DNA of 64,000 bases, taken from contig NZ_CP032762.1 in NCBI RefSeq assembly GCF_003641205.1, positions 3,162,001-3,226,000 on the forward strand, read 5' to 3'. Of the stretch, positions 1 through 64,000 are shown in pieces. How positions within the stretch are numbered: the stretch's first letter is position 1; the number at the start of each line of letters is the position of its first letter. The notes below the pieces were generated by a model. It made no database searches. It worked only from the letters and a program-made list of their open reading frames with translations, and had not been told where the DNA came from. The position numbers and the translations under genes were made by a program. The stretch is from Rhodococcus sp. P1Y. Lineage in GTDB: Bacteria; Actinomycetota; Actinomycetes; Mycobacteriales; Mycobacteriaceae.

Positions 1-300
1 ACCGAGACCTGGGTACAGCCGGTGCGTCTGCGCTATGTCGACGCGCACGACAAACAGACCACGGCGACGTGCTTCGTCGGGGACGAGACCATCGGCGAAT
101 CCATCAACAGGATCTTTCGGCTCCGGAACATCGTTGCGCAGGTCGAGTTGATGGCCCCCGAAGCGCCGGGGAGCGATCGTCGTGACCTGGCGCGACGCTG
201 CGAGGCCGCCGCGCGAATGGGTGATCGATTCGACCTGACCGTGCACGGCGCCGCCGCCATCGACGATGTCGAGGCAACCGGTTCACCGGTAGCTCGCTGA
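1..300 (+). CDS. C-terminal end of a probable 1-acyl-sn-glycerol-3-phosphate acyltransferase family protein (5' truncated)
   Basis: The frame is open from the first base and stops at 298-300, so only about 99 C-terminal residues are visible. The segment has no catalytic HX4D box, which would lie upstream of the window. The call rests on the residual sequence (a strand beginning TETWVQPVRLRYVD and a helix with RIFRLRNIVAQVEL), which resembles the tail of PlsC-like lysophospholipid acyltransferases, and on position: in M. tuberculosis such a gene (Rv3026c) directly precedes iscS and mnmA. The role would be acyl transfer in phospholipid synthesis at the membrane. This is family knowledge plus synteny; the visible part alone proves little. 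Confidence 0.55.
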   Translation, partial: TETWVQPVRLRYVDAHDKQTTATCFVGDETIGESINRIFRLRNIVAQVELMAPEAPGSDRRDLARRCEAAARMGDRFDLTVHGAAAIDDVEATGSPVAR

Positions 301-354
301 CAAGCGTCGCGGTGGGCGGAGCAGTCGCCGACACCGGCTATCCTTGATGTCGTT

Positions 355-1593
355 ATGCCTTCTGCCCGCAGTACGGCTGCTTCCCGCCAACCGAGCGCAC
401 CGGTGTACCTCGATCATGCAGCGACGACACCGATGTCGCCCGCTGCGATCGAGGCAATGACGGCTGTGTTCGCGACCGTCGGCAATGCGTCGTCGCTGCA
501 CGGATCTGGCCGCGCGGCACGTCGCAGAGTCGAGGAATCCCGTGAGTCGGTCGCGGCCTTCCTCGGAGCACGACCCTCGGAAGTGATCTTCACCTCAGGT
601 GGAACCGAGAGCGACAACCTCGCGGTCAAGGGAATCTACGCTGCACGACGCGACGCCGATCCGGCTCGCACACGAATCCTCGCGAGCTCCGTGGAGCACC
701 ACGCGGTGCTCGACGCCGTCGAGTGGCTGGCTGAGCACGAAGGCGCCCAGGTCACCTGGCTGCCGGTCGACCGCGCCGGCCGAGTCCACCCAGACACGCT
801 TCGCGCCGAGCTCGCGGTGCACGCCGACGACACCGCACTGGTGACGATCATGTGGGCGAACAACGAGATCGGCACGATCATGCCGATCTCGGAGCTCGCT
901 GCGATCGCTCGTGAGTACGACGTACCGATGCACAGTGACGCGATACAAGCTGTCCCGCACCTTCCGGTCGATTTCACCGCGAGCGGCCTGTCCGCGATGA
1001 GCGTCGCGGCACACAAGTTCGGTGGACCGCAGGGCGTCGGCGCGCTACTCCTCGGTCGAACCGTCGGATGCGTGCCGTTGCTGCACGGCGGTGGACACGA
1101 GCGCGATGTTCGCTCGGGCACCCACGACACGGCGTCGGTGGTCGCTATGGCCGCTGCGCTGAAGGACACCGTCGGTGCTCTGGCGTCTCGGCACATCGAG
1201 TTGACGCGCCTGCGCGATCGAATGATCACCGGAGTTCGAGAGGTCGATCCCGACGTCGTCGTCAATGGCCCCACGGACGAAGATCGACTGCCTGGCATCG
1301 CACACTTCACGTTTCCGGGGTGCGAGGGTGATTCTCTGTTGATGTTGCTCGACGCGGCTGGAATAGAATGCTCGACGGGTTCGGCGTGCACCGCCGGCGT
1401 CGCGAGCGCGAGTCACGTCTTGATCGCGATGGGAGCCGACCCGTCCACCGCGCGAGGATCGCTGCGATTCTCGCTGGGTTCGGAGTCCACGGATTCGGAT
1501 GTCGATGCTCTGCTGGCAGCGCTGCCGCAAGTAATAGAACGTGCCCGCGCTGCGGGTTTGGCGAGCGTAGGAGCTCGGGGAGGACAAAGCTGA
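355..1593 (+). CDS. iscS: Cysteine desulfurase (IscS/NifS family)
   Basis: A PLP-dependent enzyme that takes sulfur from cysteine, forms an enzyme persulfide, and passes it on for tRNA thiolation and Fe-S work. The class-V aminotransferase fold is complete at 412 aa. The PLP lysine is K221 in AAHKFGGP, and the persulfide cysteine is C345 in STGSACTAG. The N-terminal YLDHAATTP motif is typical. The start is taken at ATG 355; a GTG at 403, just before YLDHAATT, is an alternative that would remove a 16-residue non-conserved tail. A TATCCT box at 339-344 may be the -10. The stop overlaps the mnmA start by one base (TGATG), so the two are coupled: the desulfurase supplies sulfur to the thiouridylase next door. 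Confidence 0.95.
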
Positions 1594-2680
1594 TGCGTGT
1601 ACTGGCTGCAATGAGCGGCGGAGTGGACTCGGCAGTGGCCGCGGCCCGCGCCGTCGACGAGGGACACGACGTCGTCGGCGTCCATTTGGCGCTGTCCACC
1701 GAACCTGGAACGCTGAGAACCGGCTCCCGCGGATGCTGCTCCAAGGAGGACGCGGGAGATGCTCGCCGCGCCGCCGACGTGCTCGGCATCCCGTTCTACG
1801 TCTGGGACTTCGCCGACCGGTTCAAGGAAGACGTCATCGACGATTTCGTCGAGTCCTACGCGGCGGGCGAAACCCCGAATCCGTGCTTGCGTTGCAACGA
1901 GAAGATCAAATTCTCCGCCCTCGCAGACCGTGCGTTGGCCCTCGGGTTCGATGCCGTGGCCACCGGCCATTACGCGCAACTGCACGATGGCGTTCTCCGC
2001 CGTGCGGTGGATGCCGACAAAGATCAGTCCTACGTGTTGGCCGTCTTGACGCAGGGTCAGCTGTCCAGGGCTATGTTCCCCATCGGTGACACCCCGAAGT
2101 CGGAGATTCGCGAAGAAGCTGCCGCCCGCGGACTTGCAGTCGCCGACAAGCCGGACAGTCACGACATCTGCTTCATCCCGTCAGGGGACACCCGCGCTTT
2201 TCTCGGCGCAAAGATCGGTATCCGCCCGGGCAAGGTGGTCGACGCCGACACCGGAGCCGAACTCGCGGATCACGAAGGTGTGCACGGCTTCACCATCGGT
2301 CAACGCAAAGGGCTTGGTGTGCAGGGTCCCGCCGCCGACGGCAAGCCCCGTTACGTGACGGCCATCGAACCCGAGAGCGGCAACGTGATCGTCGGCTCGG
2401 CGACGCGTCTCGACGTGTGGGGGATTACCGGTGATCGAGCGATATGGACCGAAGGGATCGCGCCCGTCGGGCCGATCGAATGCGTCGTGCAAGTGCGTGC
2501 GCACGGCGGGTTGACCGAGGCGGTGGCCGAAGCTACCCCTGACGGCGGTATGGAGATTCAGCTCCGCAGCGCGCTCACCGGTGTGGCGAAGGGTCAGGCC
2601 GCGGTTCTCTATCGCCGCGACGTACAGGGCGACGTCGTTATCGGCAGCTCGACAATCGCCGGCACCCGTTCCGAGAACGA

Positions 2681-2684
<4 letters not shown>
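1593..2684 (+). CDS. mnmA: tRNA-specific 2-thiouridylase MnmA (TrmU)
   Basis: Thiolates U34 of tRNA-Lys, -Glu and -Gln using ATP and persulfide sulfur. The protein is 363 aa from ATG 1593. The PP-loop ATP pyrophosphatase motif SGGVDS lies at residues 8-13; the catalytic pair is C101 (in [10 protein letters not shown]) and C193 (in DICFIPSG). The C-terminal half holds the tRNA-binding beta-barrel. The open frame runs further upstream into iscS, but ATG 1593 is chosen because GGGGAGGA sits just before it and the PP-loop then falls at the usual distance from the N terminus. The ATG shares one base with the iscS stop, and the next gene starts inside its last codons, giving a tight iscS-mnmA-metE-like operon. 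Confidence 0.96.
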
Positions 2685-5921
<3,237 letters not shown>

Positions 5922-5922
5922 G

Positions 5923-6573
5923 TCAGCCGAGGACGGTGGCCACGATGCCGGCAAGGTAGCCGAGTCGTGCCACCTCCGACGCCCGAAAGTCGGGTCCGCC
6001 CGGTCGACCGAGCATCAGAACTGTTCCCGTGGAGCCGAGGGGCGCAGCGGCGATCTTCGTATCCATGTCCTGCCACACCTGCGGTACCCACGCAGCGTCG
6101 CCGTCGAGGGCAGCGGGGTGTGTGAGCGGCATCCACGGCATCTCGGTGGCGTGTGTCTCGGGAGCTCCCGAGCTTCCGACGAGGCGGTATGCGCCGTGTT
6201 GTCCGGTCGCGATCACCACGCTCCACCCCACGCGTAGGACGCGAGGAGCTCCGTCGACGAGAACCTGAAGACGGTCGTCGGATGCAGCAGCGACGCGGTC
6301 GATGAGCTCGAGTTCGCGGTGAGTGTCGAGTACACCGGTGTAGGGACGGATCGAGTCGACAGAGACGTCGCGGAGGTTCTCGGCGGCGGTGATGAGGGTG
6401 TCGGGCAGCGCGCCTTGCGCTACCTCGACGACGAGGTCGTCCACCGCATAACCGTCGCCTCGTTCGATGACGTCGAGCGACAGAATGTCCGCGCCGACCG
6501 CCCCGAGAGCAACGGCGAGTGAACCGAGGCTGCCCGGGCGGTCGGGCAGCTTGACTCGGAGCAGGTACGACAT
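5923..6573 (-). CDS. ACT domain-containing protein
   Basis: A 216-aa protein with an N-terminal ACT domain (MSYLLRVKLPDRPGSLGSLA), the fold used for sensing amino acids, followed by a longer C-terminal part without a recognised catalytic motif. The start at 6573 is supported by AAAGGGAG a few bases upstream; the longer open frame upstream has Arg-rich non-conserved sequence. It faces ligA tail to tail with only one base between the stops, and is divergent from gatC. A similar gene (Rv3013) holds this place between ligA and gatC in M. tuberculosis. Its ligand and partner cannot be told from the sequence; an allosteric or regulatory role is inference from the domain. Confidence 0.85.
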   Translation of the reverse strand: MSYLLRVKLPDRPGSLGSLAVALGAVGADILSLDVIERGDGYAVDDLVVEVAQGALPDTLITAAENLRDVSVDSIRPYTGVLDTHRELELIDRVAAASDDRLQVLVDGAPRVLRVGWSVVIATGQHGAYRLVGSSGAPETHATEMPWMPLTHPAALDGDAAWVPQVWQDMDTKIAAAPLGSTGTVLMLGRPGGPDFRASEVARLGYLAGIVATVLG

Positions 6574-6808
6574 GTCGCTCCCTTTCGCTGACTCGGATGT
6601 GCAAGACCCTCGAGTACGCGAGCGCCGCGAGCCATCCTTGCATTGTCGACGCTTCGGATCGCAACCGCAGCGCGGCGCGTGACCTTCACGACACCGCGCA
6701 CGAGCTCGTGACCGGCCGATGATGCGTCCAGCGGCGCGGCAACTAGGCTTGCGTGGGGTCGCGTGCCTGTGCGGCTGCATTCGAACATGTGTGAAAGGGG
6801 TCTACGCG

Positions 6809-7108
6809 GTGCCTGATATCTCCCGCGACGAGGTGGCTCACCTCGCCCGGCTGTCTCGGTTGGCTCTCAGCGAAGCCGAGTTGGACGAGTTCGCCGGCCA
6901 GCTGGATTCGATTCTTCACCACGTGAAGGCGGTGGCCGAGGTTGCCGCAGACGACGTCCCGCCGACGGCGAATCCGAGTGCCATCACCAACGTGACGCGT
7001 CCCGACGTGATCGTGCCGGGGTTGACCCCGAAGCAGGCATTGGCCGAGGCGCCCAACGCCGAGGAGAACCGTTTTGCAGTGCCGCAGATTCTGGGAGAGA
7101 GCGAATGA
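6809..7108 (+). CDS. gatC: Aspartyl/glutamyl-tRNA amidotransferase subunit C
   Basis: Small subunit (99 aa) that stabilises GatA and docks it to GatB in the amidotransferase that converts Glu-tRNA(Gln) to Gln-tRNA(Gln), and in many actinobacteria also Asp-tRNA(Asn). Typical features are [17 protein letters not shown] at the N terminus and NVTRPD plus RFAVPQIL near the C terminus. GTG 6809 is chosen over the longer frame because GAAAGGGG lies 8 nt upstream and the product then matches family length. A TAGGCT at 6744-6749 in the gap from the divergent ACT gene could be the -10. The stop overlaps the gatA start by four bases, so translation is coupled; gatB is separated, about 8.4 kb away. Confidence 0.95.
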
Positions 7109-8577
7109 CCGACCTGACTTCTCTCGATGCGTCCGAACTCGCGACGCGCATCCACTCCGGCGACGTGTCCGCAGTCGAGGTCACACAGGCCCACCTGGAC
7201 CGCATCGAACAGGTGGACGGTGACATCCACGCATTCCTGCACGTCTCGGGAGCCAATGCGCTCGTTGCGGCAAAAGAGGTCGACTCAGCCCTGGCCGCCG
7301 GGGATGCCCCGGCGTCGGCGCTCGCCGGGGTGCCCCTCGCGTTGAAAGACGTCTTCACCACGACGGACATGCCGACCACCTGTGCGTCGAAGATGCTCGA
7401 CGGCTGGATCTCTCCGTACGACGCCACGGTTACCTCCAAGCTTCGGGCCGCGGGGATTCCGTTGTTGGGCAAGACCAACATGGACGAGTTCGCGATGGGA
7501 TCGTCCACCGAGAATTCCGCGTACGGTCCGACGAAGAATCCATGGGACACCACTCGCATCCCTGGTGGTTCAGGTGGCGGAAGCGCCGCGGCATTGGCGT
7601 CGCATCAAGCTCCCCTTGCCATCGGCACCGACACCGGCGGATCGATCCGACAGCCGGCTGCCCTGACGGGAACCGTCGGAACCAAGCCGACCTACGGCAC
7701 GGTGTCGCGCTACGGACTCATCGCATGCGCTTCGTCGCTGGATCAGGGCGGCCCGTGTGGTCGAACGGTTCTGGATACGGCATTGCTGCACGAGGTCATC
7801 GCCGGGCATGATCCGCGTGACTCGACGTCGGTGGACACATCGGTCGCGTCGGTGGTCGCGGCCGCACGTGCGGGCGCAGCAGGCGATCTGACCGGCGTGC
7901 GCGTCGGCGTCGTCAAGGAGCTCCACTCGGACAGTTACCAGCCAGGGGTCATCTCCTCGTTCGACGCTGCTGTAGCGACGCTGACGTCGTTGGGCGCCGA
8001 GGTCGTCGAGGTGTCTTGCCCCAACTTCGTGCACGCGCTCGCCGCGTACTACCTGATTCTGCCCTCCGAGGTGTCCTCCAACCTCGCGCGTTTCGACGGA
8101 ATGCGTTATGGAGCACGTGCAGGCGACGACGGCACACACAGTGCCGAGCAGGTCATGGCCATCACCCGGGCCGAGGGATTCGGCGCAGAAGTCAAGCGAC
8201 GCATCATGATCGGGACCTACGCACTGTCGGCGGGCTACTACGACGAGTACTACGGTCAGGCGCTCAAAGTCCGAACTCTGATCGCACGAGACTTCGATCG
8301 AGCGTACGAACAAGTCGACGTTCTCGTGTCGCCGACGACACCGACTACGGCGTTCCCGTTGGGGGACAAGGTCGACGACCCGATTGCGATGTACCTCAAC
8401 GATCTGTGCACATTGCCGACCAACCTGGCCGGCCACTGTGCAATGTCGGTGCCATCGGGGATCGCTGCGGAAGACGGACTTCCGGTCGGCCTGCAGATCA
8501 TGGCTCCGGCATTCGCGGACGACCGGCTCTATCGTGTCGGTGCTGCGTACGAGGCAGCACGCGGACCTCTGCGGTAG
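7105..8577 (+). CDS. gatA: Aspartyl/glutamyl-tRNA amidotransferase subunit A
   Basis: The glutaminase half of GatCAB: it releases ammonia from glutamine and channels it to GatB. The 490-aa amidase-signature protein shows the full Ser-cisSer-Lys triad: K81 in LALKDVF, S156 in the PGGSGGGS stretch, and S180 in [10 protein letters not shown]. The spacing between these matches other GatA proteins. The ATG at 7105 overlaps the gatC stop (ATGA). Downstream, a predicted membrane-anchored hydrolase begins 10 bases after the stop. No frameshift or missing residue is seen. Confidence 0.97.
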
Positions 8578-8587
8578 GGCGGGCCGG

Positions 8588-9718
8588 GTGTTCCAGTGGA
8601 TGCACGACGCGTTGCTTGGCGTCGTGCACCTCCGGATTACCGGTGCGGTGCCCTCGGTCGTCACGGTCGTCGCGATACTGACGGTGGTCGGCTGGGTCGT
8701 GTTTCGGCGTCGAAGCGCTGCAGTGCTGGCGGGTTTTCTCGTGATCGCCGCGGCGGCTGCGCAATGGAACACGTTGGTGCTCGGATACCCGACGACCGCG
8801 GCTGTTCTCGGACATCCGCCGGTGGTGGACGCCGATCTGGATGACGTGGAATCCGCTGTGGACAACGTCGTGCGTGGCTGGCCGCTCGAGGATCAGTGGA
8901 CGCCACCCAAGTCGATGCCACCGGTGGGCGATGTAGTCGAGGCGGACATCCCCGGAACCGTATCCGGTTTTCGGGCTCGGCCGGCGTCGATCTACGTCCC
9001 TCCTGCATATCTCGCCGAACCTCGCGCAGACCTACCGGTCCTGGTTCTGCTGACGGGCCAGCCCGGTCACGTGACCGACTGGATACAGGGCGGCCACCTT
9101 GCGCGGACGATGGACACATTCGCAGCAGCACACGACGGCCTCGCTCCCGTCGTGGTGGTGGCCGACGGACTCGGCGACACGGATGCGAACCCGATGTGCA
9201 TGGACTCGAATCTGGGCAACGCATTCACGTACCTGTCGGTGGACGTTCCGAGCTGGATGAAGGAACACCTTCAGGTGTCCACCGACGCCAGCCGGTGGGC
9301 GATCGGCGGATACTCCTACGGCGGTACATGTGCTTTGCAGACTGCTGTTCTCGCGCCCACTGTGTATCCGACGTTCCTCGACATTTCCGGCGAGGACGAA
9401 CCTCGCCGCGGAACGCGCGCCGATTCGATCGCGTCTGCCTTCGGCGACGACGACGAGTCGGTGCGTCGATTCGATTCGGTAGCACCGTTGACAGTGCTCG
9501 GTCAACGTCGATTCGACGGCAGCGCAGGCGCTTTCGTTGTCGGCGCTCAGGACGAAGAATTCCGTCCTCAAACAGCTCGTGCGTTCGATGTCGCCGAAAG
9601 GTCTGGCATGGACGTGCATTACAGCGAACTACCCGGCGGACACTCCATGGATGTGTGGGCGCCCGCGCTCGAGCAAGAGATGGACTGGCTCGGTGCGCGG
9701 ATGGGGCTGGTGGACTAA
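8588..9718 (+). CDS. Membrane-anchored alpha/beta hydrolase (esterase D / mycolyltransferase-like fold)
   Basis: A 376-aa protein with two hydrophobic N-terminal segments (about residues 13-33 and 38-55) followed by a hydrolase domain. The nucleophile elbow is GGYSYGG near residue 240, preceded by MDSNLGNAFTYL, an arrangement typical of the Esterase/antigen-85 superfamily (PF00756). A late PGGHSMDVW probably carries the catalytic His. The domain should lie outside the membrane. GTG 8588 is used (GGGCGGG just upstream); ATG 8600 is the alternative. It starts 10 bases after gatA, so it may be read with it, but it is not part of the mycobacterial gat neighbourhood. Mycolyl transfer is only one possibility; generic esterase is safer. 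Confidence 0.75.
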   Translation: MFQWMHDALLGVVHLRITGAVPSVVTVVAILTVVGWVVFRRRSAAVLAGFLVIAAAAAQWNTLVLGYPTTAAVLGHPPVVDADLDDVESAVDNVVRGWPLEDQWTPPKSMPPVGDVVEADIPGTVSGFRARPASIYVPPAYLAEPRADLPVLVLLTGQPGHVTDWIQGGHLARTMDTFAAAHDGLAPVVVVADGLGDTDANPMCMDSNLGNAFTYLSVDVPSWMKEHLQVSTDASRWAIGGYSYGGTCALQTAVLAPTVYPTFLDISGEDEPRRGTRADSIASAFGDDDESVRRFDSVAPLTVLGQRRFDGSAGAFVVGAQDEEFRPQTARAFDVAERSGMDVHYSELPGGHSMDVWAPALEQEMDWLGARMGLVD

Positions 9719-11100
9719 CAGTCGGGAAGAGAAGTTCCTTGATCGTCGCCGTACCGATGCCCGTGTCCGGCAGGCGCACTCAGCGCCGAGATCAGATCGA
9801 CCGTCGTCTGTACGTAGCTGACGAGTGGAATCCATCGAGGCATCGGCGCGTCCACACGTGCCTCGTCGAGATCCGGCGGCGACGTGATCAGGCCGCTCGT
9901 CCACCTGATCACCGGGTCGGAGGTGTTGGCGAGAATCACTGCCTGTCCCGACGCCACCTCGCCCGCAGGCGGGCCTGCCCAGAGCGCCCCGCAGATGCCG
10001 TCAGGGTCCTCGGCCACAGCAGCGCTGCCCCCGATGGCCCCGAGACTCTGGCCGTAGACGTACAGGTCCGGTCTCGAATCGGGCGGTAGGGCAGCGATGC
10101 GGGTCCGCACAGCGTCGAGCATCGATTTCGCGGAATCTCTCGCCTCGGATTTCGCGAACAGGAAAGTAGCCCAGCTGGGTTGGTACGAGTACTGCAGGCC
10201 AACGGTGGCCACGTCTCCGCCGAATCGATCTTCGATTCCGGACACGGCGTTGGCGTCGATCCAACCGGAACCGGTGGGAACAGCCAGAACCACGTGAGAT
10301 TTGGTGAATCCGCCTGCTCGTTCCATCTCCTGAACGGCGATCGAGGCGCGAAGCGCTGTCGTGGGTGCAGCGTCGACCGGAACGTAGGTCCTTACAGCGC
10401 CCACGTCGTCGCCTCCCGTCGTGAACTTGCGGCCCTCTCGTCCCAATGAGTCCCAGCCGATCGACGACTGCGCGCTGCCCGAGTATCTCGGCGCCGCAGG
10501 AACGGGTAGCGACAGGTCCACGGACGCATTCGCGACGGCAAATCGATCGGACAGCGACGTCAAGGTCATGGGGATGATCACTCCGTACCCGAGGAGACCG
10601 GCGACGACCACAGCGGCCGTGGTCCGTACTGCTCCGAGGGCTCGGACGCCTCGAGCGAACCCGACGCCGAACACGACCAGAATCGCGCAGATCGACACCG
10701 CTCCGCACCACATCTCGGCCCAATGCAACGCAGACGTCGGCTCGGTGCCCATCGCCGCGCGCAGACTGTTCTGCCATCGCGCGTCGGCGACGGTTGCGGC
10801 CGCGATCGCGGCTATCGCGCCGACCGAGCAGATCCGACGGGCGGGCAAGCGTACTGTCGGAGTTCCGATGCTGCAGACCATGCGGTGCAGTGCCGCCGAC
10901 AGGACGAGCCCGAGTGCCGCTGCCACTCCGGTGACGATTGCCTGCGTGAGCGAAGAGCGAGGAAGCAGTGACGGAGCCAGCGACGCAACCACCATGATCG
11001 CAAGCAAAATCGAAGTGGCAGAACGCGGCACGGCGGGATGCGGTGCCCGGGTGTTCGCCGCGGTCGGGGTTACTCGGTGGATCGAGAGGTCCGTACTCAC
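9715..11100 (-). CDS. Membrane alpha/beta-hydrolase family protein (Abhydrolase_9 type)
   Basis: A 461-aa protein whose first half has several hydrophobic helices (for example SILLAIMVVASLAPSLLP and a stretch around VVVAGLLGYGVIIPM), and whose second half carries a hydrolase domain with the elbow GQSLG in LYVYGQSLGAIG. This N-membrane/C-hydrolase layout matches the actinobacterial alpha/beta-hydrolase family with its own N-terminal domain (PF15420/PF10081). The start is set at GTG 11100 because it overlaps the stop of the upstream gene by four bases; the longer frame upstream is Arg-rich and overlaps the phospholipase-like gene. The substrate is unknown; a lipid or cell-envelope ester is plausible given the neighbour. 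The 3' end overlaps the convergent hydrolase gene by four bases. Confidence 0.75.
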   Translation of the reverse strand: MSTDLSIHRVTPTAANTRAPHPAVPRSATSILLAIMVVASLAPSLLPRSSLTQAIVTGVAAALGLVLSAALHRMVCSIGTPTVRLPARRICSVGAIAAIAAATVADARWQNSLRAAMGTEPTSALHWAEMWCGAVSICAILVVFGVGFARGVRALGAVRTTAAVVVAGLLGYGVIIPMTLTSLSDRFAVANASVDLSLPVPAAPRYSGSAQSSIGWDSLGREGRKFTTGGDDVGAVRTYVPVDAAPTTALRASIAVQEMERAGGFTKSHVVLAVPTGSGWIDANAVSGIEDRFGGDVATVGLQYSYQPSWATFLFAKSEARDSAKSMLDAVRTRIAALPPDSRPDLYVYGQSLGAIGGSAAVAEDPDGICGALWAGPPAGEVASGQAVILANTSDPVIRWTSGLITSPPDLDEARVDAPMPRWIPLVSYVQTTVDLISALSAPAGHGHRYGDDQGTSLPDC

Positions 11101-11771
11101 GCCGTTACCTCGTTCTGCTCGAATCGAATACGGCGCGGTAGGCCGCATGCGGCGAAACCGACGACGGTGACACCGATGCTGCCCGCGATCAGATACGGCA
11201 GAGCAGGTTCGGGTGCCGGTACACCGAAATGCTGGCGCCAGGAGTTGAAGCGGACTGCGGTGACCGCAACGTCGGCCATGACGTGGCACGAGTATCGAGA
11301 AAGGAGATCGGGCTGCGGTGAGCAGCGCTCGCGCATTCGAATCCCGAGTAGATTATCGAGATCTTTTCGGTCGGCTGCCCTCGCCGCGTCGCCACCGAAC
11401 CGGAGCAGATCGTACCCGAGATCATGTGCCTTGCAGGGTATGTCGAATTCCGATGGCAGCGGAATCGGTGACGAGCAGTCGCCGTCGGGGTTGACGAGAA
11501 GGCCGTCCTCGATCGTCGGTGTGTAGAACCGTTCGGTGAACTCTGCCGGCATCGCGGTCTGGGCCGCAGCCGAACTCGGTTGCGTCAGTGCATCGAGTGC
11601 GTCTCGGGTCTGACTAGGTCGGTCGACAGTTGCGTCGGCCTGCGCCCTCGGCGCTCCGATCGTGCTGCCGATACCGAGAGCGATGCCGATTCCGACGATG
11701 CCTAGCCAGACAAGTCCTGTGCGTTTCCCCGCGCTTGTGTGCATGGCGACGACGTTATGAATCGCGGACAC
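11097..11771 (-). CDS. Secreted/membrane-anchored prokaryotic phospholipase A2-like protein
   Basis: A 224-aa protein with a signal-like N terminus (KRTGLVWLGIVGIGIALGIG followed by APRAQA), an extracytoplasmic middle, and a C-terminal hydrophobic helix (PYLIAGSIGVTVVGFAAC) ending in a positive tail. The middle has IPCKAHDLGYDLLRFGG: the C-x-x-HD-x-GYD motif is the catalytic His-Asp site of the small prokaryotic phospholipase A2 family (as in Streptomyces PLA2), and several cysteines could form disulfides. It would hydrolyse sn-2 acyl groups outside the membrane. The start is GTG 11771 or ATG 11744; neither has a convincing Shine-Dalgarno. It overlaps the next hydrolase gene by 4 bp, so the two are co-translated. 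Confidence 0.75.
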   Translation of the reverse strand: MSAIHNVVAMHTSAGKRTGLVWLGIVGIGIALGIGSTIGAPRAQADATVDRPSQTRDALDALTQPSSAAAQTAMPAEFTERFYTPTIEDGLLVNPDGDCSSPIPLPSEFDIPCKAHDLGYDLLRFGGDAARAADRKDLDNLLGIRMRERCSPQPDLLSRYSCHVMADVAVTAVRFNSWRQHFGVPAPEPALPYLIAGSIGVTVVGFAACGLPRRIRFEQNEVTA

Positions 11772-11896
11772 TGGGGGTAATCGGTCTGCGGTGCCGACTG
11801 TGTCTGCCTACTCGGTCCCGGTGCGGGCGTGCTCTAGCACTGCAGAGTCACATCGATCTCACCCCTGGGTACGATGACTTATCGGTCGCAGGTTCC

Positions 11897-11902
11897 TACA
11901 GT
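11897..11902 (+). promoter_or_regulatory. -10 box for leaderless sensor kinase gene
   Basis: TACAGT ends 8 nt before GTG 11911. It lies in the divergent gap from the phospholipase-like gene and makes the upstream TTG at 11902 an unlikely start. Confidence 0.45.
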
Positions 11903-11910
11903 TGACGCTT

Positions 11911-13149
11911 GTGGGCATCAGACGTAAGACCGAGAAGAGCGCTCAGCGCGTTGCCAGTCGCGGCATCGGTTCGCGCGCAGCGAACCTGATCCCTCGTGGG
12001 CGCAGAATCGACATCGCCGTTGTCACCGTAACCGCCATTCTGTATTCGATCGCGTGGCCGACCCTGCAGGTAACCCACGATGTGCCGAGCCCGCTCATGC
12101 CCATCGTGTCCGCTCTTGCGGTTTTCCCGTTCGTCCTGATACGCGCCAATCCTGCTCTTGGATGGGCAATTTCGGCCGCATCCGCTGTTGTCATTCCGGT
12201 CGCGTTCGATCGGGTGCCCGGGTACGACTACCCCTGGCAGGTCACTCACATCATCGTGTTGCTCGCGCTCGTACTGGCTGTGAGCCTTCGATGTCCGGTT
12301 CCGATCGTCGGTGTCACGTGGGTCGCGACGGTCCTGCTCTTCTTCGGATACACCCCGGGTGACGACGGAATCGGTTGGGGTGTCGGGCTTACTGCCATCG
12401 TCGTGTTCGGGCTCCTGATTCGTTGGCTCGTGCTGTCCAGGCGCGAACTGGCGAAACAGGAGGAGGTCAGCGAACTCGAACGCGCACGCCGCACAATCCT
12501 CGAGGAGAAAGCAAAAATCGCCCGCGATCTACACGATGTCGTCGCTCACCACATGTCTCTGGTTGTAGTGCAGGCGCAGAGCGCCCGGTACCGAATCGAC
12601 GATGTTTCACCCTCAGCCGCAGCAGAATTCGAGTCGATCGGTGCCACCGCGCGAGAAGCACTGAACGAGATCAGGGGGATGCTCGGGGTCCTTCGAAGCG
12701 ACGGCGTCGCCCCGGCCGAAGACGCTCCACAGCCCGGCGCAGGTGATGTGCACGACTTGCTCGAGAACACCCTTCGGGCGGGGGTGCGGCTGAAGTGGGA
12801 GTCGGCTGGAAGTCCGGATACCGTGTCTGCGGCGACAGGTCTTGCGTTGTATCGAATCCTGCAGGAGTCGCTGTCGAACGCATCTCGGCACGCACCCGAC
12901 TCCGAGGTGAGGGTGCGCCTCCAGTTCGGAGCCGACATCACGTTCCTCGAGGTGACGAACGGCCGATCGCGCGGCGTCGTCCCGTTGGCGTCGGGTACCG
13001 GCGGACACGGAGTACAGGGGATGCGCGATCGCGCGGCTGGAGCATCGGGCTGGCTGGACGCACGGCAGCGCCCCGACGGCGGCTTCGAGGTCGTCGCACG
13101 GCTCCCGTCGAAGGCAGGTACGGTCGCTGTCGCCGACACTGCGAGCTGA
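11911..13149 (+). CDS. Two-component sensor histidine kinase (NarL-type, HisKA_3)
   Basis: A 412-aa kinase with four to five N-terminal membrane helices over about residues 35-175, a linker helix, and a HisKA_3 dimerisation domain whose phospho-accepting His is H208 in ARDLHDVVAHHMSL. The HATPase region has an N-box-like ILQESLSNASRHA and a G-box GTGGHGVQGM. The periplasmic part is very short, suggesting that the signal is sensed in or at the membrane. GTG 11911 is preferred over TTG 11902 because a TACAGT box sits 8 nt upstream. The cognate regulator begins about 17-26 bp downstream. It is divergent from the phospholipase-like gene, which could be a target, but nothing in the sequence proves that. 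Confidence 0.9.
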   Translation: MGIRRKTEKSAQRVASRGIGSRAANLIPRGRRIDIAVVTVTAILYSIAWPTLQVTHDVPSPLMPIVSALAVFPFVLIRANPALGWAISAASAVVIPVAFDRVPGYDYPWQVTHIIVLLALVLAVSLRCPVPIVGVTWVATVLLFFGYTPGDDGIGWGVGLTAIVVFGLLIRWLVLSRRELAKQEEVSELERARRTILEEKAKIARDLHDVVAHHMSLVVVQAQSARYRIDDVSPSAAAEFESIGATAREALNEIRGMLGVLRSDGVAPAEDAPQPGAGDVHDLLENTLRAGVRLKWESAGSPDTVSAATGLALYRILQESLSNASRHAPDSEVRVRLQFGADITFLEVTNGRSRGVVPLASGTGGHGVQGMRDRAAGASGWLDARQRPDGGFEVVARLPSKAGTVAVADTAS

Positions 13150-13175
13150 CCGCCGAAAGACATAGGGTGTCAGCT

Positions 13176-13838
13176 GTGACCATCACGGTGTTCATCGCAG
13201 ACGACCAGGCGATGGTTCGACAGGGGTTCGGAGCGCTGCTGGCAGCGCAACACGACATTTCCGTCGTCGGAGACGCGGACAACGGTCTGAGCGCCGTCGC
13301 CGAAGTCGACCGCCTTCGGCCGGACGTCGTACTGATGGACGTACGGATGCCCAAGATGAACGGGCTCGACGCGGCACGCGCAATCCTCGGCGCCTCGCTC
13401 GACCCTCCGGTCAGGATCCTGATGTTGACGACGTTCGACATCGACGATTACGTCTACGAAGCGTTGACGATCGGCGCGAGCGGTTTCATGCTCAAGGATG
13501 CCCCGGCCGACGAACTGATCCGCGGGGTGCGTGTCGTGGCGGCGGGGGAGGCCTTGCTCGCACCGTCGGTGACGCGTCGCCTCATCGCCGACGTGACCTC
13601 GAGACGGGGGACTCCGCGTACGCACCCGTCGAAGTTGACGGTCCTCACTCCGCGCGAACGAGAAGTTCTCGAACTGATTGCGAAGGGGCTCTCCAACACC
13701 GAAATCGCCTCGACCCTGTTCGTCGCCGAGCAGACCGTCAAGACCCATGTGGGCAAGGTTCTGGGCAAACTCGATCTTCGGGATCGCGCCCAAGCGGTCG
13801 TGCTGGCGTACGAGACGGGCGTCGTCACCCCGGGATGA
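13176..13838 (+). CDS. NarL/FixJ-family response regulator
   Basis: A 220-aa DNA-binding regulator: an N-terminal receiver with acidic pocket residues (ADD at 8-10), phosphorylation site D55 in LMDVRMPK and a conserved Lys in MLKDAP, then a C-terminal LuxR-type helix-turn-helix ([22 protein letters not shown]). It is the partner of the kinase ending at 13149. The start may be GTG 13176 or GTG 13167, three codons earlier; the N terminus [10 protein letters not shown] fits either. The long frame upstream overlaps the kinase gene and is a shadow. The gap to pfkA downstream is only 46 bp, but pfkA is unrelated in function. Confidence 0.92.
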
Positions 13839-13884
13839 GGGGCTCGCACTGCCGACGCAGGCCGTAGGCGGCAAGATTAGCGTG

Positions 13885-14946
13885 ATGAGTATGGAACCGA
13901 CGAGAGGCGAAAAATTGCGCATCGGAGTTCTCACCGGAGGAGGCGACTGTCCCGGCCTCAATGCGGTGATCCGAGCCGTAGTCCGGACCGCGGACGCGCG
14001 ATACGGATCCACCGTCGTCGGCTTCCAGGACGGCTGGCGGGGGTTGCTCGAGAACCGTCGGATCCAACTGCGCAACGATGACCGCAACGACCGGCTGCTC
14101 ACCAAGGGTGGGACGATGCTCGGCACCGCGCGCACCAATCCCGATGTGCTGCGCGCAGGGTTGGATCGAATTCGACAGACATTGGACGACAACGGGATCG
14201 ACGTGCTGATTCCAATCGGCGGCGAGGGCACGCTGACCGCGGCGAATTGGTTGTCGGAGGAGGGCGTCCCGGTGGTGGGAGTCCCGAAGACCATCGACAA
14301 CGACATCGATTGCACCGACGTCACTTTTGGTTTCGACACGGCGTTGACCATTGCTACCGACGCGATCGACCGGCTGCACAGTACCGCGGAATCACACCAG
14401 CGCGTGATGCTTGTCGAAGTGATGGGCCGTCACGCGGGTTGGATCGCACTGCACGCCGGTCTGGCATCGGGATCACACATGACACTCATCCCGGAGCATC
14501 CTTTCGACGTCGACGAGGTGTGCGATTTGGTGCGCAAGCGATTCCAGCGAGGTGACTCACATTTCATCTGTGTCGTTGCCGAAGGGGCCATGCCGAAGGA
14601 AGGTTCGATGTCGCTGGTCGATGGCGGGATCGACGAATTCGGTCACGTCAAGTTCACCGGAGTTGCACATCAACTGGGCCAGGAGATCGAGCGGCGCATC
14701 AACAAGGAGGTGCGTACGACCGTGCTCGGTCACGTGCAGCGCGGAGGCACTCCGACGCCGTACGACCGAGTGTTGGCCACCCGTTTCGGCGTGAACGCAG
14801 CCGACGCGGCACACGCGGGTGACTTCGGCAAGATGGTCTCACTTCGAGGCACCGAAATCGGACTGGTGTCGCTGTCGGAGGCTGTGAAGCAGCTCAAGCG
14901 CGTCCCCGAGAGCCGATACGTCGACGCGGCAGCGTTCTTCGGCTGA
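13885..14946 (+). CDS. pfkA: ATP-dependent 6-phosphofructokinase
   Basis: Phosphorylates fructose 6-phosphate to fructose 1,6-bisphosphate. The actinobacterial PfkA form is complete: the nucleotide loop [14 protein letters not shown] near the start, IGGEGTL, the catalytic region [11 protein letters not shown], and [10 protein letters not shown]. The product is 353 aa from ATG 13885. Orthologues begin close to RIGVLTGGG, and a TTG at 13915 preceded by GAGAGG would give that shorter form, so the start is open. The long frame from upstream overlaps the response regulator and is not real. It sits between gatA and gatB in the same order as in M. tuberculosis, with accessory genes inserted in between. 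Confidence 0.93.
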
Positions 14947-14975
14947 GCGCAGCAACACGCCCCTGGAGTCGAATC

Positions 14976-15470
14976 CTAGATCCGGCCGGCGTCCTGCCGG
15001 ATCTCCGACTCCCGCTGCTCGGTTTCCCGGCGCAGTTCACGCCTGCGCCTGGCGGCTTCGAACCGTTGCTTTTCGACAGGGGTCTCGGGAGTGAGCGGGG
15101 GGAGCTCGAGTGGTTTGCCGTCGTCTCCGACGGCAACCATAGTGAAGTAGCAACTGTTCGTGTGACGGGTCTCGCCGAGCTGAATGTTCTCGGTTTCGAC
15201 GCGAATGCCCACTTCCATCGACGTTCGGCCGGTGTAGTTGACCGATGCCGAGAAGGTGACCAGTTCGCCGACGTGAATCGGCTCCCGAAAAACCACTCGG
15301 TCGACGGACAGGGTGACGACGTAGGCCTTCGCATAACGACTGGCGCACGCGTAGGCGACCTGGTCGAGAAATTTGAGAATGGTTCCGCCGTGTACGTTGC
15401 CCGAGAAGTTCGCCATGTCCGGCGTCATGAGCACGGTCATGAACAGGGTTTGCTTCGGTGCGCTGGTCAC
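14976..15470 (-). CDS. Acyl-CoA thioesterase (hotdog fold)
   Basis: A 164-aa single hotdog domain of the cytosolic acyl-CoA hydrolase (YciA/BACH) type. It has NVHGGTILKFLDQVAYACASRY, where the hotdog helix follows an N-x-H-G-G catalytic motif, and a later SCYFTMVAVGDDGK strand. The role would be hydrolysis of acyl-CoA to fatty acid and CoA. The C-terminal tail is highly charged (RRRRELRRETEQRE) and may be a flexible or coiled extension. GTG 15470 is chosen over the longer frame because a TACGGT box lies 6 nt upstream and the region before it overlaps gatB. It is divergent from gatB with a gap of 64 bp. Confidence 0.88.
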   Translation of the reverse strand: MTSAPKQTLFMTVLMTPDMANFSGNVHGGTILKFLDQVAYACASRYAKAYVVTLSVDRVVFREPIHVGELVTFSASVNYTGRTSMEVGIRVETENIQLGETRHTNSCYFTMVAVGDDGKPLELPPLTPETPVEKQRFEAARRRRELRRETEQRESEIRQDAGRI

Positions 15471-15476
15471 TGCCCA

Positions 15477-15482
15477 ACCGTA
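15477..15482 (-). promoter_or_regulatory. -10 box for leaderless acyl-CoA thioesterase gene
   Basis: On the minus strand TACGGT is followed by 6 nt and GTG 15470, with no Shine-Dalgarno between them. It shares the 64-bp divergent gap with the gatB promoter. Confidence 0.5.
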
Positions 15483-15521
15483 GCGAGCACCCGTGGTTAC
15501 TCGCGCGTTCTTCGGACCGCA

Positions 15522-15527
15522 TAAACT
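15522..15527 (+). promoter_or_regulatory. -10 box for leaderless gatB
   Basis: TAAACT is followed by 7 nt and ATG 15535. No ribosome-binding site fits in the space, so translation of a leaderless transcript is likely. Confidence 0.55.
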
Positions 15528-15534
15528 TCTCTGC

Positions 15535-17040
15535 ATGACTGCTGCCTTGGTCGACCTGATCGATTACGACGACGTGCTGGCCCGTTTCGACCCCGTGCTG
15601 GGTATGGAGGTCCACGTCGAGCTGGGCACAGCCACCAAGATGTTCTGCGGCTGCCCCACTGCATTCGGTGCCGAGCCCAACACCCAGGTGTGCCCGGTGT
15701 GCCTGAGCCTGCCCGGCGCACTTCCGGTGGTGAATTCGGCGGCCGTCGAATCCGCGATTCGCATCGGCCTTGCGCTCAACTGCTCTATCACCCCGTGGGG
15801 CCGCTTCGCCCGGAAGAACTACTTCTACCCCGATCAGCCGAAGAACTACCAGATCTCGCAGTACGACGAGCCCATCGCGACCGAGGGCTATCTCGATGTG
15901 CTGCTCGACGACGGTTCGACCTTTCGCGTGGAGATCGAGCGTGCGCACATGGAGGAAGACACCGGCAAGTCGACGCACGTCGGCGGCGCGACGGGCCGCA
16001 TCGAGGGCGCGAGTCATTCGCTTCTCGACTACAACCGGGCAGGCGTGCCGTTGGTCGAGATCGTCACCAAGCCCATCACCGGAACCGGTGCCCGTGCACC
16101 GGAGGTCGCTCGGGCATATGTCACCGCTCTGCGTGATCTTCTGAAGGCGCTGGCGGTGTCCGACGTCCGGATGGATCAAGGTTCATTGCGGTGCGATGCG
16201 AACGTCTCGTTGATGGAGAAGACGGCCACCGAGTTCGGCACCCGCACCGAGACCAAGAACGTCAACTCCCTCAAGAGTGTCGAGGTCGCGGTTCGCTACG
16301 AAATGCGGCGGCAGGCAGCAGTTCTGCAGAGCGGCGGCGAGGTCACCCAGGAAACGCGCCACTTCCAGGAAGTCGACGGAACAACGTCCAAAGGTCGAAA
16401 GAAAGAAACTGCCGAGGACTATCGATACTTCCCAGAACCCGATCTCGCGCCAGTCGCACCCGACGCTGCATGGATCGAGGAACTCCGAGCGACACTCCCC
16501 GAGCTTCCGTGGTTGCGACGGGCGCGTATTCAGGCTGATTGGGGTGTATCCGACGAAGAGATGCGCGACCTCGTCAATTCCGGTGCCCTGGAACTGGTAG
16601 CAGCGACGGTCGACGCCGGAGCGACGCCGCAGGCAGCTCGGTCCTGGTGGGTTTCCTACCTGGCGCAGCAGGCGAACATCTCCGGAGTCGAGCTCACCGA
16701 ACTGGCCATCACCCCGTCCCAGGTCGCCGAAGTGGCGACACTCGTCGCCGACGGCAAGGTCAACAACAACGGTGCCCGTCAGATCGTGGACGGCGTACTT
16801 GCAGGTGAAGGCGAGCCTGCTGCAGTCATGGCCGCTCGTGGTCTCGTCGTGGAGAAGGACGACACCAAACTCCAGGCTGCCGTCGACGAGGCACTCGCGG
16901 CCAACCCAGGCGTGGCCGACAAGATCCGTGCCGGCAAGGTTCAGGCTGCGGGCGCGATCGTCGGCGCCGTCATGAAAGCCACACGTGGACAAGCAGATGC
17001 CGCCCGCGTCAAAGAACTCGTACTCGCCGCGTGTAGCTGA
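15535..17040 (+). CDS. gatB: Aspartyl/glutamyl-tRNA amidotransferase subunit B
   Basis: Binds the misacylated tRNA and carries out the kinase and transamidase steps of GatCAB. The 501-aa protein has the cradle domain (GMEVHVEL, a CGCP...CPVC zinc-binding set near residues 38-64, [17 protein letters not shown]), a helical domain and the C-terminal YqeY-like tail ([19 protein letters not shown]). ATG 15535 is chosen over the longer frame because a TANNNT box lies 7 nt upstream and the alternative start would run into the divergent promoter. It is apart from gatCA, as in mycobacteria, so the subunits must be balanced from two promoters. Confidence 0.96.
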
Positions 17041-17043
17041 GAC

Positions 17044-17075
17044 CGATGGCCGGCGGGTCGCCCCGCCGGCCATCG
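17044..17075. terminator. Bidirectional hairpin terminator between gatB and the LppZ-like gene
   Basis: A perfect 14-bp stem (17044-17057 with 17062-17075) and a 4-nt loop begin 3 bp after the gatB stop and end 8 bp before the stop of the convergent gene. There is no long T-run, as is usual for actinobacterial hairpins. It can serve both strands. Confidence 0.75.
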
Positions 17076-17083
17076 GAATTTCA

Positions 17084-18217
17084 CTAGTCGAATCCGCCGC
17101 CGCCCGCCGGGACCGGGATCTTGACGACACGGTCGTCGTTCGGGCCAGGCGCGTTTCCGTTCTTGTTGACGGTGCTCACCCAGATCTGGCCGTCGGGAGC
17201 AAGAGCGGCTCCGTTGAGTTGGCCGTACCGATCCTGCACCAGTAACGAGGGCGCCGCAGTCACCGCGCCGGTGTCCTGGTCGGTCGCCAGTACAGCTACA
17301 GCTTTCGCGTTCGTCAGGGAGATCGCGACGGCGCCCGGTCCAGCGCCGCAGCCCGCAACGCCAGGGCGATCAGGCCATGTCCACACGGGCGAAATCACTG
17401 CGCCGAGCGGATCGATCCGCTGCAGCCTGTCCTCGACGATCGTCCGGTCGGTGACCCAGATGCCGCCCGACGGGTCGATGCACACATCCCCTGCAGTTCC
17501 GATGCCGCTGAGGGCGATCTGGGGGGTAGGCCCGCTCTGGTCGGGAACGAGGGATTCGACGCGCAGAAGCTTGCCTGCCAGCGACGACGGACTTGCCGCA
17601 GCGGCGGGATCGCCTGCGTCCCCGGTCAGAACCAGGAGCTGGCTGGGGTTGTAGAAATCGAGTGCGCCGCGGTTGCCCTGCGTGCCACGCGGTATTCCGG
17701 TGAGAACGTTCTTGGGGGTATCGCCCGCCGCGATGCGAACCACACGGTTGTCCGACTGCGTCGTGATGTAGGCGTAGAGCAACCCGTCCTCGGTGAAGCT
17801 GGGGGAGAGCGCGAGATCGAGAAGTCCACCGTCACCGCTGGAGTCCACGTCGATTCGAGCGATCTCGATCGGTGACTGGCCCTGTGTCACCTGCATGATG
17901 CGGCCGGTTCGCCGCTCGGCCACCAGAGCGGACACGCCGCCGGGCAGCATGACGAGTCCGCCGGTGGTGTCCAGGCAGGTCGCGATCACGTTCGGGTCGA
18001 GGTCGACGCACGGCCCCGGAGGTGGTCCAGGAACGCTCGGTGTGGTGGAGGTCGGTGGGGCGTCCGGGTCGACGGGGTCGATCTCCGCAGCACCGAACGA
18101 CGGCTCTGGGGTGAACGGGGAGGCCGTGGAGTCGTCGAAACGGGCGCAGCCGACGGCGAGGGCTGTCGTTACCGCCATGGCGGCAGCGACGGCCATGGTT
18201 CCAGGCGATGCGCGCAT
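17084..18217 (-). CDS. Lipoprotein with PQQ-dependent sugar dehydrogenase-like beta-propeller (LppZ-like)
   Basis: A 377-aa exported protein. The signal peptide ends in a lipobox (LAVGC with the Cys near residue 25), so it should be lipid-anchored outside the membrane. A Pro/Thr-rich linker follows, then a six-bladed GSDH/NHL-like propeller with repeated W/L-x-G-D-like segments (for example GDGGLLDLALSPSF and NRGALDFYNPSQLLVLTGDAGD). The position between gatB and the DoxX gene matches M. tuberculosis lppZ (Rv3006). Sugar oxidation is the family name, not a demonstrated activity. ATG 18217 is selected because TAACGT lies 7 nt upstream; the longer frame would bury the signal peptide. Confidence 0.85.
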   Translation of the reverse strand: MRASPGTMAVAAAMAVTTALAVGCARFDDSTASPFTPEPSFGAAEIDPVDPDAPPTSTTPSVPGPPPGPCVDLDPNVIATCLDTTGGLVMLPGGVSALVAERRTGRIMQVTQGQSPIEIARIDVDSSGDGGLLDLALSPSFTEDGLLYAYITTQSDNRVVRIAAGDTPKNVLTGIPRGTQGNRGALDFYNPSQLLVLTGDAGDPAAAASPSSLAGKLLRVESLVPDQSGPTPQIALSGIGTAGDVCIDPSGGIWVTDRTIVEDRLQRIDPLGAVISPVWTWPDRPGVAGCGAGPGAVAISLTNAKAVAVLATDQDTGAVTAAPSLLVQDRYGQLNGAALAPDGQIWVSTVNKNGNAPGPNDDRVVKIPVPAGGGGFD

Positions 18218-18224
18218 GTACGAA

Positions 18225-18230
18225 ACGTTA
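18225..18230 (-). promoter_or_regulatory. -10 box for leaderless LppZ-like gene
   Basis: On the minus strand TAACGT is followed by 7 nt and ATG 18217. This supports the start that places the lipobox correctly. Confidence 0.55.
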
Positions 18231-18316
18231 CTCGAGAGCGTCACCGGCGATGTCGGTGCGGCGCGGTCACACGCCGCGACATGCACCGATTGCGGCTGAT
18301 TGCGGCCCACTCGATC

Positions 18317-18322
18317 TACTGT
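18317..18322 (+). promoter_or_regulatory. -10 box for leaderless DoxX-family gene
   Basis: TACTGT is followed by 7 nt and GTG 18330, with no ribosome-binding site. Together with the box at 18225-18230 it forms a divergent leaderless pair. Confidence 0.55.
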
Positions 18323-18329
18323 TGGGTCC

Positions 18330-19166
18330 GTGACCGACAAGCCTCGCGAACCCGAACGATCCGACACAGGCTACGAGCCTGCGTCGAGTCCGTACGACCA
18401 GCCGACAGAAAAACTACAGCCGAGAACCGAGGACGAGCTGGATTTCGGCAAGAGCGGTTCGGGGACCTACCCGACCGAGCAGATCCCGTCGTTCCGCCCG
18501 TCGCAGTTCGACGAGCCGATCGCACCGGACAGCCGGTCGGCGTATTCCGAACAGCCGACCGAGTTTCTCGGAACGACGCCTGCGCCTGCCTATGAGGCCT
18601 CGCCCGCCGAACCCGCCGTGCGCACCGAGACGGTGGAGGTGCCCGCGAAGCGCGGGACCACCGACCTCGGACTGTTGCTGCTCCGTCTGGTGATCGGCGG
18701 AATCTTCCTGGTTCACGGTCTGCAAAAACTCGTCGGACTCTGGGGCGGACCTGGACTCGACGGCTTTCGGTCGTTGTTGGAGGACACCGGCTACGAGCAG
18801 GCGAACCTCCTCGCGATCGCAGGTGCGGTCGGCGAAACAGCCGGTGGGGCTTTGCTCATCCTCGGTCTTGCGACACCGTTCGCAGGCGCTGCGGTGCTCG
18901 GCGTCATCATCAACGCGTGGTGCTTCAAGCAGGCGGCCGAGCCGGGTCTGCAGTTCTTCGCCCCGAACGGCGTCGAGTACGAAACCGTGCTCGGAGTGGC
19001 TGCAGCTGCCATCATTCTCACCGGTCCGGGAAAGATCGCATTCGACGGTCGCCGTGGGTGGGCGACGCGTCCTCGCTTTGGTTCGTTCCTCGCACTCGTG
19101 CTCGGAATCGCCGGCGGCGTCGTCCTCTGGATCTTCCTGAACGGTGCAAACCCTCTGGTGCGTTAG
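18330..19166 (+). CDS. DoxX family membrane protein
   Basis: A 278-aa protein with an unusual ~110-residue acidic, Pro/Glu-rich N-terminal region, probably disordered and cytosolic, followed by a DoxX domain of four membrane helices: LGLLLLRLVIGGIFLVHGLQ, the LLAIAGAVGETAGGALLILG segment, a third around FAGAAVLGVIINAW, and a last one near the C terminus. The conserved HGLQKL after helix 1 is typical. The M. tuberculosis counterpart (Rv3005c) is reported to act with a superoxide dismutase and a thiosulfate sulfurtransferase in an envelope antioxidant complex; the same role here is inference. GTG 18330 is fixed by the TANNNT box 7 nt upstream. Confidence 0.88.
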   Translation: MTDKPREPERSDTGYEPASSPYDQPTEKLQPRTEDELDFGKSGSGTYPTEQIPSFRPSQFDEPIAPDSRSAYSEQPTEFLGTTPAPAYEASPAEPAVRTETVEVPAKRGTTDLGLLLLRLVIGGIFLVHGLQKLVGLWGGPGLDGFRSLLEDTGYEQANLLAIAGAVGETAGGALLILGLATPFAGAAVLGVIINAWCFKQAAEPGLQFFAPNGVEYETVLGVAAAAIILTGPGKIAFDGRRGWATRPRFGSFLALVLGIAGGVVLWIFLNGANPLVR

Positions 19167-19180
19167 GCCGCTTCGCGGCT

Positions 19181-19222
19181 TGTGAACGGAAATACACAGA
19201 GGGCTGTGTATTTCCGTTCACA
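19181..19222. terminator. Perfect 19-bp hairpin between convergent doxX-like gene and ilvD
   Basis: A perfect inverted repeat, 19181-19199 with 19204-19222, has a 4-nt AGGG loop. Smaller GC hairpins flank it on each side (around 19167-19179 and 19224-19236). It fills the 71-bp convergent gap, so a bidirectional terminator is the simplest reading. The A/T-containing arms (GGAAATACACAG) are not typical of local GC-rich terminators and might belong to a dispersed palindromic repeat. Confidence 0.65.
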
Positions 19223-19237
19223 TGCGCCGGAGGCGCC

Positions 19238-21079
19238 TCAGGGCACGTACCGGACCGCACCCTTGTCGGCCGAGGTGGCCAGCGCTGCATACGCCCGCAG
19301 GGCGGTGGTGACCGTTCGCTGACGGTCGACCGGCTGCCACGGACGCTCGGATGCATCCATTTTCGCGCGGCGCTCGGCGAGAACGTCGTCGTCGACGAGT
19401 ATTTCGAGAGTTCGAGAGGCGACGTCGATGCGCACCTGGTCGCCGTTCTCGACGAGTCCGATGACTCCGCCCGCTGCAGCCTCGGGGGAGATATGGCCGA
19501 TCGACAGCCCCGACGTACCGCCGGAGAACCGCCCGTCGGTGATCAGTGCGCAGACCTTACCGAGTCCAGCACCCTTGAGGAACGCGGTGGGGTGCAACAT
19601 CTCCTGCATCCCCGGCCCGCCCTTCGGCCCCTCGTAGCGCACGACGAGAACATCGCCGGCCTTGATCTTCTTCTGCAGGATCGCCGAGACGGCTTCTTCC
19701 TGTGATTCGACGACGAGCGCGGGACCCTGGAACGAGAACAGATCCTGGTCGATGCCCGCCGTCTTCAGGATCGCTCCGTCGAGAGCGATATTGCCGCGCA
19801 GAACCACCAGACCGCCTTCGACGGTGTAGGCGTGTTCCTTGTCGCGGATGCATCCGCCCGCGGCGTCGGTGTCGAGGGACGACCAGCGGTTCTCGGTGGA
19901 GAACGGTTCGGTGGTCCGGACGCCGCCCGGTGCGGCATGGAACAGTTCGAGCGCCTCGTCGGACGCCGCGCCCGACCGGATGTCCCAGGTGTCGAGCCAC
20001 TCGTCGAAGCTCTTCGTATGCACGGTCGAGACATCGGTTTCGAGCAGATTCGCACGCCGGAGTTCACCGAGGAGGGCTGGGATTCCGCCTGCTCGGTGCA
20101 CGTCTTCCATGTGGTAATCGGAGTTGGGCGAGACCTTCGACAGGCACGGCACCTTGCGACTGATGGCGTCGATCGTGTCGAGGTCGAAGTCGACCTCGCC
20201 TTCCTGGGCGGCGGCAAGCGTGTGCAACACCGTGTTGGTGGAACCTCCCATTGCCACATCGAGCGCCATTGCGTTACGAAATGCGGCGGGGGTTGCGATA
20301 TTGCGCGGAAGAACCGACTCGTCTTCGTCGCGGTAGTACTTCAGTGCGGCCTCGACGATGGTGGTGCCCGCGCGCTCGAACAGGGCGTAGCGCGCCTTGT
20401 GGGTGGCCAGCGTGGATCCGTTGCCGGGCAAGGCGAGCCCGAGCGCCTCGGTGAGGCAATTCATGGAGTTCGCGGTGAACATGCCCGAGCAGGATCCGCA
20501 CGTCGGGCATGCACTCCGCTCCACCTCGTCCAAACCTTCATCCGAGACCGCGTCGTTTGCGCTGGCCGAGATCGCGGTGATGAGGTCGGTCGGTGCCTGC
20601 GCGACGCCTCCCACCACAACTGCCTTGCCTGCTTCCATCGGCCCGCCCGAGACGAAGACCGCCGGAATATTCAGTCGCATGGCGGCATTGAGCATTCCCG
20701 GCGTGATCTTGTCGCAGTTCGAGATGCACACCAGCGCGTCGGCGGTGTGCGCATTGGCCATGTATTCGACCGAGTCGGCGATGATCTCGCGGCTGGGAAG
20801 CGAGTACAGCATCCCGCCGTGGCCCATCGCGATGCCGTCGTCGACGGCGATCGTGTGGAACTCGCGAGGGACGCCGCCCGCTGCCCGGACGGCGTCGGCG
20901 ACGATCTCGCCCACGTTCTTCAGGTGTACGTGTCCCGGTACGAACTGGGTGTAGGAGTTGGCAATCGCGACGATCGGTTTGCCGAAATCGGAATCCGTCA
21001 TTCCGGTGGCGCGCCAGAGCGAGCGTGCGCCCGCGGCGTTGCGTCCGACAGTGGTAACTCGTGACCGTAACGGCGGCAT
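19238..21079 (-). CDS. ilvD: Dihydroxy-acid dehydratase
   Basis: The fourth step of valine/isoleucine synthesis, dehydrating 2,3-dihydroxy acids to 2-keto acids with an Fe-S cluster. The 613-aa protein carries the family cysteines: C in [11 protein letters not shown] (near residue 120) and in [19 protein letters not shown] (near residue 190). Other signatures are TDSDFGKP at the N terminus and [16 protein letters not shown] near the C terminus. The ATG at 21079 has CAGGAA just upstream. It is on the strand opposite to ilvBNC and convergent with the DoxX gene, so it is controlled separately from the ilvB attenuator. Confidence 0.97.
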
Positions 21080-21136
21080 GTTCCTGTATTCCTCAATCCC
21101 GACAGCGGTTGTCGCTGGGACGAGATTACTCCCGCG

Positions 21137-21643
21137 TCAGGGGGCGTCGTCCTCTGGCGTATCGAGGACTTCGGCAGCGGCTTCGGCGGCTGCGGCGGCC
21201 GCGTAGGGATCGGTGATCCGTCCACCGCTCGCTGCAGCCAACAGCGGCAAGCGATCGAATCGGACCAACGGTAGGGACTTCTCGGATTTGTCGGTCAACA
21301 CCACACGCGCCCAGCGCCGGTCCGGGAACGCGATCCCTCGGACTCGGTCCCAGGGGACGAACTCCGACGTCACCGGTCGACGGATGGACAACCCGTCGGG
21401 GCCGACGACGGTACGGACTCGAACGACCCAGACTGCTACGGCAATCGGAATGACGAAGAGCCAACCGAAAGCCGCAGGCCAGCTGATCGCGGGGAAGCAC
21501 ACTCCGAAGAGCAGGAGGGCGACACCGACCAGTGCGAGACGCGGGAGCCGGATGACCTGCGGTGACGGATCGGGCGTGTGGGATGATGTGTCCGGTGGTT
21601 CGGACTGCTGCGAGGGTGACACCCCTTCATCTTCGCATTGCAT
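21137..21643 (-). CDS. PH domain-containing membrane protein (Cfp6-like)
   Basis: A 168-aa protein with two adjacent hydrophobic helices (LVGVALLLFGVCFPAIS and AAFGWLFVIPIAVAVWVV) followed by a bacterial PH-like domain (VGPDGLSIRRPVTSEFVPWDRVRGI). The end is Ala/Glu-rich. The layout and place between ilvD and ilvB match M. tuberculosis Rv3004 (cfp6). Molecular function is unknown. The start is ATG 21643 or GTG 21622 (seven codons later); neither has a clear ribosome-binding site. It is divergent from the ilvB leader, whose promoter lies only about 40 bp away. Confidence 0.8.
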   Translation of the reverse strand: MQCEDEGVSPSQQSEPPDTSSHTPDPSPQVIRLPRLALVGVALLLFGVCFPAISWPAAFGWLFVIPIAVAVWVVRVRTVVGPDGLSIRRPVTSEFVPWDRVRGIAFPDRRWARVVLTDKSEKSLPLVRFDRLPLLAAASGGRITDPYAAAAAAEAAAEVLDTPEDDAP

Positions 21644-21682
21644 CTACGCGATCTCACATAATGGGATTGCGTCGTGACGAGT

Positions 21683-21712
21683 TTGACTGTTCCCTATGCG
21701 CGCGCCTACCGT
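21683..21712 (+). promoter_or_regulatory. Promoter of the ilvB leader (leaderless leader peptide)
   Basis: TTGACT at 21683-21688 is followed by an 18-bp spacer and TACCGT at 21707-21712. The -10 ends 7 nt before GTG 21720 of the leader peptide, so the transcript should start at that codon. Confidence 0.7.
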
Positions 21713-21719
21713 CGAGCGC

Positions 21720-21767
21720 GTGAAGCGGAATTGGATACTCGTAATCGGCCGGCGCGTCAACGCCTGA
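21720..21767 (+). CDS. ilvB leader peptide (attenuation ORF, 15 aa)
   Basis: The ORF GTG 21720 to TGA 21765-21767 encodes MKRNWILVIGRRVNA, with Ile-Leu-Val-Ile in a row: the three amino acids made by the downstream pathway. It is followed by an intrinsic terminator and then ilvB, the layout of ribosome-mediated attenuation known for actinobacterial ilvB operons. Stalling at the ILVI codons when charged tRNAs are scarce would favour an alternative fold and read-through. The ORF has no Shine-Dalgarno and is predicted to be translated leaderless from its own promoter. It is too short to be caught by ordinary gene calling. Confidence 0.8.
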   Translation: MKRNWILVIGRRVNA

Positions 21768-21799
21768 GCCGGTTCTCGACCAACTCGCATCGACGCGCC

Positions 21800-21833
21800 A
21801 CCCTCGTACAGCCTCGGCTGACGGGGGTTTTTT
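21800..21833 (+). terminator. ilvB attenuator terminator
   Basis: CCCTCGT pairs with ACGGGGG (one G-T wobble) around an inner CAGCC/GGCTG stem, and a run of six T follows at 21828-21833. It lies 33 nt after the leader peptide stop and 45 nt before ilvB. This T-run is rare among the hairpins of this window and fits a regulated intrinsic terminator. Confidence 0.8.
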
Positions 21834-21878
21834 CTTGCCCAGAGATCGCCCAGACATCTAAATCCTGAGGAAGCAGCA

Positions 21879-23828
21879 GTGAGCGCACCAACCGCACGCC
21901 CAGGGCCCACGACGCGTAAGTCGGGGGCAGCCATCAGTTCGTCGGCGCCCGAAACCAACGGCGCCATCGACGGATCCCGCCGCCACGTCGCCCCTGAGAA
22001 GGTGACCGGCGCACAGTCCGTCGTACGGGCTCTCGAAGAGCTCGACGTCGACACGGTATTCGGCATTCCGGGTGGCGCCGTGCTTCCGGTGTACGACCCC
22101 CTCTTCGACTCGAAGAAGGTTCGCCACGTTCTCGTTCGTCACGAGCAGGGCGCAGGGCACGCGGCAACCGGGTACGCGCAGGCTACCGGCCGCGTCGGCG
22201 TCTGCATGGCGACGTCCGGACCCGGTGCGACCAACCTGGTCACTCCGCTCGCCGACGCCCAGATGGATTCGGTTCCCATCGTTGCGATCACCGGACAGGT
22301 CGCGCGCAGCCTGATCGGAACCGACGGTTTCCAGGAGGCCGATATCTCCGGCATCACGATGCCGGTGACCAAGCACAACTTCCTGATCACCGACGGCGCC
22401 GACATCCCGCGCATCATGGCCGAGGCGTTCTACATCGCGTCGTCCGGTCGCCCCGGCGCCGTTCTCGTCGACATCCCCAAGGATGTCCTCCAGGCTCAGA
22501 CCACGTTCTCTTGGCCGCCTGAGATGCGTCTGCCCGGGTACCGCCCCGTGACCAAGCCGCACGGCAAGCAGGTCCGCGAAGCTGCTCGCTACATCGCCGA
22601 CGCCAAGCAGCCGGTGCTGTACGTCGGCGGCGGTGTCATCAAGGCGAACGCGTCGGCCGAATTGCTCGAACTCGCAGAGCTGACCGGAATACCCGTCGTC
22701 ACGACGTTGATGGCGCGGGGCGCGTTCCCCGACTCGCATCAGCTGAATCTGGGCATGCCGGGTATGCACGGCACCGTCGCGGCCGTCGCTGCCCTGCAGC
22801 GAAGCGATCTGCTCATCACACTCGGCGCACGTTTCGACGACCGGGTGACCGGTCAGCTGTCCTCGTTCGCGACGGGCGCCAAGGTCATCCACGCGGATAT
22901 CGATCCGGCCGAAATCGGCAAGAACCGCTACGCAGACGTGCCGATCGTCGGCGACTGCAAAGAGGTCATCACCGAACTGATCGAAGCGATCCGCGCAGAC
23001 CGAGCAACTGGCACCACCCTCGAACTGGAGGACTGGTGGAAGTACCTCGACGGAATCCGTAAGACGTATCCGCTCAGCTACGACCGCCCGAGCGACGGCA
23101 GCATGTCGCCGGAATTCGTGATCTCCGCTGTCGGTAAGTTCGCCGGACCCGATGCGATCTACTGTGCGGGAGTCGGTCAGCACCAGATGTGGGCAGCTCA
23201 GTTCATCAACTACGAGAAGCCCCGCACGTGGCTCAACTCGGGTGGGCTCGGCACGATGGGGTACGCCGTTCCCGCGGCCATGGGCGCCAAGATGGGTCTT
23301 CCCGACGCCGAGGTGTGGGCCATCGACGGTGACGGTTGCTTCCAGATGACCAATCAGGAACTCGCGACGTGCGCGGTCGAAGGTATCCCGATCAAGGTTG
23401 CTCTGATCAACAACGGCAACCTCGGCATGGTCCGTCAATGGCAGACATTGTTCTACGAGGAGCGCTACTCCAACACCAATCTCGGAACTCACGGCGCCCA
23501 GCGCATCCCGGATTTCGTGAAACTGGCCGAAGCCCTCGGCTGCGTCGGGATCCGCTGCGAGCGTGAGGAAGACGTCGACGCCGTCATCGCGCAGGCTCGG
23601 GCGATCAACGATCGTCCCGTCGTCATCGACTTCATCGTCGGCGCCGACGCTCAGGTGTGGCCGATGGTCGCAGCCGGGACGGGCAACGACGAGATCATGG
23701 CTGCCCGCGGGATCCGTCCGCTGTTCGACGACGACGAAGCTGCCGGTACCAACCCGAGCGTGGCGGAAGCGCTCGAGCGCGACCAGGCACATGGCGATGC
23801 ACTGCAGGAGAAAGGCACTGACAAGTGA
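21879..23828 (+). CDS. ilvB: Acetolactate synthase large subunit
   Basis: The catalytic subunit (649 aa) of acetohydroxyacid synthase, joining pyruvate with pyruvate or 2-ketobutyrate using ThDP, Mg2+ and FAD. Signatures: [10 protein letters not shown] at the N-terminal ThDP domain, [13 protein letters not shown] with the catalytic Glu, and the ThDP-binding [12 protein letters not shown]...NNGNLGM motif near residues 485-515. The first ~40 residues are low-complexity and not conserved. The GTG start has GAGGAAG 5-6 nt upstream. The stop overlaps the ilvN GTG (GTGA), so the large and small subunits are made together. Expression is expected to depend on the attenuator upstream. Confidence 0.97.
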
Positions 23829-24328
23829 GCACGAGTCATACCCTCAGCGTCCTCGTCGAGGACAAGCCAGGTGTCCTGGCTCGCGTCGCGGCACTGTTCT
23901 CCCGCCGAGGATTCAACATCTCCTCGCTTGCCGTGGGCGGGACCGAGCTTCCCGATATCTCCCGTATGACCATCGTCGTCACGGTCGACGAATTCCCGCT
24001 CGAACAGGTGACGAAGCAACTGAACAAGCTGATCAACGTCATCAAGATCGTCGAGCAGGACGACGATTCCTCGGTGGCACGAGAGCTCGTGCTCATCAAG
24101 GTTCGTGCCGACGCGAGTGTGCGCAGTGAGGTCATCGAGACCGTGAACCTGTTCCGCGCCAAAGTGATCGACGTGTCACCCGAAGCCGTGACGGTCGAAG
24201 CGACGGGCACCCGCTCGAAGCTCGATGCGTTGCTCAAGATGTTGGACCCCTATGGAATTCGAGAAATAGTTCAGTCGGGAGTCGTTGCCGTCGGACGTGG
24301 ACCGAAATCGATCACCGCGTCGCGCTAG
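23825..24328 (+). CDS. ilvN: Acetolactate synthase small (regulatory) subunit
   Basis: A 167-aa regulatory subunit that activates IlvB and confers valine feedback inhibition. The N-terminal ACT domain ([28 protein letters not shown]) holds the valine site; the C-terminal ALS_ss_C domain follows from about residue 80 ([18 protein letters not shown]). The length is normal for the family. Its GTG overlaps the ilvB stop, and ilvC starts 51 bp downstream after a good Shine-Dalgarno, so ilvBNC is one operon. Confidence 0.97.
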
Positions 24329-24376
24329 CGACCTCGCGTGATGAACAGCGTAAAACCCCCAGAGGAAAGGTATTAA

Positions 24377-25393
<1,017 letters not shown>

Positions 25394-25410
25394 TCTCGAG
25401 CCGACTTACT

Positions 25411-25442
25411 CGAAGGGCATCCTCGCGCGAGGATGCCCTTCG
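25411..25442 (+). terminator. ilvBNC operon terminator
   Basis: A perfect 15-bp inverted repeat (25411-25425 with 25428-25442) begins 17 bp after the ilvC stop. The central bases must open to give a workable loop. No T-run follows. Confidence 0.75.
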
Positions 25443-25560
25443 GTATTCGGCCCGGTAGTTCGGCGAGGGTGAAACCCTGCGCCGTCTCCGCGGGCTCTAA
25501 ACTTGCTTCGCACCGCACAATCGAAACCCAGCTCGACCTATACAAAGGGGAGTTCTTCAC

Positions 25561-27156
25561 GTGAGCCAGCCAGGCCGTCCTGTCGTACTGATTGCCGACA
25601 AACTTGCGCAATCCACCGTCGAGGCACTCGGCGACGGCGTCGAGGTTCGTTGGGTCGACGGCCCGGACCGCCCGGCACTTCTCGCCGCGGTTCCCGAGGC
25701 CGACGCGATCCTCGTTCGTTCGGCCACCACGGTCGATGCAGAGGTCCTCGCAGCCGGAACCAACCTGAAGATCGTCGCCCGTGCGGGCGTGGGCCTGGAC
25801 AACGTCGATGTACCCGCGGCGACCGAACGTGGTGTCCTCGTCGTCAATGCGCCGACGTCCAACATTCACACTGCTGCCGAGCATGCCGTGACGCTGCTGC
25901 TGTCTGCTGCACGCCAGATCCCGGCCGCCGACGCCACCCTGCGTCAGCACGAGTGGAAGCGCAGCAAGTTCAACGGCGTCGAAATCTTCGGAAAGACAGT
26001 GGGTGTCGTCGGACTCGGACGCATCGGACAGCTGTTCGCTCAGCGCCTCGCAGCATTCGACACTCATATCATCGCGTACGACCCCTATGTCTCCGCTGCC
26101 CGCGCAGCTCAGCTTGGCATCGAACTCGTCAGTCTCGACGAACTGCTGACGCGCGCAGATATGTTCTCCGTGCACCTTCCCAAGACGCCCGAGACCAAGG
26201 GCATCATCGGCAAGGAAGCACTTGCCAAGACCAAGCCCGGCGTCATCGTCGTCAACGCAGCCCGTGGCGGACTCGTCGACGAGCAGGCGCTCGCCGACGC
26301 GATCACGAGCGGTCACGTCTTCGCGGCGGGTATCGATGTCTACGCTTCCGAGCCGTGCACCGACAGCCCGTTGTTCGAACTTCCTCAGGTCGTCGTGACC
26401 CCGCACCTCGGAGCATCGACCACCGAAGCTCAGGACCGCGCGGGGACGGATGTCGCAAAGTCTGTATTGCTGGCTCTCGCAGGTGAATTCGTTCCCGATG
26501 CCGTCAACGTCAAGGGTGGCGCAGTCGGCGAAGAGGTCTCGCCATGGCTCGAGATCGTCCGCAAGCAAGGCGTCCTGCTCGGCGCCCTGTCCGACGAACT
26601 CCCGGCATCCCTGTCGGTCGACGTACGCGGCGAGCTCGCCTCCGCTGACGTCGAGATCCTGAAGTTGTCGGCTCTGCGTGGATTGTTCTCGGCCGTCATC
26701 GAGGATTCCGTCACCTTCGTCAACGCTCCGTCGCTCGCCGAGGAGCGAGGCGTCACCGCCGAGGTGACCAAGGCGACCGAGAGCGAGAACCACCGAAGCG
26801 TCGTCGACATCCGCGCTGTCTACGGTGACGGTTCCGTCCTCAACGTCGCAGGAACGCTCACCGGCACCACCCAGGTCGAAAAAATCGTCAACATCAACGG
26901 ACGCAACTTCGATCTGCGTGCCGAGGGCAAGAACCTCATCGTCAACTACGCGGATCAGCCGGGCAGCCTCGGCCGCATCGGTACGTTGCTCGGCGACGCC
27001 GGCATCGACATCCAGGCCGCTGCACTGAGCCAGGACTCCGAAGGCGACGGCGCGACGATCCTGCTTCGCGTCGACAAGGACGTTCCGTCCGAGCTGAGCG
27101 CCACCATCGCTGCTGCGGTGGGCGCGTCGACCATCGAACTCGTGGATCTTTCCTGA
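25561..27156 (+). CDS. serA: D-3-phosphoglycerate dehydrogenase
   Basis: The first step of serine synthesis, oxidising 3-phosphoglycerate with NAD+. The 531-aa long form has the split catalytic domain, the NAD-binding motif [16 protein letters not shown] near residue 145, the catalytic Arg in [11 protein letters not shown], and His in [10 protein letters not shown]. An intervening domain (about 320-450) and a C-terminal ACT domain ([21 protein letters not shown]) that binds serine are the mycobacterial type-I arrangement. GTG 25561 has AAAGGGGAG about 8 nt upstream. A TATACA just before that may be the -10. leuB follows 42 bp downstream. Confidence 0.97.
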
Positions 27157-27198
27157 TCGTCCCTCACCCCTGATCGCTCGAAAAAGAACGAGGAGTAC

Positions 27199-28209
27199 AT
27201 GAAGCTCGCCGTCATCGCTGGAGATGGAATCGGCCCTGAGGTCGTGGACCAGGCGCTACAAGTGCTCGACATAGTCGTGCCAGGCGTGGAAAAGACCGAG
27301 TACGACCTCGGTGCTCGACGCTACAACGCGACCGGCGAGCTTCTTCCGGATTCGGTGTTGGACGAGATCCGCGGACACGACGCAATTCTGTTGGGCGCCA
27401 TCGGCGATCCATCGGTTCCGAGCGGTGTGCTCGAACGCGGTCTGCTGCTGCGCGCGCGCTTCGAACTCGATCACCACATCAACCTGCGTCCCGCGAAGCT
27501 GTACCCGGGTGTGGTCGGACCGCTGGAAGGCAACAAGGACATCGACGTCGTCGTCGTCCGTGAGGGAACCGAAGGCCCCTACACCGGCAACGGTGGTGCG
27601 TTGCGGGTCAACACGCCACACGAGGTGGCCACCGAGGTCAGCGTCAACACTCGCTACGGCGTCGAACGGGTCGTTCGTGACGGATTCTCACGGGCACTCG
27701 GCCGTCGCAAGCACGTCACGTTGCTGCACAAAACGAACGTACTCACCTTCGCGGGCAGCTTGTGGGCTCGCACCGTCGAGGCGGTCTCCAAGGACTTTCC
27801 CGACGTCGAGGTCGCCTACCAGCACATCGACGCCGCGATGATCCACCTTGTTACGGACCCGGGCCGTTTCGACGTCATCGTGACCGACAACCTCTTCGGC
27901 GACATCGTGACCGACCTGTCTGCAGCGGTCAGTGGCGGAATCGGCCTTGCCGCCAGCGGAAACATCGACGCGACGGGCACCAACCCGTCCATGTTCGAGC
28001 CCGTACACGGAAGCGCACCGGACATCGCAGGTCAGGGAAAAGCAGACCCGACGGCAGCAATCCTGTCGGTGTCGTTGTTGCTGGCGCACCTGGGCGACAC
28101 TGCGAACTCCGAGCGGGTGGAAGCAGCCGTCGCCGCCGACCTCGCGTCACGCGGATCAGCCGTTGCCAGCACCTCCGAAATCGGTGCCAGGATCGCTGGG
28201 AAGCTGTAG
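27199..28209 (+). CDS. leuB: 3-isopropylmalate dehydrogenase
   Basis: Oxidative decarboxylation of 3-isopropylmalate to the leucine precursor 2-ketoisocaproate, with NAD+. The 336-aa protein belongs to the actinobacterial LeuB group: [16 protein letters not shown] at the N terminus, the substrate Arg residues in [17 protein letters not shown], and [20 protein letters not shown] plus [14 protein letters not shown] for Mg2+ and NAD binding. The ATG has GAGGAG 5 nt upstream. It follows serA closely, and its stop is followed almost at once by the palindromic repeat array. Confidence 0.97.
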
Positions 28210-28227
28210 CAGGATTCCGACTTACGG

Positions 28228-28566
28228 ACCGAATGTCCCATTCGGTCACCTTGCGGGGTGACCGAATGGGACATTCGCTGTTTCTGCGTGCTCGCGGGGT
28301 GACCGAATGAGTCGTTCGCACACTCTGAGTGACCGAATGAGTCGTTCGCACACTCAGAGTGACCGGAATAGACATTCGCTCCCGCTAAGTGACCGAATGG
28401 GACATTCGCTCCCGTCGGGTGACCGAATGAGACATTCGCTCCCGCTGGTGACCGAATGAGACATTCGCTAGTGCTCGGGTGACCGAATGAGACAGTCGCA
28501 CACTCAGAGTGACCGGAACAGACATTCGGTCCCGTCACAGGTGACCGAAACAGACATTCGGTCACC
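28228..28566 (+). repeat. Tandem ~30-bp palindromic repeat array (10 direct copies plus one inverted)
   Basis: This 339-bp stretch fills most of the 375-bp gap between convergent leuB and an MFS gene. The core is close to GTGACCGAATGAGACATTCG, in which CGAATG and CATTCG are inverted halves around 3 bp. Direct copies begin at about 28258, 28299, 28329, 28359, 28389, 28419, 28448, 28479, 28509 and 28541; an inverted copy lies at 28228-28250. Spacers of about 10 bp fall into two families (CACACTCWGA and CTCCCGYYNN). The block around 28349-28385 recurs at +150 bp, indicating a higher-order duplication. No gene is supported in the array: every frame simply repeats every 10 codons. Function is unknown. 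Confidence 0.85.
28230..28277. terminator. 21-bp perfect hairpin after leuB, made from the first two repeat units in inverted orientation
   Basis: The arms 28230-28250 and 28257-28277 are perfectly complementary over 21 bp with a 6-nt loop TTGCGG. The left arm is an inverted copy of the unit that is then repeated downstream. It starts 21 bp after the leuB stop and may terminate serA-leuB transcription. Confidence 0.6.
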
Positions 28567-28584
28567 GCCGGGGCGCCAGAATCC

Positions 28585-29781
28585 CTATTCGTTCGGCTCG
28601 TGGTCGTCGGGGATCACGGGGATGGAGAGGGCGGGGAAGAGCGCGGAGACGAGGAAGGCTATTGGGAAGCTGACGGCTGCGAGGGCGCCGAACGCGGGCG
28701 GAACCAGTGATGCGGCGATGTACTGCCCAGTGTTCTGCACGCCGAGGGCACGCCCACTCCAGTACGGTCCGGAGAATTCGGCGACGGCGGTGAACGCGAG
28801 CCCGTTCGGTGCGACGGTGACGATCGACGCGACGACGAGAAGCACAACGGAAACGGGGGAGTCGAGCCAGTCGGTCACCGCGAGTGCGAGCATGCTGACC
28901 GTGGCGGACACGGCGACCCATTTGAGGGGACGCATTCGACTCCCGACGCGATCCGACAGCGCGCCGACACCCATGCGTCCGAACGCACCCAAGATTTGAG
29001 ATGCGGTAACGAGGAGACCGGCCGATGCAGCCGACCAACCGCGATCGGTCATCAACCAGACGAGGGCATAGGTCCAGACGACGTACTGCGGAACAACGAG
29101 CAGGATCGACGTCGAGTGGATTCGCCAGAGCTGGCGGCTCGTGCGGTACGGATTCGCAAGCAGTCCCTGCCGTTCGGCAGCGGCACGGCTCGGCCGGGGT
29201 GGATCGACGACGCCGAGGCACAGAACAGCTCCGAGGAGGCAGATGCTCGCGGGCACCAGCAACGCAGCCGAGACGCCATGATCACGGGCGATCGACGGGA
29301 TGGTCAGTGCTGCGATGGCGACCCCAAGAGGTACTGACATCTGCCTGATGCCCATCGCGAGACCGCGACGCTCGGGGGGGAACCATCCGACGACCACTCG
29401 GCCACTGGCGCTGTTGGCGCTCGCCGCAGCCATTCCTCCGAGGAGTAGACACAGGCCGAGCAGGATGAACGAGGTCGTGAAATACGCTGCGAGACTTGCT
29501 AGTGCAGTGAGACCGAGTCCGATTGCCAGGACGAGTCGTTCACCGATTCGGTCGACGAGAACACCCCACGCGATGAGTGTGAGCATGATTCCGACCGTCG
29601 GCATTGCCACGACAATGCCTGCCCGGGCCAGGCTCAACCCGCGATCGTCGTGCAGGGCGGGTATGAGGAATGCAGCGCCGTTGATGAACACGGCACCTGC
29701 CGTCTGAGCGAGCATTCCGAGAGCAAGCATGAGCCACTTGCGCGCGCTGCTCGTCTGCCGAACTCTGTCCGTCGTGGTCAT
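28585..29781 (-). CDS. MFS transporter
   Basis: A 398-aa major facilitator protein with about 12 predicted membrane helices. The loop motif after helix 2 is present as LVDRIGERLVLAIG, and a second, after the central loop, as ALSDRVGSRMRPLKW. The order of helices (for example MLALGMLAQTAGAVFINGAAF first) and the length are normal. The substrate cannot be told. ATG 29781 has GAAG/AGAG-like bases upstream. It points toward the repeat array and leuB, and away from the FAH gene. No partner regulator lies next to it. Confidence 0.88.
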   Translation of the reverse strand: MTTTDRVRQTSSARKWLMLALGMLAQTAGAVFINGAAFLIPALHDDRGLSLARAGIVVAMPTVGIMLTLIAWGVLVDRIGERLVLAIGLGLTALASLAAYFTTSFILLGLCLLLGGMAAASANSASGRVVVGWFPPERRGLAMGIRQMSVPLGVAIAALTIPSIARDHGVSAALLVPASICLLGAVLCLGVVDPPRPSRAAAERQGLLANPYRTSRQLWRIHSTSILLVVPQYVVWTYALVWLMTDRGWSAASAGLLVTASQILGAFGRMGVGALSDRVGSRMRPLKWVAVSATVSMLALAVTDWLDSPVSVVLLVVASIVTVAPNGLAFTAVAEFSGPYWSGRALGVQNTGQYIAASLVPPAFGALAAVSFPIAFLVSALFPALSIPVIPDDHEPNE

Positions 29782-29893
29782 GGCTACTCTTCAATCTCAC
29801 TATGTGGAACAATGATCTTGCAATGTGAACTTCGCATACAGACTGTACACCCGATGCAGAGAGTCGAGCGGAAGGCCGCGCCTGCCTCTGCAG

Positions 29894-29960
29894 GGCCGGG
29901 AGCGTAGCGGGCGGAGTGACCCGTTGGGGCCGGGAGCGTAGCCGGCGGAGTGACCCGTTG
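29894..29960 (+). repeat. Two tandem 33-bp direct repeats (period 34)
   Basis: 29894-29926 and 29928-29960 are near-identical copies of GGCCGGGAGCGTAGCGGGCG continuing to GAGTGACCCGTTG, differing at one base (GCGGG versus GCCGG). They sit in the gap between the divergent MFS and FAH genes, immediately upstream of the FAH -10 box at 29970. Confidence 0.8.
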
Positions 29961-29969
29961 AGAGGTCGA

Positions 29970-29975
29970 TAGACT
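29970..29975 (+). promoter_or_regulatory. -10 box for leaderless FAH gene
   Basis: TAGACT is followed by 7 nt and ATG 29983. The -35 region would fall inside the second 33-bp repeat. Confidence 0.55.
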
Positions 29976-29982
29976 TGACTGC

Positions 29983-30756
29983 ATGCGTCTGGGTCGAATT
30001 GCAAGTCCTGATGGTGTGGCATTCGTGAGTATCGAGGGAGAAGGTGAGCAGCAGACGGCGAAGGAAATAGCCGAACATCCCTTCGGGACACCGACCTTCA
30101 CCGGTCGGTCGTGGCCGTTGGCTGACGTGCGTCTCCTCGCACCGATCCTTGCGAGCAAGGTGATTGCCATCGGCAAGAATTACGCAGCCCACGCCGCTGA
30201 AATGGGCGGCGAAGCGCCCAAGGATCCGGTCATCTTCATCAAGCCCAACACCTCGATCGTGGGTCCGGGCGCGCCGATCGTACTGCCGCCTACCTCGACC
30301 GAAGTCCACTTCGAGGGAGAACTCGCAGTCGTCATCGGTCGCCCGTGCAAGGACGTGCCCGCGGCGAAGGCTCTCGACGTGGTGCTCGGGTACACCGTCG
30401 CGAACGACGTGTCGGCGCGCGACCATCAGCGTCACGATGGCCAGTGGACCCGCGCGAAAGGGCATGACACGTTCTGCCCGCTCGGACCGTGGATCGAAAC
30501 CTCACTCGATGCATCCGATGTCGAGATCAAGACCGAGGTCGACGGAGAAGTGAAGCAGCGCAGCCGTACTTCGCTGCTGCTGCACGACATTCCGGAGATC
30601 ATCGAGTGGATCTCCGCGGTCATGACGCTTCTGCCCGGGGATGTGATTCTCACCGGCACCCCGGAGGGCGTGGGACCGATCACCGATGGGCAGTCGGTGT
30701 CGATCACCGTCGAGGGCATCGGAACTCTGACCAATCCCGTCGCAGCCAAGAAATAG
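29983..30756 (+). CDS. Fumarylacetoacetate hydrolase family protein
   Basis: A 257-aa FAH-fold enzyme. It has the metal-binding E-x-E motif in [13 protein letters not shown], the conserved KPNTS, the [12 protein letters not shown] stretch and the closing [12 protein letters not shown]. Family members cleave or isomerise 2-oxo-acid rings and chains in aromatic degradation (for example HpcE-type 5-oxopent-3-ene-1,2,5-tricarboxylate decarboxylase/isomerase), but many are general acylpyruvases or oxaloacetate decarboxylases. No aromatic pathway genes are nearby, so the substrate stays open. It precedes gltX by 28 bp, as Rv2993c does in M. tuberculosis, and is likely co-transcribed with it. Confidence 0.9.
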
Positions 30757-30784
30757 ACATTTCACCATCGAACGTGAGCGAGAC

Positions 30785-32257
30785 ATGACCTCCACCGAAG
30801 TACGAGTTCGATTCTGCCCGTCCCCGACGGGCACGCCGCACGTCGGATTGATCCGCACGGCACTGTTCAACTGGGCGTTCGCTCGGCACCACGGTGGAAG
30901 CTTCGTCTTTCGCATCGAGGACACCGACGCAGCTCGTGATTCCGAGGAGTCGTACGCCGCCATCCTCGATGCGTTGCGATGGCTCGGGTTGTCCTGGGAC
31001 GAGGGCCCTGAAGTGGGAGGTCCGTACGAGCCGTACCGTCAGTCGCTGCGCCGCGATCAGCACCTGGAGATCGTGCAGAAGTTGCTCGACGCGGGGGAGG
31101 CGTACGAGTCCTTCTCCACGCCGGAGGAAGTCGAGGCCAGGCACAAGGCGGCGGGACGTGATCCGAAACTGGGTTACGACAACTTCGACCGCGACCTCAC
31201 CGACGATCAGAAGCGAGCATTCCTGGAGGAAGGCCGCAAAGCTGTTGTCCGTCTGCGGATGCCGGATCACGACTTGTCCTGGGTCGACCTCGTGCGGGGT
31301 GAGACGACGTTCAAAGCCGGGACCGTGCCGGACTTCGCGCTGACTCGGGGCAACGGTATTCCGCTGTACACATTGGTCAACCCCGTCGACGATGCCCTGA
31401 TGAAGATCACCCACGTGCTGCGCGGCGAGGATCTGCTCTCGTCGACGCCGAGGCAACTCGCACTGTACGAGTCGTTGATTCGTATCGGTGTAGCTGAGAA
31501 GACGCCCGAGTTCGGGCACCTTCCGTTCGTCATGGGTCAGGGCAACAAGAAACTGTCCAAGCGAGATCCCGAGTCCAATCTTTTCATCCACCGGGATCGA
31601 GGATTCATTCCGGAAGGCCTTCTGAACTACCTGGCGCTCCTCGGGTGGGGCATCTCCGACGATCATGATGTCTTCTCCCTGGACGAGATGGTCGCAGCGT
31701 TCGACATCGGCACCGTCAATTCGAACCCCGCGCGTTTCGATCAGAAGAAGGCCGACGCGATCAACGCCGAGCACATCAGGTTGCTCGAACCTGCGGACTT
31801 CTCTGCGCGTCTCCGGGCATTTCTCACCGCGAACGGACACCTGCCCACCGATATCGACGAGGCCCAGTGGGCCGTCGCAGCCGACCTCGTCCAGACTCGG
31901 ATCGTCGTATTGTCCGACGCGTGGGGGCTGCTGAAGTTCCTCTTCGTCGCCGAGGGTGAATTCGAGATCGATCCCGCGGCTGCTGCGAAGAACCTCGGGG
32001 CCGATGCAGTGCCGGTGCTCGACGCGACGATCGCTGCATTGGAGGCACTTCCGGAATGGCGTACCGCCGATCTGGAGGATTCGCTCAAGTCGGCTCTCAT
32101 CGACGGGTTGGAACTCAAGCCACGAAAGGCCTTCGCACCTGTGCGGGTCGCGGTGACCGGTTCGCACATCAGCCCACCGTTGTACGAGTCGATGGAGCTG
32201 CTCGGTCGCGAGAAGACTCTCGCCCGCCTCGGTGCGGCACGCGCCGGCATCGTCTGA
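30785..32257 (+). CDS. gltX: Glutamate--tRNA ligase
   Basis: Charges tRNA-Glu, and in organisms lacking GlnRS also tRNA-Gln, with glutamate. The 490-aa class I enzyme has the HIGH-type motif in SPTGTPHVG and the KMSKS-type motif as KLSKRD near residue 260, plus a C-terminal anticodon-binding helical domain. The tRNA-Gln and tRNA-Glu genes lie 2.7 kb downstream and gatCAB is in the same window, so the non-discriminating role is likely. The ATG is 28 bp after the FAH gene. A YihY-family gene starts 13 bp after the stop. Confidence 0.97.
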
Positions 32258-32270
32258 TTGCCGTGATCAC

Positions 32271-33254
32271 GTGAGCATTTCCGGCCGTGTCGACCGGCTG
32301 CAGCGTCGGCACCCGGTCCTGGGATTTCCGCTCGCGGTGGTCTACAAGTTCGTCGACGATCAGGGCGGCTACCTCGCCGCCTTGATTACGTACTACGCAT
32401 TCGTGTCGCTCTTTCCCCTTCTTCTACTGGCCAGCACGATCCTTGGATTCGTACTGGGAGGGAATCCGCAGCTGCAGCAGCAGATTCTGGATTCCGCGCT
32501 GAGCCAGATTCCGATCATCGGGGAAGATCTCGGTGAACCGGAGAAGATCGGTGGCGGAACGATCGGTCTGGTCGTCGGCGTCCTCGGCTCGCTCTACGGT
32601 GGACTTGGCGTCGCGGTTGCGGTTCAGAACGCGATGAACACGGCGTGGTCGGTTCCCAAGAATCTTCGCCCGGACCCGATCTTCGCTCGTGTGCGCGGCC
32701 TCGCGCTGCTCAGCACTGTGGGAGTCGCGGTATTGGCCATCACTGCGGTGAATGTCGCGAGTTCGGCCGGGTACTTCGGACGTGTGAGTGGCGCCGTGGT
32801 GCTCGTGGCGGTGATCTTGCTGAATGTCGGCGTGTTCGTGGTCGCGTTCCGTCTCGCCGCGGCCCGCACGTTGTCGATTGCCGAAGTACTGCCCGGAGCC
32901 ATCGTCGCGGGAGTCGTTTGGCAACTGTTGCAGACGTTCGGGGGCGTGTACATCAAGTACGTCGTGTCGAAGTCGTCGATTACCAATGGGGTGTTCGCGG
33001 TAGTGCTCGGCGTCCTCGCGTTCATGTACGTCGCAGCGGTACTGGTTGTCATTGCCGTCGAGATCAACGTGGTGCGGGTCGACAAGCTCTATCCGCGAGC
33101 GCTTCTCACCCCATTCGTCGACGACGTCGATCTGACCGAGGGCGACAAGCTGACCTACAGGGGACAGGCAGAGGCGCAGCGAAGCAAAGGGTTCGAGGAG
33201 ATCGACGTCACCTTCGACGGGCCGCGCGGCGACGATCAATCGGGTTCGGCGTAA
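32271..33254 (+). CDS. YihY/virulence factor BrkB family membrane protein
   Basis: A 327-aa inner-membrane protein with six predicted helices. Family signatures seen are DQGGYLAALITYYAFVSLFP near residue 30 and WQLLQTFGGVYIKYVV near residue 220. The C-terminal ~55 residues are charged and cytosolic. The old name 'ribonuclease BN' for this family is wrong; its function remains unsettled. GTG 32271 is chosen since upstream residues overlap gltX. Its last 19 bp overlap the convergent polymerase gene. Confidence 0.88.
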   Translation: MSISGRVDRLQRRHPVLGFPLAVVYKFVDDQGGYLAALITYYAFVSLFPLLLLASTILGFVLGGNPQLQQQILDSALSQIPIIGEDLGEPEKIGGGTIGLVVGVLGSLYGGLGVAVAVQNAMNTAWSVPKNLRPDPIFARVRGLALLSTVGVAVLAITAVNVASSAGYFGRVSGAVVLVAVILLNVGVFVVAFRLAAARTLSIAEVLPGAIVAGVVWQLLQTFGGVYIKYVVSKSSITNGVFAVVLGVLAFMYVAAVLVVIAVEINVVRVDKLYPRALLTPFVDDVDLTEGDKLTYRGQAEAQRSKGFEEIDVTFDGPRGDDQSGSA

Positions 33255-34768
33255 CACTCCCGGACAGCGACGTCCATGGGGAATCGAACCTTGGTGTTGC
33301 CGAACAGGAGTCGGGTCGCGGCCGCCGCAGCGTCGGTGACGTGCCGGGCGGCGCGGTCCGGTGTGCGGCTGTGGACGACGACTTCGTCGTGTTGGAAGAA
33401 CACCAATTCGCCTGCCTCGCGATCCTCCGCCAACCTCCTTCGTAGATCGGCGAGAAGACACAGTGCCCATTCCGATGCCGTCGCCTGCACGACGAAATTG
33501 CGGGTGAACCGACCGCGGGCGTGCGCGTCGCCGTCCGACCACCACGAGTCGGGAGGAGGAGGGCAGCAGCGACCCAGGAGTGAGTGCACCACCTCGCCGC
33601 GTTCACCCGCACGTGCTGCTCTCTCCACGTACTCGACCGCGACCGGAAATCTCCGTCGAAGTAGAGCGAGCAGAGAACGCGCTTCTCCCGCAGTCGCCCC
33701 GTACAACACGCCGAGCACTGCGACCTTCGCTTTGCTTCGATCTCCGTCGAATGCTGCGGCAGCAACCGGGGCATACAGGTCGTCCGAACCCGCTGCATCC
33801 ATCATCGCCGGATCGCGGCTCAGCGCGGCTAGGATTCGGGGCTCCAGCTGGCCCGCGTCGGCGATCACCAACATATGACCGGGTTCCGCGACGACGCTGG
33901 CGCGCAGCGGTTTCGGGATCTGTAGCGCACCGCCGCCCCTGCTCGCCCACCGACCGGACACGACCCCACCGGGTACGTAGACGGGCCGAAACCTGTTGCC
34001 GCGCACCCAGGTGTCTGCCCACGCCCATCCGTTGGTGCTGAACAACTTCGACAGATCTCGGTGCCGCAGAAGCAGCGGAACCGCGGGGTGGTCGACTTCG
34101 CGTAGGACGTGCGCCCGTGTCGAGGTGACCTCGATGTCTGCGCGCGCGAACGCAGCCGTCACCTCAACCGGTGAGCTCGGGTTGACGGGACGCCCAAAAG
34201 CCTCGCCGATTGCCGCTTCGAGCTCTTTCATCGCAAGCGGAAGATGACCGTCCGGAGGTCGCACGCCCAGCGCAGACTGCAAGTAGCGGAAGTGCGCCTC
34301 GGTCGAGAAGGGCAGTCCGACGTGCGTCATCTCTGCTGCGGCAAGGCCACCGGCCGATTCCGCGGCGATCAACAAGCGAAGGTCGCCGCAATCGCCGATT
34401 GTCTGGACTTGATCGCGGTGCCAGTCGACCACGGAATCCACACTCGGATAACGGTAAGCGTCGAACAGGCCTGGACGGTCGTCGACGGCACTGTCGTCCT
34501 GAACGTATGGCTCACCTCGACGCAATCGGAGAATGGCCTCGGTCAGCGACAGATCGTGGCTTCGTGAAACTCGCACCCCCGCGTCCAGCAACCTGGGGTA
34601 GATGCGGGACGTCGTGGCCCACACCCATCGTGGACGAACCTCGTGTTCTATTCGAGCGACCGTGCCCGCCACATCGGTGCACTCGACGATGTCGCCGGCG
34701 CGAACGCCCCCGTCCGTCGTCGGGACGAGAAAGGTCGTCGCACCGGCGGGTGCCACCACAATCCTCAT
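33236..34768 (-). CDS. DNA polymerase family A-like protein ('bifunctional 3'-5' exonuclease/DNA polymerase')
   Basis: A 510-aa protein with a short N-terminal exonuclease-like region and a C-terminal family A polymerase domain, but no 5' nuclease. Polymerase motif A reads VIADAGQLEPRILAAL (canonical DYSQIELRILA), motif B RSKAKVAVLGVLYG, and motif C QHDEVVVHS; the two catalytic Asp are thus present. The N-terminal part lacks a clear D-x-E exonuclease motif and is likely degenerate. Such small PolA paralogues occur in many actinobacteria; their role in repair is presumed. The start is ATG 34768; the longer frame adds an Arg-rich shadow. The 3' end overlaps the convergent YihY gene. Confidence 0.85.
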   Translation of the reverse strand: MRIVVAPAGATTFLVPTTDGGVRAGDIVECTDVAGTVARIEHEVRPRWVWATTSRIYPRLLDAGVRVSRSHDLSLTEAILRLRRGEPYVQDDSAVDDRPGLFDAYRYPSVDSVVDWHRDQVQTIGDCGDLRLLIAAESAGGLAAAEMTHVGLPFSTEAHFRYLQSALGVRPPDGHLPLAMKELEAAIGEAFGRPVNPSSPVEVTAAFARADIEVTSTRAHVLREVDHPAVPLLLRHRDLSKLFSTNGWAWADTWVRGNRFRPVYVPGGVVSGRWASRGGGALQIPKPLRASVVAEPGHMLVIADAGQLEPRILAALSRDPAMMDAAGSDDLYAPVAAAAFDGDRSKAKVAVLGVLYGATAGEARSLLALLRRRFPVAVEYVERAARAGERGEVVHSLLGRCCPPPPDSWWSDGDAHARGRFTRNFVVQATASEWALCLLADLRRRLAEDREAGELVFFQHDEVVVHSRTPDRAARHVTDAAAAATRLLFGNTKVRFPMDVAVRECYAEPD

Positions 34769-34971
34769 CGGGTCGAACCGGCAGTTCTCATCACCACCGA
34801 GTCTGCGCCGAGCCGATCTGGGTGGCGAATGCGGGGTCCGCTGTTGGGTGGGACCCGAATGCACCCTCTTGACCTGGCGATTTGGAGAAACACCTGTGTC
34901 CTTTGATAGTCTCTATCCCGGCTCGAAACGCGGTTCACATCGCAGCTGATGTGGATATCGGAGAAGGTCAT

Positions 34972-35043
34972 TGGGGTATGGTGTAATTGGCAACACAGCG
35001 GTTTCTGGTACCGCCATTCTAGGTTCGAGTCCTGGTACCCCAG
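34972..35043 (+). tRNA. tRNA-Gln (anticodon CTG)
   Basis: A complete cloverleaf: acceptor TGGGGTA/TACCCCA, D stem GTGT/ACAC, anticodon stem GCGGT/ACCGC around the loop TTCTGGT (anticodon CTG, reading CAG), and T stem CTAGG/CCTGG around TTCGAGT. The discriminator is G at 35043 and CCA is not fully encoded. A TAGTCT about 60 bp upstream (34907-34912) is a possible -10. It should be charged first with Glu by GltX and then amidated by GatCAB. Confidence 0.93.
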
Positions 35044-35143
35044 CAAGCGTTCGGAGGCGATTTGGTCGCCGGACGTCAGCCGGTTAAGCTGGCTGAGCTT
35101 TCGACTGGTCGACATAGTCGAAAGCAGGTAGTAACCAGAATTG

Positions 35144-35179
35144 GAGCAAGACCCAGAGTTCGAGCAACACCCAGAGTTA
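35144..35179 (+). repeat. 18-bp tandem duplication between the two tRNA genes
   Basis: Two copies in a row, 35144-35161 and 35162-35179, share GAGCAA-ACCCAGAGTT with changes at two positions. They lie in the 150-bp spacer between tRNA-Gln and tRNA-Glu. No function is apparent. Confidence 0.75.
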
Positions 35180-35193
35180 CAGTGAAAGTTCCT

Positions 35194-35266
35194 GGCCCCG
35201 TCGTCTAGCGGCCTAGGACGCCGCCCTCTCAAGGCGGTAGCGCGGGTTCGAATCCCGTCGGGGCTA
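35194..35266 (+). tRNA. tRNA-Glu (anticodon CTC)
   Basis: Acceptor GGCCCCG pairs with CGGGGCT (first pair G-T), the anticodon stem CCGCC/GGCGG closes loop CTCTCAA (anticodon CTC, reading GAG), and the T arm GCGGG-TTCGAAT-CCCGT is present. The discriminator is A at 35266. It forms a pair with tRNA-Gln upstream, as in mycobacteria next to gltX. Confidence 0.93.
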
Positions 35267-35273
35267 CTCAGTA

Positions 35274-35311
35274 CAAATACCCTCCCATCGCGTGCGATGG
35301 GAGGGTATTTG
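35274..35311 (+). terminator. Terminator of the tRNA operon
   Basis: An 18-bp perfect stem (35274-35291 with 35294-35311) starts 7 nt after tRNA-Glu. The right arm ends GGGTATTTG, then TCTATTC follows. It also lies downstream of the convergent small DUF5302 gene and may serve both strands. Confidence 0.75.
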
Positions 35312-35353
35312 TCTATTCGGACCGGTGCCCGGTGCCGTCAGCAGCTGGTGTCG

Positions 35354-35521
35354 TCAGACGCTCTTGCGTCGGAACATCTTCTGATGATCGGCTGGGCCAT
35401 GCACATTGCCCACCTTCGACCCGGCGTCCTTGTGGTCGGTCGAGACGGCCGAGCGGTGGTTCTTCTTCTCCAGTGCCTCGCGGAACTTCTTCTTCAGATC
35501 TTCGTTGGTCGGTTCGGCCAT
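35354..35521 (-). CDS. DUF5302-like small protein (55 aa)
   Basis: A short ORF with ATG at 35521 and stop at 35354-35356. It begins MAEPTNEDLKKKFREALEKK and ends QKMFRRKSV, with a central GSKVGNVHGPADHQKMF segment. CAGGAG lies 5 nt before the start. The sequence is charged and likely soluble, with an N-terminal amphipathic helix, and matches my memory of the actinobacterial DUF5302 family of ~55-70 residues. Function unknown. It lies between the tRNA terminator and the PPOX gene; the longer frames over this interval are shadows. Confidence 0.8.
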   Translation of the reverse strand: MAEPTNEDLKKKFREALEKKNHRSAVSTDHKDAGSKVGNVHGPADHQKMFRRKSV

Positions 35522-35593
35522 GATCGCTCCTGACGTCGGCGGTGAGAGAAACGTACCGCACGTGAGGAGCCGGTTTCACCCGAATTTGTGCGT

Positions 35594-36097
35594 CTATCGG
35601 GTCGTGAACTCCGCCGTGGTGCCCGAGACCGGCATCTCGGGGATCCCGAGTTTGCGGTGGTCCCACGACCTGACACGGTCGACCGATACTCGAACTGCAA
35701 TTCGCTTGTTCATCATCTGGTCCACGAGGGGCTCGACTTCCTTCGAGTAAGGACCGGTGTAGCGCTCCCAGACGCTGATCCCGACGCGACGGATCGACTC
35801 GGCATCGTCGACGATCTCGGCACGGCCCTCGATCGACACGCCCCGCAACGAGTCGTAGGTGGACCCGTCCTCCACCAGCACGGTCACTCGCGGATCGCGG
35901 CGGAGGTTGACTGCCTTCTGCGATTTGGACTTCGTCTCGAACCACACCTCGCCGTCGATCAAGGCGTACCACATCGCGACCAGGTGAGGTGTGCCGTCGC
36001 GTCCGATCGTCGCTAGGTTCGCGATTCGGCTGCGTTCGAGAAACGTCTCGATCTCCGAATCGGCCATCGTGATCTGTGCCCGCTGATTGATTCCCAT
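35594..36097 (-). CDS. Pyridoxamine 5'-phosphate oxidase family protein (flavin/F420-binding split barrel)
   Basis: A 167-aa split-barrel protein of the PPOX class. LATIGRDGTPHLVAMWYALIDGEVWFET covers the first strands of the barrel, and QKAVNLRRDPRVTVLVED the conserved K-x-x-N-L region that contacts the cofactor phosphate. Such actinobacterial proteins bind F420, FMN or heme and reduce various substrates; cofactor choice cannot be settled by eye, though cofC in this window shows the cell makes F420. The start is ATG 36097. It points away from the IclR gene, with about 80 bp between them, and is probably expressed alone. Confidence 0.85.
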   Translation of the reverse strand: MGINQRAQITMADSEIETFLERSRIANLATIGRDGTPHLVAMWYALIDGEVWFETKSKSQKAVNLRRDPRVTVLVEDGSTYDSLRGVSIEGRAEIVDDAESIRRVGISVWERYTGPYSKEVEPLVDQMMNKRIAVRVSVDRVRSWDHRKLGIPEMPVSGTTAEFTTR

Positions 36098-36176
36098 GAC
36101 GACATCAGTAACAGACTTCGGTACCCGTCACAGTCTTTCGCGATACGTCATCGATCGATCGAGGCGCGAACTTGGC

Positions 36177-36878
36177 TCACAGGCGCTTGTGGATTGCCTC
36201 GGCTGCTGCGAGTAGGTCGGCGGCCCACCGCGCGCCCGGCCGTCGGCCGATCCGGTCGATCGGTCCCGAAACAGATACGGCGGCAACGACATTGCCCGTC
36301 GAATCTCGTACGGGAGCGGCAACGCTCGCAACACCGGGTTCGCGCTCGCCTGCACTTTGCGCCCATCCGCGCCTGCGAACCTCGGCCAGAACACGTTCGC
36401 CGAATTCGGCGTCGGGCAGAACTGTGCGCTGGGTCTGAACGTCAGCCCACGCGAGCAGAACTTTGGCTCCCGATCCGGCGCTCATGGGCAGCCGCGCGCC
36501 CACGAGAACCGTGTCACGCAGGCCCGTCGGCGGTTCCATGGATGCAACGCAGACACGCACTGTGCCTTCCCTGCGGTAGATCTGGACGCTTTCGCCGGTG
36601 ATCTCACGCAAACGAGGCAGCACCGACGCGGCTGCGTCGACGAGTGTGTCGGCTGCAGTCGCGGCGAGTTCGGCGAGACCCGGGCCGGGTCGCCACAGAC
36701 CGTTGGCATCTCGGGTGAGTAGCCGATGAACTTCCAGCCCGACGGCCAGGCGGTGTGCAGTGGCCCTCGGCAACCCGGTTCGGGCACAGAGGTCACTGAG
36801 AGTGCAGGGTTCGTCAGCCACCGCGTACAGGACACCCATCGCTTTGTCGAGAACGCCGATGCCGCTATGCTGTCTCAT
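36177..36878 (-). CDS. ltbR: IclR family transcriptional regulator (LtbR/NdgR type)
   Basis: A 233-aa regulator with an N-terminal winged helix-turn-helix (GVLDKAMGVLYAVADEPCTLSDLCARTGLPRATAHR covers the DNA-binding part) and a C-terminal IclR effector domain (GSGAKVLLAWAD, then VASVAAPVRDSTGNVVAAVSVSGP). It is divergent from leuCD; orthologues here (LtbR in Corynebacterium, NdgR in Streptomyces) control leucine genes. The start at ATG 36878 is supported by TAATAT 6 nt upstream, a leaderless layout. Binding to its own promoter and to leuC is expected from the relatives, not shown here. Confidence 0.88.
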   Translation of the reverse strand: MRQHSGIGVLDKAMGVLYAVADEPCTLSDLCARTGLPRATAHRLAVGLEVHRLLTRDANGLWRPGPGLAELAATAADTLVDAAASVLPRLREITGESVQIYRREGTVRVCVASMEPPTGLRDTVLVGARLPMSAGSGAKVLLAWADVQTQRTVLPDAEFGERVLAEVRRRGWAQSAGEREPGVASVAAPVRDSTGNVVAAVSVSGPIDRIGRRPGARWAADLLAAAEAIHKRL

Positions 36879-36884
36879 AGGTCG

Positions 36885-36894
36885 ATATTAGCGT
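36885..36894. promoter_or_regulatory. Overlapping divergent -10 boxes of ltbR and the leuC leader
   Basis: On the minus strand TAATAT (36890-36885) is followed by 6 nt and the ltbR ATG. On the plus strand TAGCGT (36889-36894) is followed by 8 nt and GTG 36903, which opens a 25-codon ORF. The two boxes share two bases, so the two polymerases would exclude each other. CATAG motifs flank them (CTATG-N6-CATAG at 36865-36880 and CATAG at 36899-36903) and could be part of an operator. Confidence 0.5.
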
Positions 36895-36902
36895 CTCGCA
36901 TA

Positions 36903-36980
36903 GTGGGAACAACCCTTCGGGTCGTTCTCGCGGCCCCGGGCTGGTGTCGACCCGACAACGCGACGTGGGCCAGCCCGTAG
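36903..36980 (+). CDS. Possible leader ORF upstream of leuC (25 aa)
   Basis: GTG 36903 to TAG 36978-36980 starts [14 protein letters not shown]. It is placed 8 nt after a TANNNT box, the same leaderless layout as the ilvB leader peptide, and lies 41 bp before the leuC ATG. The stretch LRVVLA is only mildly rich in Leu and Val, and no intrinsic terminator with a T-run follows; a GGGCTGG/CCAGCCC pair near the end of the ORF could form a hairpin. It is a candidate for translational or attenuation control, not an established gene. Confidence 0.3.
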
Positions 36981-37021
36981 TCCACCGGCGCGACGCACTC
37001 GAGAAATGGTTGGTGTTCCTC

Positions 37022-38446
37022 ATGGCCGGCACAGCACGCACACTGGCAGAAAAGGTATGGGATCAACACGTCGTCGTTCGCGGCGGGGGAGAGGGTGGTT
37101 CGCGCGAGCCCGATCTGATCTTCATCGACCTGCACCTCGTTCACGAGGTCACCAGTCCGCAGGCATTCGACGGACTCAGACTCGCCGATCGTCCACTGCG
37201 TAGGCCTGATCTGACCATCGCGACCGAGGACCACAACGTACCGACGGCGGACATCTTTTCGCCGATTGCAGATCTCGTGTCGCGTACGCAGGTGGATACG
37301 CTTCGACGAAACTGCGAAGAGTTCGGCGTCAGGCTGTATCCGATGGGCGACTTGGATCAAGGCATCGTTCACATCATCGGCCCCCAGCTCGGGCTCACGC
37401 AGCCAGGTATGACGGTGGTGTGCGGCGACAGCCACACCTCGACGCACGGCGCTTTCGGTGCGATCGCCATGGGCATCGGTACCAGCGAAGTGGAACACGT
37501 GATGGCTACACAGACGCTTTCCCTTCGTCCCTTCAAGACGATGGCCATCACGGTCGACGGCACACTCGCACCAGGCGTGACGAGCAAAGACCTCATCCTG
37601 GCTGTCATCGCGAAGATCGGGACGGGCGGCGGGCAGGGTTACGTGCTCGAGTATCGCGGCGAGGCCATCAGCGCTCTGTCGATGGAAGCCCGAATGACCA
37701 TCTGCAACATGTCGATCGAGGCAGGTGCGCGTGCGGGGATGATCGCACCCGACGCGGTCACCTACGAGTACCTGAAGGGTCGCCCGCACGCGCCACAGGG
37801 AAGCGATTGGGACGCAGCGGTTGCGGCGTGGGACGAACTGAGGACCGACGACGACGCCGTCTTCGACAACGAAGTGCACATCGATGCGTCCTCGCTCACG
37901 CCGTTCGTCACCTGGGGTACCAATCCCGGTCAAGGTGCGCCGCTCGGCGATTCCGTGCCGAACCCGGCTGACATCGTCGACGAGAGCGAAAAGATCGCGG
38001 CCGAGAAGGCGTTGCAGTACATGGGACTCGAGGCCGGGACCCCGCTGCGGGACGTGGCCGTGGACACGGTGTTCGTCGGATCGTGCACGAACGGGCGCAT
38101 CGAAGATCTCCGCGCGGTGGCCGAGGTTCTGGACGGCCGCAAGGTTGCAGACAGCGTGCGGATGCTGATCGTCCCTGGATCGATGCGAGTGCGTGCGCAG
38201 GCCGAGAAGGAGGGCCTCGGCGAGATTTTCACGGCGGCCGGCGCAGAATGGCGTCAGGCGGGGTGCTCGATGTGTCTTGGTATGAATCCCGATCAGCTGG
38301 CAGTCGGGGAGCGTTCGGCGTCGACGTCGAATCGAAACTTCGAAGGCAGGCAGGGCAAGGGAAGTCGAACGCACTTGGTTTCACCGTTGGTTGCAGCAGC
38401 TACTGCCGTGCGTGGAACGCTCTCCTCTCCCTCGGATCTCGCGTAG
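37022..38446 (+). CDS. leuC: 3-isopropylmalate dehydratase large subunit
   Basis: Isomerises 2-isopropylmalate to 3-isopropylmalate with LeuD, using a 4Fe-4S cluster. The 474-aa aconitase-family protein has [13 protein letters not shown] with the first cluster Cys near residue 135, and the second site [14 protein letters not shown] plus [11 protein letters not shown] with the remaining Cys near residues 350-415. [10 protein letters not shown] near the C terminus is typical. ATG 37022 is chosen over a frame beginning at 36944, since [14 protein letters not shown] aligns with relatives; no strong Shine-Dalgarno is visible. leuD follows 62 bp downstream. Confidence 0.95.
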
Positions 38447-38508
38447 CCCAGGGGACGCAGAGCACCAGTAAGTACTTCCGATACCCGTCAAACGTAGGAG
38501 AATTTTCG

Positions 38509-39126
38509 ATGGAACCCTTTACAAGCCATAAAGGAATCGGTGTTCCGCTGCGGCGGTCGAACGTCGACACGGATCAAATCATTCCTGCCGTGTACCTGAA
38601 GAGGGTGACGCGCACCGGTTTCGAGGACGGTCTCTTCTCTGCGTGGAGGAACGACCCGGAGTTCGTTCTCAACGTTGCTCCGTACGACAAGGGTTCGGTG
38701 CTCGTCGCCGGTCCCGATTTCGGCACAGGGTCCTCGCGCGAGCACGCGGTCTGGGCTCTATCGGACTTCGGGTTTCGGGTTGTGATCGCCTCCAGGTTCG
38801 CCGACATCTTCCGCGGGAACGCCGGAAAAGCTGGTCTGTTGGCGGCCGAGGTCGAGCAAAGTGACGTCGAATTGATCTGGAAGGCGCTCGAGGAGCAGCC
38901 TGGTTTGGAAATTTTCGTGGACCTCGTCACGAAGACGGTGACGGTTGGAACCTTGGTGGTGCGCTTCGCCATTGACGACTACACCAGGTGGCGTCTTCTG
39001 GAGGGTCTGGACGACATCGGATTGACATTACGCCAGGTCGACGCCATTGCCGAGTACGAAAAGTCAAGGCCGTCATGGAAACCTGCGACCCTCCCGGCAC
39101 GCATCGAGGAGCCGGTGGAGGGGTAG
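38509..39126 (+). CDS. leuD: 3-isopropylmalate dehydratase small subunit
   Basis: The swivelling domain partner of LeuC. The 205-aa protein has [21 protein letters not shown] at the start (given here only in part for the motif) and the loop [15 protein letters not shown] that reaches the active site. The ATG at 38509 has GTAGGAG 8 nt upstream. The longer frame upstream overlaps leuC and is not real. A GC hairpin follows the stop, and hupB starts 149 bp downstream. Confidence 0.96.
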
Positions 39127-39169
39127 CGATTTCGGCCCTGCGACACGCATTGTGCCGGTGAAACTTTCC

Positions 39170-39196
39170 GCCACGCCGAATGAGATTTGGCGTGGC
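39170..39196 (+). terminator. Hairpin after leuD
   Basis: GCCACGCC (39170-39177) pairs with GGCGTGGC (39189-39196); AAT/ATT inside can extend the stem. It lies 43 bp after leuD and just before the hupB promoter, so it probably separates the two units. Confidence 0.5.
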
Positions 39197-39206
39197 TCAT
39201 AGACTC

Positions 39207-39237
39207 TTGACGTGTTGGGGTTTACCGTTGTAGTAGT
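39207..39237 (+). promoter_or_regulatory. Candidate hupB promoter
   Basis: TTGACG at 39207-39212 is followed by an 18-bp spacer and TAGTAGT. This leaves a 5' leader of about 30 nt that carries the GGAGGA ribosome-binding site of hupB. Confidence 0.5.
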
Positions 39238-39275
39238 CGGTCCGACGATGGGCCACAATATTGCGGAGGAAATCC

Positions 39276-39989
39276 ATGAACAAGGCAGAGCTGATTGACG
39301 CCCTGACCGAGAAGTTGGGGTCTGACAGGAGGAGCGCCACAGAGGCTGTCGAGAACATCGTCGACACCATCGTGCGCGCCGTTCACCGTGGCGAGAGTGT
39401 CACCATCACCGGATTCGGTGTATTCGAACAGCGTCGGCGTGCGGCACGTGTTGCTCGCAACCCACGCACCGGCGAGACCGTGCGCGTCAAGCCGACCAAC
39501 GTGCCGGCCTTCCGCCCGGGCGCTCAGTTCAAGGCTGTAATCGCGGGCGGCCAGAAGCTTCCCGCCACCGGCCCGGCCGTCAAGCGTGGATCCTCGGCGG
39601 CTCCGGCCAAGAAGACCGCAGCTGCCAAGAAGACCGCAGCGAAGAAGGCTGCAGTCAAGACGACAGCTCGCAAGACCACCGCGGCAGCGAAGAAGGCGGC
39701 TCCCGCAAAGACGACTGCCCGCAAGGCAGCTCCCGCGAAGACCGTGGCAGCGAAGAAGGCAGCTCCCGCCAAGACGACGGCTCGTAAGACCGTCGCGAAG
39801 AAGGCTCCGGCAAAGGCCGCAGCCAAGAAGACTACGACTGCCGCAGCGGCCAAGAAGGCCCCCGCGAAGACCGCAGCCAAGAAGACCGCAGCGACCACGA
39901 CCGCTGCAGCCAAGAAGGCTCCGGCCAAGACCGCAGCCAAGAAGACCGCAGCGAAGAAGGCTCCGGCCAAGCGCGCTGCACGCAAGTAG
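39276..39989 (+). CDS. hupB: HU family nucleoid protein with long Lys/Ala-rich tail (HupB)
   Basis: DNA-bending and compacting protein of 237 aa. The first ~90 residues are a normal HU domain ([17 protein letters not shown]; the DNA-binding arm includes [22 protein letters not shown]). The remaining ~140 residues are low-complexity KK, AA and PAK repeats similar to eukaryotic histone H1 tails, the actinobacterial HupB/Hlp arrangement. The ATG has GGAGGA 5-6 nt upstream; an in-frame ATG 15 nt earlier is less likely. The tail is encoded by near-repetitive DNA and may vary in length between strains. A strong terminator follows. Confidence 0.95.
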
Positions 39990-40022
39990 GTTCCGCGAAC
40001 TCAGCGGCGACACAGATCGACG

Positions 40023-40059
40023 AGAAAGGCCCCGGACTCCAAGAGTCCGGGGCCTTTCT
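40023..40059 (+). terminator. hupB terminator
   Basis: A 17-bp perfect stem (40023-40039 with 40043-40059) with a 3-nt loop; the right arm ends GGCCTTTCT. It lies 33 bp after the hupB stop and 12 bp before the convergent mutT1 stop, so it may work in both directions. Confidence 0.8.
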
Positions 40060-40071
40060 GCGTACGCCAGT

Positions 40072-41007
40072 TCAGCCGTCAGTGGGAACCTTGGGCAGCG
40101 GACTGGCCAGATGGTCCGCAGCAATCAAAGTCCCGTTGTGCAGTGACAGAACCCAGACACTGCCTTTGCGGTTTCTGTTCGGCGGCAGCTTGACGCCGTC
40201 CCTGTCCGCCCACCACTGCAGCAAATCTGGAATCACCTTGCCCTGACTGCATATCGTTCGGACTCCGCCGAGTGTCGCGATCTCCACCGCGCGTCGACGA
40301 GCGGCGTCCAACGAGTCCCAGTAACCCTCCTCGGACAGCAGCGGTTCGAGCGTGATGGACACCGACAACTCGTCCGCCAAGGGTTGGACGGTTTGTACGC
40401 ACCGTCGACGGTTCGCGGCGTGCACCGAGTCGGCGCCGAATGCAGTGAGCTCCGCTACAAGAGCTGTAGCCTGCGCCTCGCCGACGGCATCGAGTGGCCG
40501 CAGGGCGTCGTCCCCCTTGTATCGGGACCGGCGTCCGGCCTTCGCATGGCGGACGAGAAGGACCGTCGTCGTATCGGGTGGTTGCTTCAGGAATCGACGT
40601 AAGATCTTGTGGTCCATCGGGTAGGACAGCTGAGACTCGGCCTGCTCGGGGGTTACCCAGCGCAGCTCGTCCACCTCGGAGTTGGGCTCGAACTTGCCGT
40701 CGAGTGCATAGGCCGCCCAGTAGTCGACCTTCTTCATTTTCCGATGGCCCGGGATGGGATAGGTGACCGTGGAGAGATAGCGGCCGAGTCGAGCTTCGAA
40801 CCCGGTCTCCTCCGCCACTTCTCGAACGGCGGCGTCGACGGAGGTTTCACCCGGGTCGATCTTTCCCTTGGGAAAGGACCAGTCGTCGTATTTCGGACGA
40901 TGTACCAGCGCGACGGAAATCTCGTCCGGACGATGGGGAGAGTTTCGCCACAGGACGGCTCCGGCGGCGAAGATGTTCGCGCGCAATGGATTTTCGCCGT
41001 CCGACAT
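40072..41007 (-). CDS. mutT1: NUDIX hydrolase fused to histidine phosphatase (MutT1-type)
   Basis: A 311-aa two-domain protein. The N-terminal Nudix domain has the full box G-x5-E-x7-REVAEETGF (GKIDPGETSVDAAVREVAEETGF region, residues ~48-70); the C-terminal half is a histidine phosphatase with LVRHAKAG near residue 150. M. tuberculosis MutT1 has this architecture and hydrolyses 8-oxo-(d)GTP to the diphosphate, and diadenosine polyphosphates. The role would be sanitising the nucleotide pool. The ATG shares one base with the ppk stop (TGATG), so ppk and mutT1 are one operon on this strand. Confidence 0.93.
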   Translation of the reverse strand: MSDGENPLRANIFAAGAVLWRNSPHRPDEISVALVHRPKYDDWSFPKGKIDPGETSVDAAVREVAEETGFEARLGRYLSTVTYPIPGHRKMKKVDYWAAYALDGKFEPNSEVDELRWVTPEQAESQLSYPMDHKILRRFLKQPPDTTTVLLVRHAKAGRRSRYKGDDALRPLDAVGEAQATALVAELTAFGADSVHAANRRRCVQTVQPLADELSVSITLEPLLSEEGYWDSLDAARRRAVEIATLGGVRTICSQGKVIPDLLQWWADRDGVKLPPNRNRKGSVWVLSLHNGTLIAADHLASPLPKVPTDG

Positions 41008-43253
41008 CAGGACGCCTGGTTCCGCCGGCTACGCATCAACTCGACCTGATGCTCGCGAACGTTTTCACCCTGAGCGGGCGATGCCGCCCATCCGCCATCC
41101 GCTCGCAGAATCCAGCATCTGGTTGTCGGGTCCAGCGCGGACTCGAATATGTCGTCCAGTTGGCCGGTCAGACGCGGATCCTTCACCTGTGCCATGACTT
41201 CCACGCGGCGGTCCAGATTCCGGTGCATCATGTCGGCACTGCCGATCCAGAATTCGTCTGCACCGCGGAAGTTGAGGACACGTGAGTGCTCGAGGAATCG
41301 ACCGAGGATGGACCGAACCTCGATATTCTCGCTCAGACCCGGTACGCCCGGCTTGAGGGCGCAGATTCCTCGGACCACGACCTGGACCGGCACACCCGCC
41401 GCCGACGCACGGTACAGCGCATCGATGACCTGTTCGTCGACGAGCGCATTGGCCTTCAACCGAATTCCGGCCTCACGACCGGCCTTCTGATGTTCGACCT
41501 CTGCTTCGATCCGCTCGATGATGCCGCGCCGAACTCCGTACGGAGCGACGAGGAGGTTGCGATAGCTCGTCTTGCGCGAGTATCCGGTGAGGGAGTTGAA
41601 CAGGTCGGTGAGGTCGGCGCCGATCTCCGGCGAGGAGGTCAACAAGCCGACGTCCTCGTAGATCCGGGCCGTCTTCGGGTTGTAGTTGCCGGTTCCGATG
41701 TGGCAGTAGCGGCGGATGACCGATCCCTCACGCCGTACGACCAAGCATGTCTTGCAATGTGTCTTGAGGCCGACGAGACCGTATACGACGTGAACCCCGG
41801 CTTTCTCGAGCTTTCGCGCCCACTCGATGTTTGCCTGCTCGTCGAAACGTGCCTTGATCTCGACGAGGGCGACAACCTGCTTGCCCGCGCCTGCGGCGTC
41901 GACGAGCGCGTTGACGATCGGTGAATCTCCGGAGGTGCGATAGAGAGTCTGCTTGATGGCAAGCACCTGCGGATCTGCTGCCGCCTGCTCGATGAACCGT
42001 TGCACGCTGGTGGAGAAGGAGTCGTAAGGGTGATGGACGAGCACATCGCCGTCGCGCAACGTGGAGAACACGCTCTTGGGTGTTTCGCGCTCACCGAACG
42101 CCGGATGTGTCGCCGGAACGAAAGGCGCGTCCTTGAGGTGTGGCCGGTCGACCCCGTAGACCTGCCACAGGCACGACAGATCGAGCAACCCCGGCACCTG
42201 GATCACGTCGCTCGGATCGACGTCGAGCTCACGTAGAAGCAGTTCCAGCATGTGTTCGGTCATGTCGTCGGCGATCTCGAGTCGGACGGGCGATCCGAAG
42301 CGGCGACGCGCCAGTTCCCGCTCCAGCGCCTGCAGGAGATCCTCGTCGCGGTCTTCCTCGACCTCGAAATCCGCGTTTCGGGTGATGCGGAACGCGTGAC
42401 TCTCCACGACATCCATGCCTGGGAACAGAACATCGAGGTGGGCCGAGATGACCTCTTCCATCGAGAGGAAGGCGTCGACGCTCGAGCTGCCGTCCCCGCG
42501 CCGTACCCGCACGAAACGATCGACGTTGTCCGGAACCTTCACGCGGGCGAAGTGCTCGCCCGAAGTCGCGTAATCCTTCACTGTCACGGCGAGATTGAGG
42601 CTGAGCCCGCTGATGTACGGGAACGGGTGCGCCGGGTCGACGGCGAGCGGCGTCAGTACCGGGAACACCTGCTCGTGGAAATACCTGGACAGTCGCTCCC
42701 GTTCGTCACCGTCGAGATCGGACCACCGAATGATCTCGATTCCCACCGAGGTGAGCTCGGGCAGAATCGCGTCGAGGAGTATCCGCGCATGACGGCGAGC
42801 CAACTCCTGTGTGCGTTCGCCGATCAAGGCGAGTTGTTCGCGCGGGGTCAAGCCGTCGGCAGACCGAACGGACAGTCCTGTCTCGTCGCGACGTTTGAGG
42901 CCGGCGACGCGAACCATGTAGAACTCGTCCAGATTCGACGCGAAGATTGCGAGGAACTTGGCGCGCTCGAGCAACGGAAGCGACGAATCCTCGGCGAGTG
43001 CAAGAACGCGCGAGTTGAAGTCGAGCCAGCTCAATTCCCGGTTCAGATAACGGTTTTCGGGCAATGCGCCTTTGGCGTCGGGCGCGTGTGGTTCCGTCGC
43101 TGCCGGCAGTGCAGCAGGACTGGCCGCAGTACTGGCTGCGGAGGTGATGGGGGGCGGCGGACTCACCTGACCGTCCGAACCGTGCTCCCGGGCTGGAGTT
43201 GCGTCGGCGTCGGCCTGGGTTTCGCTGTTGCTCACTGGTCGATCATCCCCCAT
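41007..43253 (-). CDS. ppk: Polyphosphate kinase 1
   Basis: Polymerises the gamma-phosphate of ATP into polyphosphate. The 748-aa PPK1 begins with a non-conserved Ala/Pro-rich stretch of ~65 residues, then the N domain ([13 protein letters not shown]), the head domain, and two C-terminal phospholipase-D-like domains with the phospho-His site in [13 protein letters not shown] and the second His in the [11 protein letters not shown] stretch. The start is ATG 43253; GTG 43235 is an alternative preceded by GGGGGA. It lies upstream of mutT1 in the same transcript. Confidence 0.94.
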
Positions 43254-43316
43254 TGCGGTGGCCGGTGAAACTCGGATCGGTGAATTGTGTCTTACTCGAT
43301 TCGGTGGGAATGGATT

Positions 43317-43967
43317 TCACCAGCCGAGGGACTTCAGGACCGCGGCTGTCGCGGGTCCGACGCCGAGGGTGTAAGCGCGTCGGACATCGTCGATCGTGTC
43401 GACGTCGAGTCGCAGGCCGGGCCAGGTCCCGTTCAGGTCGTGAGCGCCCGAGTCTCGGTGTCGTTGGGCCGAAGAGGGCCCGAACAACGGCGTGAAGCGG
43501 CCCGAGCGACCGCCGACGATCAACGCAGCGGTTCCGGTGCCGTGATGGTCGGTCACGACCGATCTGGCGTGACCGACGGACATGTCGTGGGCCTCGGCGA
43601 GTTCCTCGGTGCGGAGTGCCGGGAGGTCGGCTTGCAGGGCGATGATGTCGTCGCTTCCCTCCGCCCACGCGCTCGACGCCGCGGCCTCGAAGGCGGAATT
43701 GAGTCGCGCGACGGAGTCGTGTGGATCGCGATCGCACGGTTCCTGGACGACTCTGGCTCCCAGGTCCAGCGCCGCGTCGGCAACGGATCGGTCAGGGGTG
43801 ACGACGGTGACCGCAGCGACGGCCTCGACGGCACGAGCAGCGACGACGGTGTCTCGAAACATCGCGACGACCAGTCGGGCACGGTCGATGTCGGCGAAGG
43901 CGTCGGCCAAACGCGTCTTCGCGGCGGCGAGGTCCTTGACTGCGATCACCACGTGCGCGTTGCTCAT
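43317..43967 (-). CDS. cofC: 2-phospho-L-lactate (phosphoenolpyruvate) guanylyltransferase of F420 synthesis
   Basis: A 216-aa nucleotidyltransferase-fold protein: VIAVKDLAAAKTRLA at the N terminus binds GTP, IIALQADLPALR holds the metal-binding Asp, and LRLDVDTIDDVRRA closes the domain. The CofC/FbiD family makes the guanylylated precursor that FbiA uses in coenzyme F420 synthesis; actinobacterial forms are reported to use phosphoenolpyruvate. Start ATG 43967 has GAGGG upstream; the longer frame is an Arg-rich shadow. It lies between ppk and gpsA as in M. tuberculosis (Rv2983). Confidence 0.88.
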   Translation of the reverse strand: MSNAHVVIAVKDLAAAKTRLADAFADIDRARLVVAMFRDTVVAARAVEAVAAVTVVTPDRSVADAALDLGARVVQEPCDRDPHDSVARLNSAFEAAASSAWAEGSDDIIALQADLPALRTEELAEAHDMSVGHARSVVTDHHGTGTAALIVGGRSGRFTPLFGPSSAQRHRDSGAHDLNGTWPGLRLDVDTIDDVRRAYTLGVGPATAAVLKSLGW

Positions 43968-44119
43968 ACCCTCGATCCTGCCAGCGTGCCCACCGCCGGT
44001 GCCGTTCGACCTCGCCGCGCGGGTTCTCCACGTTAGTGTGGGGCGGCGGTGCGCCCGGCGCACTGCGGTTCTTCGATTCGGCTGATCGAGAACCGACGGA
44101 TCGATGAAGGTGGCATTCG

Positions 44120-45118
44120 ATGACCAAAGCAGCGGTACTCGGTTCCGGATCGTGGGGGACCGCGTACGCCAAGGTGTTGGCTGATGCAGGAACCGACGTG
44201 ACGATGTGGGCTCGGCGGTCGGAACTGGCCCAAGCCATCGACGAGGGGCACGAAAATTCCGATTACCTCCCGGGAATCACCCTGCCGAACAATATCTCGG
44301 CCACGAGTGACCCCACGCGTGCGCTCGACGGAGCCGACATCGTCGTTCTGGCCGTGCCGTCGCAGTCGCTTCGGGCGAATCTCGCCGAATGGACCGACTC
44401 GATCCCCGCGGACGCAACACTTCTGAGCCTTGCCAAGGGGATCGAGACCGGAACGCTGCTGCGCATGAGCCAAGTCATCGCACAGGTGACCGGCGCTGAT
44501 CCGAGTCGAATCGCCTCGTTGTCAGGTCCGAACCTCGCGCGGCCGATCGCCGAGGGGCAGCCGGCTGCCACGGTCATCGCGTGCTCGGACTCACGACGCG
44601 CGCTCGAGGTACAAAAGTCCTGTGCCACAGGATATTTCCGGCCGTACACCAACACGGACGTCATCGGTTGCGAGATCGGCGGCGCGTGCAAGAACGTCAT
44701 TGCACTCGCCTGCGGAATGGCCAGTGGGGTCGGATACGGCGAGAACACTCTTGCATCGATCATGACGAGGGGCCTGGCCGAGATCATCCGCCTCGGCACC
44801 GCGCTCGGAGCCAAGCCCGCAACGTTGGCGGGCCTTGCCGGTGTGGGCGATCTCGTCGCGACGTGCTCGTCCACACTCTCCCGGAACCGCACGTTCGGCG
44901 AACGGCTCGGCGCGGGCGGTTCGATGGAGAGTGCGCAGGAGGCCGCCCATGGTCAGGTCGCGGAGGGCGTGAAGTCGTGCACGTCCGTGCGAGCGCTGGC
45001 CGAGAGCTACGACGTGGAGATGCCGTTGACCGACGCCGTTCACCGGGTGTGCCACGCGGGCTTGTCGGTGCCCGACGCAGTGGGCCATCTGCTGGGACGC
45101 AGAATCAAGCCGGAATAG
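44120..45118 (+). CDS. gpsA: NAD(P)-dependent glycerol-3-phosphate dehydrogenase
   Basis: Reduces dihydroxyacetone phosphate to sn-glycerol 3-phosphate for phospholipid synthesis. The 332-aa GpsA has the dinucleotide motif [14 protein letters not shown], the conserved [11 protein letters not shown], the catalytic Lys in [17 protein letters not shown] near residue 195, and [14 protein letters not shown]. The ATG is preceded by GAAGGTGG. It is divergent from cofC and followed by ddl on the same strand 57 bp later. Confidence 0.96.
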
Positions 45119-45161
45119 AGAAGGCAGGGTGAGCCGTCGTCGGGCGTTTCTTCGCCGACGG

Positions 45162-45167
45162 TACGGT
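45162..45167 (+). promoter_or_regulatory. -10 box for leaderless ddl
   Basis: TACGGT is followed by 8 nt and GTG 45176. The alternative GTG at 45170 would be only 2 nt away, too close for a leaderless start. Confidence 0.45.
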
Positions 45168-45175
45168 AAGTGACC

Positions 45176-46282
45176 GTGAATCAAACGCGTACCAAAGTCG
45201 CCGTCGTCTTCGGCGGCCGTAGCAACGAGCACGCGGTCTCCTGCGTCTCCGCAGGCAGCGTTCTTGCGCACATCGATCATGACCGGTACGACGTCGTTCC
45301 GATCGGAATTACCGTCGACGGTGCATGGGTCCTGGGCTCGGCCGATACTGCCGAGCTGGCCATTCGCGGACGTGTACTTCCGAGTGTGGACAAGAACTCG
45401 AAAGCCCTCACGCTGTCGGTGGACCCAGGTCGGAGCGGGGATCTACTGTCCCTCGACGCTGTCGACGCAGGGGCGGTTCTCGCATCCGTCGATGTGGTGT
45501 TTCCTTTGCTGCACGGTCCGTACGGGGAGGACGGAACCATCCAGGGCTTGCTGGAGCTCGCAGGCGTCCCCTACGTCGGACCAGGTGTGTTGGCCAGCGC
45601 TGCAGGCATGGACAAGGAGTTCACCAAGAAGCTTCTTGCAGCAGACGGCCTCCCCGTCGGCAAACAGGTCGTGCTCCGGCGCGGCCAGGACGCTTTGACC
45701 GCCGAACAGCAGGACTTTCTCGGCTTGCCCGCATTCGTCAAGCCCGCGAGGGGCGGATCGTCCATCGGAATCAGTCGGATCACCGGGTGGGACCAGCTCG
45801 ACGGCGCTGTTGCGCACGCCAGGAAGCACGATGCGAAGGTGATCGTGGAAGGAGCAATATCCGGTCGCGAGGTCGAGTGCGGGGTGCTCGAATTCCCGGA
45901 CGGTTCCGTATCGGCGAGTGTCGTGGCGGAGATCCGCATGCCGGATGCACCTGAAGACGACCACACCTTTTACGACTTCGACAGCAAATACCTCGACGAC
46001 GTCTGCGAATTCGATGTTCCGGCCGTCTTGCCGCTCGACACGAGCGAGGAGATTCGTCGAATTGCCGTCGCCGCCTTCCGCGCGCTGGATTGCCAGGGAC
46101 TGGCACGAGTCGACCTCTTCGTCACCGAGGACGGGCCGGTGATCAACGAGATCAACACGATGCCGGGGTTCACGTCGATCTCGATGTTTCCGAAGATGTG
46201 GAATGCCGCAGGGGTCGACTACCGCACGCTCATCGGCACTCTCATCGAGACTGCACTCGCGCGCGGCACCGGACTGCGGTAG
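45176..46282 (+). CDS. ddl: D-alanine--D-alanine ligase
   Basis: Joins two D-Ala with ATP for peptidoglycan precursors; the target of D-cycloserine in related bacteria. The 368-aa ATP-grasp protein has [19 protein letters not shown], the substrate-binding [25 protein letters not shown] near residue 190, and the C-terminal [11 protein letters not shown] with metal and phosphate ligands. GTG 45176 is favoured by the TANNNT box; GTG 45170 would add two residues. The DUF3515 gene lies convergent, 6 bp beyond the stop. Confidence 0.95.
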
Positions 46283-46288
46283 CACGCC

Positions 46289-46852
46289 CTATTGGAGGGG
46301 AGCCGGATCGAGTGGTGTCTGTGGAAGCGCGGACGAAATCGAATCGGACGCGTCCTGCAAGGGTGTCGGACCCGACCCGTTCGGAATGGTGAGCGCTGTG
46401 TACACCGGTCGGTCCACGGTGTACCAGGTACTGGCCTCGATCCCGGACTCGGCGCCTGAGGCCTCGAACCACTGAACGCCGTTGATCACCTGTAGCGAAG
46501 ATGCGACGTCGAAACCGAGCGGCCGCGGCAGGCCACAGCGGAGAACGATCGCGTCGGACTCCTCGTCTTCGGGCGCATAGGCACGTGCTCCGGCGGGAGC
46601 CGGGTCGACCAGTTCGGCTCGGCTGTAGTCACCGAGAGATTCGGGCAGCGCGTCGAGCAGAGTGTTGCAGTCGGCGCTCTCGGCCGAAGGCGCGTCGACC
46701 GGTCCGAGTGCTTCGGGCGACCGCGTCGACTCTCCTGCGACGGTGACCGCTGCCACGATCACCCCGACGAGTAGCGCGACCGGGAGGGCCACTGCTGTAG
46801 CGATGACTGCCGGATGTCGCCGATGCTCCGGTGAATCGTGTTCGGGCGTCAT
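46289..46852 (-). CDS. DUF3515 family membrane protein
   Basis: A 187-aa protein with one N-terminal membrane helix (VIATAVALPVALLVGVIVAAV) after a short charged start, and an extracytoplasmic domain with two cysteines (ADCNTLLDAL and VLRCGLP) that may form a disulfide. The CGLPRP and NGVQWF segments are typical of the actinobacterial DUF3515 family, whose function is unknown. It occupies the place next to ddl as in M. tuberculosis (Rv2980). The ATG at 46852 overlaps the stop of the upstream RAM-domain gene by four bases, so the two are translationally coupled. Confidence 0.88.
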   Translation of the reverse strand: MTPEHDSPEHRRHPAVIATAVALPVALLVGVIVAAVTVAGESTRSPEALGPVDAPSAESADCNTLLDALPESLGDYSRAELVDPAPAGARAYAPEDEESDAIVLRCGLPRPLGFDVASSLQVINGVQWFEASGAESGIEASTWYTVDRPVYTALTIPNGSGPTPLQDASDSISSALPQTPLDPAPLQ

Positions 46853-47118
46853 CGGGACGGTGTCCCGTGTGGTGACCTGGCATCGGCGTGAGCGTCGGCG
46901 ATGGGGCAGGTCAAGGTTCGCGTGATGGCGTCGACCCGCTGTATGCGGCCGACGATGTCGGCGAGAGCACCGTCGTTCTCGCCCGAGATGCGGACAACGA
47001 CGTCGTACGGACCGAGAACGGCTTCGGCTGATTCGACGCCCTCGATGTCGTGCAGCGTTCGGCTCACGAGAGATGAGCGCCCTACCTCCGTCTGTACGAG
47101 GATGAATGCTTGCATCAT
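46849..47118 (-). CDS. Stand-alone Lrp/AsnC ligand-binding (RAM) domain protein
   Basis: An 89-aa protein made only of the RAM effector domain of Lrp/AsnC regulators (QAFILVQTEVGR, then VESAEAVLGPYDVVVRISGEND) with no helix-turn-helix. Such domains bind amino acids and form oligomers; alone they may modulate full-length Lrp proteins or act as sensors. ATG 47118 (followed by a second ATG at 47115) has GAAAGGG 6-9 nt upstream; the longer frame is not supported. It is coupled to the DUF3515 gene and divergent from thiL. Confidence 0.85.
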   Translation of the reverse strand: MMQAFILVQTEVGRSSLVSRTLHDIEGVESAEAVLGPYDVVVRISGENDGALADIVGRIQRVDAITRTLTCPIADAHADARSPHGTPSR

Positions 47119-47233
47119 CGTGGGCCCTTTCCCAATGTCGTGCCCGCACCCGAAGGTAGTGTCGCAGAGGTCTCGTGTGAGACGTGCCTTCACATCCGAC
47201 GAGTGCAGTTGTCGGTAAGAAGGTACCGCAGAG

Positions 47234-48277
47234 GTGGAGAATCGCTGCGCGCCAGAGCCGAGACATCATTCAACGACGCGAAAGAGGAAGACCATCGACA
47301 CCGGTGACGACCGAGATCCCCTCAGCGGTTCCACAGTTGCTCAGGTCGGAGAATTCAGTGTGATTGCCCGGTCGCTGGCCGGGCGCGTCCAGTCGAGGAA
47401 TACCGTTCTCGGGCCCGGAGATGACGCTGCTGTGGTGTCCGCTCCGGACGGACGCATGGTCGTCACGACCGATATGTTGGTGCAAGGTCGGCATTTTCGG
47501 CTCGATTGGTCCGATCCGGAGGACGTCGGCCGTAAAGCCGTCGCTCAGAACGGCGCAGACATAGCGGCGATGGGAGCTCGGTGTACCGGATTTCTCGTCG
47601 CAATCGGGTGCCCGTCCGAGACGCCCGTGGAGGTGACGGACGCTCTGTCCGAAGGACTCTGGCGTGAAGCAGTTCGAGCCGGGGCGTCCATAGTCGGCGG
47701 TGACCTGGTAATGACCGACTCACTCGTGATTTCCATCACCGCGTTGGGCGACCTCGAAGGACGTGGGCCCGTACTACGGTCGGGTGCGCGGTCGGGCGAC
47801 GTCGTGGCAGTAGCGGGGAAACTGGGGTGGTCTGCGGCCGGTCTGGATCTGCTGCTCGCCGGGCGGTCCGGGTATTCGGCACTCGTCGCGGCGCATCGGG
47901 TCCCTACGCCCGACTACGAACAGGGAATTGTCGCGGCTCGGAGCGGCGCAACTTCTCTCACCGATGTGTCCGACGGACTTGTCGCCGACCTCGGTCATAT
48001 AGCGCAAGCGTCGTCGGTCACGATAGATCTCGACAGTGGTTCCTTCGATATAGCGGACGAAATCGCCTCGGCCGCTCTGGATCTGGATGTATCGCCATTG
48101 TCGTGGATCCTCGGCGGTGGCGAAGATCATGCGTTCGCTGGGACCTTCCCCAGTGACGACGTGGTTCCGGAAGGGTGGTCGGTGGTAGGGCGTGTCTCGG
48201 CGAACGGCGGGGATGCAGTGACCGTAGACGGACGAGAGTTCTCGGGGCACGCAGGATGGTCCAGCTTTCAGGCATGA
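47234..48277 (+). CDS. thiL: Thiamine-monophosphate kinase
   Basis: Phosphorylates thiamine monophosphate to the active diphosphate with ATP. From GEFSVIARSL onward the protein is a normal ThiL: GPGDDAAVV and STDMLVQ-like TTDMLVQGRHF at the Mg/ATP site, IVGGDLV near residue 150, DVSDGLVADLGH and GGGEDHAF. The N terminus is uncertain: GTG 47234 is the only in-frame start before the conserved region and adds ~35 non-conserved basic residues. A GTG at 47304 in another frame would, with one extra C in the C-run at 47318-47321, give VTTEIPLSGSTVAQVGEF, which looks more natural. A sequence error or a small indel there is possible. No thiamine riboswitch is seen. Confidence 0.88.
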   Translation: MENRCAPEPRHHSTTRKRKTIDTGDDRDPLSGSTVAQVGEFSVIARSLAGRVQSRNTVLGPGDDAAVVSAPDGRMVVTTDMLVQGRHFRLDWSDPEDVGRKAVAQNGADIAAMGARCTGFLVAIGCPSETPVEVTDALSEGLWREAVRAGASIVGGDLVMTDSLVISITALGDLEGRGPVLRSGARSGDVVAVAGKLGWSAAGLDLLLAGRSGYSALVAAHRVPTPDYEQGIVAARSGATSLTDVSDGLVADLGHIAQASSVTIDLDSGSFDIADEIASAALDLDVSPLSWILGGGEDHAFAGTFPSDDVVPEGWSVVGRVSANGGDAVTVDGREFSGHAGWSSFQA

Positions 48278-48334
48278 TCTGCGTGATCTCAGAAGCATTC
48301 ACATAAAAGTCGAAACGGAGAAGGGGCATCGCGT

Positions 48335-49027
48335 ATGACGGCACAGCCATTGAGCGCCATCGTCGAACAGGGTTGGGCCGCAGCGCTGGAACCAGTGCAG
48401 GACCGGATCACGGCGATGGGTGACATGCTTCGCACGGAGTTGCGCGAGGGCCGCGAGTATCTTCCGTCCGGTGAGAACGTCCTTCGCGCCTTCACCCGGC
48501 CGTTCGACCGAGTGCGGGTATTGATCGTCGGGCAGGATCCCTATCCCACGCCGGGACATGCAGTGGGACTGAGCTTTTCGGTCGCACCGGATGTGCGGCC
48601 GATTCCGCGCAGTCTTGCCAACATCTTCAAGGAGTATTCGGACGATCTCGGATTCCCGACGCCCGCCACCGGTGACCTGTCGCCGTGGGCGGATCGCGGT
48701 GTATTGCTCCTGAACCGGGTTCTCACGGTGGAGCCCGGTGCCGCTGCCTCGCATCGCAAGAAGGGTTGGGAAGCGGTAACCGAGCAGGCCATCAGGGCCC
48801 TCGTCGCTCGAAACGAACGCGAGGATTCAGCAGGTCTGGTCGCCGTTCTCTGGGGTCGAGACGCCGCGACGCTCGTGCCGATGCTCGGCGACACACCGAC
48901 CATCCAGTCGGCCCACCCGTCGCCGTTGTCGGCGTCGCGCGGGTTCTTCGGTTCGAAGCCGTTCTCGCGGGTGAACGAACTTCTCGTTGCAGGCGGGCAC
49001 GATCCTGTCGACTGGGAACTACCCTGA
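48335..49027 (+). CDS. ung: Uracil-DNA glycosylase (family 1)
   Basis: Removes uracil from DNA at the start of base-excision repair. The 230-aa UDG has the water-activating motif GQDPYPT with D68 and the leucine-loop motif [14 protein letters not shown] with H194. [10 protein letters not shown], the uracil-pocket strand, is present. ATG 48335 has GGAGAAGGGG 7-13 nt upstream. It follows thiL by 57 bp, as in M. tuberculosis. The gene is convergent with the hydratase gene, with 6 bp between the stops. Confidence 0.96.
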
Positions 49028-49033
49028 CGCCCC

Positions 49034-49822
49034 CTACGAGAAGTCGGGTCGACGTTTCTCCACGAAGGCGTCGACCCCTTCACGTCCGGTAGGTCCGTTG
49101 GCTGCCGCCGAAATCGATGAAGCCTCGGCTTCGAGTTGCTCTGCGAGAGTTCGAGTTTCGGATGCGAACAGTAGTGCTTTCGTCCCCTTGAACGCCTGGG
49201 TCGGACCAGCTGCGAAGGTGCGAGCAAGACGCTGTGCCTCGGCTGCGATGATGTCGTCCCCGACCAGGCGGCTCAGGATTCCGAGCCTGACCGCTTCTTC
49301 GCCGTTCAGAATCGAATCGCTGAGCAGGATGTCACGTGCACGAGCAGGACCGACGATTCGGGGAAGAGTCCAACTCAAGCCGCCGTCCGGGGTGAATCCG
49401 ATACCAGGGTATGCGGGGCGGAGTTTGGTGGCACGTCCGCCGATCGCCACGTCTGCGTGGCATACGAGGCTCATGCCCGCGCCGGCTGCCCACCCGTGCA
49501 CGCCGGCAACGATCGGAATTTCGACGGCAGCGAGTTCGAGCACGAAACGATGAAACTCGTCGGCGACGCCCCGTACGTATTCGCCTCGATCGGGAGCGCT
49601 CGCGAAGGCACGGACATTGCCTCCCGCGCAGAAATTGGATCCGGAACCGATGAGGAGAATCGATCCGGCCGCGAGATCGCCTGCGTTGAGCGCATGCAGC
49701 GCTCGGGCGCCGTCGGCCATGGCATCACTGCTCAACGAAGTGCCCGCGTCAGCGGTGGCTACGGTGATCTGCAGTACGCCGTCGACGACCTCGACGGAGT
49801 CGGTACGTTCGAAGTGGTTCAC
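49034..49822 (-). CDS. Enoyl-CoA hydratase/isomerase family protein
   Basis: A 262-aa crotonase-fold protein. The oxyanion-hole segments are GSGSNFCAGGNVRAFAS and AGVHGWAAGAGMSLVCHADVAI; a catalytic-region Asp or Glu is present in GFTPDGGLSWTLPRIVG, where the usual hydratase Glu pair is not evident, so isomerase or another crotonase activity is possible. GTG 49822 is chosen because TACAGT lies 7 nt upstream; longer frames would start at GTG 49831 or further up. It is separated from rpmB upstream by a strong terminator, so it has its own promoter. Confidence 0.87.
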   Translation of the reverse strand: MNHFERTDSVEVVDGVLQITVATADAGTSLSSDAMADGARALHALNAGDLAAGSILLIGSGSNFCAGGNVRAFASAPDRGEYVRGVADEFHRFVLELAAVEIPIVAGVHGWAAGAGMSLVCHADVAIGGRATKLRPAYPGIGFTPDGGLSWTLPRIVGPARARDILLSDSILNGEEAVRLGILSRLVGDDIIAAEAQRLARTFAAGPTQAFKGTKALLFASETRTLAEQLEAEASSISAAANGPTGREGVDAFVEKRRPDFS

Positions 49823-49829
49823 GTATCGC

Positions 49830-49835
49830 ACTGTA
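49830..49835 (-). promoter_or_regulatory. -10 box for leaderless enoyl-CoA hydratase-like gene
   Basis: On the minus strand TACAGT is followed by 7 nt and GTG 49822, with no Shine-Dalgarno between them. It supports this start over the longer frame. Confidence 0.5.
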
Positions 49836-49917
49836 ACCCGCACGCCCGATGGGGCCTCATATCGGATCCTTCGCACGCCGAACCGGGCTGTCTCCGAACA
49901 CTACTGGTTCCGAACAC

Positions 49918-49957
49918 GACTGTGCCCCGCTGCTTCGTGAAGCGGCGGGGCACAGTC
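49918..49957 (-). terminator. rpmB terminator
   Basis: A 13-bp perfect stem (49918-49930 with 49945-49957) is extended inward by GCTTC/GAAGC. It lies 24 bp beyond the rpmB stop on the minus strand. No clear T-run follows. Confidence 0.75.
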
Positions 49958-49981
49958 GATGCTCGTGTCTCGGGGGCTGTA

Positions 49982-50173
49982 TCAGCCCCGAACCACCTTG
50001 CCGGCCTTCAGGCAAGAGGTGCAGACGTTCAGGCGCTTGGTGTTGCCGGGAGCAACCTGAGCGTGAACGGTCTGGATGTTCGGGTTCCAACGACGGTTGG
50101 TCCGTCGGTGCGAGTGCGAGACCGACTTACCGAAGCCGGGCCCTTTGGCGCATACGTCGCAGACGGCAGCCAT
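49982..50173 (-). CDS. rpmB: 50S ribosomal protein L28
   Basis: A 63-aa ribosomal protein starting [20 protein letters not shown], with [14 protein letters not shown] as the rRNA-binding core. Two C-x-x-C pairs (CDVC near the start and CTSC near the end) make this the zinc-binding (C+) form; many actinobacteria keep a second, zinc-free L28 that replaces it under zinc limitation. The start at 50173 has AAGGAG 9 nt upstream; the longer frame is not real. It is divergent from the DAK2 gene. Confidence 0.95.
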
Positions 50174-50404
50174 AGTCGCGAACTCCTTGATAGATGATTG
50201 ATCATTAACATGAGGGCGGTTACGCCGATTAACAACGGCGCGAACGAACACGCCGCTCCTCATCGGGCAACCCTGCAAGAATAGCCGGGCACCCCGATTT
50301 CACCAAACCGTCACCTCGGACATCAGCTGACCGGCGTCGACACCCGCACGAGTCTAGGCTGACCGTGGTCGATCCTGGGGGCGAAGCGAGGGGGAACGAG
50401 GGCC

Positions 50405-52126
50405 TTGACGGACATGGGTGACGTGGTCGGCAGCCGGACGCACTCGATCGAGGCACATCTGAGCGTCGATCAGGTCAGGACGTGGGCGTACCGCTGTGTC
50501 GACGGTCTCACCGACCGCCGCGTCGAGATCAACGATCTGAACGTGTTCCCGATTCCGGATTCCGACACCGGCACCAATCTCGTGTTCACCGTGCGGGCGG
50601 CGGTGGAGAGCATGAGGAGTGCAGGGCCCGAGGCCGATCTCGCGACGGTCACGGCCGCGCTTGCGCATGGCGCGGTTGCCGGTGCCCGTGGCAACTCCGG
50701 AGTAATCGTCTCGCAGGTGATGCGCGCCTTGGCCGAGCATTGCAGTACGGGTCGGCTCGACTGTAGAGGTGTACAACACGTCCTCCGTCGGGCGTCGTCC
50801 CTCGTCGTGGAGGTTGTCAGCGTGCCCGTGGAGGGCACGATCCTGACGGTTCTCGGCGCAGCGGCGGACGCGGCAGCGCAATCCTCGGCCGATCTCGCGG
50901 GCGTGGTGCGGGGTGCTGTCGATGCAGCCGCGGCCGCGTTGGAGCGGACTCGCTCACAGCTGCCGGTGCTCGATGCTGCAGGTGTCGTCGATGCGGGCGG
51001 TCTCGGCCTGGTGATCATGCTCGACGCATTGGCTGCGGTCGTCACCGGCACTGCGCCGACTCGCGCTCGGTACCACCGCGGTGCAGCCGCCGCTCGCCCC
51101 GCGAGGGTGCCTGTGTCGGGGAGCGTTCAGCCCGACGCGCGGAAGGTGCTGCCGATCGGGTACGAGGTTCTCTATCGAGTGAACGACATCGAGGTCGGCG
51201 ATGTCGAGAAGCTTCGGTCGGCGCTGGCCGACCTGGGGGATTCTGTGGTCGTAGCAGGCGACGGGGCAGGCACGTGGTCTGCGCATGTTCACACCGCAAA
51301 TGCAGGCCTGGCGGTGGAGGTCGGTTCGAAATTCGGAACCCTCCACGAGATCAGGATCGACGCTTTCGACCCGAGCGAACATCGGGATGGGGCCGCGAGC
51401 AGTGCGCAGGAGGGGCGAGCAATCCTCGCCGTAGTCGCAGGTGACGGAGCCGAAGAACTCTATGCGAGAGAGGGCGCAACGGTTCTTCGTTGCGACACGA
51501 CGCGGATCGGTACTGCAGAGCTCGTCGCGGCCATCGTCGACACTACGGAGACCGAGGTTCTGGTCCTGCCGAACGGTGCATTGTCGGCTTCCGAACTCGT
51601 CTCCGTCTCGGTCACGTCGCGTGGTGCAGGAAAGGACGTCCTGATGCTTCCGTCGTCGTCCATGGTGCAGGGACTGGCAGCCCTCGCGGTTCACGGCTCG
51701 TCGCGCGCCGCAGTCGACGACGCGTTCACGATGTCGGAGGCAGCGGCCGGTACACGCTGGGCGTCTCTTCGAATCGCCGACGAGAAATCGTTGACGTGGG
51801 TCGGTACCTGCGAGCCTGGGGATGGCCTGGGTCTGGTCGGCCGCGAGGTCGTCGTGATCCGCCCTGACGTCTTCTCGGCTGGTCGCGCCCTGATCGACCA
51901 ACTCCTGTCGGTGGGTGGTGAGATGGTGACGATGCTCAGTGGTGAGGTCTGCCCGCCGCCGGAAGGCTCGTCGGCGGACCACTCCTCGAAGCACCGGTGT
52001 GCGAACAACCCGCGTGAGGTCGCGAGTCTTCTTGCCGATTACGTCGCAGATCGGCATCCCGGCGTGGAAGTGATCGTTTATTCCGGAGGCCAACCGGGCG
52101 ATGTGCTTCAACTGGGTGTCGAGTGA
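50405..52126 (+). CDS. DAK2 domain-containing protein (DhaL/FakA-like)
   Basis: A 573-aa protein. The N-terminal DAK2/DhaL ATP-binding domain has INDLNVFPIPDSDTGTNL, with the Asp residues that bind Mg2+-ATP, and GARGNSGVIVSQ. The C-terminal half (from about residue 250, LPIGYEVLYRVND) matches the DegV-like/FakA C domain. In Firmicutes FakA phosphorylates fatty acids held by FakB; that role here is inference. In M. tuberculosis the equivalent is split as Rv2974c/Rv2975c; here it is one intact frame. The start may be TTG 50405 or ATG 50414; both have G-rich sequence upstream. recG follows 95 bp later. Confidence 0.87.
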   Translation: MTDMGDVVGSRTHSIEAHLSVDQVRTWAYRCVDGLTDRRVEINDLNVFPIPDSDTGTNLVFTVRAAVESMRSAGPEADLATVTAALAHGAVAGARGNSGVIVSQVMRALAEHCSTGRLDCRGVQHVLRRASSLVVEVVSVPVEGTILTVLGAAADAAAQSSADLAGVVRGAVDAAAAALERTRSQLPVLDAAGVVDAGGLGLVIMLDALAAVVTGTAPTRARYHRGAAAARPARVPVSGSVQPDARKVLPIGYEVLYRVNDIEVGDVEKLRSALADLGDSVVVAGDGAGTWSAHVHTANAGLAVEVGSKFGTLHEIRIDAFDPSEHRDGAASSAQEGRAILAVVAGDGAEELYAREGATVLRCDTTRIGTAELVAAIVDTTETEVLVLPNGALSASELVSVSVTSRGAGKDVLMLPSSSMVQGLAALAVHGSSRAAVDDAFTMSEAAAGTRWASLRIADEKSLTWVGTCEPGDGLGLVGREVVVIRPDVFSAGRALIDQLLSVGGEMVTMLSGEVCPPPEGSSADHSSKHRCANNPREVASLLADYVADRHPGVEVIVYSGGQPGDVLQLGVE

Positions 52127-52221
52127 CCTGGCACCCGGGCGACCGAAGACCGAGAACACCGACGGGATGTCGGTGCGCACAGGCGGGCAGACAAGTACGA
52201 GAGGACGAGGCGTAATTCAAG

Positions 52222-54489
52222 ATGGTCGGCTTATCGGATCGACTCGACTTCGTACTCGGCAAGAAGGTTGCCGATCCGCTGTCGGAACTCTTCGACATCT
52301 CCACCGTCGAGGATCTCCTGCGGCACTATCCGCATCGCTACATGACCCAGGGCGGCGAACTCACCGAGAAGGAACCGGCGGAGGGCGAGCACATCACCAT
52401 CGTCGCCACGATCTCGACCGCGACGCTGAAGACGATGAAGTCGCGAAACGGCCAGTACCTGGCGGTGGCGCTCGCTGCCGAAGGTCAGCAGATCGACGCG
52501 ACATTCTTCAGCCCGCACAAGCTGAAGCACGTGCTCGTTCCAGGCAAGAAGGGGATGTTCTCCGGGAAGGTCAAGTACTTCGGTCGACGATGGAGTCTGA
52601 GCCATCCCGGCTATGTCATCCTCGGCGGCGACGACGAGGACGGATCGGTGGTGCCGTCGGGCAGGATCGTCGGTGGTGGGTCGCTGGCCGGTGTGGCACG
52701 CGGTGCGGTCGATGCGACGGGCAGCGTGGACATGTCGGTCTTCGACCGTCGGTTCGTTCCCTTGTATCCAGCGTCCAAAGAGGTGGAGAGTTGGACCTTC
52801 ATGCGGGCTGCTCGTCAGATTCTCGATCAGCTCGACACCGTCGAAGACCCAGTTCCCAGCGGAGTGCTCGTCGAACGAGGTTTGATCGCCCTCGACACCG
52901 CCTTGCACTGGATCCATTTCCCCGACTCGGTGGAGCAGAAGGAGCAGGCGCGTGAGCGTCTGAAATTCGACGAGGCCCTCGCCGTTCAGCTCGTTCTCGC
53001 CGCAAGGCGCCGGGACGTCTCGACCCGCTCGGCGCCTGCTTGCCCACCCTCGGCCGACGGGGTGGCGGCAGAGTTCGAGAGCCGACTGCCGTTCACGCTC
53101 ACGGCTGGTCAGCAGCGCGTGGCTCAGGAAATCTCCAACGATCTGGAGCGCGGGCACCCTATGTCGCGCCTGCTTCAGGGCGAGGTGGGTTCGGGAAAGA
53201 CGATCGTCGCACTGCGGGCGATGTTGCAGGTCGTCGACTCCGGTCATCAGTGCGCGCTGTTGGCACCGACCGAGGTTCTAGCCGCCCAGCACGCACGGTC
53301 GATCACGATGATGTTGGGAACTCTCGCGGGTGCGGGTGAGCTCGGCGCCGACGAACGCGCGATCGGAGTGACGTTGCTGACGGGGTCGATGGGTACTGCT
53401 GCCAAGAAAAAGGCACTTCTCGACGCAGTGACCGGCGACGCGGACATCGTCATCGGAACGCATGCGCTCATTCAGGATCGTGTCGAATTCATGGATCTGG
53501 GCATGGTCGTCGTGGACGAACAGCACCGATTCGGCGTCGAGCAACGAGATGCCCTTCGGTCCAAATCGCGAGAAGGCATCAGTCCCCACCTTCTCGTGAT
53601 GACGGCCACACCGATTCCTCGCACCATTGCTATGGCGTCGCTCGGCGACCTGGAGACGTCGACCCTCGACGAGCTTCCACGCGGGCGTGCGCCGATCATC
53701 AGCAACGTCGTGTCGTCGAAGGACAAGCCGGGGTGGGTCGACCGCGCGTGGGCGCGCATTCTCGAGGATGTCGGGCAGGGCCGACAGGCCTACGTGGTGT
53801 GTTCACGCATCGGCGGCGACGAAGCGGACAAGAAGCCGCGCACTCGCAGTGCGACGGACGACGGAAAGAACCTTCCCGAAACCAAGGCCGCACTGGACAT
53901 GTACGAGATGTTGAGCGGGGGACCGTTGTCGAGCGTTCGGGTCGGGTTGCTCCACGGCCGCATGCATCCCGACGACAAGGACGCGGCGATGCAGGATTTC
54001 AACGCCGGCGAGATCGACGTGTTGGTGTGCACGACTGTCGTCGAGGTCGGTGTGGACGTACCGAACGCGACCGTGATGGTGATCGTCGACGCCGATCGGT
54101 TCGGTATCAGTCAGTTGCACCAACTTCGCGGACGGATCGGACGAGGGGGACATCAGGGGTTGTGCATCATGATCAGCCAGCTCTCGTCGAACGGGATGTC
54201 CTTCGAACGCTTGAAGTCGGTGGCGGCGACGAACGACGGATTCGAACTGGCCAAGCTAGACCTGGCGACAAGACGGGAAGGGGACGTGCTCGGCGCAGCG
54301 CAATCGGGCACCGTCAGCAGTATGAGGCTGCTGTCGCTCTTCGAGGACGAGGACGTCATCGCCGACGCGCATGCGTGCGCGCGTGCGCTGTTCGACGCCG
54401 ATCCGGAGATGAAGGACCACCCCGGAATCGTGGCGATGATGAAGTCGGCGTGGCGATCGGACCGTGCGGAATTTCTCGACAAGTCGTGA
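52222..54489 (+). CDS. recG: ATP-dependent DNA helicase RecG
   Basis: Remodels stalled forks and Holliday junctions. The 755-aa protein has the N-terminal wedge OB domain (DLLRHYPHRYMTQGG...), Walker A as QGEVGSGKT near residue 330, motif II DEQHRFGVEQR, motif III MTATPIPRTIAM, and the C-terminal helicase lobe with VCTTVVEVGVDVPNA and QLRGRIGRGGHQG. A 25-30 residue insertion in the wedge region (GDDEDGSVVPSGRIVGGGS) is low in complexity. No Shine-Dalgarno of note precedes the ATG. Confidence 0.96.
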   Translation: MVGLSDRLDFVLGKKVADPLSELFDISTVEDLLRHYPHRYMTQGGELTEKEPAEGEHITIVATISTATLKTMKSRNGQYLAVALAAEGQQIDATFFSPHKLKHVLVPGKKGMFSGKVKYFGRRWSLSHPGYVILGGDDEDGSVVPSGRIVGGGSLAGVARGAVDATGSVDMSVFDRRFVPLYPASKEVESWTFMRAARQILDQLDTVEDPVPSGVLVERGLIALDTALHWIHFPDSVEQKEQARERLKFDEALAVQLVLAARRRDVSTRSAPACPPSADGVAAEFESRLPFTLTAGQQRVAQEISNDLERGHPMSRLLQGEVGSGKTIVALRAMLQVVDSGHQCALLAPTEVLAAQHARSITMMLGTLAGAGELGADERAIGVTLLTGSMGTAAKKKALLDAVTGDADIVIGTHALIQDRVEFMDLGMVVVDEQHRFGVEQRDALRSKSREGISPHLLVMTATPIPRTIAMASLGDLETSTLDELPRGRAPIISNVVSSKDKPGWVDRAWARILEDVGQGRQAYVVCSRIGGDEADKKPRTRSATDDGKNLPETKAALDMYEMLSGGPLSSVRVGLLHGRMHPDDKDAAMQDFNAGEIDVLVCTTVVEVGVDVPNATVMVIVDADRFGISQLHQLRGRIGRGGHQGLCIMISQLSSNGMSFERLKSVAATNDGFELAKLDLATRREGDVLGAAQSGTVSSMRLLSLFEDEDVIADAHACARALFDADPEMKDHPGIVAMMKSAWRSDRAEFLDKS

Positions 54490-54581
54490 GTGCATGTCTC
54501 CTGCACCGTTTCAGAAGCCGATTCTGCGATTTTGTTCCCACATCTCGAGACAAGCGTCATATCGAGATGCAACCGCGGCGG

Positions 54582-54587
54582 TAGGTT
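54582..54587 (+). promoter_or_regulatory. -10 box for leaderless pyc
   Basis: TAGGTT is followed by 6 nt and ATG 54594, with no ribosome-binding site in the gap. Confidence 0.5.
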
Positions 54588-54593
54588 TGGCGA

Positions 54594-57500
54594 ATGTTCT
54601 CCAAAGTGTTGGTTGCCAATCGCGGCGAGATCGCCATCCGCGCGTTCCGCGCTTCGTACGAGTTGGGTGCCGCTACCGTGGCAGTTTTCCCGTTCGAAGA
54701 CCGAAATTCGGTCCACCGGACGAAGGCCGACGAGGCCTACGAGATCGGCGAGAAGGGTCACCCCGTTCGCGCCTATTTGTCGGTGAAAGAAATCGTCGCT
54801 GCGGCGCAGCGTGCAGGCGCGGATGCGATCTACCCGGGCTACGGCTTCCTATCGGAGAATCCCGACCTCGCTGCGGCATGTGCCGAAGCGGGCATTACTT
54901 TCGTCGGGCCGTCCTCGGACGTGCTGGAGCTGACCGGTAACAAAGCACGCGCAATCGCCGCGGCCAAGCGCGCTGGACTTCCGGTGCTCGCGTCCTCGGA
55001 GCCGTCGAGTGACGTCGACGAGTTGATTGCGGCGTCGGAGTCGATGACGTTTCCGCTGTTCGTCAAGGCGGTCGCAGGGGGCGGCGGGCGCGGAATGCGC
55101 CGCGTCGCGGAACCGTCGGTGCTACGTGAGTCCATCGAGGCCGCGGCTCGTGAGGCCGAGTCGGCCTTCGGTGACCCGACGGTGTTTCTCGAGCAGGCCG
55201 TCATCGACCCGCGCCACATCGAAGTTCAGATCCTCGCCGACGGCGAGGGCAACGTGGTGCACCTGTTCGAGCGCGACTGTTCGCTCCAGCGTCGCCACCA
55301 GAAAGTCATCGAGATGGCACCTGCGCCGAACCTCCCGCAGGAGATTCGCGAGAAGATGTGCGCGGACGCGGTCGCATTCGCGAAGGAGATCGGTTACTCG
55401 TGCGCGGGAACCGTCGAATTCCTTCTCGACACCCGCGGCAACCATGTGTTCATCGAGATGAATCCGCGTATTCAGGTCGAGCACACGGTGACCGAGGAAG
55501 TCACCGATGTCGACCTCGTACAGGCTCAACTCCGTATCGCGTCGGGAGAAACCCTGGCCGATCTTGGACTGAGTCAGGACAACATAGTGCTACGCGGTGC
55601 AGCCCTGCAGTGCCGGATCACCACCGAGGACCCAGCCAACGGATTCCGACCGGACACCGGTCGGATCACCGCCTATCGAACGCCGGGCGGCGCCGGGGTT
55701 CGACTCGACGGTGGAACCACGCTCGGCGCCGAGGTAGGTGCCTACTTCGATTCGATGCTCGTCAAGTTGACCTGTCGCGGTAGGGACTTCGACACTGCCA
55801 TTGCCCGTGCACGCCGAGCGGTGGCAGAGTTCCGCATCCGCGGTGTAGCGACGAACATCCCGTTCCTGCAGGCCGTCCTGGTCGATCCGGACTTCACCCA
55901 AGGCCGGGTCACCACCTCGTTCATCGAGGAGCGACCCGAACTACTGACCTCGCGCAGCTCGGGAGACCGTGGCACGAAAATCCTCACCTACTTGGCCGAC
56001 GTCACGGTCAACAAGCCTCACGGCGAACGCCCGTCGCCGGTCTACCCGCAGGACAAGCTTCCGCAGGTGGACTTCGCGGCCCCGATTCCCGACGGCAGTC
56101 GCCAGCGATTGCTCGCGCTCGGACCGGAGGGTTTCGCACGAGACCTACGCAACCAGCAGGCGCTCGGGGTCACCGACACGACCTTCCGCGACGCGCACCA
56201 GTCGCTGCTTGCAACACGTGTCCGAACGTCGGGGCTTCTGATGGTCGCGCCGTACGTCGCGCGCACGACACCGGAGTTGTTGTCGATCGAGGCGTGGGGC
56301 GGTGCGACATACGATGTGGCGCTTCGATTCCTGCACGAGGATCCATGGGAGCGCCTGGCCGCGCTGCGTGAGGCGGTGCCGAACATCGCCCTGCAGATGT
56401 TGCTGCGTGGACGAAATACGGTGGGCTACACCCCGTACCCGGAGAAGGTGACTCGCTCGTTCGTGGCCGAAGCAACCGATACGGGAATCGATATCTTCCG
56501 CATCTTCGACGCGTTGAACAATGTGGATCAGATGCGACCAGCCATCGATGCAGTCCGCGAGACCGGCACTGCCATAGCCGAAGTCGCGCTCAGCTACACC
56601 GGGGATCTGTCGAACCCGAACGAGAAGTTGTACACACTCGACTACTACTTGAATCTCGCAGAGCAGATCGTCGACGCGGGTGCGCACGTTCTGGCGATCA
56701 AGGACATGGCAGGTCTGCTTCGTGCGCCGGCCGCCCGCACGTTGGTCACCGCTCTGCGTAGCAACTTCGATCTTCCTGTGCACGTGCACACGCACGACAC
56801 TCCCGGCGGACAGCTGGCGACGTACCTTGCTGCATGGGAGGCGGGGGCAGACGCCGTGGACGGTGCGAGTGCGTCCATGGCGGGGACGACGAGTCAGCCC
56901 GCACTGTCGGCGATCGTGGCCGCAGCAGCGCACACCGACCGTGACACCGGATTGGATCTGCAGGCGGTGTGCGATCTGGAGCCGTACTGGGAGGCGCTAC
57001 GAAAGGTGTACGCACCGTTCGAATCCGGGCTTCCCGCACCGACCGGCCGTGTGTACACCCATGAGATTCCGGGCGGGCAGCTGTCGAACCTTCGGCAGCA
57101 GGCAATCGCACTCGGCCTCGGCGATCGCTTCGAAACTGTCGAAGCGAACTACGCTGCGGCGGATCGCATGCTCGGTCGGCTCGTCAAGGTAACGCCGTCG
57201 TCGAAGGTCGTCGGAGATCTCGCGCTGGCGCTGGTCGGCGCCGGAGCGTCAGCGGAGGAGTTCGCGGAGAACCCGAGCAAGTTCGACATCCCGGACTCGG
57301 TCATCGGCTTCCTTCGCGGCGAGCTCGGCACGCCTGCAGGTGGGTGGCCGGAACCTTTGCGGACCAAGGCTCTCGAAGGTCGAAGCGACGCAAAGCCGGA
57401 AACTCCGCTGTCCGCCGAGGACGAGAAGGCCCTGGACGGAACGTCGGCTCAGCGCCGAGACACGCTGAACCGGTTGCTCTTCCCCGGTCCCACCTCGGAG

Positions 57501-58010
57501 TTGGCGACGCACCGCGAAAAGTACGGCGACACATCCAGGTTGTCGGCCAATCAGTTCTTCTACGGACTGCGCCAGGGCGACGAGCATCGAGTTCAGCTCG
57601 AGAAGGGCGTCGAGCTACTTATCGGCCTCGAAGCGATTTCCGATGCCGACGAACGCGGAATGCGGACGGTGATGTGCATTCTCAACGGGCAGCTGCGTCC
57701 GGTGTCGGTTCGCGACCGCTCCATCTCCAGCGATGCGCCTACGGTCGAGAAAGCAGACAAGTCCAACTCGGGGCATGTGCCCGCGCCGTTCGCCGGCGTT
57801 GTCACCCTCGCCGTAGGGGAAGGTGACAAGGTCTCAACGGGTGACGTCGTCGCAACGATCGAGGCGATGAAGATGGAGGCCGCGATCACAGCACCCAAGG
57901 GCGGCACCATCTCCCGACTTGCCATCGGTTCGGTCCAGCAGGTCGAAGGCGGCGATCTTCTGGTCGTTATCGGGGGCGGATCCACGGGCGAGGATGCTGC
58001 GACGGATTGA
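54594..58010 (+). CDS. pyc: Pyruvate carboxylase
   Basis: Carboxylates pyruvate to oxaloacetate to refill the TCA cycle. The 1138-aa single-chain enzyme has, in order: biotin carboxylase (VLVANRGEIAIRAFRA start; ATP loop GGGGRGMR near residue 165; the EMNPRIQVEHTVTEE motif near 290), the carboxyltransferase barrel (TDTTFRDAHQSLLATRVRT near 525; MKDMAGLL-like IKDMAGLL with a metal ligand), the PYC_OADA domain, and a C-terminal biotinyl domain with biotin Lys K1093 in EAMKMEA. The TANNNT box 6 nt upstream supports ATG 54594. Confidence 0.97.
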   Translation: MFSKVLVANRGEIAIRAFRASYELGAATVAVFPFEDRNSVHRTKADEAYEIGEKGHPVRAYLSVKEIVAAAQRAGADAIYPGYGFLSENPDLAAACAEAGITFVGPSSDVLELTGNKARAIAAAKRAGLPVLASSEPSSDVDELIAASESMTFPLFVKAVAGGGGRGMRRVAEPSVLRESIEAAAREAESAFGDPTVFLEQAVIDPRHIEVQILADGEGNVVHLFERDCSLQRRHQKVIEMAPAPNLPQEIREKMCADAVAFAKEIGYSCAGTVEFLLDTRGNHVFIEMNPRIQVEHTVTEEVTDVDLVQAQLRIASGETLADLGLSQDNIVLRGAALQCRITTEDPANGFRPDTGRITAYRTPGGAGVRLDGGTTLGAEVGAYFDSMLVKLTCRGRDFDTAIARARRAVAEFRIRGVATNIPFLQAVLVDPDFTQGRVTTSFIEERPELLTSRSSGDRGTKILTYLADVTVNKPHGERPSPVYPQDKLPQVDFAAPIPDGSRQRLLALGPEGFARDLRNQQALGVTDTTFRDAHQSLLATRVRTSGLLMVAPYVARTTPELLSIEAWGGATYDVALRFLHEDPWERLAALREAVPNIALQMLLRGRNTVGYTPYPEKVTRSFVAEATDTGIDIFRIFDALNNVDQMRPAIDAVRETGTAIAEVALSYTGDLSNPNEKLYTLDYYLNLAEQIVDAGAHVLAIKDMAGLLRAPAARTLVTALRSNFDLPVHVHTHDTPGGQLATYLAAWEAGADAVDGASASMAGTTSQPALSAIVAAAAHTDRDTGLDLQAVCDLEPYWEALRKVYAPFESGLPAPTGRVYTHEIPGGQLSNLRQQAIALGLGDRFETVEANYAAADRMLGRLVKVTPSSKVVGDLALALVGAGASAEEFAENPSKFDIPDSVIGFLRGELGTPAGGWPEPLRTKALEGRSDAKPETPLSAEDEKALDGTSAQRRDTLNRLLFPGPTSELATHREKYGDTSRLSANQFFYGLRQGDEHRVQLEKGVELLIGLEAISDADERGMRTVMCILNGQLRPVSVRDRSISSDAPTVEKADKSNSGHVPAPFAGVVTLAVGEGDKVSTGDVVATIEAMKMEAAITAPKGGTISRLAIGSVQQVEGGDLLVVIGGGSTGEDAATD

Positions 58011-58011
58011 G

Positions 58012-58017
58012 TAAGCT
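58012..58017 (+). promoter_or_regulatory. -10 box for leaderless rsmD
   Basis: TAAGCT is followed by 7 nt and ATG 58025, just after the pyc stop. rsmD-coaD could thus be started independently of pyc. Confidence 0.5.
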
Positions 58018-58024
58018 CCTGTAG

Positions 58025-58609
58025 ATGACTCGGATCGTCGCCGGCATCGCAGGAGGCAGGAAGCTCAAGGTGCCGCCTCGCGGTACGCGCCCCACGTCGG
58101 AGCGCGTACGCGAGGCGGTGTTCAGTTCTCTGCAGGCCCGAATGGATATCGAGGGCGCTGCCGTCCTCGACCTCTTCGCAGGCTCGGGAGCGCTTGGGCT
58201 CGAAGCGCTTTCGCGCGGAGCTGCGAGGGTAGTTCTCGTCGAATCCGATGCGCGAGCCGCGGCAGTGGTGCGGGAGAACATCGGGGTCCTCGCCCTGCCG
58301 GGTGCCGCGGTTCGCTGCGCACCGGTTGCCTCGGTACTCGCGGGCGCAGCAGATCCGGTGTTCGATCTGGTGTTCGCCGATCCGCCGTATGCGGTCACCG
58401 AGGTGGCAGTCGAGCAGATCCTCGGCTCGTTGATCGCCGGAGGATGGCTTGCGCCGGATGCTGTTGTCGTACTGGAGCGTTCGTCTCGATCGGCTGATAC
58501 GAGCTGGCCCGACGGGCTCGTCCCCGAGAAGGTGAAGAAGTACGGCGAGACGCGCATCGAGATCGCTGCTCGGGTGGAGCGCTTGCCCGGTGATACCGTG
58601 CACCCATGA
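58025..58609 (+). CDS. rsmD: 16S rRNA (guanine(966)-N(2))-methyltransferase RsmD
   Basis: A 194-aa SAM-dependent methyltransferase that modifies G966 (E. coli numbering) of 16S rRNA during small-subunit assembly. Family marks are GGRKLKVPPRGTRPTSERVREAVFS at the N terminus, the SAM loop LDLFAGSGALGLEALSRG near residue 45, and the catalytic DPPY in FADPPYAV near residue 120. Its stop overlaps the coaD start (ATGA), giving the rsmD-coaD pair found across actinobacteria. Confidence 0.94.
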   Translation: MTRIVAGIAGGRKLKVPPRGTRPTSERVREAVFSSLQARMDIEGAAVLDLFAGSGALGLEALSRGAARVVLVESDARAAAVVRENIGVLALPGAAVRCAPVASVLAGAADPVFDLVFADPPYAVTEVAVEQILGSLIAGGWLAPDAVVVLERSSRSADTSWPDGLVPEKVKKYGETRIEIAARVERLPGDTVHP

Positions 58610-59094
58610 CTGGTGCTGTGTGCCCTGGATCCTTCGACCCGGTGACGGTGGGCCACCTCGACATCATTACGAGAGCGGCGACCCAGTTCGACGAGGTCGT
58701 GGTGACGGTCATGATCAACAAGAGCAAACGCGGTCTGTTCACCGTGGACGAGCGCATCGAGATGATCGCCGAAGCGACAACGCAGCTGAAGAACGTGACG
58801 ATCGCGTCATGGCACGGGCTGCTCGTCGACTACGCGAAGCAGGAGGGGTACACGGCGATCGTGAAGGGTCTCCGTAGTGCCAACGATTTCGACTACGAAC
58901 TTCCCATGGCACAGATGAATCAGAAACTCACCGGCGTCGACACCCTCTTTCTCACCGCCGATCCGGCGTACAGCTTCCTCTCCAGTTCGTTGGTGAAAGA
59001 AGTGGCGACCTTCGGGGGAGACGTGAAGGACATGGTCCCCGCGAGTGTGCACGCTCGCCTTCTCGCCCGAATCGCCGAGCGCAAGGCCGAGTAG
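58606..59094 (+). CDS. coaD: Phosphopantetheine adenylyltransferase
   Basis: The penultimate step of CoA synthesis, transferring AMP to 4'-phosphopantetheine. The 162-aa PPAT has PGSFDPVTVGHLDI with the catalytic H17, VKGLRSANDFDYELPMAQMN, and the C-terminal ISSTLVKE-like FLSSSLVKEVATFGGDV. The ATG overlaps rsmD by four bases. The downstream gene is sepIVA; in M. tuberculosis the large PDIM/phenolglycolipid island separates these two, so the close pairing here looks like the state without that insertion. Confidence 0.97.
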   Translation: MTGAVCPGSFDPVTVGHLDIITRAATQFDEVVVTVMINKSKRGLFTVDERIEMIAEATTQLKNVTIASWHGLLVDYAKQEGYTAIVKGLRSANDFDYELPMAQMNQKLTGVDTLFLTADPAYSFLSSSLVKEVATFGGDVKDMVPASVHARLLARIAERKAE

Positions 59095-59236
59095 GCACAC
59101 CCGTCACCGGTCGGGTGGGCGACACACCGAGACGCTCCGATCGCACAGACTGAGCAATCACCAGGCAAACTGACCAGTGTCGGATCCACAGCAGCCGGCA
59201 TCAGCTTTTCCATAGATCGGACGATTGGGGTTACCG

Positions 59237-60004
59237 GTGTACCGCGTATTCGAGGCACTCGACGAGTTGGTCGCCATTGTCGAGGAGGCTCGCGGTGTTC
59301 CCATGACCGCGGGCTGTGTCGTTCCTCGTGGGGACGTTCTCGAACTCCTCGACGATGTCCGAGACTCCATCCCGGGTGAACTCGACGACGCGCAGGACGT
59401 GCTCGATCACAAGGACAAACTGGTCGGTGATGCGCGAGCGACCGCCGACAAGACCGTCACCTCGGCGAACAACGAGGCGCAGGACACCGTCGAGAACGCC
59501 CGCGATTCGGCCGACCGCATCCTCGCGGACGCCAAGGCTCAGGCCGACCGGATGGTCGCCGAAGCCAAGGCGCACGCCGAACAACTGGTCGACGACGCCA
59601 CCGACACGGCCGAGCGCACCGTCGAGCAAGGGCAGCAGGAGTACGACGCGTTGACGACCCGAGCGCGCTCGGAAGCCGACCGTGCGATCGAGGCCGGGCA
59701 GGCTTCCTACGACAGGTCGGTCGCCGACGGAGAAGCCGAGCAGGCACGCCTCGTCGCTCAGACCGAGGTGGTCCAGGCCGCGCACGCGGAGTCGGCTCGG
59801 GTGATCGACGCAGCGCACGCCGAATCGGATCGAATGCGTAGCGAGTGTGACGTCTACGTCGACACGAAGCTTGCCGAGTTCGAGGAGTTTCTCACCGGGA
59901 CGATTCGGTCAGTAGGGCGTGGGCGTCAGCAATTGCGCACCGGGTCTGGCGTTCCCGACTACGGATCCGATCAAGGCGAGGACTTTCGTCGGCCGCGTCG
60001 CTAG
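59237..60004 (+). CDS. sepIVA: DivIVA-domain septal protein (SepIVA-like)
   Basis: A 255-aa protein with the conserved start VYRVFEALDELVAIVEEARGVPM... (quoted only in part), a PRGDVLELLDDVRD helix, and a long Ala/Glu/Asp coiled coil with an 11-residue-like pattern (ARDSADRILADAKAQADRM). The C terminus has ECDVYVDTKLAEFEEFL and GRGRQQLRT. The mycobacterial orthologue (Rv2927c, SepIVA) is needed for septation and localises to septum and pole-associated membrane. GTG 59237 is chosen over TTG 59225 because homologues begin at the YRVFEAL segment; GGGG lies 7 nt upstream. Confidence 0.92.
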   Translation: MYRVFEALDELVAIVEEARGVPMTAGCVVPRGDVLELLDDVRDSIPGELDDAQDVLDHKDKLVGDARATADKTVTSANNEAQDTVENARDSADRILADAKAQADRMVAEAKAHAEQLVDDATDTAERTVEQGQQEYDALTTRARSEADRAIEAGQASYDRSVADGEAEQARLVAQTEVVQAAHAESARVIDAAHAESDRMRSECDVYVDTKLAEFEEFLTGTIRSVGRGRQQLRTGSGVPDYGSDQGEDFRRPRR

Positions 60005-60163
60005 ATGCGAGGATTTGCTCAACACATGCGCAGCTGCGTATCGTTGAGTGGTTGCTCGTTGCCAGTTCGACCGGGCGGGCAACGGGAATTGTGTACCTCC
60101 ATTCCCGTGAATTCCCAGTCCTGCGGACTTCACTGAGTTGGTCGATGAGCAGAAAGTAGTGTT

Positions 60164-60772
60164 GTGTCATCCCGCCGTCGTACTCCCCGTCCCGAACCGG
60201 GCACGGGTTTCGTTCTGGACATCGACAGTCTCGGCCGCAGGCCGGGGTCGATGAAACAGATCCAGCGCACGGTGGCTGCACCCGCACGGATCGGGCTCGA
60301 TGCCATCGCTATCGAGGCCGGATCCCCTGTGGAACTCGACCTACGGCTCGAAGCAGTGTCGGAGGGCGTGTTGGTGACCGGCACCGTCCGTGCTGACACA
60401 GCGGGGGAGTGCACGCGCTGTCTGGAGCCGGTGACCGGCTCGGCTGATGTATATCTGACCGAGTTGTTCGCGTACCCCAACAGCGTCACGGAGGACACGA
60501 CCGACGAGGACGAGATTCATCGCATCCTCGACGACCAGATCGACCTCGAACCAGTCATCGTGGACTCAGTCGGGTTGGAGCTTCCGCTGCACCCCCTCTG
60601 CCGCGAGGACTGCGAGGGATTGTGCCCCGAATGTGGCGTTCGCCTGGCGATTGCTGAATCTGGGCACAGTCATGACATACTTGATCCTCGCTGGGCTGGT
60701 CTTGCAGCCAAATTTGGCGTGGATTCAGAACCGAGCACAGAACTTGTGAACAACGAAGCCGAGGAGAAGTAG
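60164..60772 (+). CDS. DUF177 (YceD) family protein
   Basis: A 202-aa protein of the YceD/DUF177 family, which sits before rpmF in most bacteria and is linked to 23S rRNA or ribosome metabolism. It has the [10 protein letters not shown] motif near residue 85 and [14 protein letters not shown] near residue 145, four to six cysteines that may bind metal. The GTG start at 60164 has AGAAAG about 8 nt upstream. The 159-bp gap before it from sepIVA shows an imperfect GGGAAT/ATTCCC dyad and nothing else clear. rpmF begins two bases after the stop. Confidence 0.9.
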
Positions 60773-60774
60773 AA

Positions 60775-60957
60775 GTGGCTGTCCCGAAGCGCAAAATGTC
60801 GCGTTCCAACACGAGGTCGCGTCGTGCACAGTGGAAGACCACTGCGCCCACCCTCGTGACTTGCCCCAACCGTAGTTGTGGCGAGAAGACGCTGCCCCAC
60901 ATCGTGTGCCCCTCGTGCGGCACCTACAAGGGCCGCCAGGTCGCTGCAGCCGTCTGA
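60775..60957 (+). CDS. rpmF: 50S ribosomal protein L32
   Basis: A 60-aa ribosomal protein: [20 protein letters not shown], then a four-Cys zinc finger, CPNRSC and CPSCG. This is the zinc-binding form. The GTG start has GAGGAGAAG upstream, which overlaps the end of the yceD gene. It is followed by rnc 23 bp later, the common yceD-rpmF-rnc-mutM cluster. Confidence 0.97.
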
Positions 60958-60980
60958 TCTCCAGAAGGAGCGGACGCACT

Positions 60981-61799
60981 GTGACGAACAAGGGCAGTTC
61001 TGCCGTAATGAACAGCTCGAACGCCGACAGCGGCGGGGACGACCGAAAGTCGCTCCTCGCCGCTCTTGGCGTTGTACTGCATGATTCGTTGTTGACGTTG
61101 GCGTTGACGCACCGGTCGTACGCATACGAACAAGGTGGTCTGCCCACCAACGAACGTCTCGAGTTTCTGGGTGACTCCGTCCTTGGCCTGACAATCACCG
61201 AACGCCTGTACACAGCGCACCCGGCCAAGTCCGAAGGTGAACTCGCCAAGATCCGTGCCAGTGTCGTGAACATGCATGCGCTCGCCGAAGTTGCGCGCAG
61301 TCTCGGCGACGGAGGACTGGGTCGGCACCTGCTCCTGGGTAAAGGCGAGGAGCAGACGGGTGGGCGCGACAAGCCGAGCATTCTTGCCGACGGCATGGAA
61401 TCGCTGCTGGGTGCAATCCATCTCGAGCACGGTATCGACACCGCTCGCAGCGTCGTACTGACGCTGTTCGCGGAACTCCTCGATCGTGCACCGCGACTCG
61501 GAGCCGGACTCGACTGGAAGACCAGTCTCCAGGAACTCACCGCAGAGAAGGCGCTCGGGGTTCCGGCGTACGAAATATCTTCCACGGGGCCGGATCACGA
61601 CAAGGAATTCACCGCCACCGTTCTCGTCGGCGGTCGGCCCCTCGGTGTCGGCGTCGGACGAAACAAGAAGGAAGCCGAGCAGAAGGCCGCGAGCACAGCC
61701 TGGAACGCGCTCTCGCCGGGTGTGGCGGCGGACAACGGCGACACTGCGAATCCGAATGCTGTCGACGGCTCGACGGACAGCGCCGCCTTGGATGCCTGA
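60981..61799 (+). CDS. rnc: Ribonuclease III
   Basis: Cuts double-stranded RNA, including rRNA precursors. The 272-aa protein has an N-terminal RNase III domain with the signature [14 protein letters not shown] (catalytic Glu and Asp), the second acidic set in [12 protein letters not shown], and a C-terminal dsRNA-binding domain ([34 protein letters not shown]). A ~25-residue disordered tail follows. GTG 60981 has AAGGAG 10 nt upstream; the longer frame overlaps rpmF. The last 8 bp overlap mutM. Confidence 0.95.
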
Positions 61800-62655
61800 G
61801 CTTCCCGAGGTCGAGGTCGTTCGGCTCGGGCTCGAATCCCACGTCGTGGGGGCGACCATCGAGTCGGTGGACGTCCTTCATCCCAGAGCTGTACGGCGTC
61901 ACTTCGCCGGCGGCATGGATCTGATCGGCCAGCTGCGCGGTCGTCGCATCTCGTCCGCCGAACGCCGGGGGAAGTACTTATGGCTCCCGCTCGAGCCGCG
62001 CGACGTCGCCATTGTCGTCCATCTCGGCATGAGTGGGCAGATGCTGGTGCAGCCGCCGTCGGTTCCGGACGAGAAGCACCTCCGCATCAGAGCAAAACTC
62101 GACAACGGAGCGGACCTCAGATTCGTCGACCAACGGACCTTCGGAGGGTGGGCGCTCGCTCCCCTGGAGGAAGTCGACGGCTCGATCGTTCCGGAACCGG
62201 TCGCCCATATTGCCCGAGATCCCCTCGATCCATTGTTCGACGCGGAATCCGTCGTGAACAAGTTGCGCGGAAAGCACACCGAGATCAAACGGGCGATTCT
62301 CGATCAAACAGTGTTGTCCGGGGTGGGCAATATCTACGCCGACGAGGCATTGTGGCGGGCGAAGATTCACGGAAATCGCATTGCCGAAACGTTGACGAGG
62401 CCGGCGCTGCGCCGCGTACTGACTGCGGTCCACGCGGTGATGGGTGAGGCCCTCTCGCAAGGCGGAACGTCTTTCGACGCGCTGTACGTCAACGTCAACG
62501 GCGAGTCGGGATACTTCGACCGATCGCTCGACGCGTACGGGCAGGAAGGCCTTCCGTGTTCCCGGTGCGGCAGCCCGATCAGGCGTGAGAAGTTCATGAA
62601 CCGGTCCTCGTACAGTTGTCCCAAGTGCCAACCACGACCGCGGAGCACACGCTAG
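61792..62655 (+). CDS. mutM: Formamidopyrimidine-DNA glycosylase (Fpg/MutM)
   Basis: Excises 8-oxoguanine and formamidopyrimidines and cuts the strand. The 287-aa protein begins [14 protein letters not shown], so after Met removal the catalytic Pro is N-terminal and Glu follows. The H2TH region includes LLDQ-like [20 protein letters not shown], and the C-terminal zinc finger is CSRCG...CPKC. ATG 61792 is fixed by this N terminus although the open frame is longer. It is translationally coupled to rnc by an 8-bp overlap. Confidence 0.96.
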
Positions 62656-62668
62656 CGACGTAAGTCCC

Positions 62669-62674
62669 TACAAT
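62669..62674 (+). promoter_or_regulatory. -10 box for leaderless OsmC-family gene
   Basis: TACAAT, close to the ideal -10, is followed by 8 nt and ATG 62683. No Shine-Dalgarno is present. Confidence 0.5.
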
Positions 62675-62682
62675 CGGCTTCC

Positions 62683-63111
62683 ATGGCTGACGAGACCACT
62701 CCCACATCGCTCTGGGTCGAACGCACAGGGACCCGCCGCTACACCGGCAAGAGTTCACGCGGCGGCGAGGTGCTGATCGGATCCGAGTCGGTCGAGGGTG
62801 TGTTCACACCGGGTGAACTGCTCAAGATCGCGCTCGCGGCCTGCACCGGAATGAGTTCCGACCTTCCGCTGTCGAGGCGATTGGGAGACGGTTACGACGC
62901 CGTCGTGCGGGTCTCGGGGCAGGCGGACCGCGACAACGAACTCTACCCGGAACTGAGGGAAGTTCTCGAAGTCGATCTGAGCGCGCTCGATCCGGAAGCT
63001 CAGGAGCGTTTGCTCACCGTCGTTCAGCGTGCCATCGACAAGGTATGCACCGTTGGCCGCACGCTGAAGGCAGGCACGACCATCACGCTCGACATCGACG
63101 TGGACGCCTGA
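62683..63111 (+). CDS. OsmC family protein
   Basis: A 142-aa protein of the OsmC/Ohr fold. The first peroxidatic Cys would be C54 in ALAACTGMSSD, and the second C121 in DKVCTVGRTL; both are present, so thiol-dependent reduction of organic peroxides is possible. The N-terminal WVERTGTRRYTGKSSRGGEVLIG covers the swapped strand region. It occupies the place of Rv2923c after mutM in M. tuberculosis. The secreted protein that follows starts one base after its stop, so the two share a transcript. Confidence 0.9.
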   Translation: MADETTPTSLWVERTGTRRYTGKSSRGGEVLIGSESVEGVFTPGELLKIALAACTGMSSDLPLSRRLGDGYDAVVRVSGQADRDNELYPELREVLEVDLSALDPEAQERLLTVVQRAIDKVCTVGRTLKAGTTITLDIDVDA

Positions 63112-63112
63112 C

Positions 63113-64000
63113 GTGAGGGCGGGAGCCGCCGTGGCGGTCGGCGCGATGGCTGCAGCCCTGCTGGTGTGCGCACCCGCGGCGGCATCGGCGGAACCCTCCT
63201 GTGCACCGTGGAGTACGAGCACGATGGCATCGGGATTCGGTCTGCTCGAGAATCTTGCGTTCGACGACGCAGGTTCGATGTTCCTGTCGGAGACGTCACC
63301 GGTCGGCCCGGGGAGAATTAAGAGACTCACCCCCGACGGGGGCCGATCGGTCGCGGTGGAGAACGTAGCCTCGCCTGGTGGCCTCGTCGTGGACGGTGAC
63401 ACGCTGTATTTCGCTACCGGAAACGGTACGGCCGCTGGACTTTTCGACCTACACGACGGAACGATCGATGCGTTCGATCTCCAGTCCGGGATCAGGTCGA
63501 GCTACGCGGGTGGACTGGTCATGCCCAATGGTCTTGCGAAGTCTGCGAACGGTGACTTCTTCACGACGCGCAATCTCGGTGCCACCACCGGTCTGACGCG
63601 GGTCCCGCACGATGCGCCGCAGGCACCCGCGGTGGTGCGCACCGACCTCGGCAGCGCAAACGGTATCGCGGTCGACGGTGACACGCTGTACGTGTCCAAC
63701 ACGTTCGAACCTGCCCTCGTGATCTCGGTTCTCGACGCGCGCGATCCCGGCGGCCCATCCAGAACGATCGGGGTCGACGGTTTCGGTCCGTTCACGGCGT
63801 CCGACGACATGACGGTCGGCCCGGACGGGATGATCTACCTTGCGCAGAATCTGGCCGGGCGCGTTCTGAGAATCGATCCGCGTTCCGGATCGGCCTGCGT
63901 GATCAGCACATCGGTGCCGCTTGCGAGTTCCGTCGAATTCGGTGGCGCGGGGTGGAATACGAACGCGCTGTACGTCACGAGTTTTGCCGGTTCGGTGTAC
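63113..64000 (+). CDS. Secreted SMP-30/gluconolactonase-like beta-propeller protein (3' truncated by the window end)
   Basis: Starts at GTG 63113, one base after the OsmC stop, and stays open for 296 codons to the last base, so the C terminus is missing. A clear signal peptide (VRAGAAVAVGAMAAALLVCA, then PAAASA before EPS) suggests export. The rest has six-bladed propeller repeats: NLAFDDAGSMFLSE, GGLVVDGDTLYFAT, MPNGLAKSANGDFFTTRN, ANGIAVDGDTLYVSNT and DDMTVGPDGMIYLAQN. Family members are Ca2+-dependent lactonases, but many are of unknown role. Two Cys near the N terminus and around residue 262 may pair. Confidence 0.8.
   Translation, partial: MRAGAAVAVGAMAAALLVCAPAAASAEPSCAPWSTSTMASGFGLLENLAFDDAGSMFLSETSPVGPGRIKRLTPDGGRSVAVENVASPGGLVVDGDTLYFATGNGTAAGLFDLHDGTIDAFDLQSGIRSSYAGGLVMPNGLAKSANGDFFTTRNLGATTGLTRVPHDAPQAPAVVRTDLGSANGIAVDGDTLYVSNTFEPALVISVLDARDPGGPSRTIGVDGFGPFTASDDMTVGPDGMIYLAQNLAGRVLRIDPRSGSACVISTSVPLASSVEFGGAGWNTNALYVTSFAGSVY

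Follow-up and report, generated by a model that had tools for sequence, protein, structure and literature searches.

REP-like repeats are usually attributed to RAYT transposases, and BIMEs bind gyrase or IHF. According to PMC3733652, REP elements of the GTAG and CGTC superfamilies are palindromes of 20-40 bp that occur between genes in high copy number, as singletons, dimers or clusters, mainly between convergent or unidirectional genes and near their 3' ends; the CGTC type lacks a dedicated transposase. The main text of this paper contains no match for "rhodococc" or "actinobacter", and our search of the open-licence PMC literature found no description of the repeat family or motif reported here.

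The Rhodococcus repeat resembles REP elements in being a short, extragenic palindrome with many copies, located mainly in convergent and co-directional gaps near 3' ends. It differs from them in its units, which begin with GTGA or GAGA, end with TTCG and, as judged by eye, carry no unpaired GTAG or CGTC tag; in its arrays, which run in one direction with a 30-bp tandem period and an end cap; and in its host genus, a member of Actinomycetota. Unlike GTAG REPs, it has no repeat-flanked RAYT (Y1 transposase) gene, PF01797 being found in none of the 11 genomes that carry the repeat (carriers) and in one of 37 genomes of the genus. The arrangement in one relative, G004, is BIME-like, with two units head to head around a short loop, whereas units in the genome that holds our locus, G000, mostly point in one direction. 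The part of the locus nearest to leuB (28230-28277) is similar to an intrinsic terminator, having a stem of about 20 bp with a T-rich tail on the plus strand and compensatory changes, but the repeat is dispersed genome-wide and most of its clusters have no T-tract. In contrast to the unique spacers of a CRISPR, the 10-bp spacers are found repeatedly, both in one array and in different arrays; this, the intergenic position of the units and the lack of any Rfam match at the array agree with the first-pass annotation, which had set aside a CRISPR, an insertion sequence and a coding repeat. On balance, the repeat works most like REP/BIME elements and lies outside the GTAG and CGTC families.

The window, a stretch of 64,000 nucleotides, covers positions 3162001-3226000 of the one-contig, 5.87-Mb genome G000. 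Here leuB, encoding 3-isopropylmalate dehydrogenase (open reading frame 27199..28209 on the plus strand, stop codon 28207-28209; NF002898 with 575 bits against a cut-off of 393; PF00180), converges with an MFS transporter gene (open reading frame 28585..29781 on the minus strand, 3' end at 28585; PF07690 with 164 bits against a cut-off of 33.4), as the first-pass annotation had it. The 375-bp gap between them is taken up almost wholly by eleven 20-bp units, one inverted and ten direct, near GTGACCGAATGAGACATTCG, a count borne out by the unit coordinates. The inverted unit (28230-28249, opposite to the direct units) and the first direct unit form a long stem-loop at 28230..28277, 23 bp past the leuB stop. 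The direct units form a tandem array on the plus strand (28258..28565), which Tandem Repeats Finder detects at period 30 and at multiples of 30; they start at 28258, 28299, 28329, 28359, 28389, 28419, 28448, 28479, 28509 and 28541. Of the resulting intervals (41, 30, 30, 30, 30, 29, 31, 30 and 32 bp), eight fall within the 29-32 bp initially given for all copies, but the first, of 41 bp, does not.

The dyad CGAATG-N3-CATTCG, initially assigned to every core, is exact in five of the eleven units and has one mismatch in three, but its inner arms are lost in the units at 28359, 28509 and 28541. Allowing at most one mismatch, it has eight matches in the array and nine in the window, compared with a mean of 0.37 and a maximum of 2 in shuffled windows. 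The block 28349-28385, said to reappear exactly 150 bp downstream, does recur at that distance, but with 34 of 37 bases identical. The two ordinary-looking spacer families partly make a second, junction (B) dyad, which the first-pass annotation missed; it is present as CACTC-T-GAGTG at 28321..28331 and as CACTC-A-GAGTG at 28351-28361 and 28501-28511 and lost at the other junctions of the array; its ideal form, TCACTNNNAGTGA, is regular in G004. The last unit (28541..28565), 19 bp from the MFS stop, is indeed the larger palindrome that had been noticed at that end: it is 25 bp long, GTGACCGAA-N7-TTCGGTCAC, with 9-bp arms ending in GTCAC.

The core occurs throughout the genome. With at most two mismatches it has 216 matches in G000 (120 forward and 96 reverse, full palindromes being counted on both strands, i.e., twice) and none for the reversed control, and the strict pattern has 102 matches, in clusters of one to ten or more. 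The strict pattern is present in 11 of the 37 genus genomes, with 14-102 matches each, and absent from 26; in these non-carriers, up to two mismatches give 0-3 matches and the controls 0-1. A sample of 397 genomes from the order included 392 outside the genus, of which two gave a single match each; with the reversed control, one genome had one match. By leuB, Rhodococcus sp. and Rhodococcoides fascians are the best-matching named relatives, and the leuB gap of two carriers is common to the named strains EPR-157 and 14-2470-1b. The family probably belongs to a single branch within the Rhodococcoides lineage (R. fascians group). The search of the core in this genome and the genus, proposed in the first-pass annotation, thus found dispersed copies in G000 and ten other genus genomes and, with the sharing of gaps, supports its suggestion of a dispersed REP-like family expanded here. 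The outcome that it had set against its own reading, a core absent elsewhere in the genus and an array random in relatives, did not come about. The replication site that it had also considered gains no support, since dozens of clusters lie all round the chromosome; as a whole, its interpretation is partly supported.

The anatomy of the clusters was analyzed in three carriers, using 954 kb of G000, 700 kb of G006 and 710 kb of G004. The stretches were picked for clusters, with a few random ones added, and gene calls came from a simple script based on codon usage, whose output matched the open reading frames of the window. Three forms can be observed: 30-bp tandem arrays, lone 25-bp palindromes, and sets of at least two units about 107-130 bp apart around a G-rich module. 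This module carries GGGTTGCAAC-like repeats of about 18 bp, and the flanking clusters are spaced about 109 bp at L117, L122, L125, L126, L142, L204 and L232; its motif is exclusively intergenic and adjoins clusters in 13/13 cases in G000, 45/46 in G006 and 6/6 in G004. The usual element of G004 consists of two head-to-head units, CCGAA-N7-TTCGG, TCACTNNNAGTGA, CCGAA-N7-TTCGG; therefore, A dyads of 17 bp alternate with B dyads of 13 bp, each B dyad lying half-way between two A dyads. The centres of adjacent A dyads are exactly 30 bp apart in 63/83 pairs in G000, 22/36 in G006 and 36/36 in G004, and adjacent pairs are symmetric (inverted) in 34/36 cases in G004 and 17/83 in G000. An exact GTCAC follows the last unit in 14 of 32 arrays of at least three units (8/23 and 6/9) and at most 2 of 125 internal units (one of 34 in G006; for G000, no case among the types that were listed, which left 4 of its 91 units unlisted), and a looser rule of four letters out of five gives 21/32 last and 45/125 internal units. 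This excess indicates that arrays tend to have a cap, the array in the window included. At L115 of G000 (8411-9948), a GNAT-like gene, named by eye, and a second short gene lie between two outward-pointing clusters, and a similar arrangement is seen at L202 of G006.

In these three genomes, convergent gaps hold more clusters than their share of the background, and divergent gaps fewer. After exclusion of seven clusters inside called genes and three at stretch edges, 125 have a known neighbour on either side; 54 of these are convergent, 58 co-directional and 13 divergent, compared with 164, 550 and 333, respectively, of 1047 background gaps of at least 60 bp in the same stretches. The density of GTGACCGAA in G000 is 1.404 per kb between genes vs 0.021 within them, and the median distance from stop codon to array is 28.5-54.5 nt, depending on genome and context. 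Pairing the flanking genes by reciprocal best BLAST left 23 of the 48 G000 clusters unmappable to G006 and 26 to G004. Among shared gaps, G000 and G006 have 20 occupied in both, two in G000 only, one in G006 only and 129 in neither; G000 and G004 have 14, eight (G000 only), three (G004 only) and 107; and G004 and G006 have ten, none (G004 only), six (G006 only) and 84. Because the stretches were chosen for clusters, shared positions are over-represented in these counts; absences are over-counted too, since the script scored leuB in G004 as absent despite its family-like hairpin. Of 16 orthologous arrays compared between G000 and G006, 12 have the same polarity. The species that share cluster positions have a leuB DNA identity of about 83%.

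The 7-bp cores tell another story than the positions. The leading cores are TGAGACA, ACAGACA and TGAGTCG in G000 and CGTCACG, CGGTTCA and CGGCACA in G004. The similarity of cores, out of seven, in orthologous clusters is 4.28 for G000-G004 (shuffled 4.20+-0.10), 4.20 for G006-G004 (4.06+-0.13) and 5.69 for G000-G006 (5.54+-0.14), and within genomes it is 5.14-5.55 (5.48 and 5.24 in the G000/G004 comparison). Because orthologous cores are no more alike than shuffled ones, while each genome has its own set, these comparisons show a pattern of concerted evolution, with the cores being homogenised genome by genome. The simplest mechanism would be gene conversion, or repeated copying from cluster to cluster. 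Identical cores are found in 0.20 of the G006-G004 orthologous pairs vs 0.05+-0.06 after shuffling, possibly a trace of descent.

The first inverted/direct pair at leuB (28230-28277) has 22 pairs without mismatch, namely the 21 perfect pairs noticed in the first-pass annotation and one G-T pair. Its fold z-scores are -6.75 on the plus strand and -8.56 on the minus strand, and a terminator scan gives three overlapping plus-strand matches with a T-rich tail, shuffled sequences giving 0.2 on average. By script and eye, all 11 carriers have a stem 3' of leuB, 18-36 positions long and with no more than two mismatches. In their alignment, 97.7% of cells are paired vs 85.0+-1.5 after shuffling, covariation is 0.389 vs 0.124+-0.025 (0/500 shuffles as high), and both sides are changed in 9/20 pairs. 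The pairing of this predicted stem is thus shown to be conserved. The left unit's own dyad has a single variable inner pair, unpaired in 4/11 carriers, and a test of this dyad together with a second, out-of-register helix found no pairing excess (154/500 shuffles). The most likely role of the stem is to terminate or stabilise the leuB transcript and perhaps that of the opposing MFS gene as well, although the compensatory changes could stem from templated repair inside the palindrome rather than from selection.

In 14 non-carrier genomes, of the fascians type, an unrelated stem follows leuB, with 93.9% pairing vs 89.8+-0.7 and covariation of 0.112 vs 0.036+-0.008 in shuffled alignments. A stem common to the carriers and an unrelated one in the fascians type indicate that a stem at the leuB end predates the array. 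Copy number here does differ between relatives, a comparison suggested at the outset: a single hairpin is found in G010, G021, G026, G029, G031 and G004, and arrays in G000, G003, G006, G018 and G028, so the comparison shows that tandem units were added after leuB in the latter five. The fascians-type hairpin was considered as a rival dispersed family and rejected, its arms occurring once per genome in 13/37 genomes. The remaining five leuB loci belong to G027, G030, G032, G020 and G001 (L159, L163, L164, L166 and L167), genomes of 4.5-5.1 Mb that are near the carriers in leuB and lack the strict repeat but have a CGAATG..CATTCG stem after leuB; a 14-bp stem was found by script in three, and the other two are similar by eye. 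It is possible that this stem is a remnant or a precursor of the repeat, by loss or gain in this group; the leuB tree is weakly resolved.

At clusters other than the one at leuB, pairing of the cores is not in excess within units or, on average, across junctions, and the tandem junctions of G000 and G006 are less complementary than shuffled ones; the outer flanks of clusters are not complementary. Perfectly matched inverted pairs exceed the shuffled level in G006 (2/5) and G000 (1/17) but not in G004 (0.12 vs 0.12). Thus, long hairpins are not what is maintained at most clusters, and the features kept genome-wide are the half-site and the 30-bp spacing. A hairpin with a T-tract precedes the array at 5-12% of array 3' ends vs 4-11% of control ends, and the proportion is 11-29% when the array itself is counted; for length-matched convergent controls it is 1-2% vs 5-9% observed. 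These proportions lend weak support to arrays substituting for terminators. RNA folds at convergent 3' ends have mean z-scores of -3.4, -3.4 and -5.0 for arrays and -2.4, -2.7 and -2.2 for controls, which are thus structured as well. Several clusters adjoin a separate terminator-like hairpin, as seen by eye.

The explanation that we prefer, with a probability of about 0.6, is a dispersed intergenic family of REP/BIME-like palindromes with stable positions and homogenised cores, represented at leuB by a stem with a species-specific expansion. The pair at 28230-28277 would be the species' version of an older hairpin at the 3' end of leuB, a point overlooked in the first-pass annotation. The other nine units are a tandem expansion toward the MFS gene, by what we infer to be slippage or unequal recombination, with the full palindrome as its cap at the far end. 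Clusters stay at the same gene ends across species, with the variable cores homogenised in each genome, probably by conversion or repeated copying. A REP-like family that lacks RAYT in 11/11 carriers, keeps many positions at about 83% leuB identity and is homogenised per genome raises a testable question: by what means dozens of short palindromes scattered over a genome are rewritten together. At leuB, a stem at the gene end is maintained in two branches whose stem sequences are unrelated, one of the stems being built from the repeat family.

Another scenario, which we consider rather unlikely, is a protein-binding array, as also suggested in the first-pass annotation: a dyad-binding protein specific to the clade would use the units as its DNA sites. 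It would have a nucleoid, gyrase-like or insulator function where convergent genes end, and arrays would be multi-site platforms with dyads every 15 bp. The kept half-sites GTGACCGAA/TTCGG around a 7-bp core that varies without covariation point to it, as do the exact 30-bp spacing and the second dyad half-way. However, half-sites and spacing could be explained equally by copying, which alone would keep both; the leuB stem does covary, and the binder itself is putative. A related reading of similarly low probability is an insulator or nucleoid system that co-evolves with its sites and differs from the REPs driven by RAYT; in it, a clade-specific, phase-locked array (17-bp A and 13-bp B dyads, centres 15 bp apart) would mark conserved convergent gene ends and be read by a putative protein whose preferred core shifts by species, all copies being rewritten in step.

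It is improbable that the repeat is a selfish palindrome, useless to the host and moved in trans by a RAYT-like or other transposase. The genome-specific families, the tandem and inverted copies and the gaps filled in one species only (3/23 occupied shared gaps for G000-G006 and 11/25 for G000-G004) would fit such mobility, but many positions are common to species, the sole PF01797 match in the genus is in a non-carrier, G019, and no gene in the sampled stretches is flanked on both sides by clusters within 400 bp. A RAYT/IS200 link was rejected on the latter two grounds. Phage or plasmid origin was likewise rejected, the plasmid and phage collections giving no match to the array; in IMG/VR, 18 contigs have a single match each. 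A local replication-slippage array of no wider meaning, as the 30-bp period and the differing leuB copy number might suggest, is refuted by the dispersed family in 11/37 genomes and the shared positions, slippage being nonetheless a likely way in which copies multiplied.

Some minor observations concern the chromosome and the rest of the window. In G000, with dnaA at about 761 kb, 45 hand-entered cluster positions are distributed as 11, 14, 6, 4, 8 and 2 over six equal bins of distance from dnaA, fewer toward the far side. At 29893-29960 of the window, GGGCCGGGAGCGTAGCCGGCGGAGTGACCCGTTG occurs as a tandem pair of 34-bp copies (97% match) in the divergent gap that precedes the next gene, and a search with its 28-base core and up to three mismatches found no third copy in the window. 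Low-complexity repeats rich in AAGAAG/GCCGCA codons, resembling a lysine/alanine-rich tail, are located at 39606-39959.
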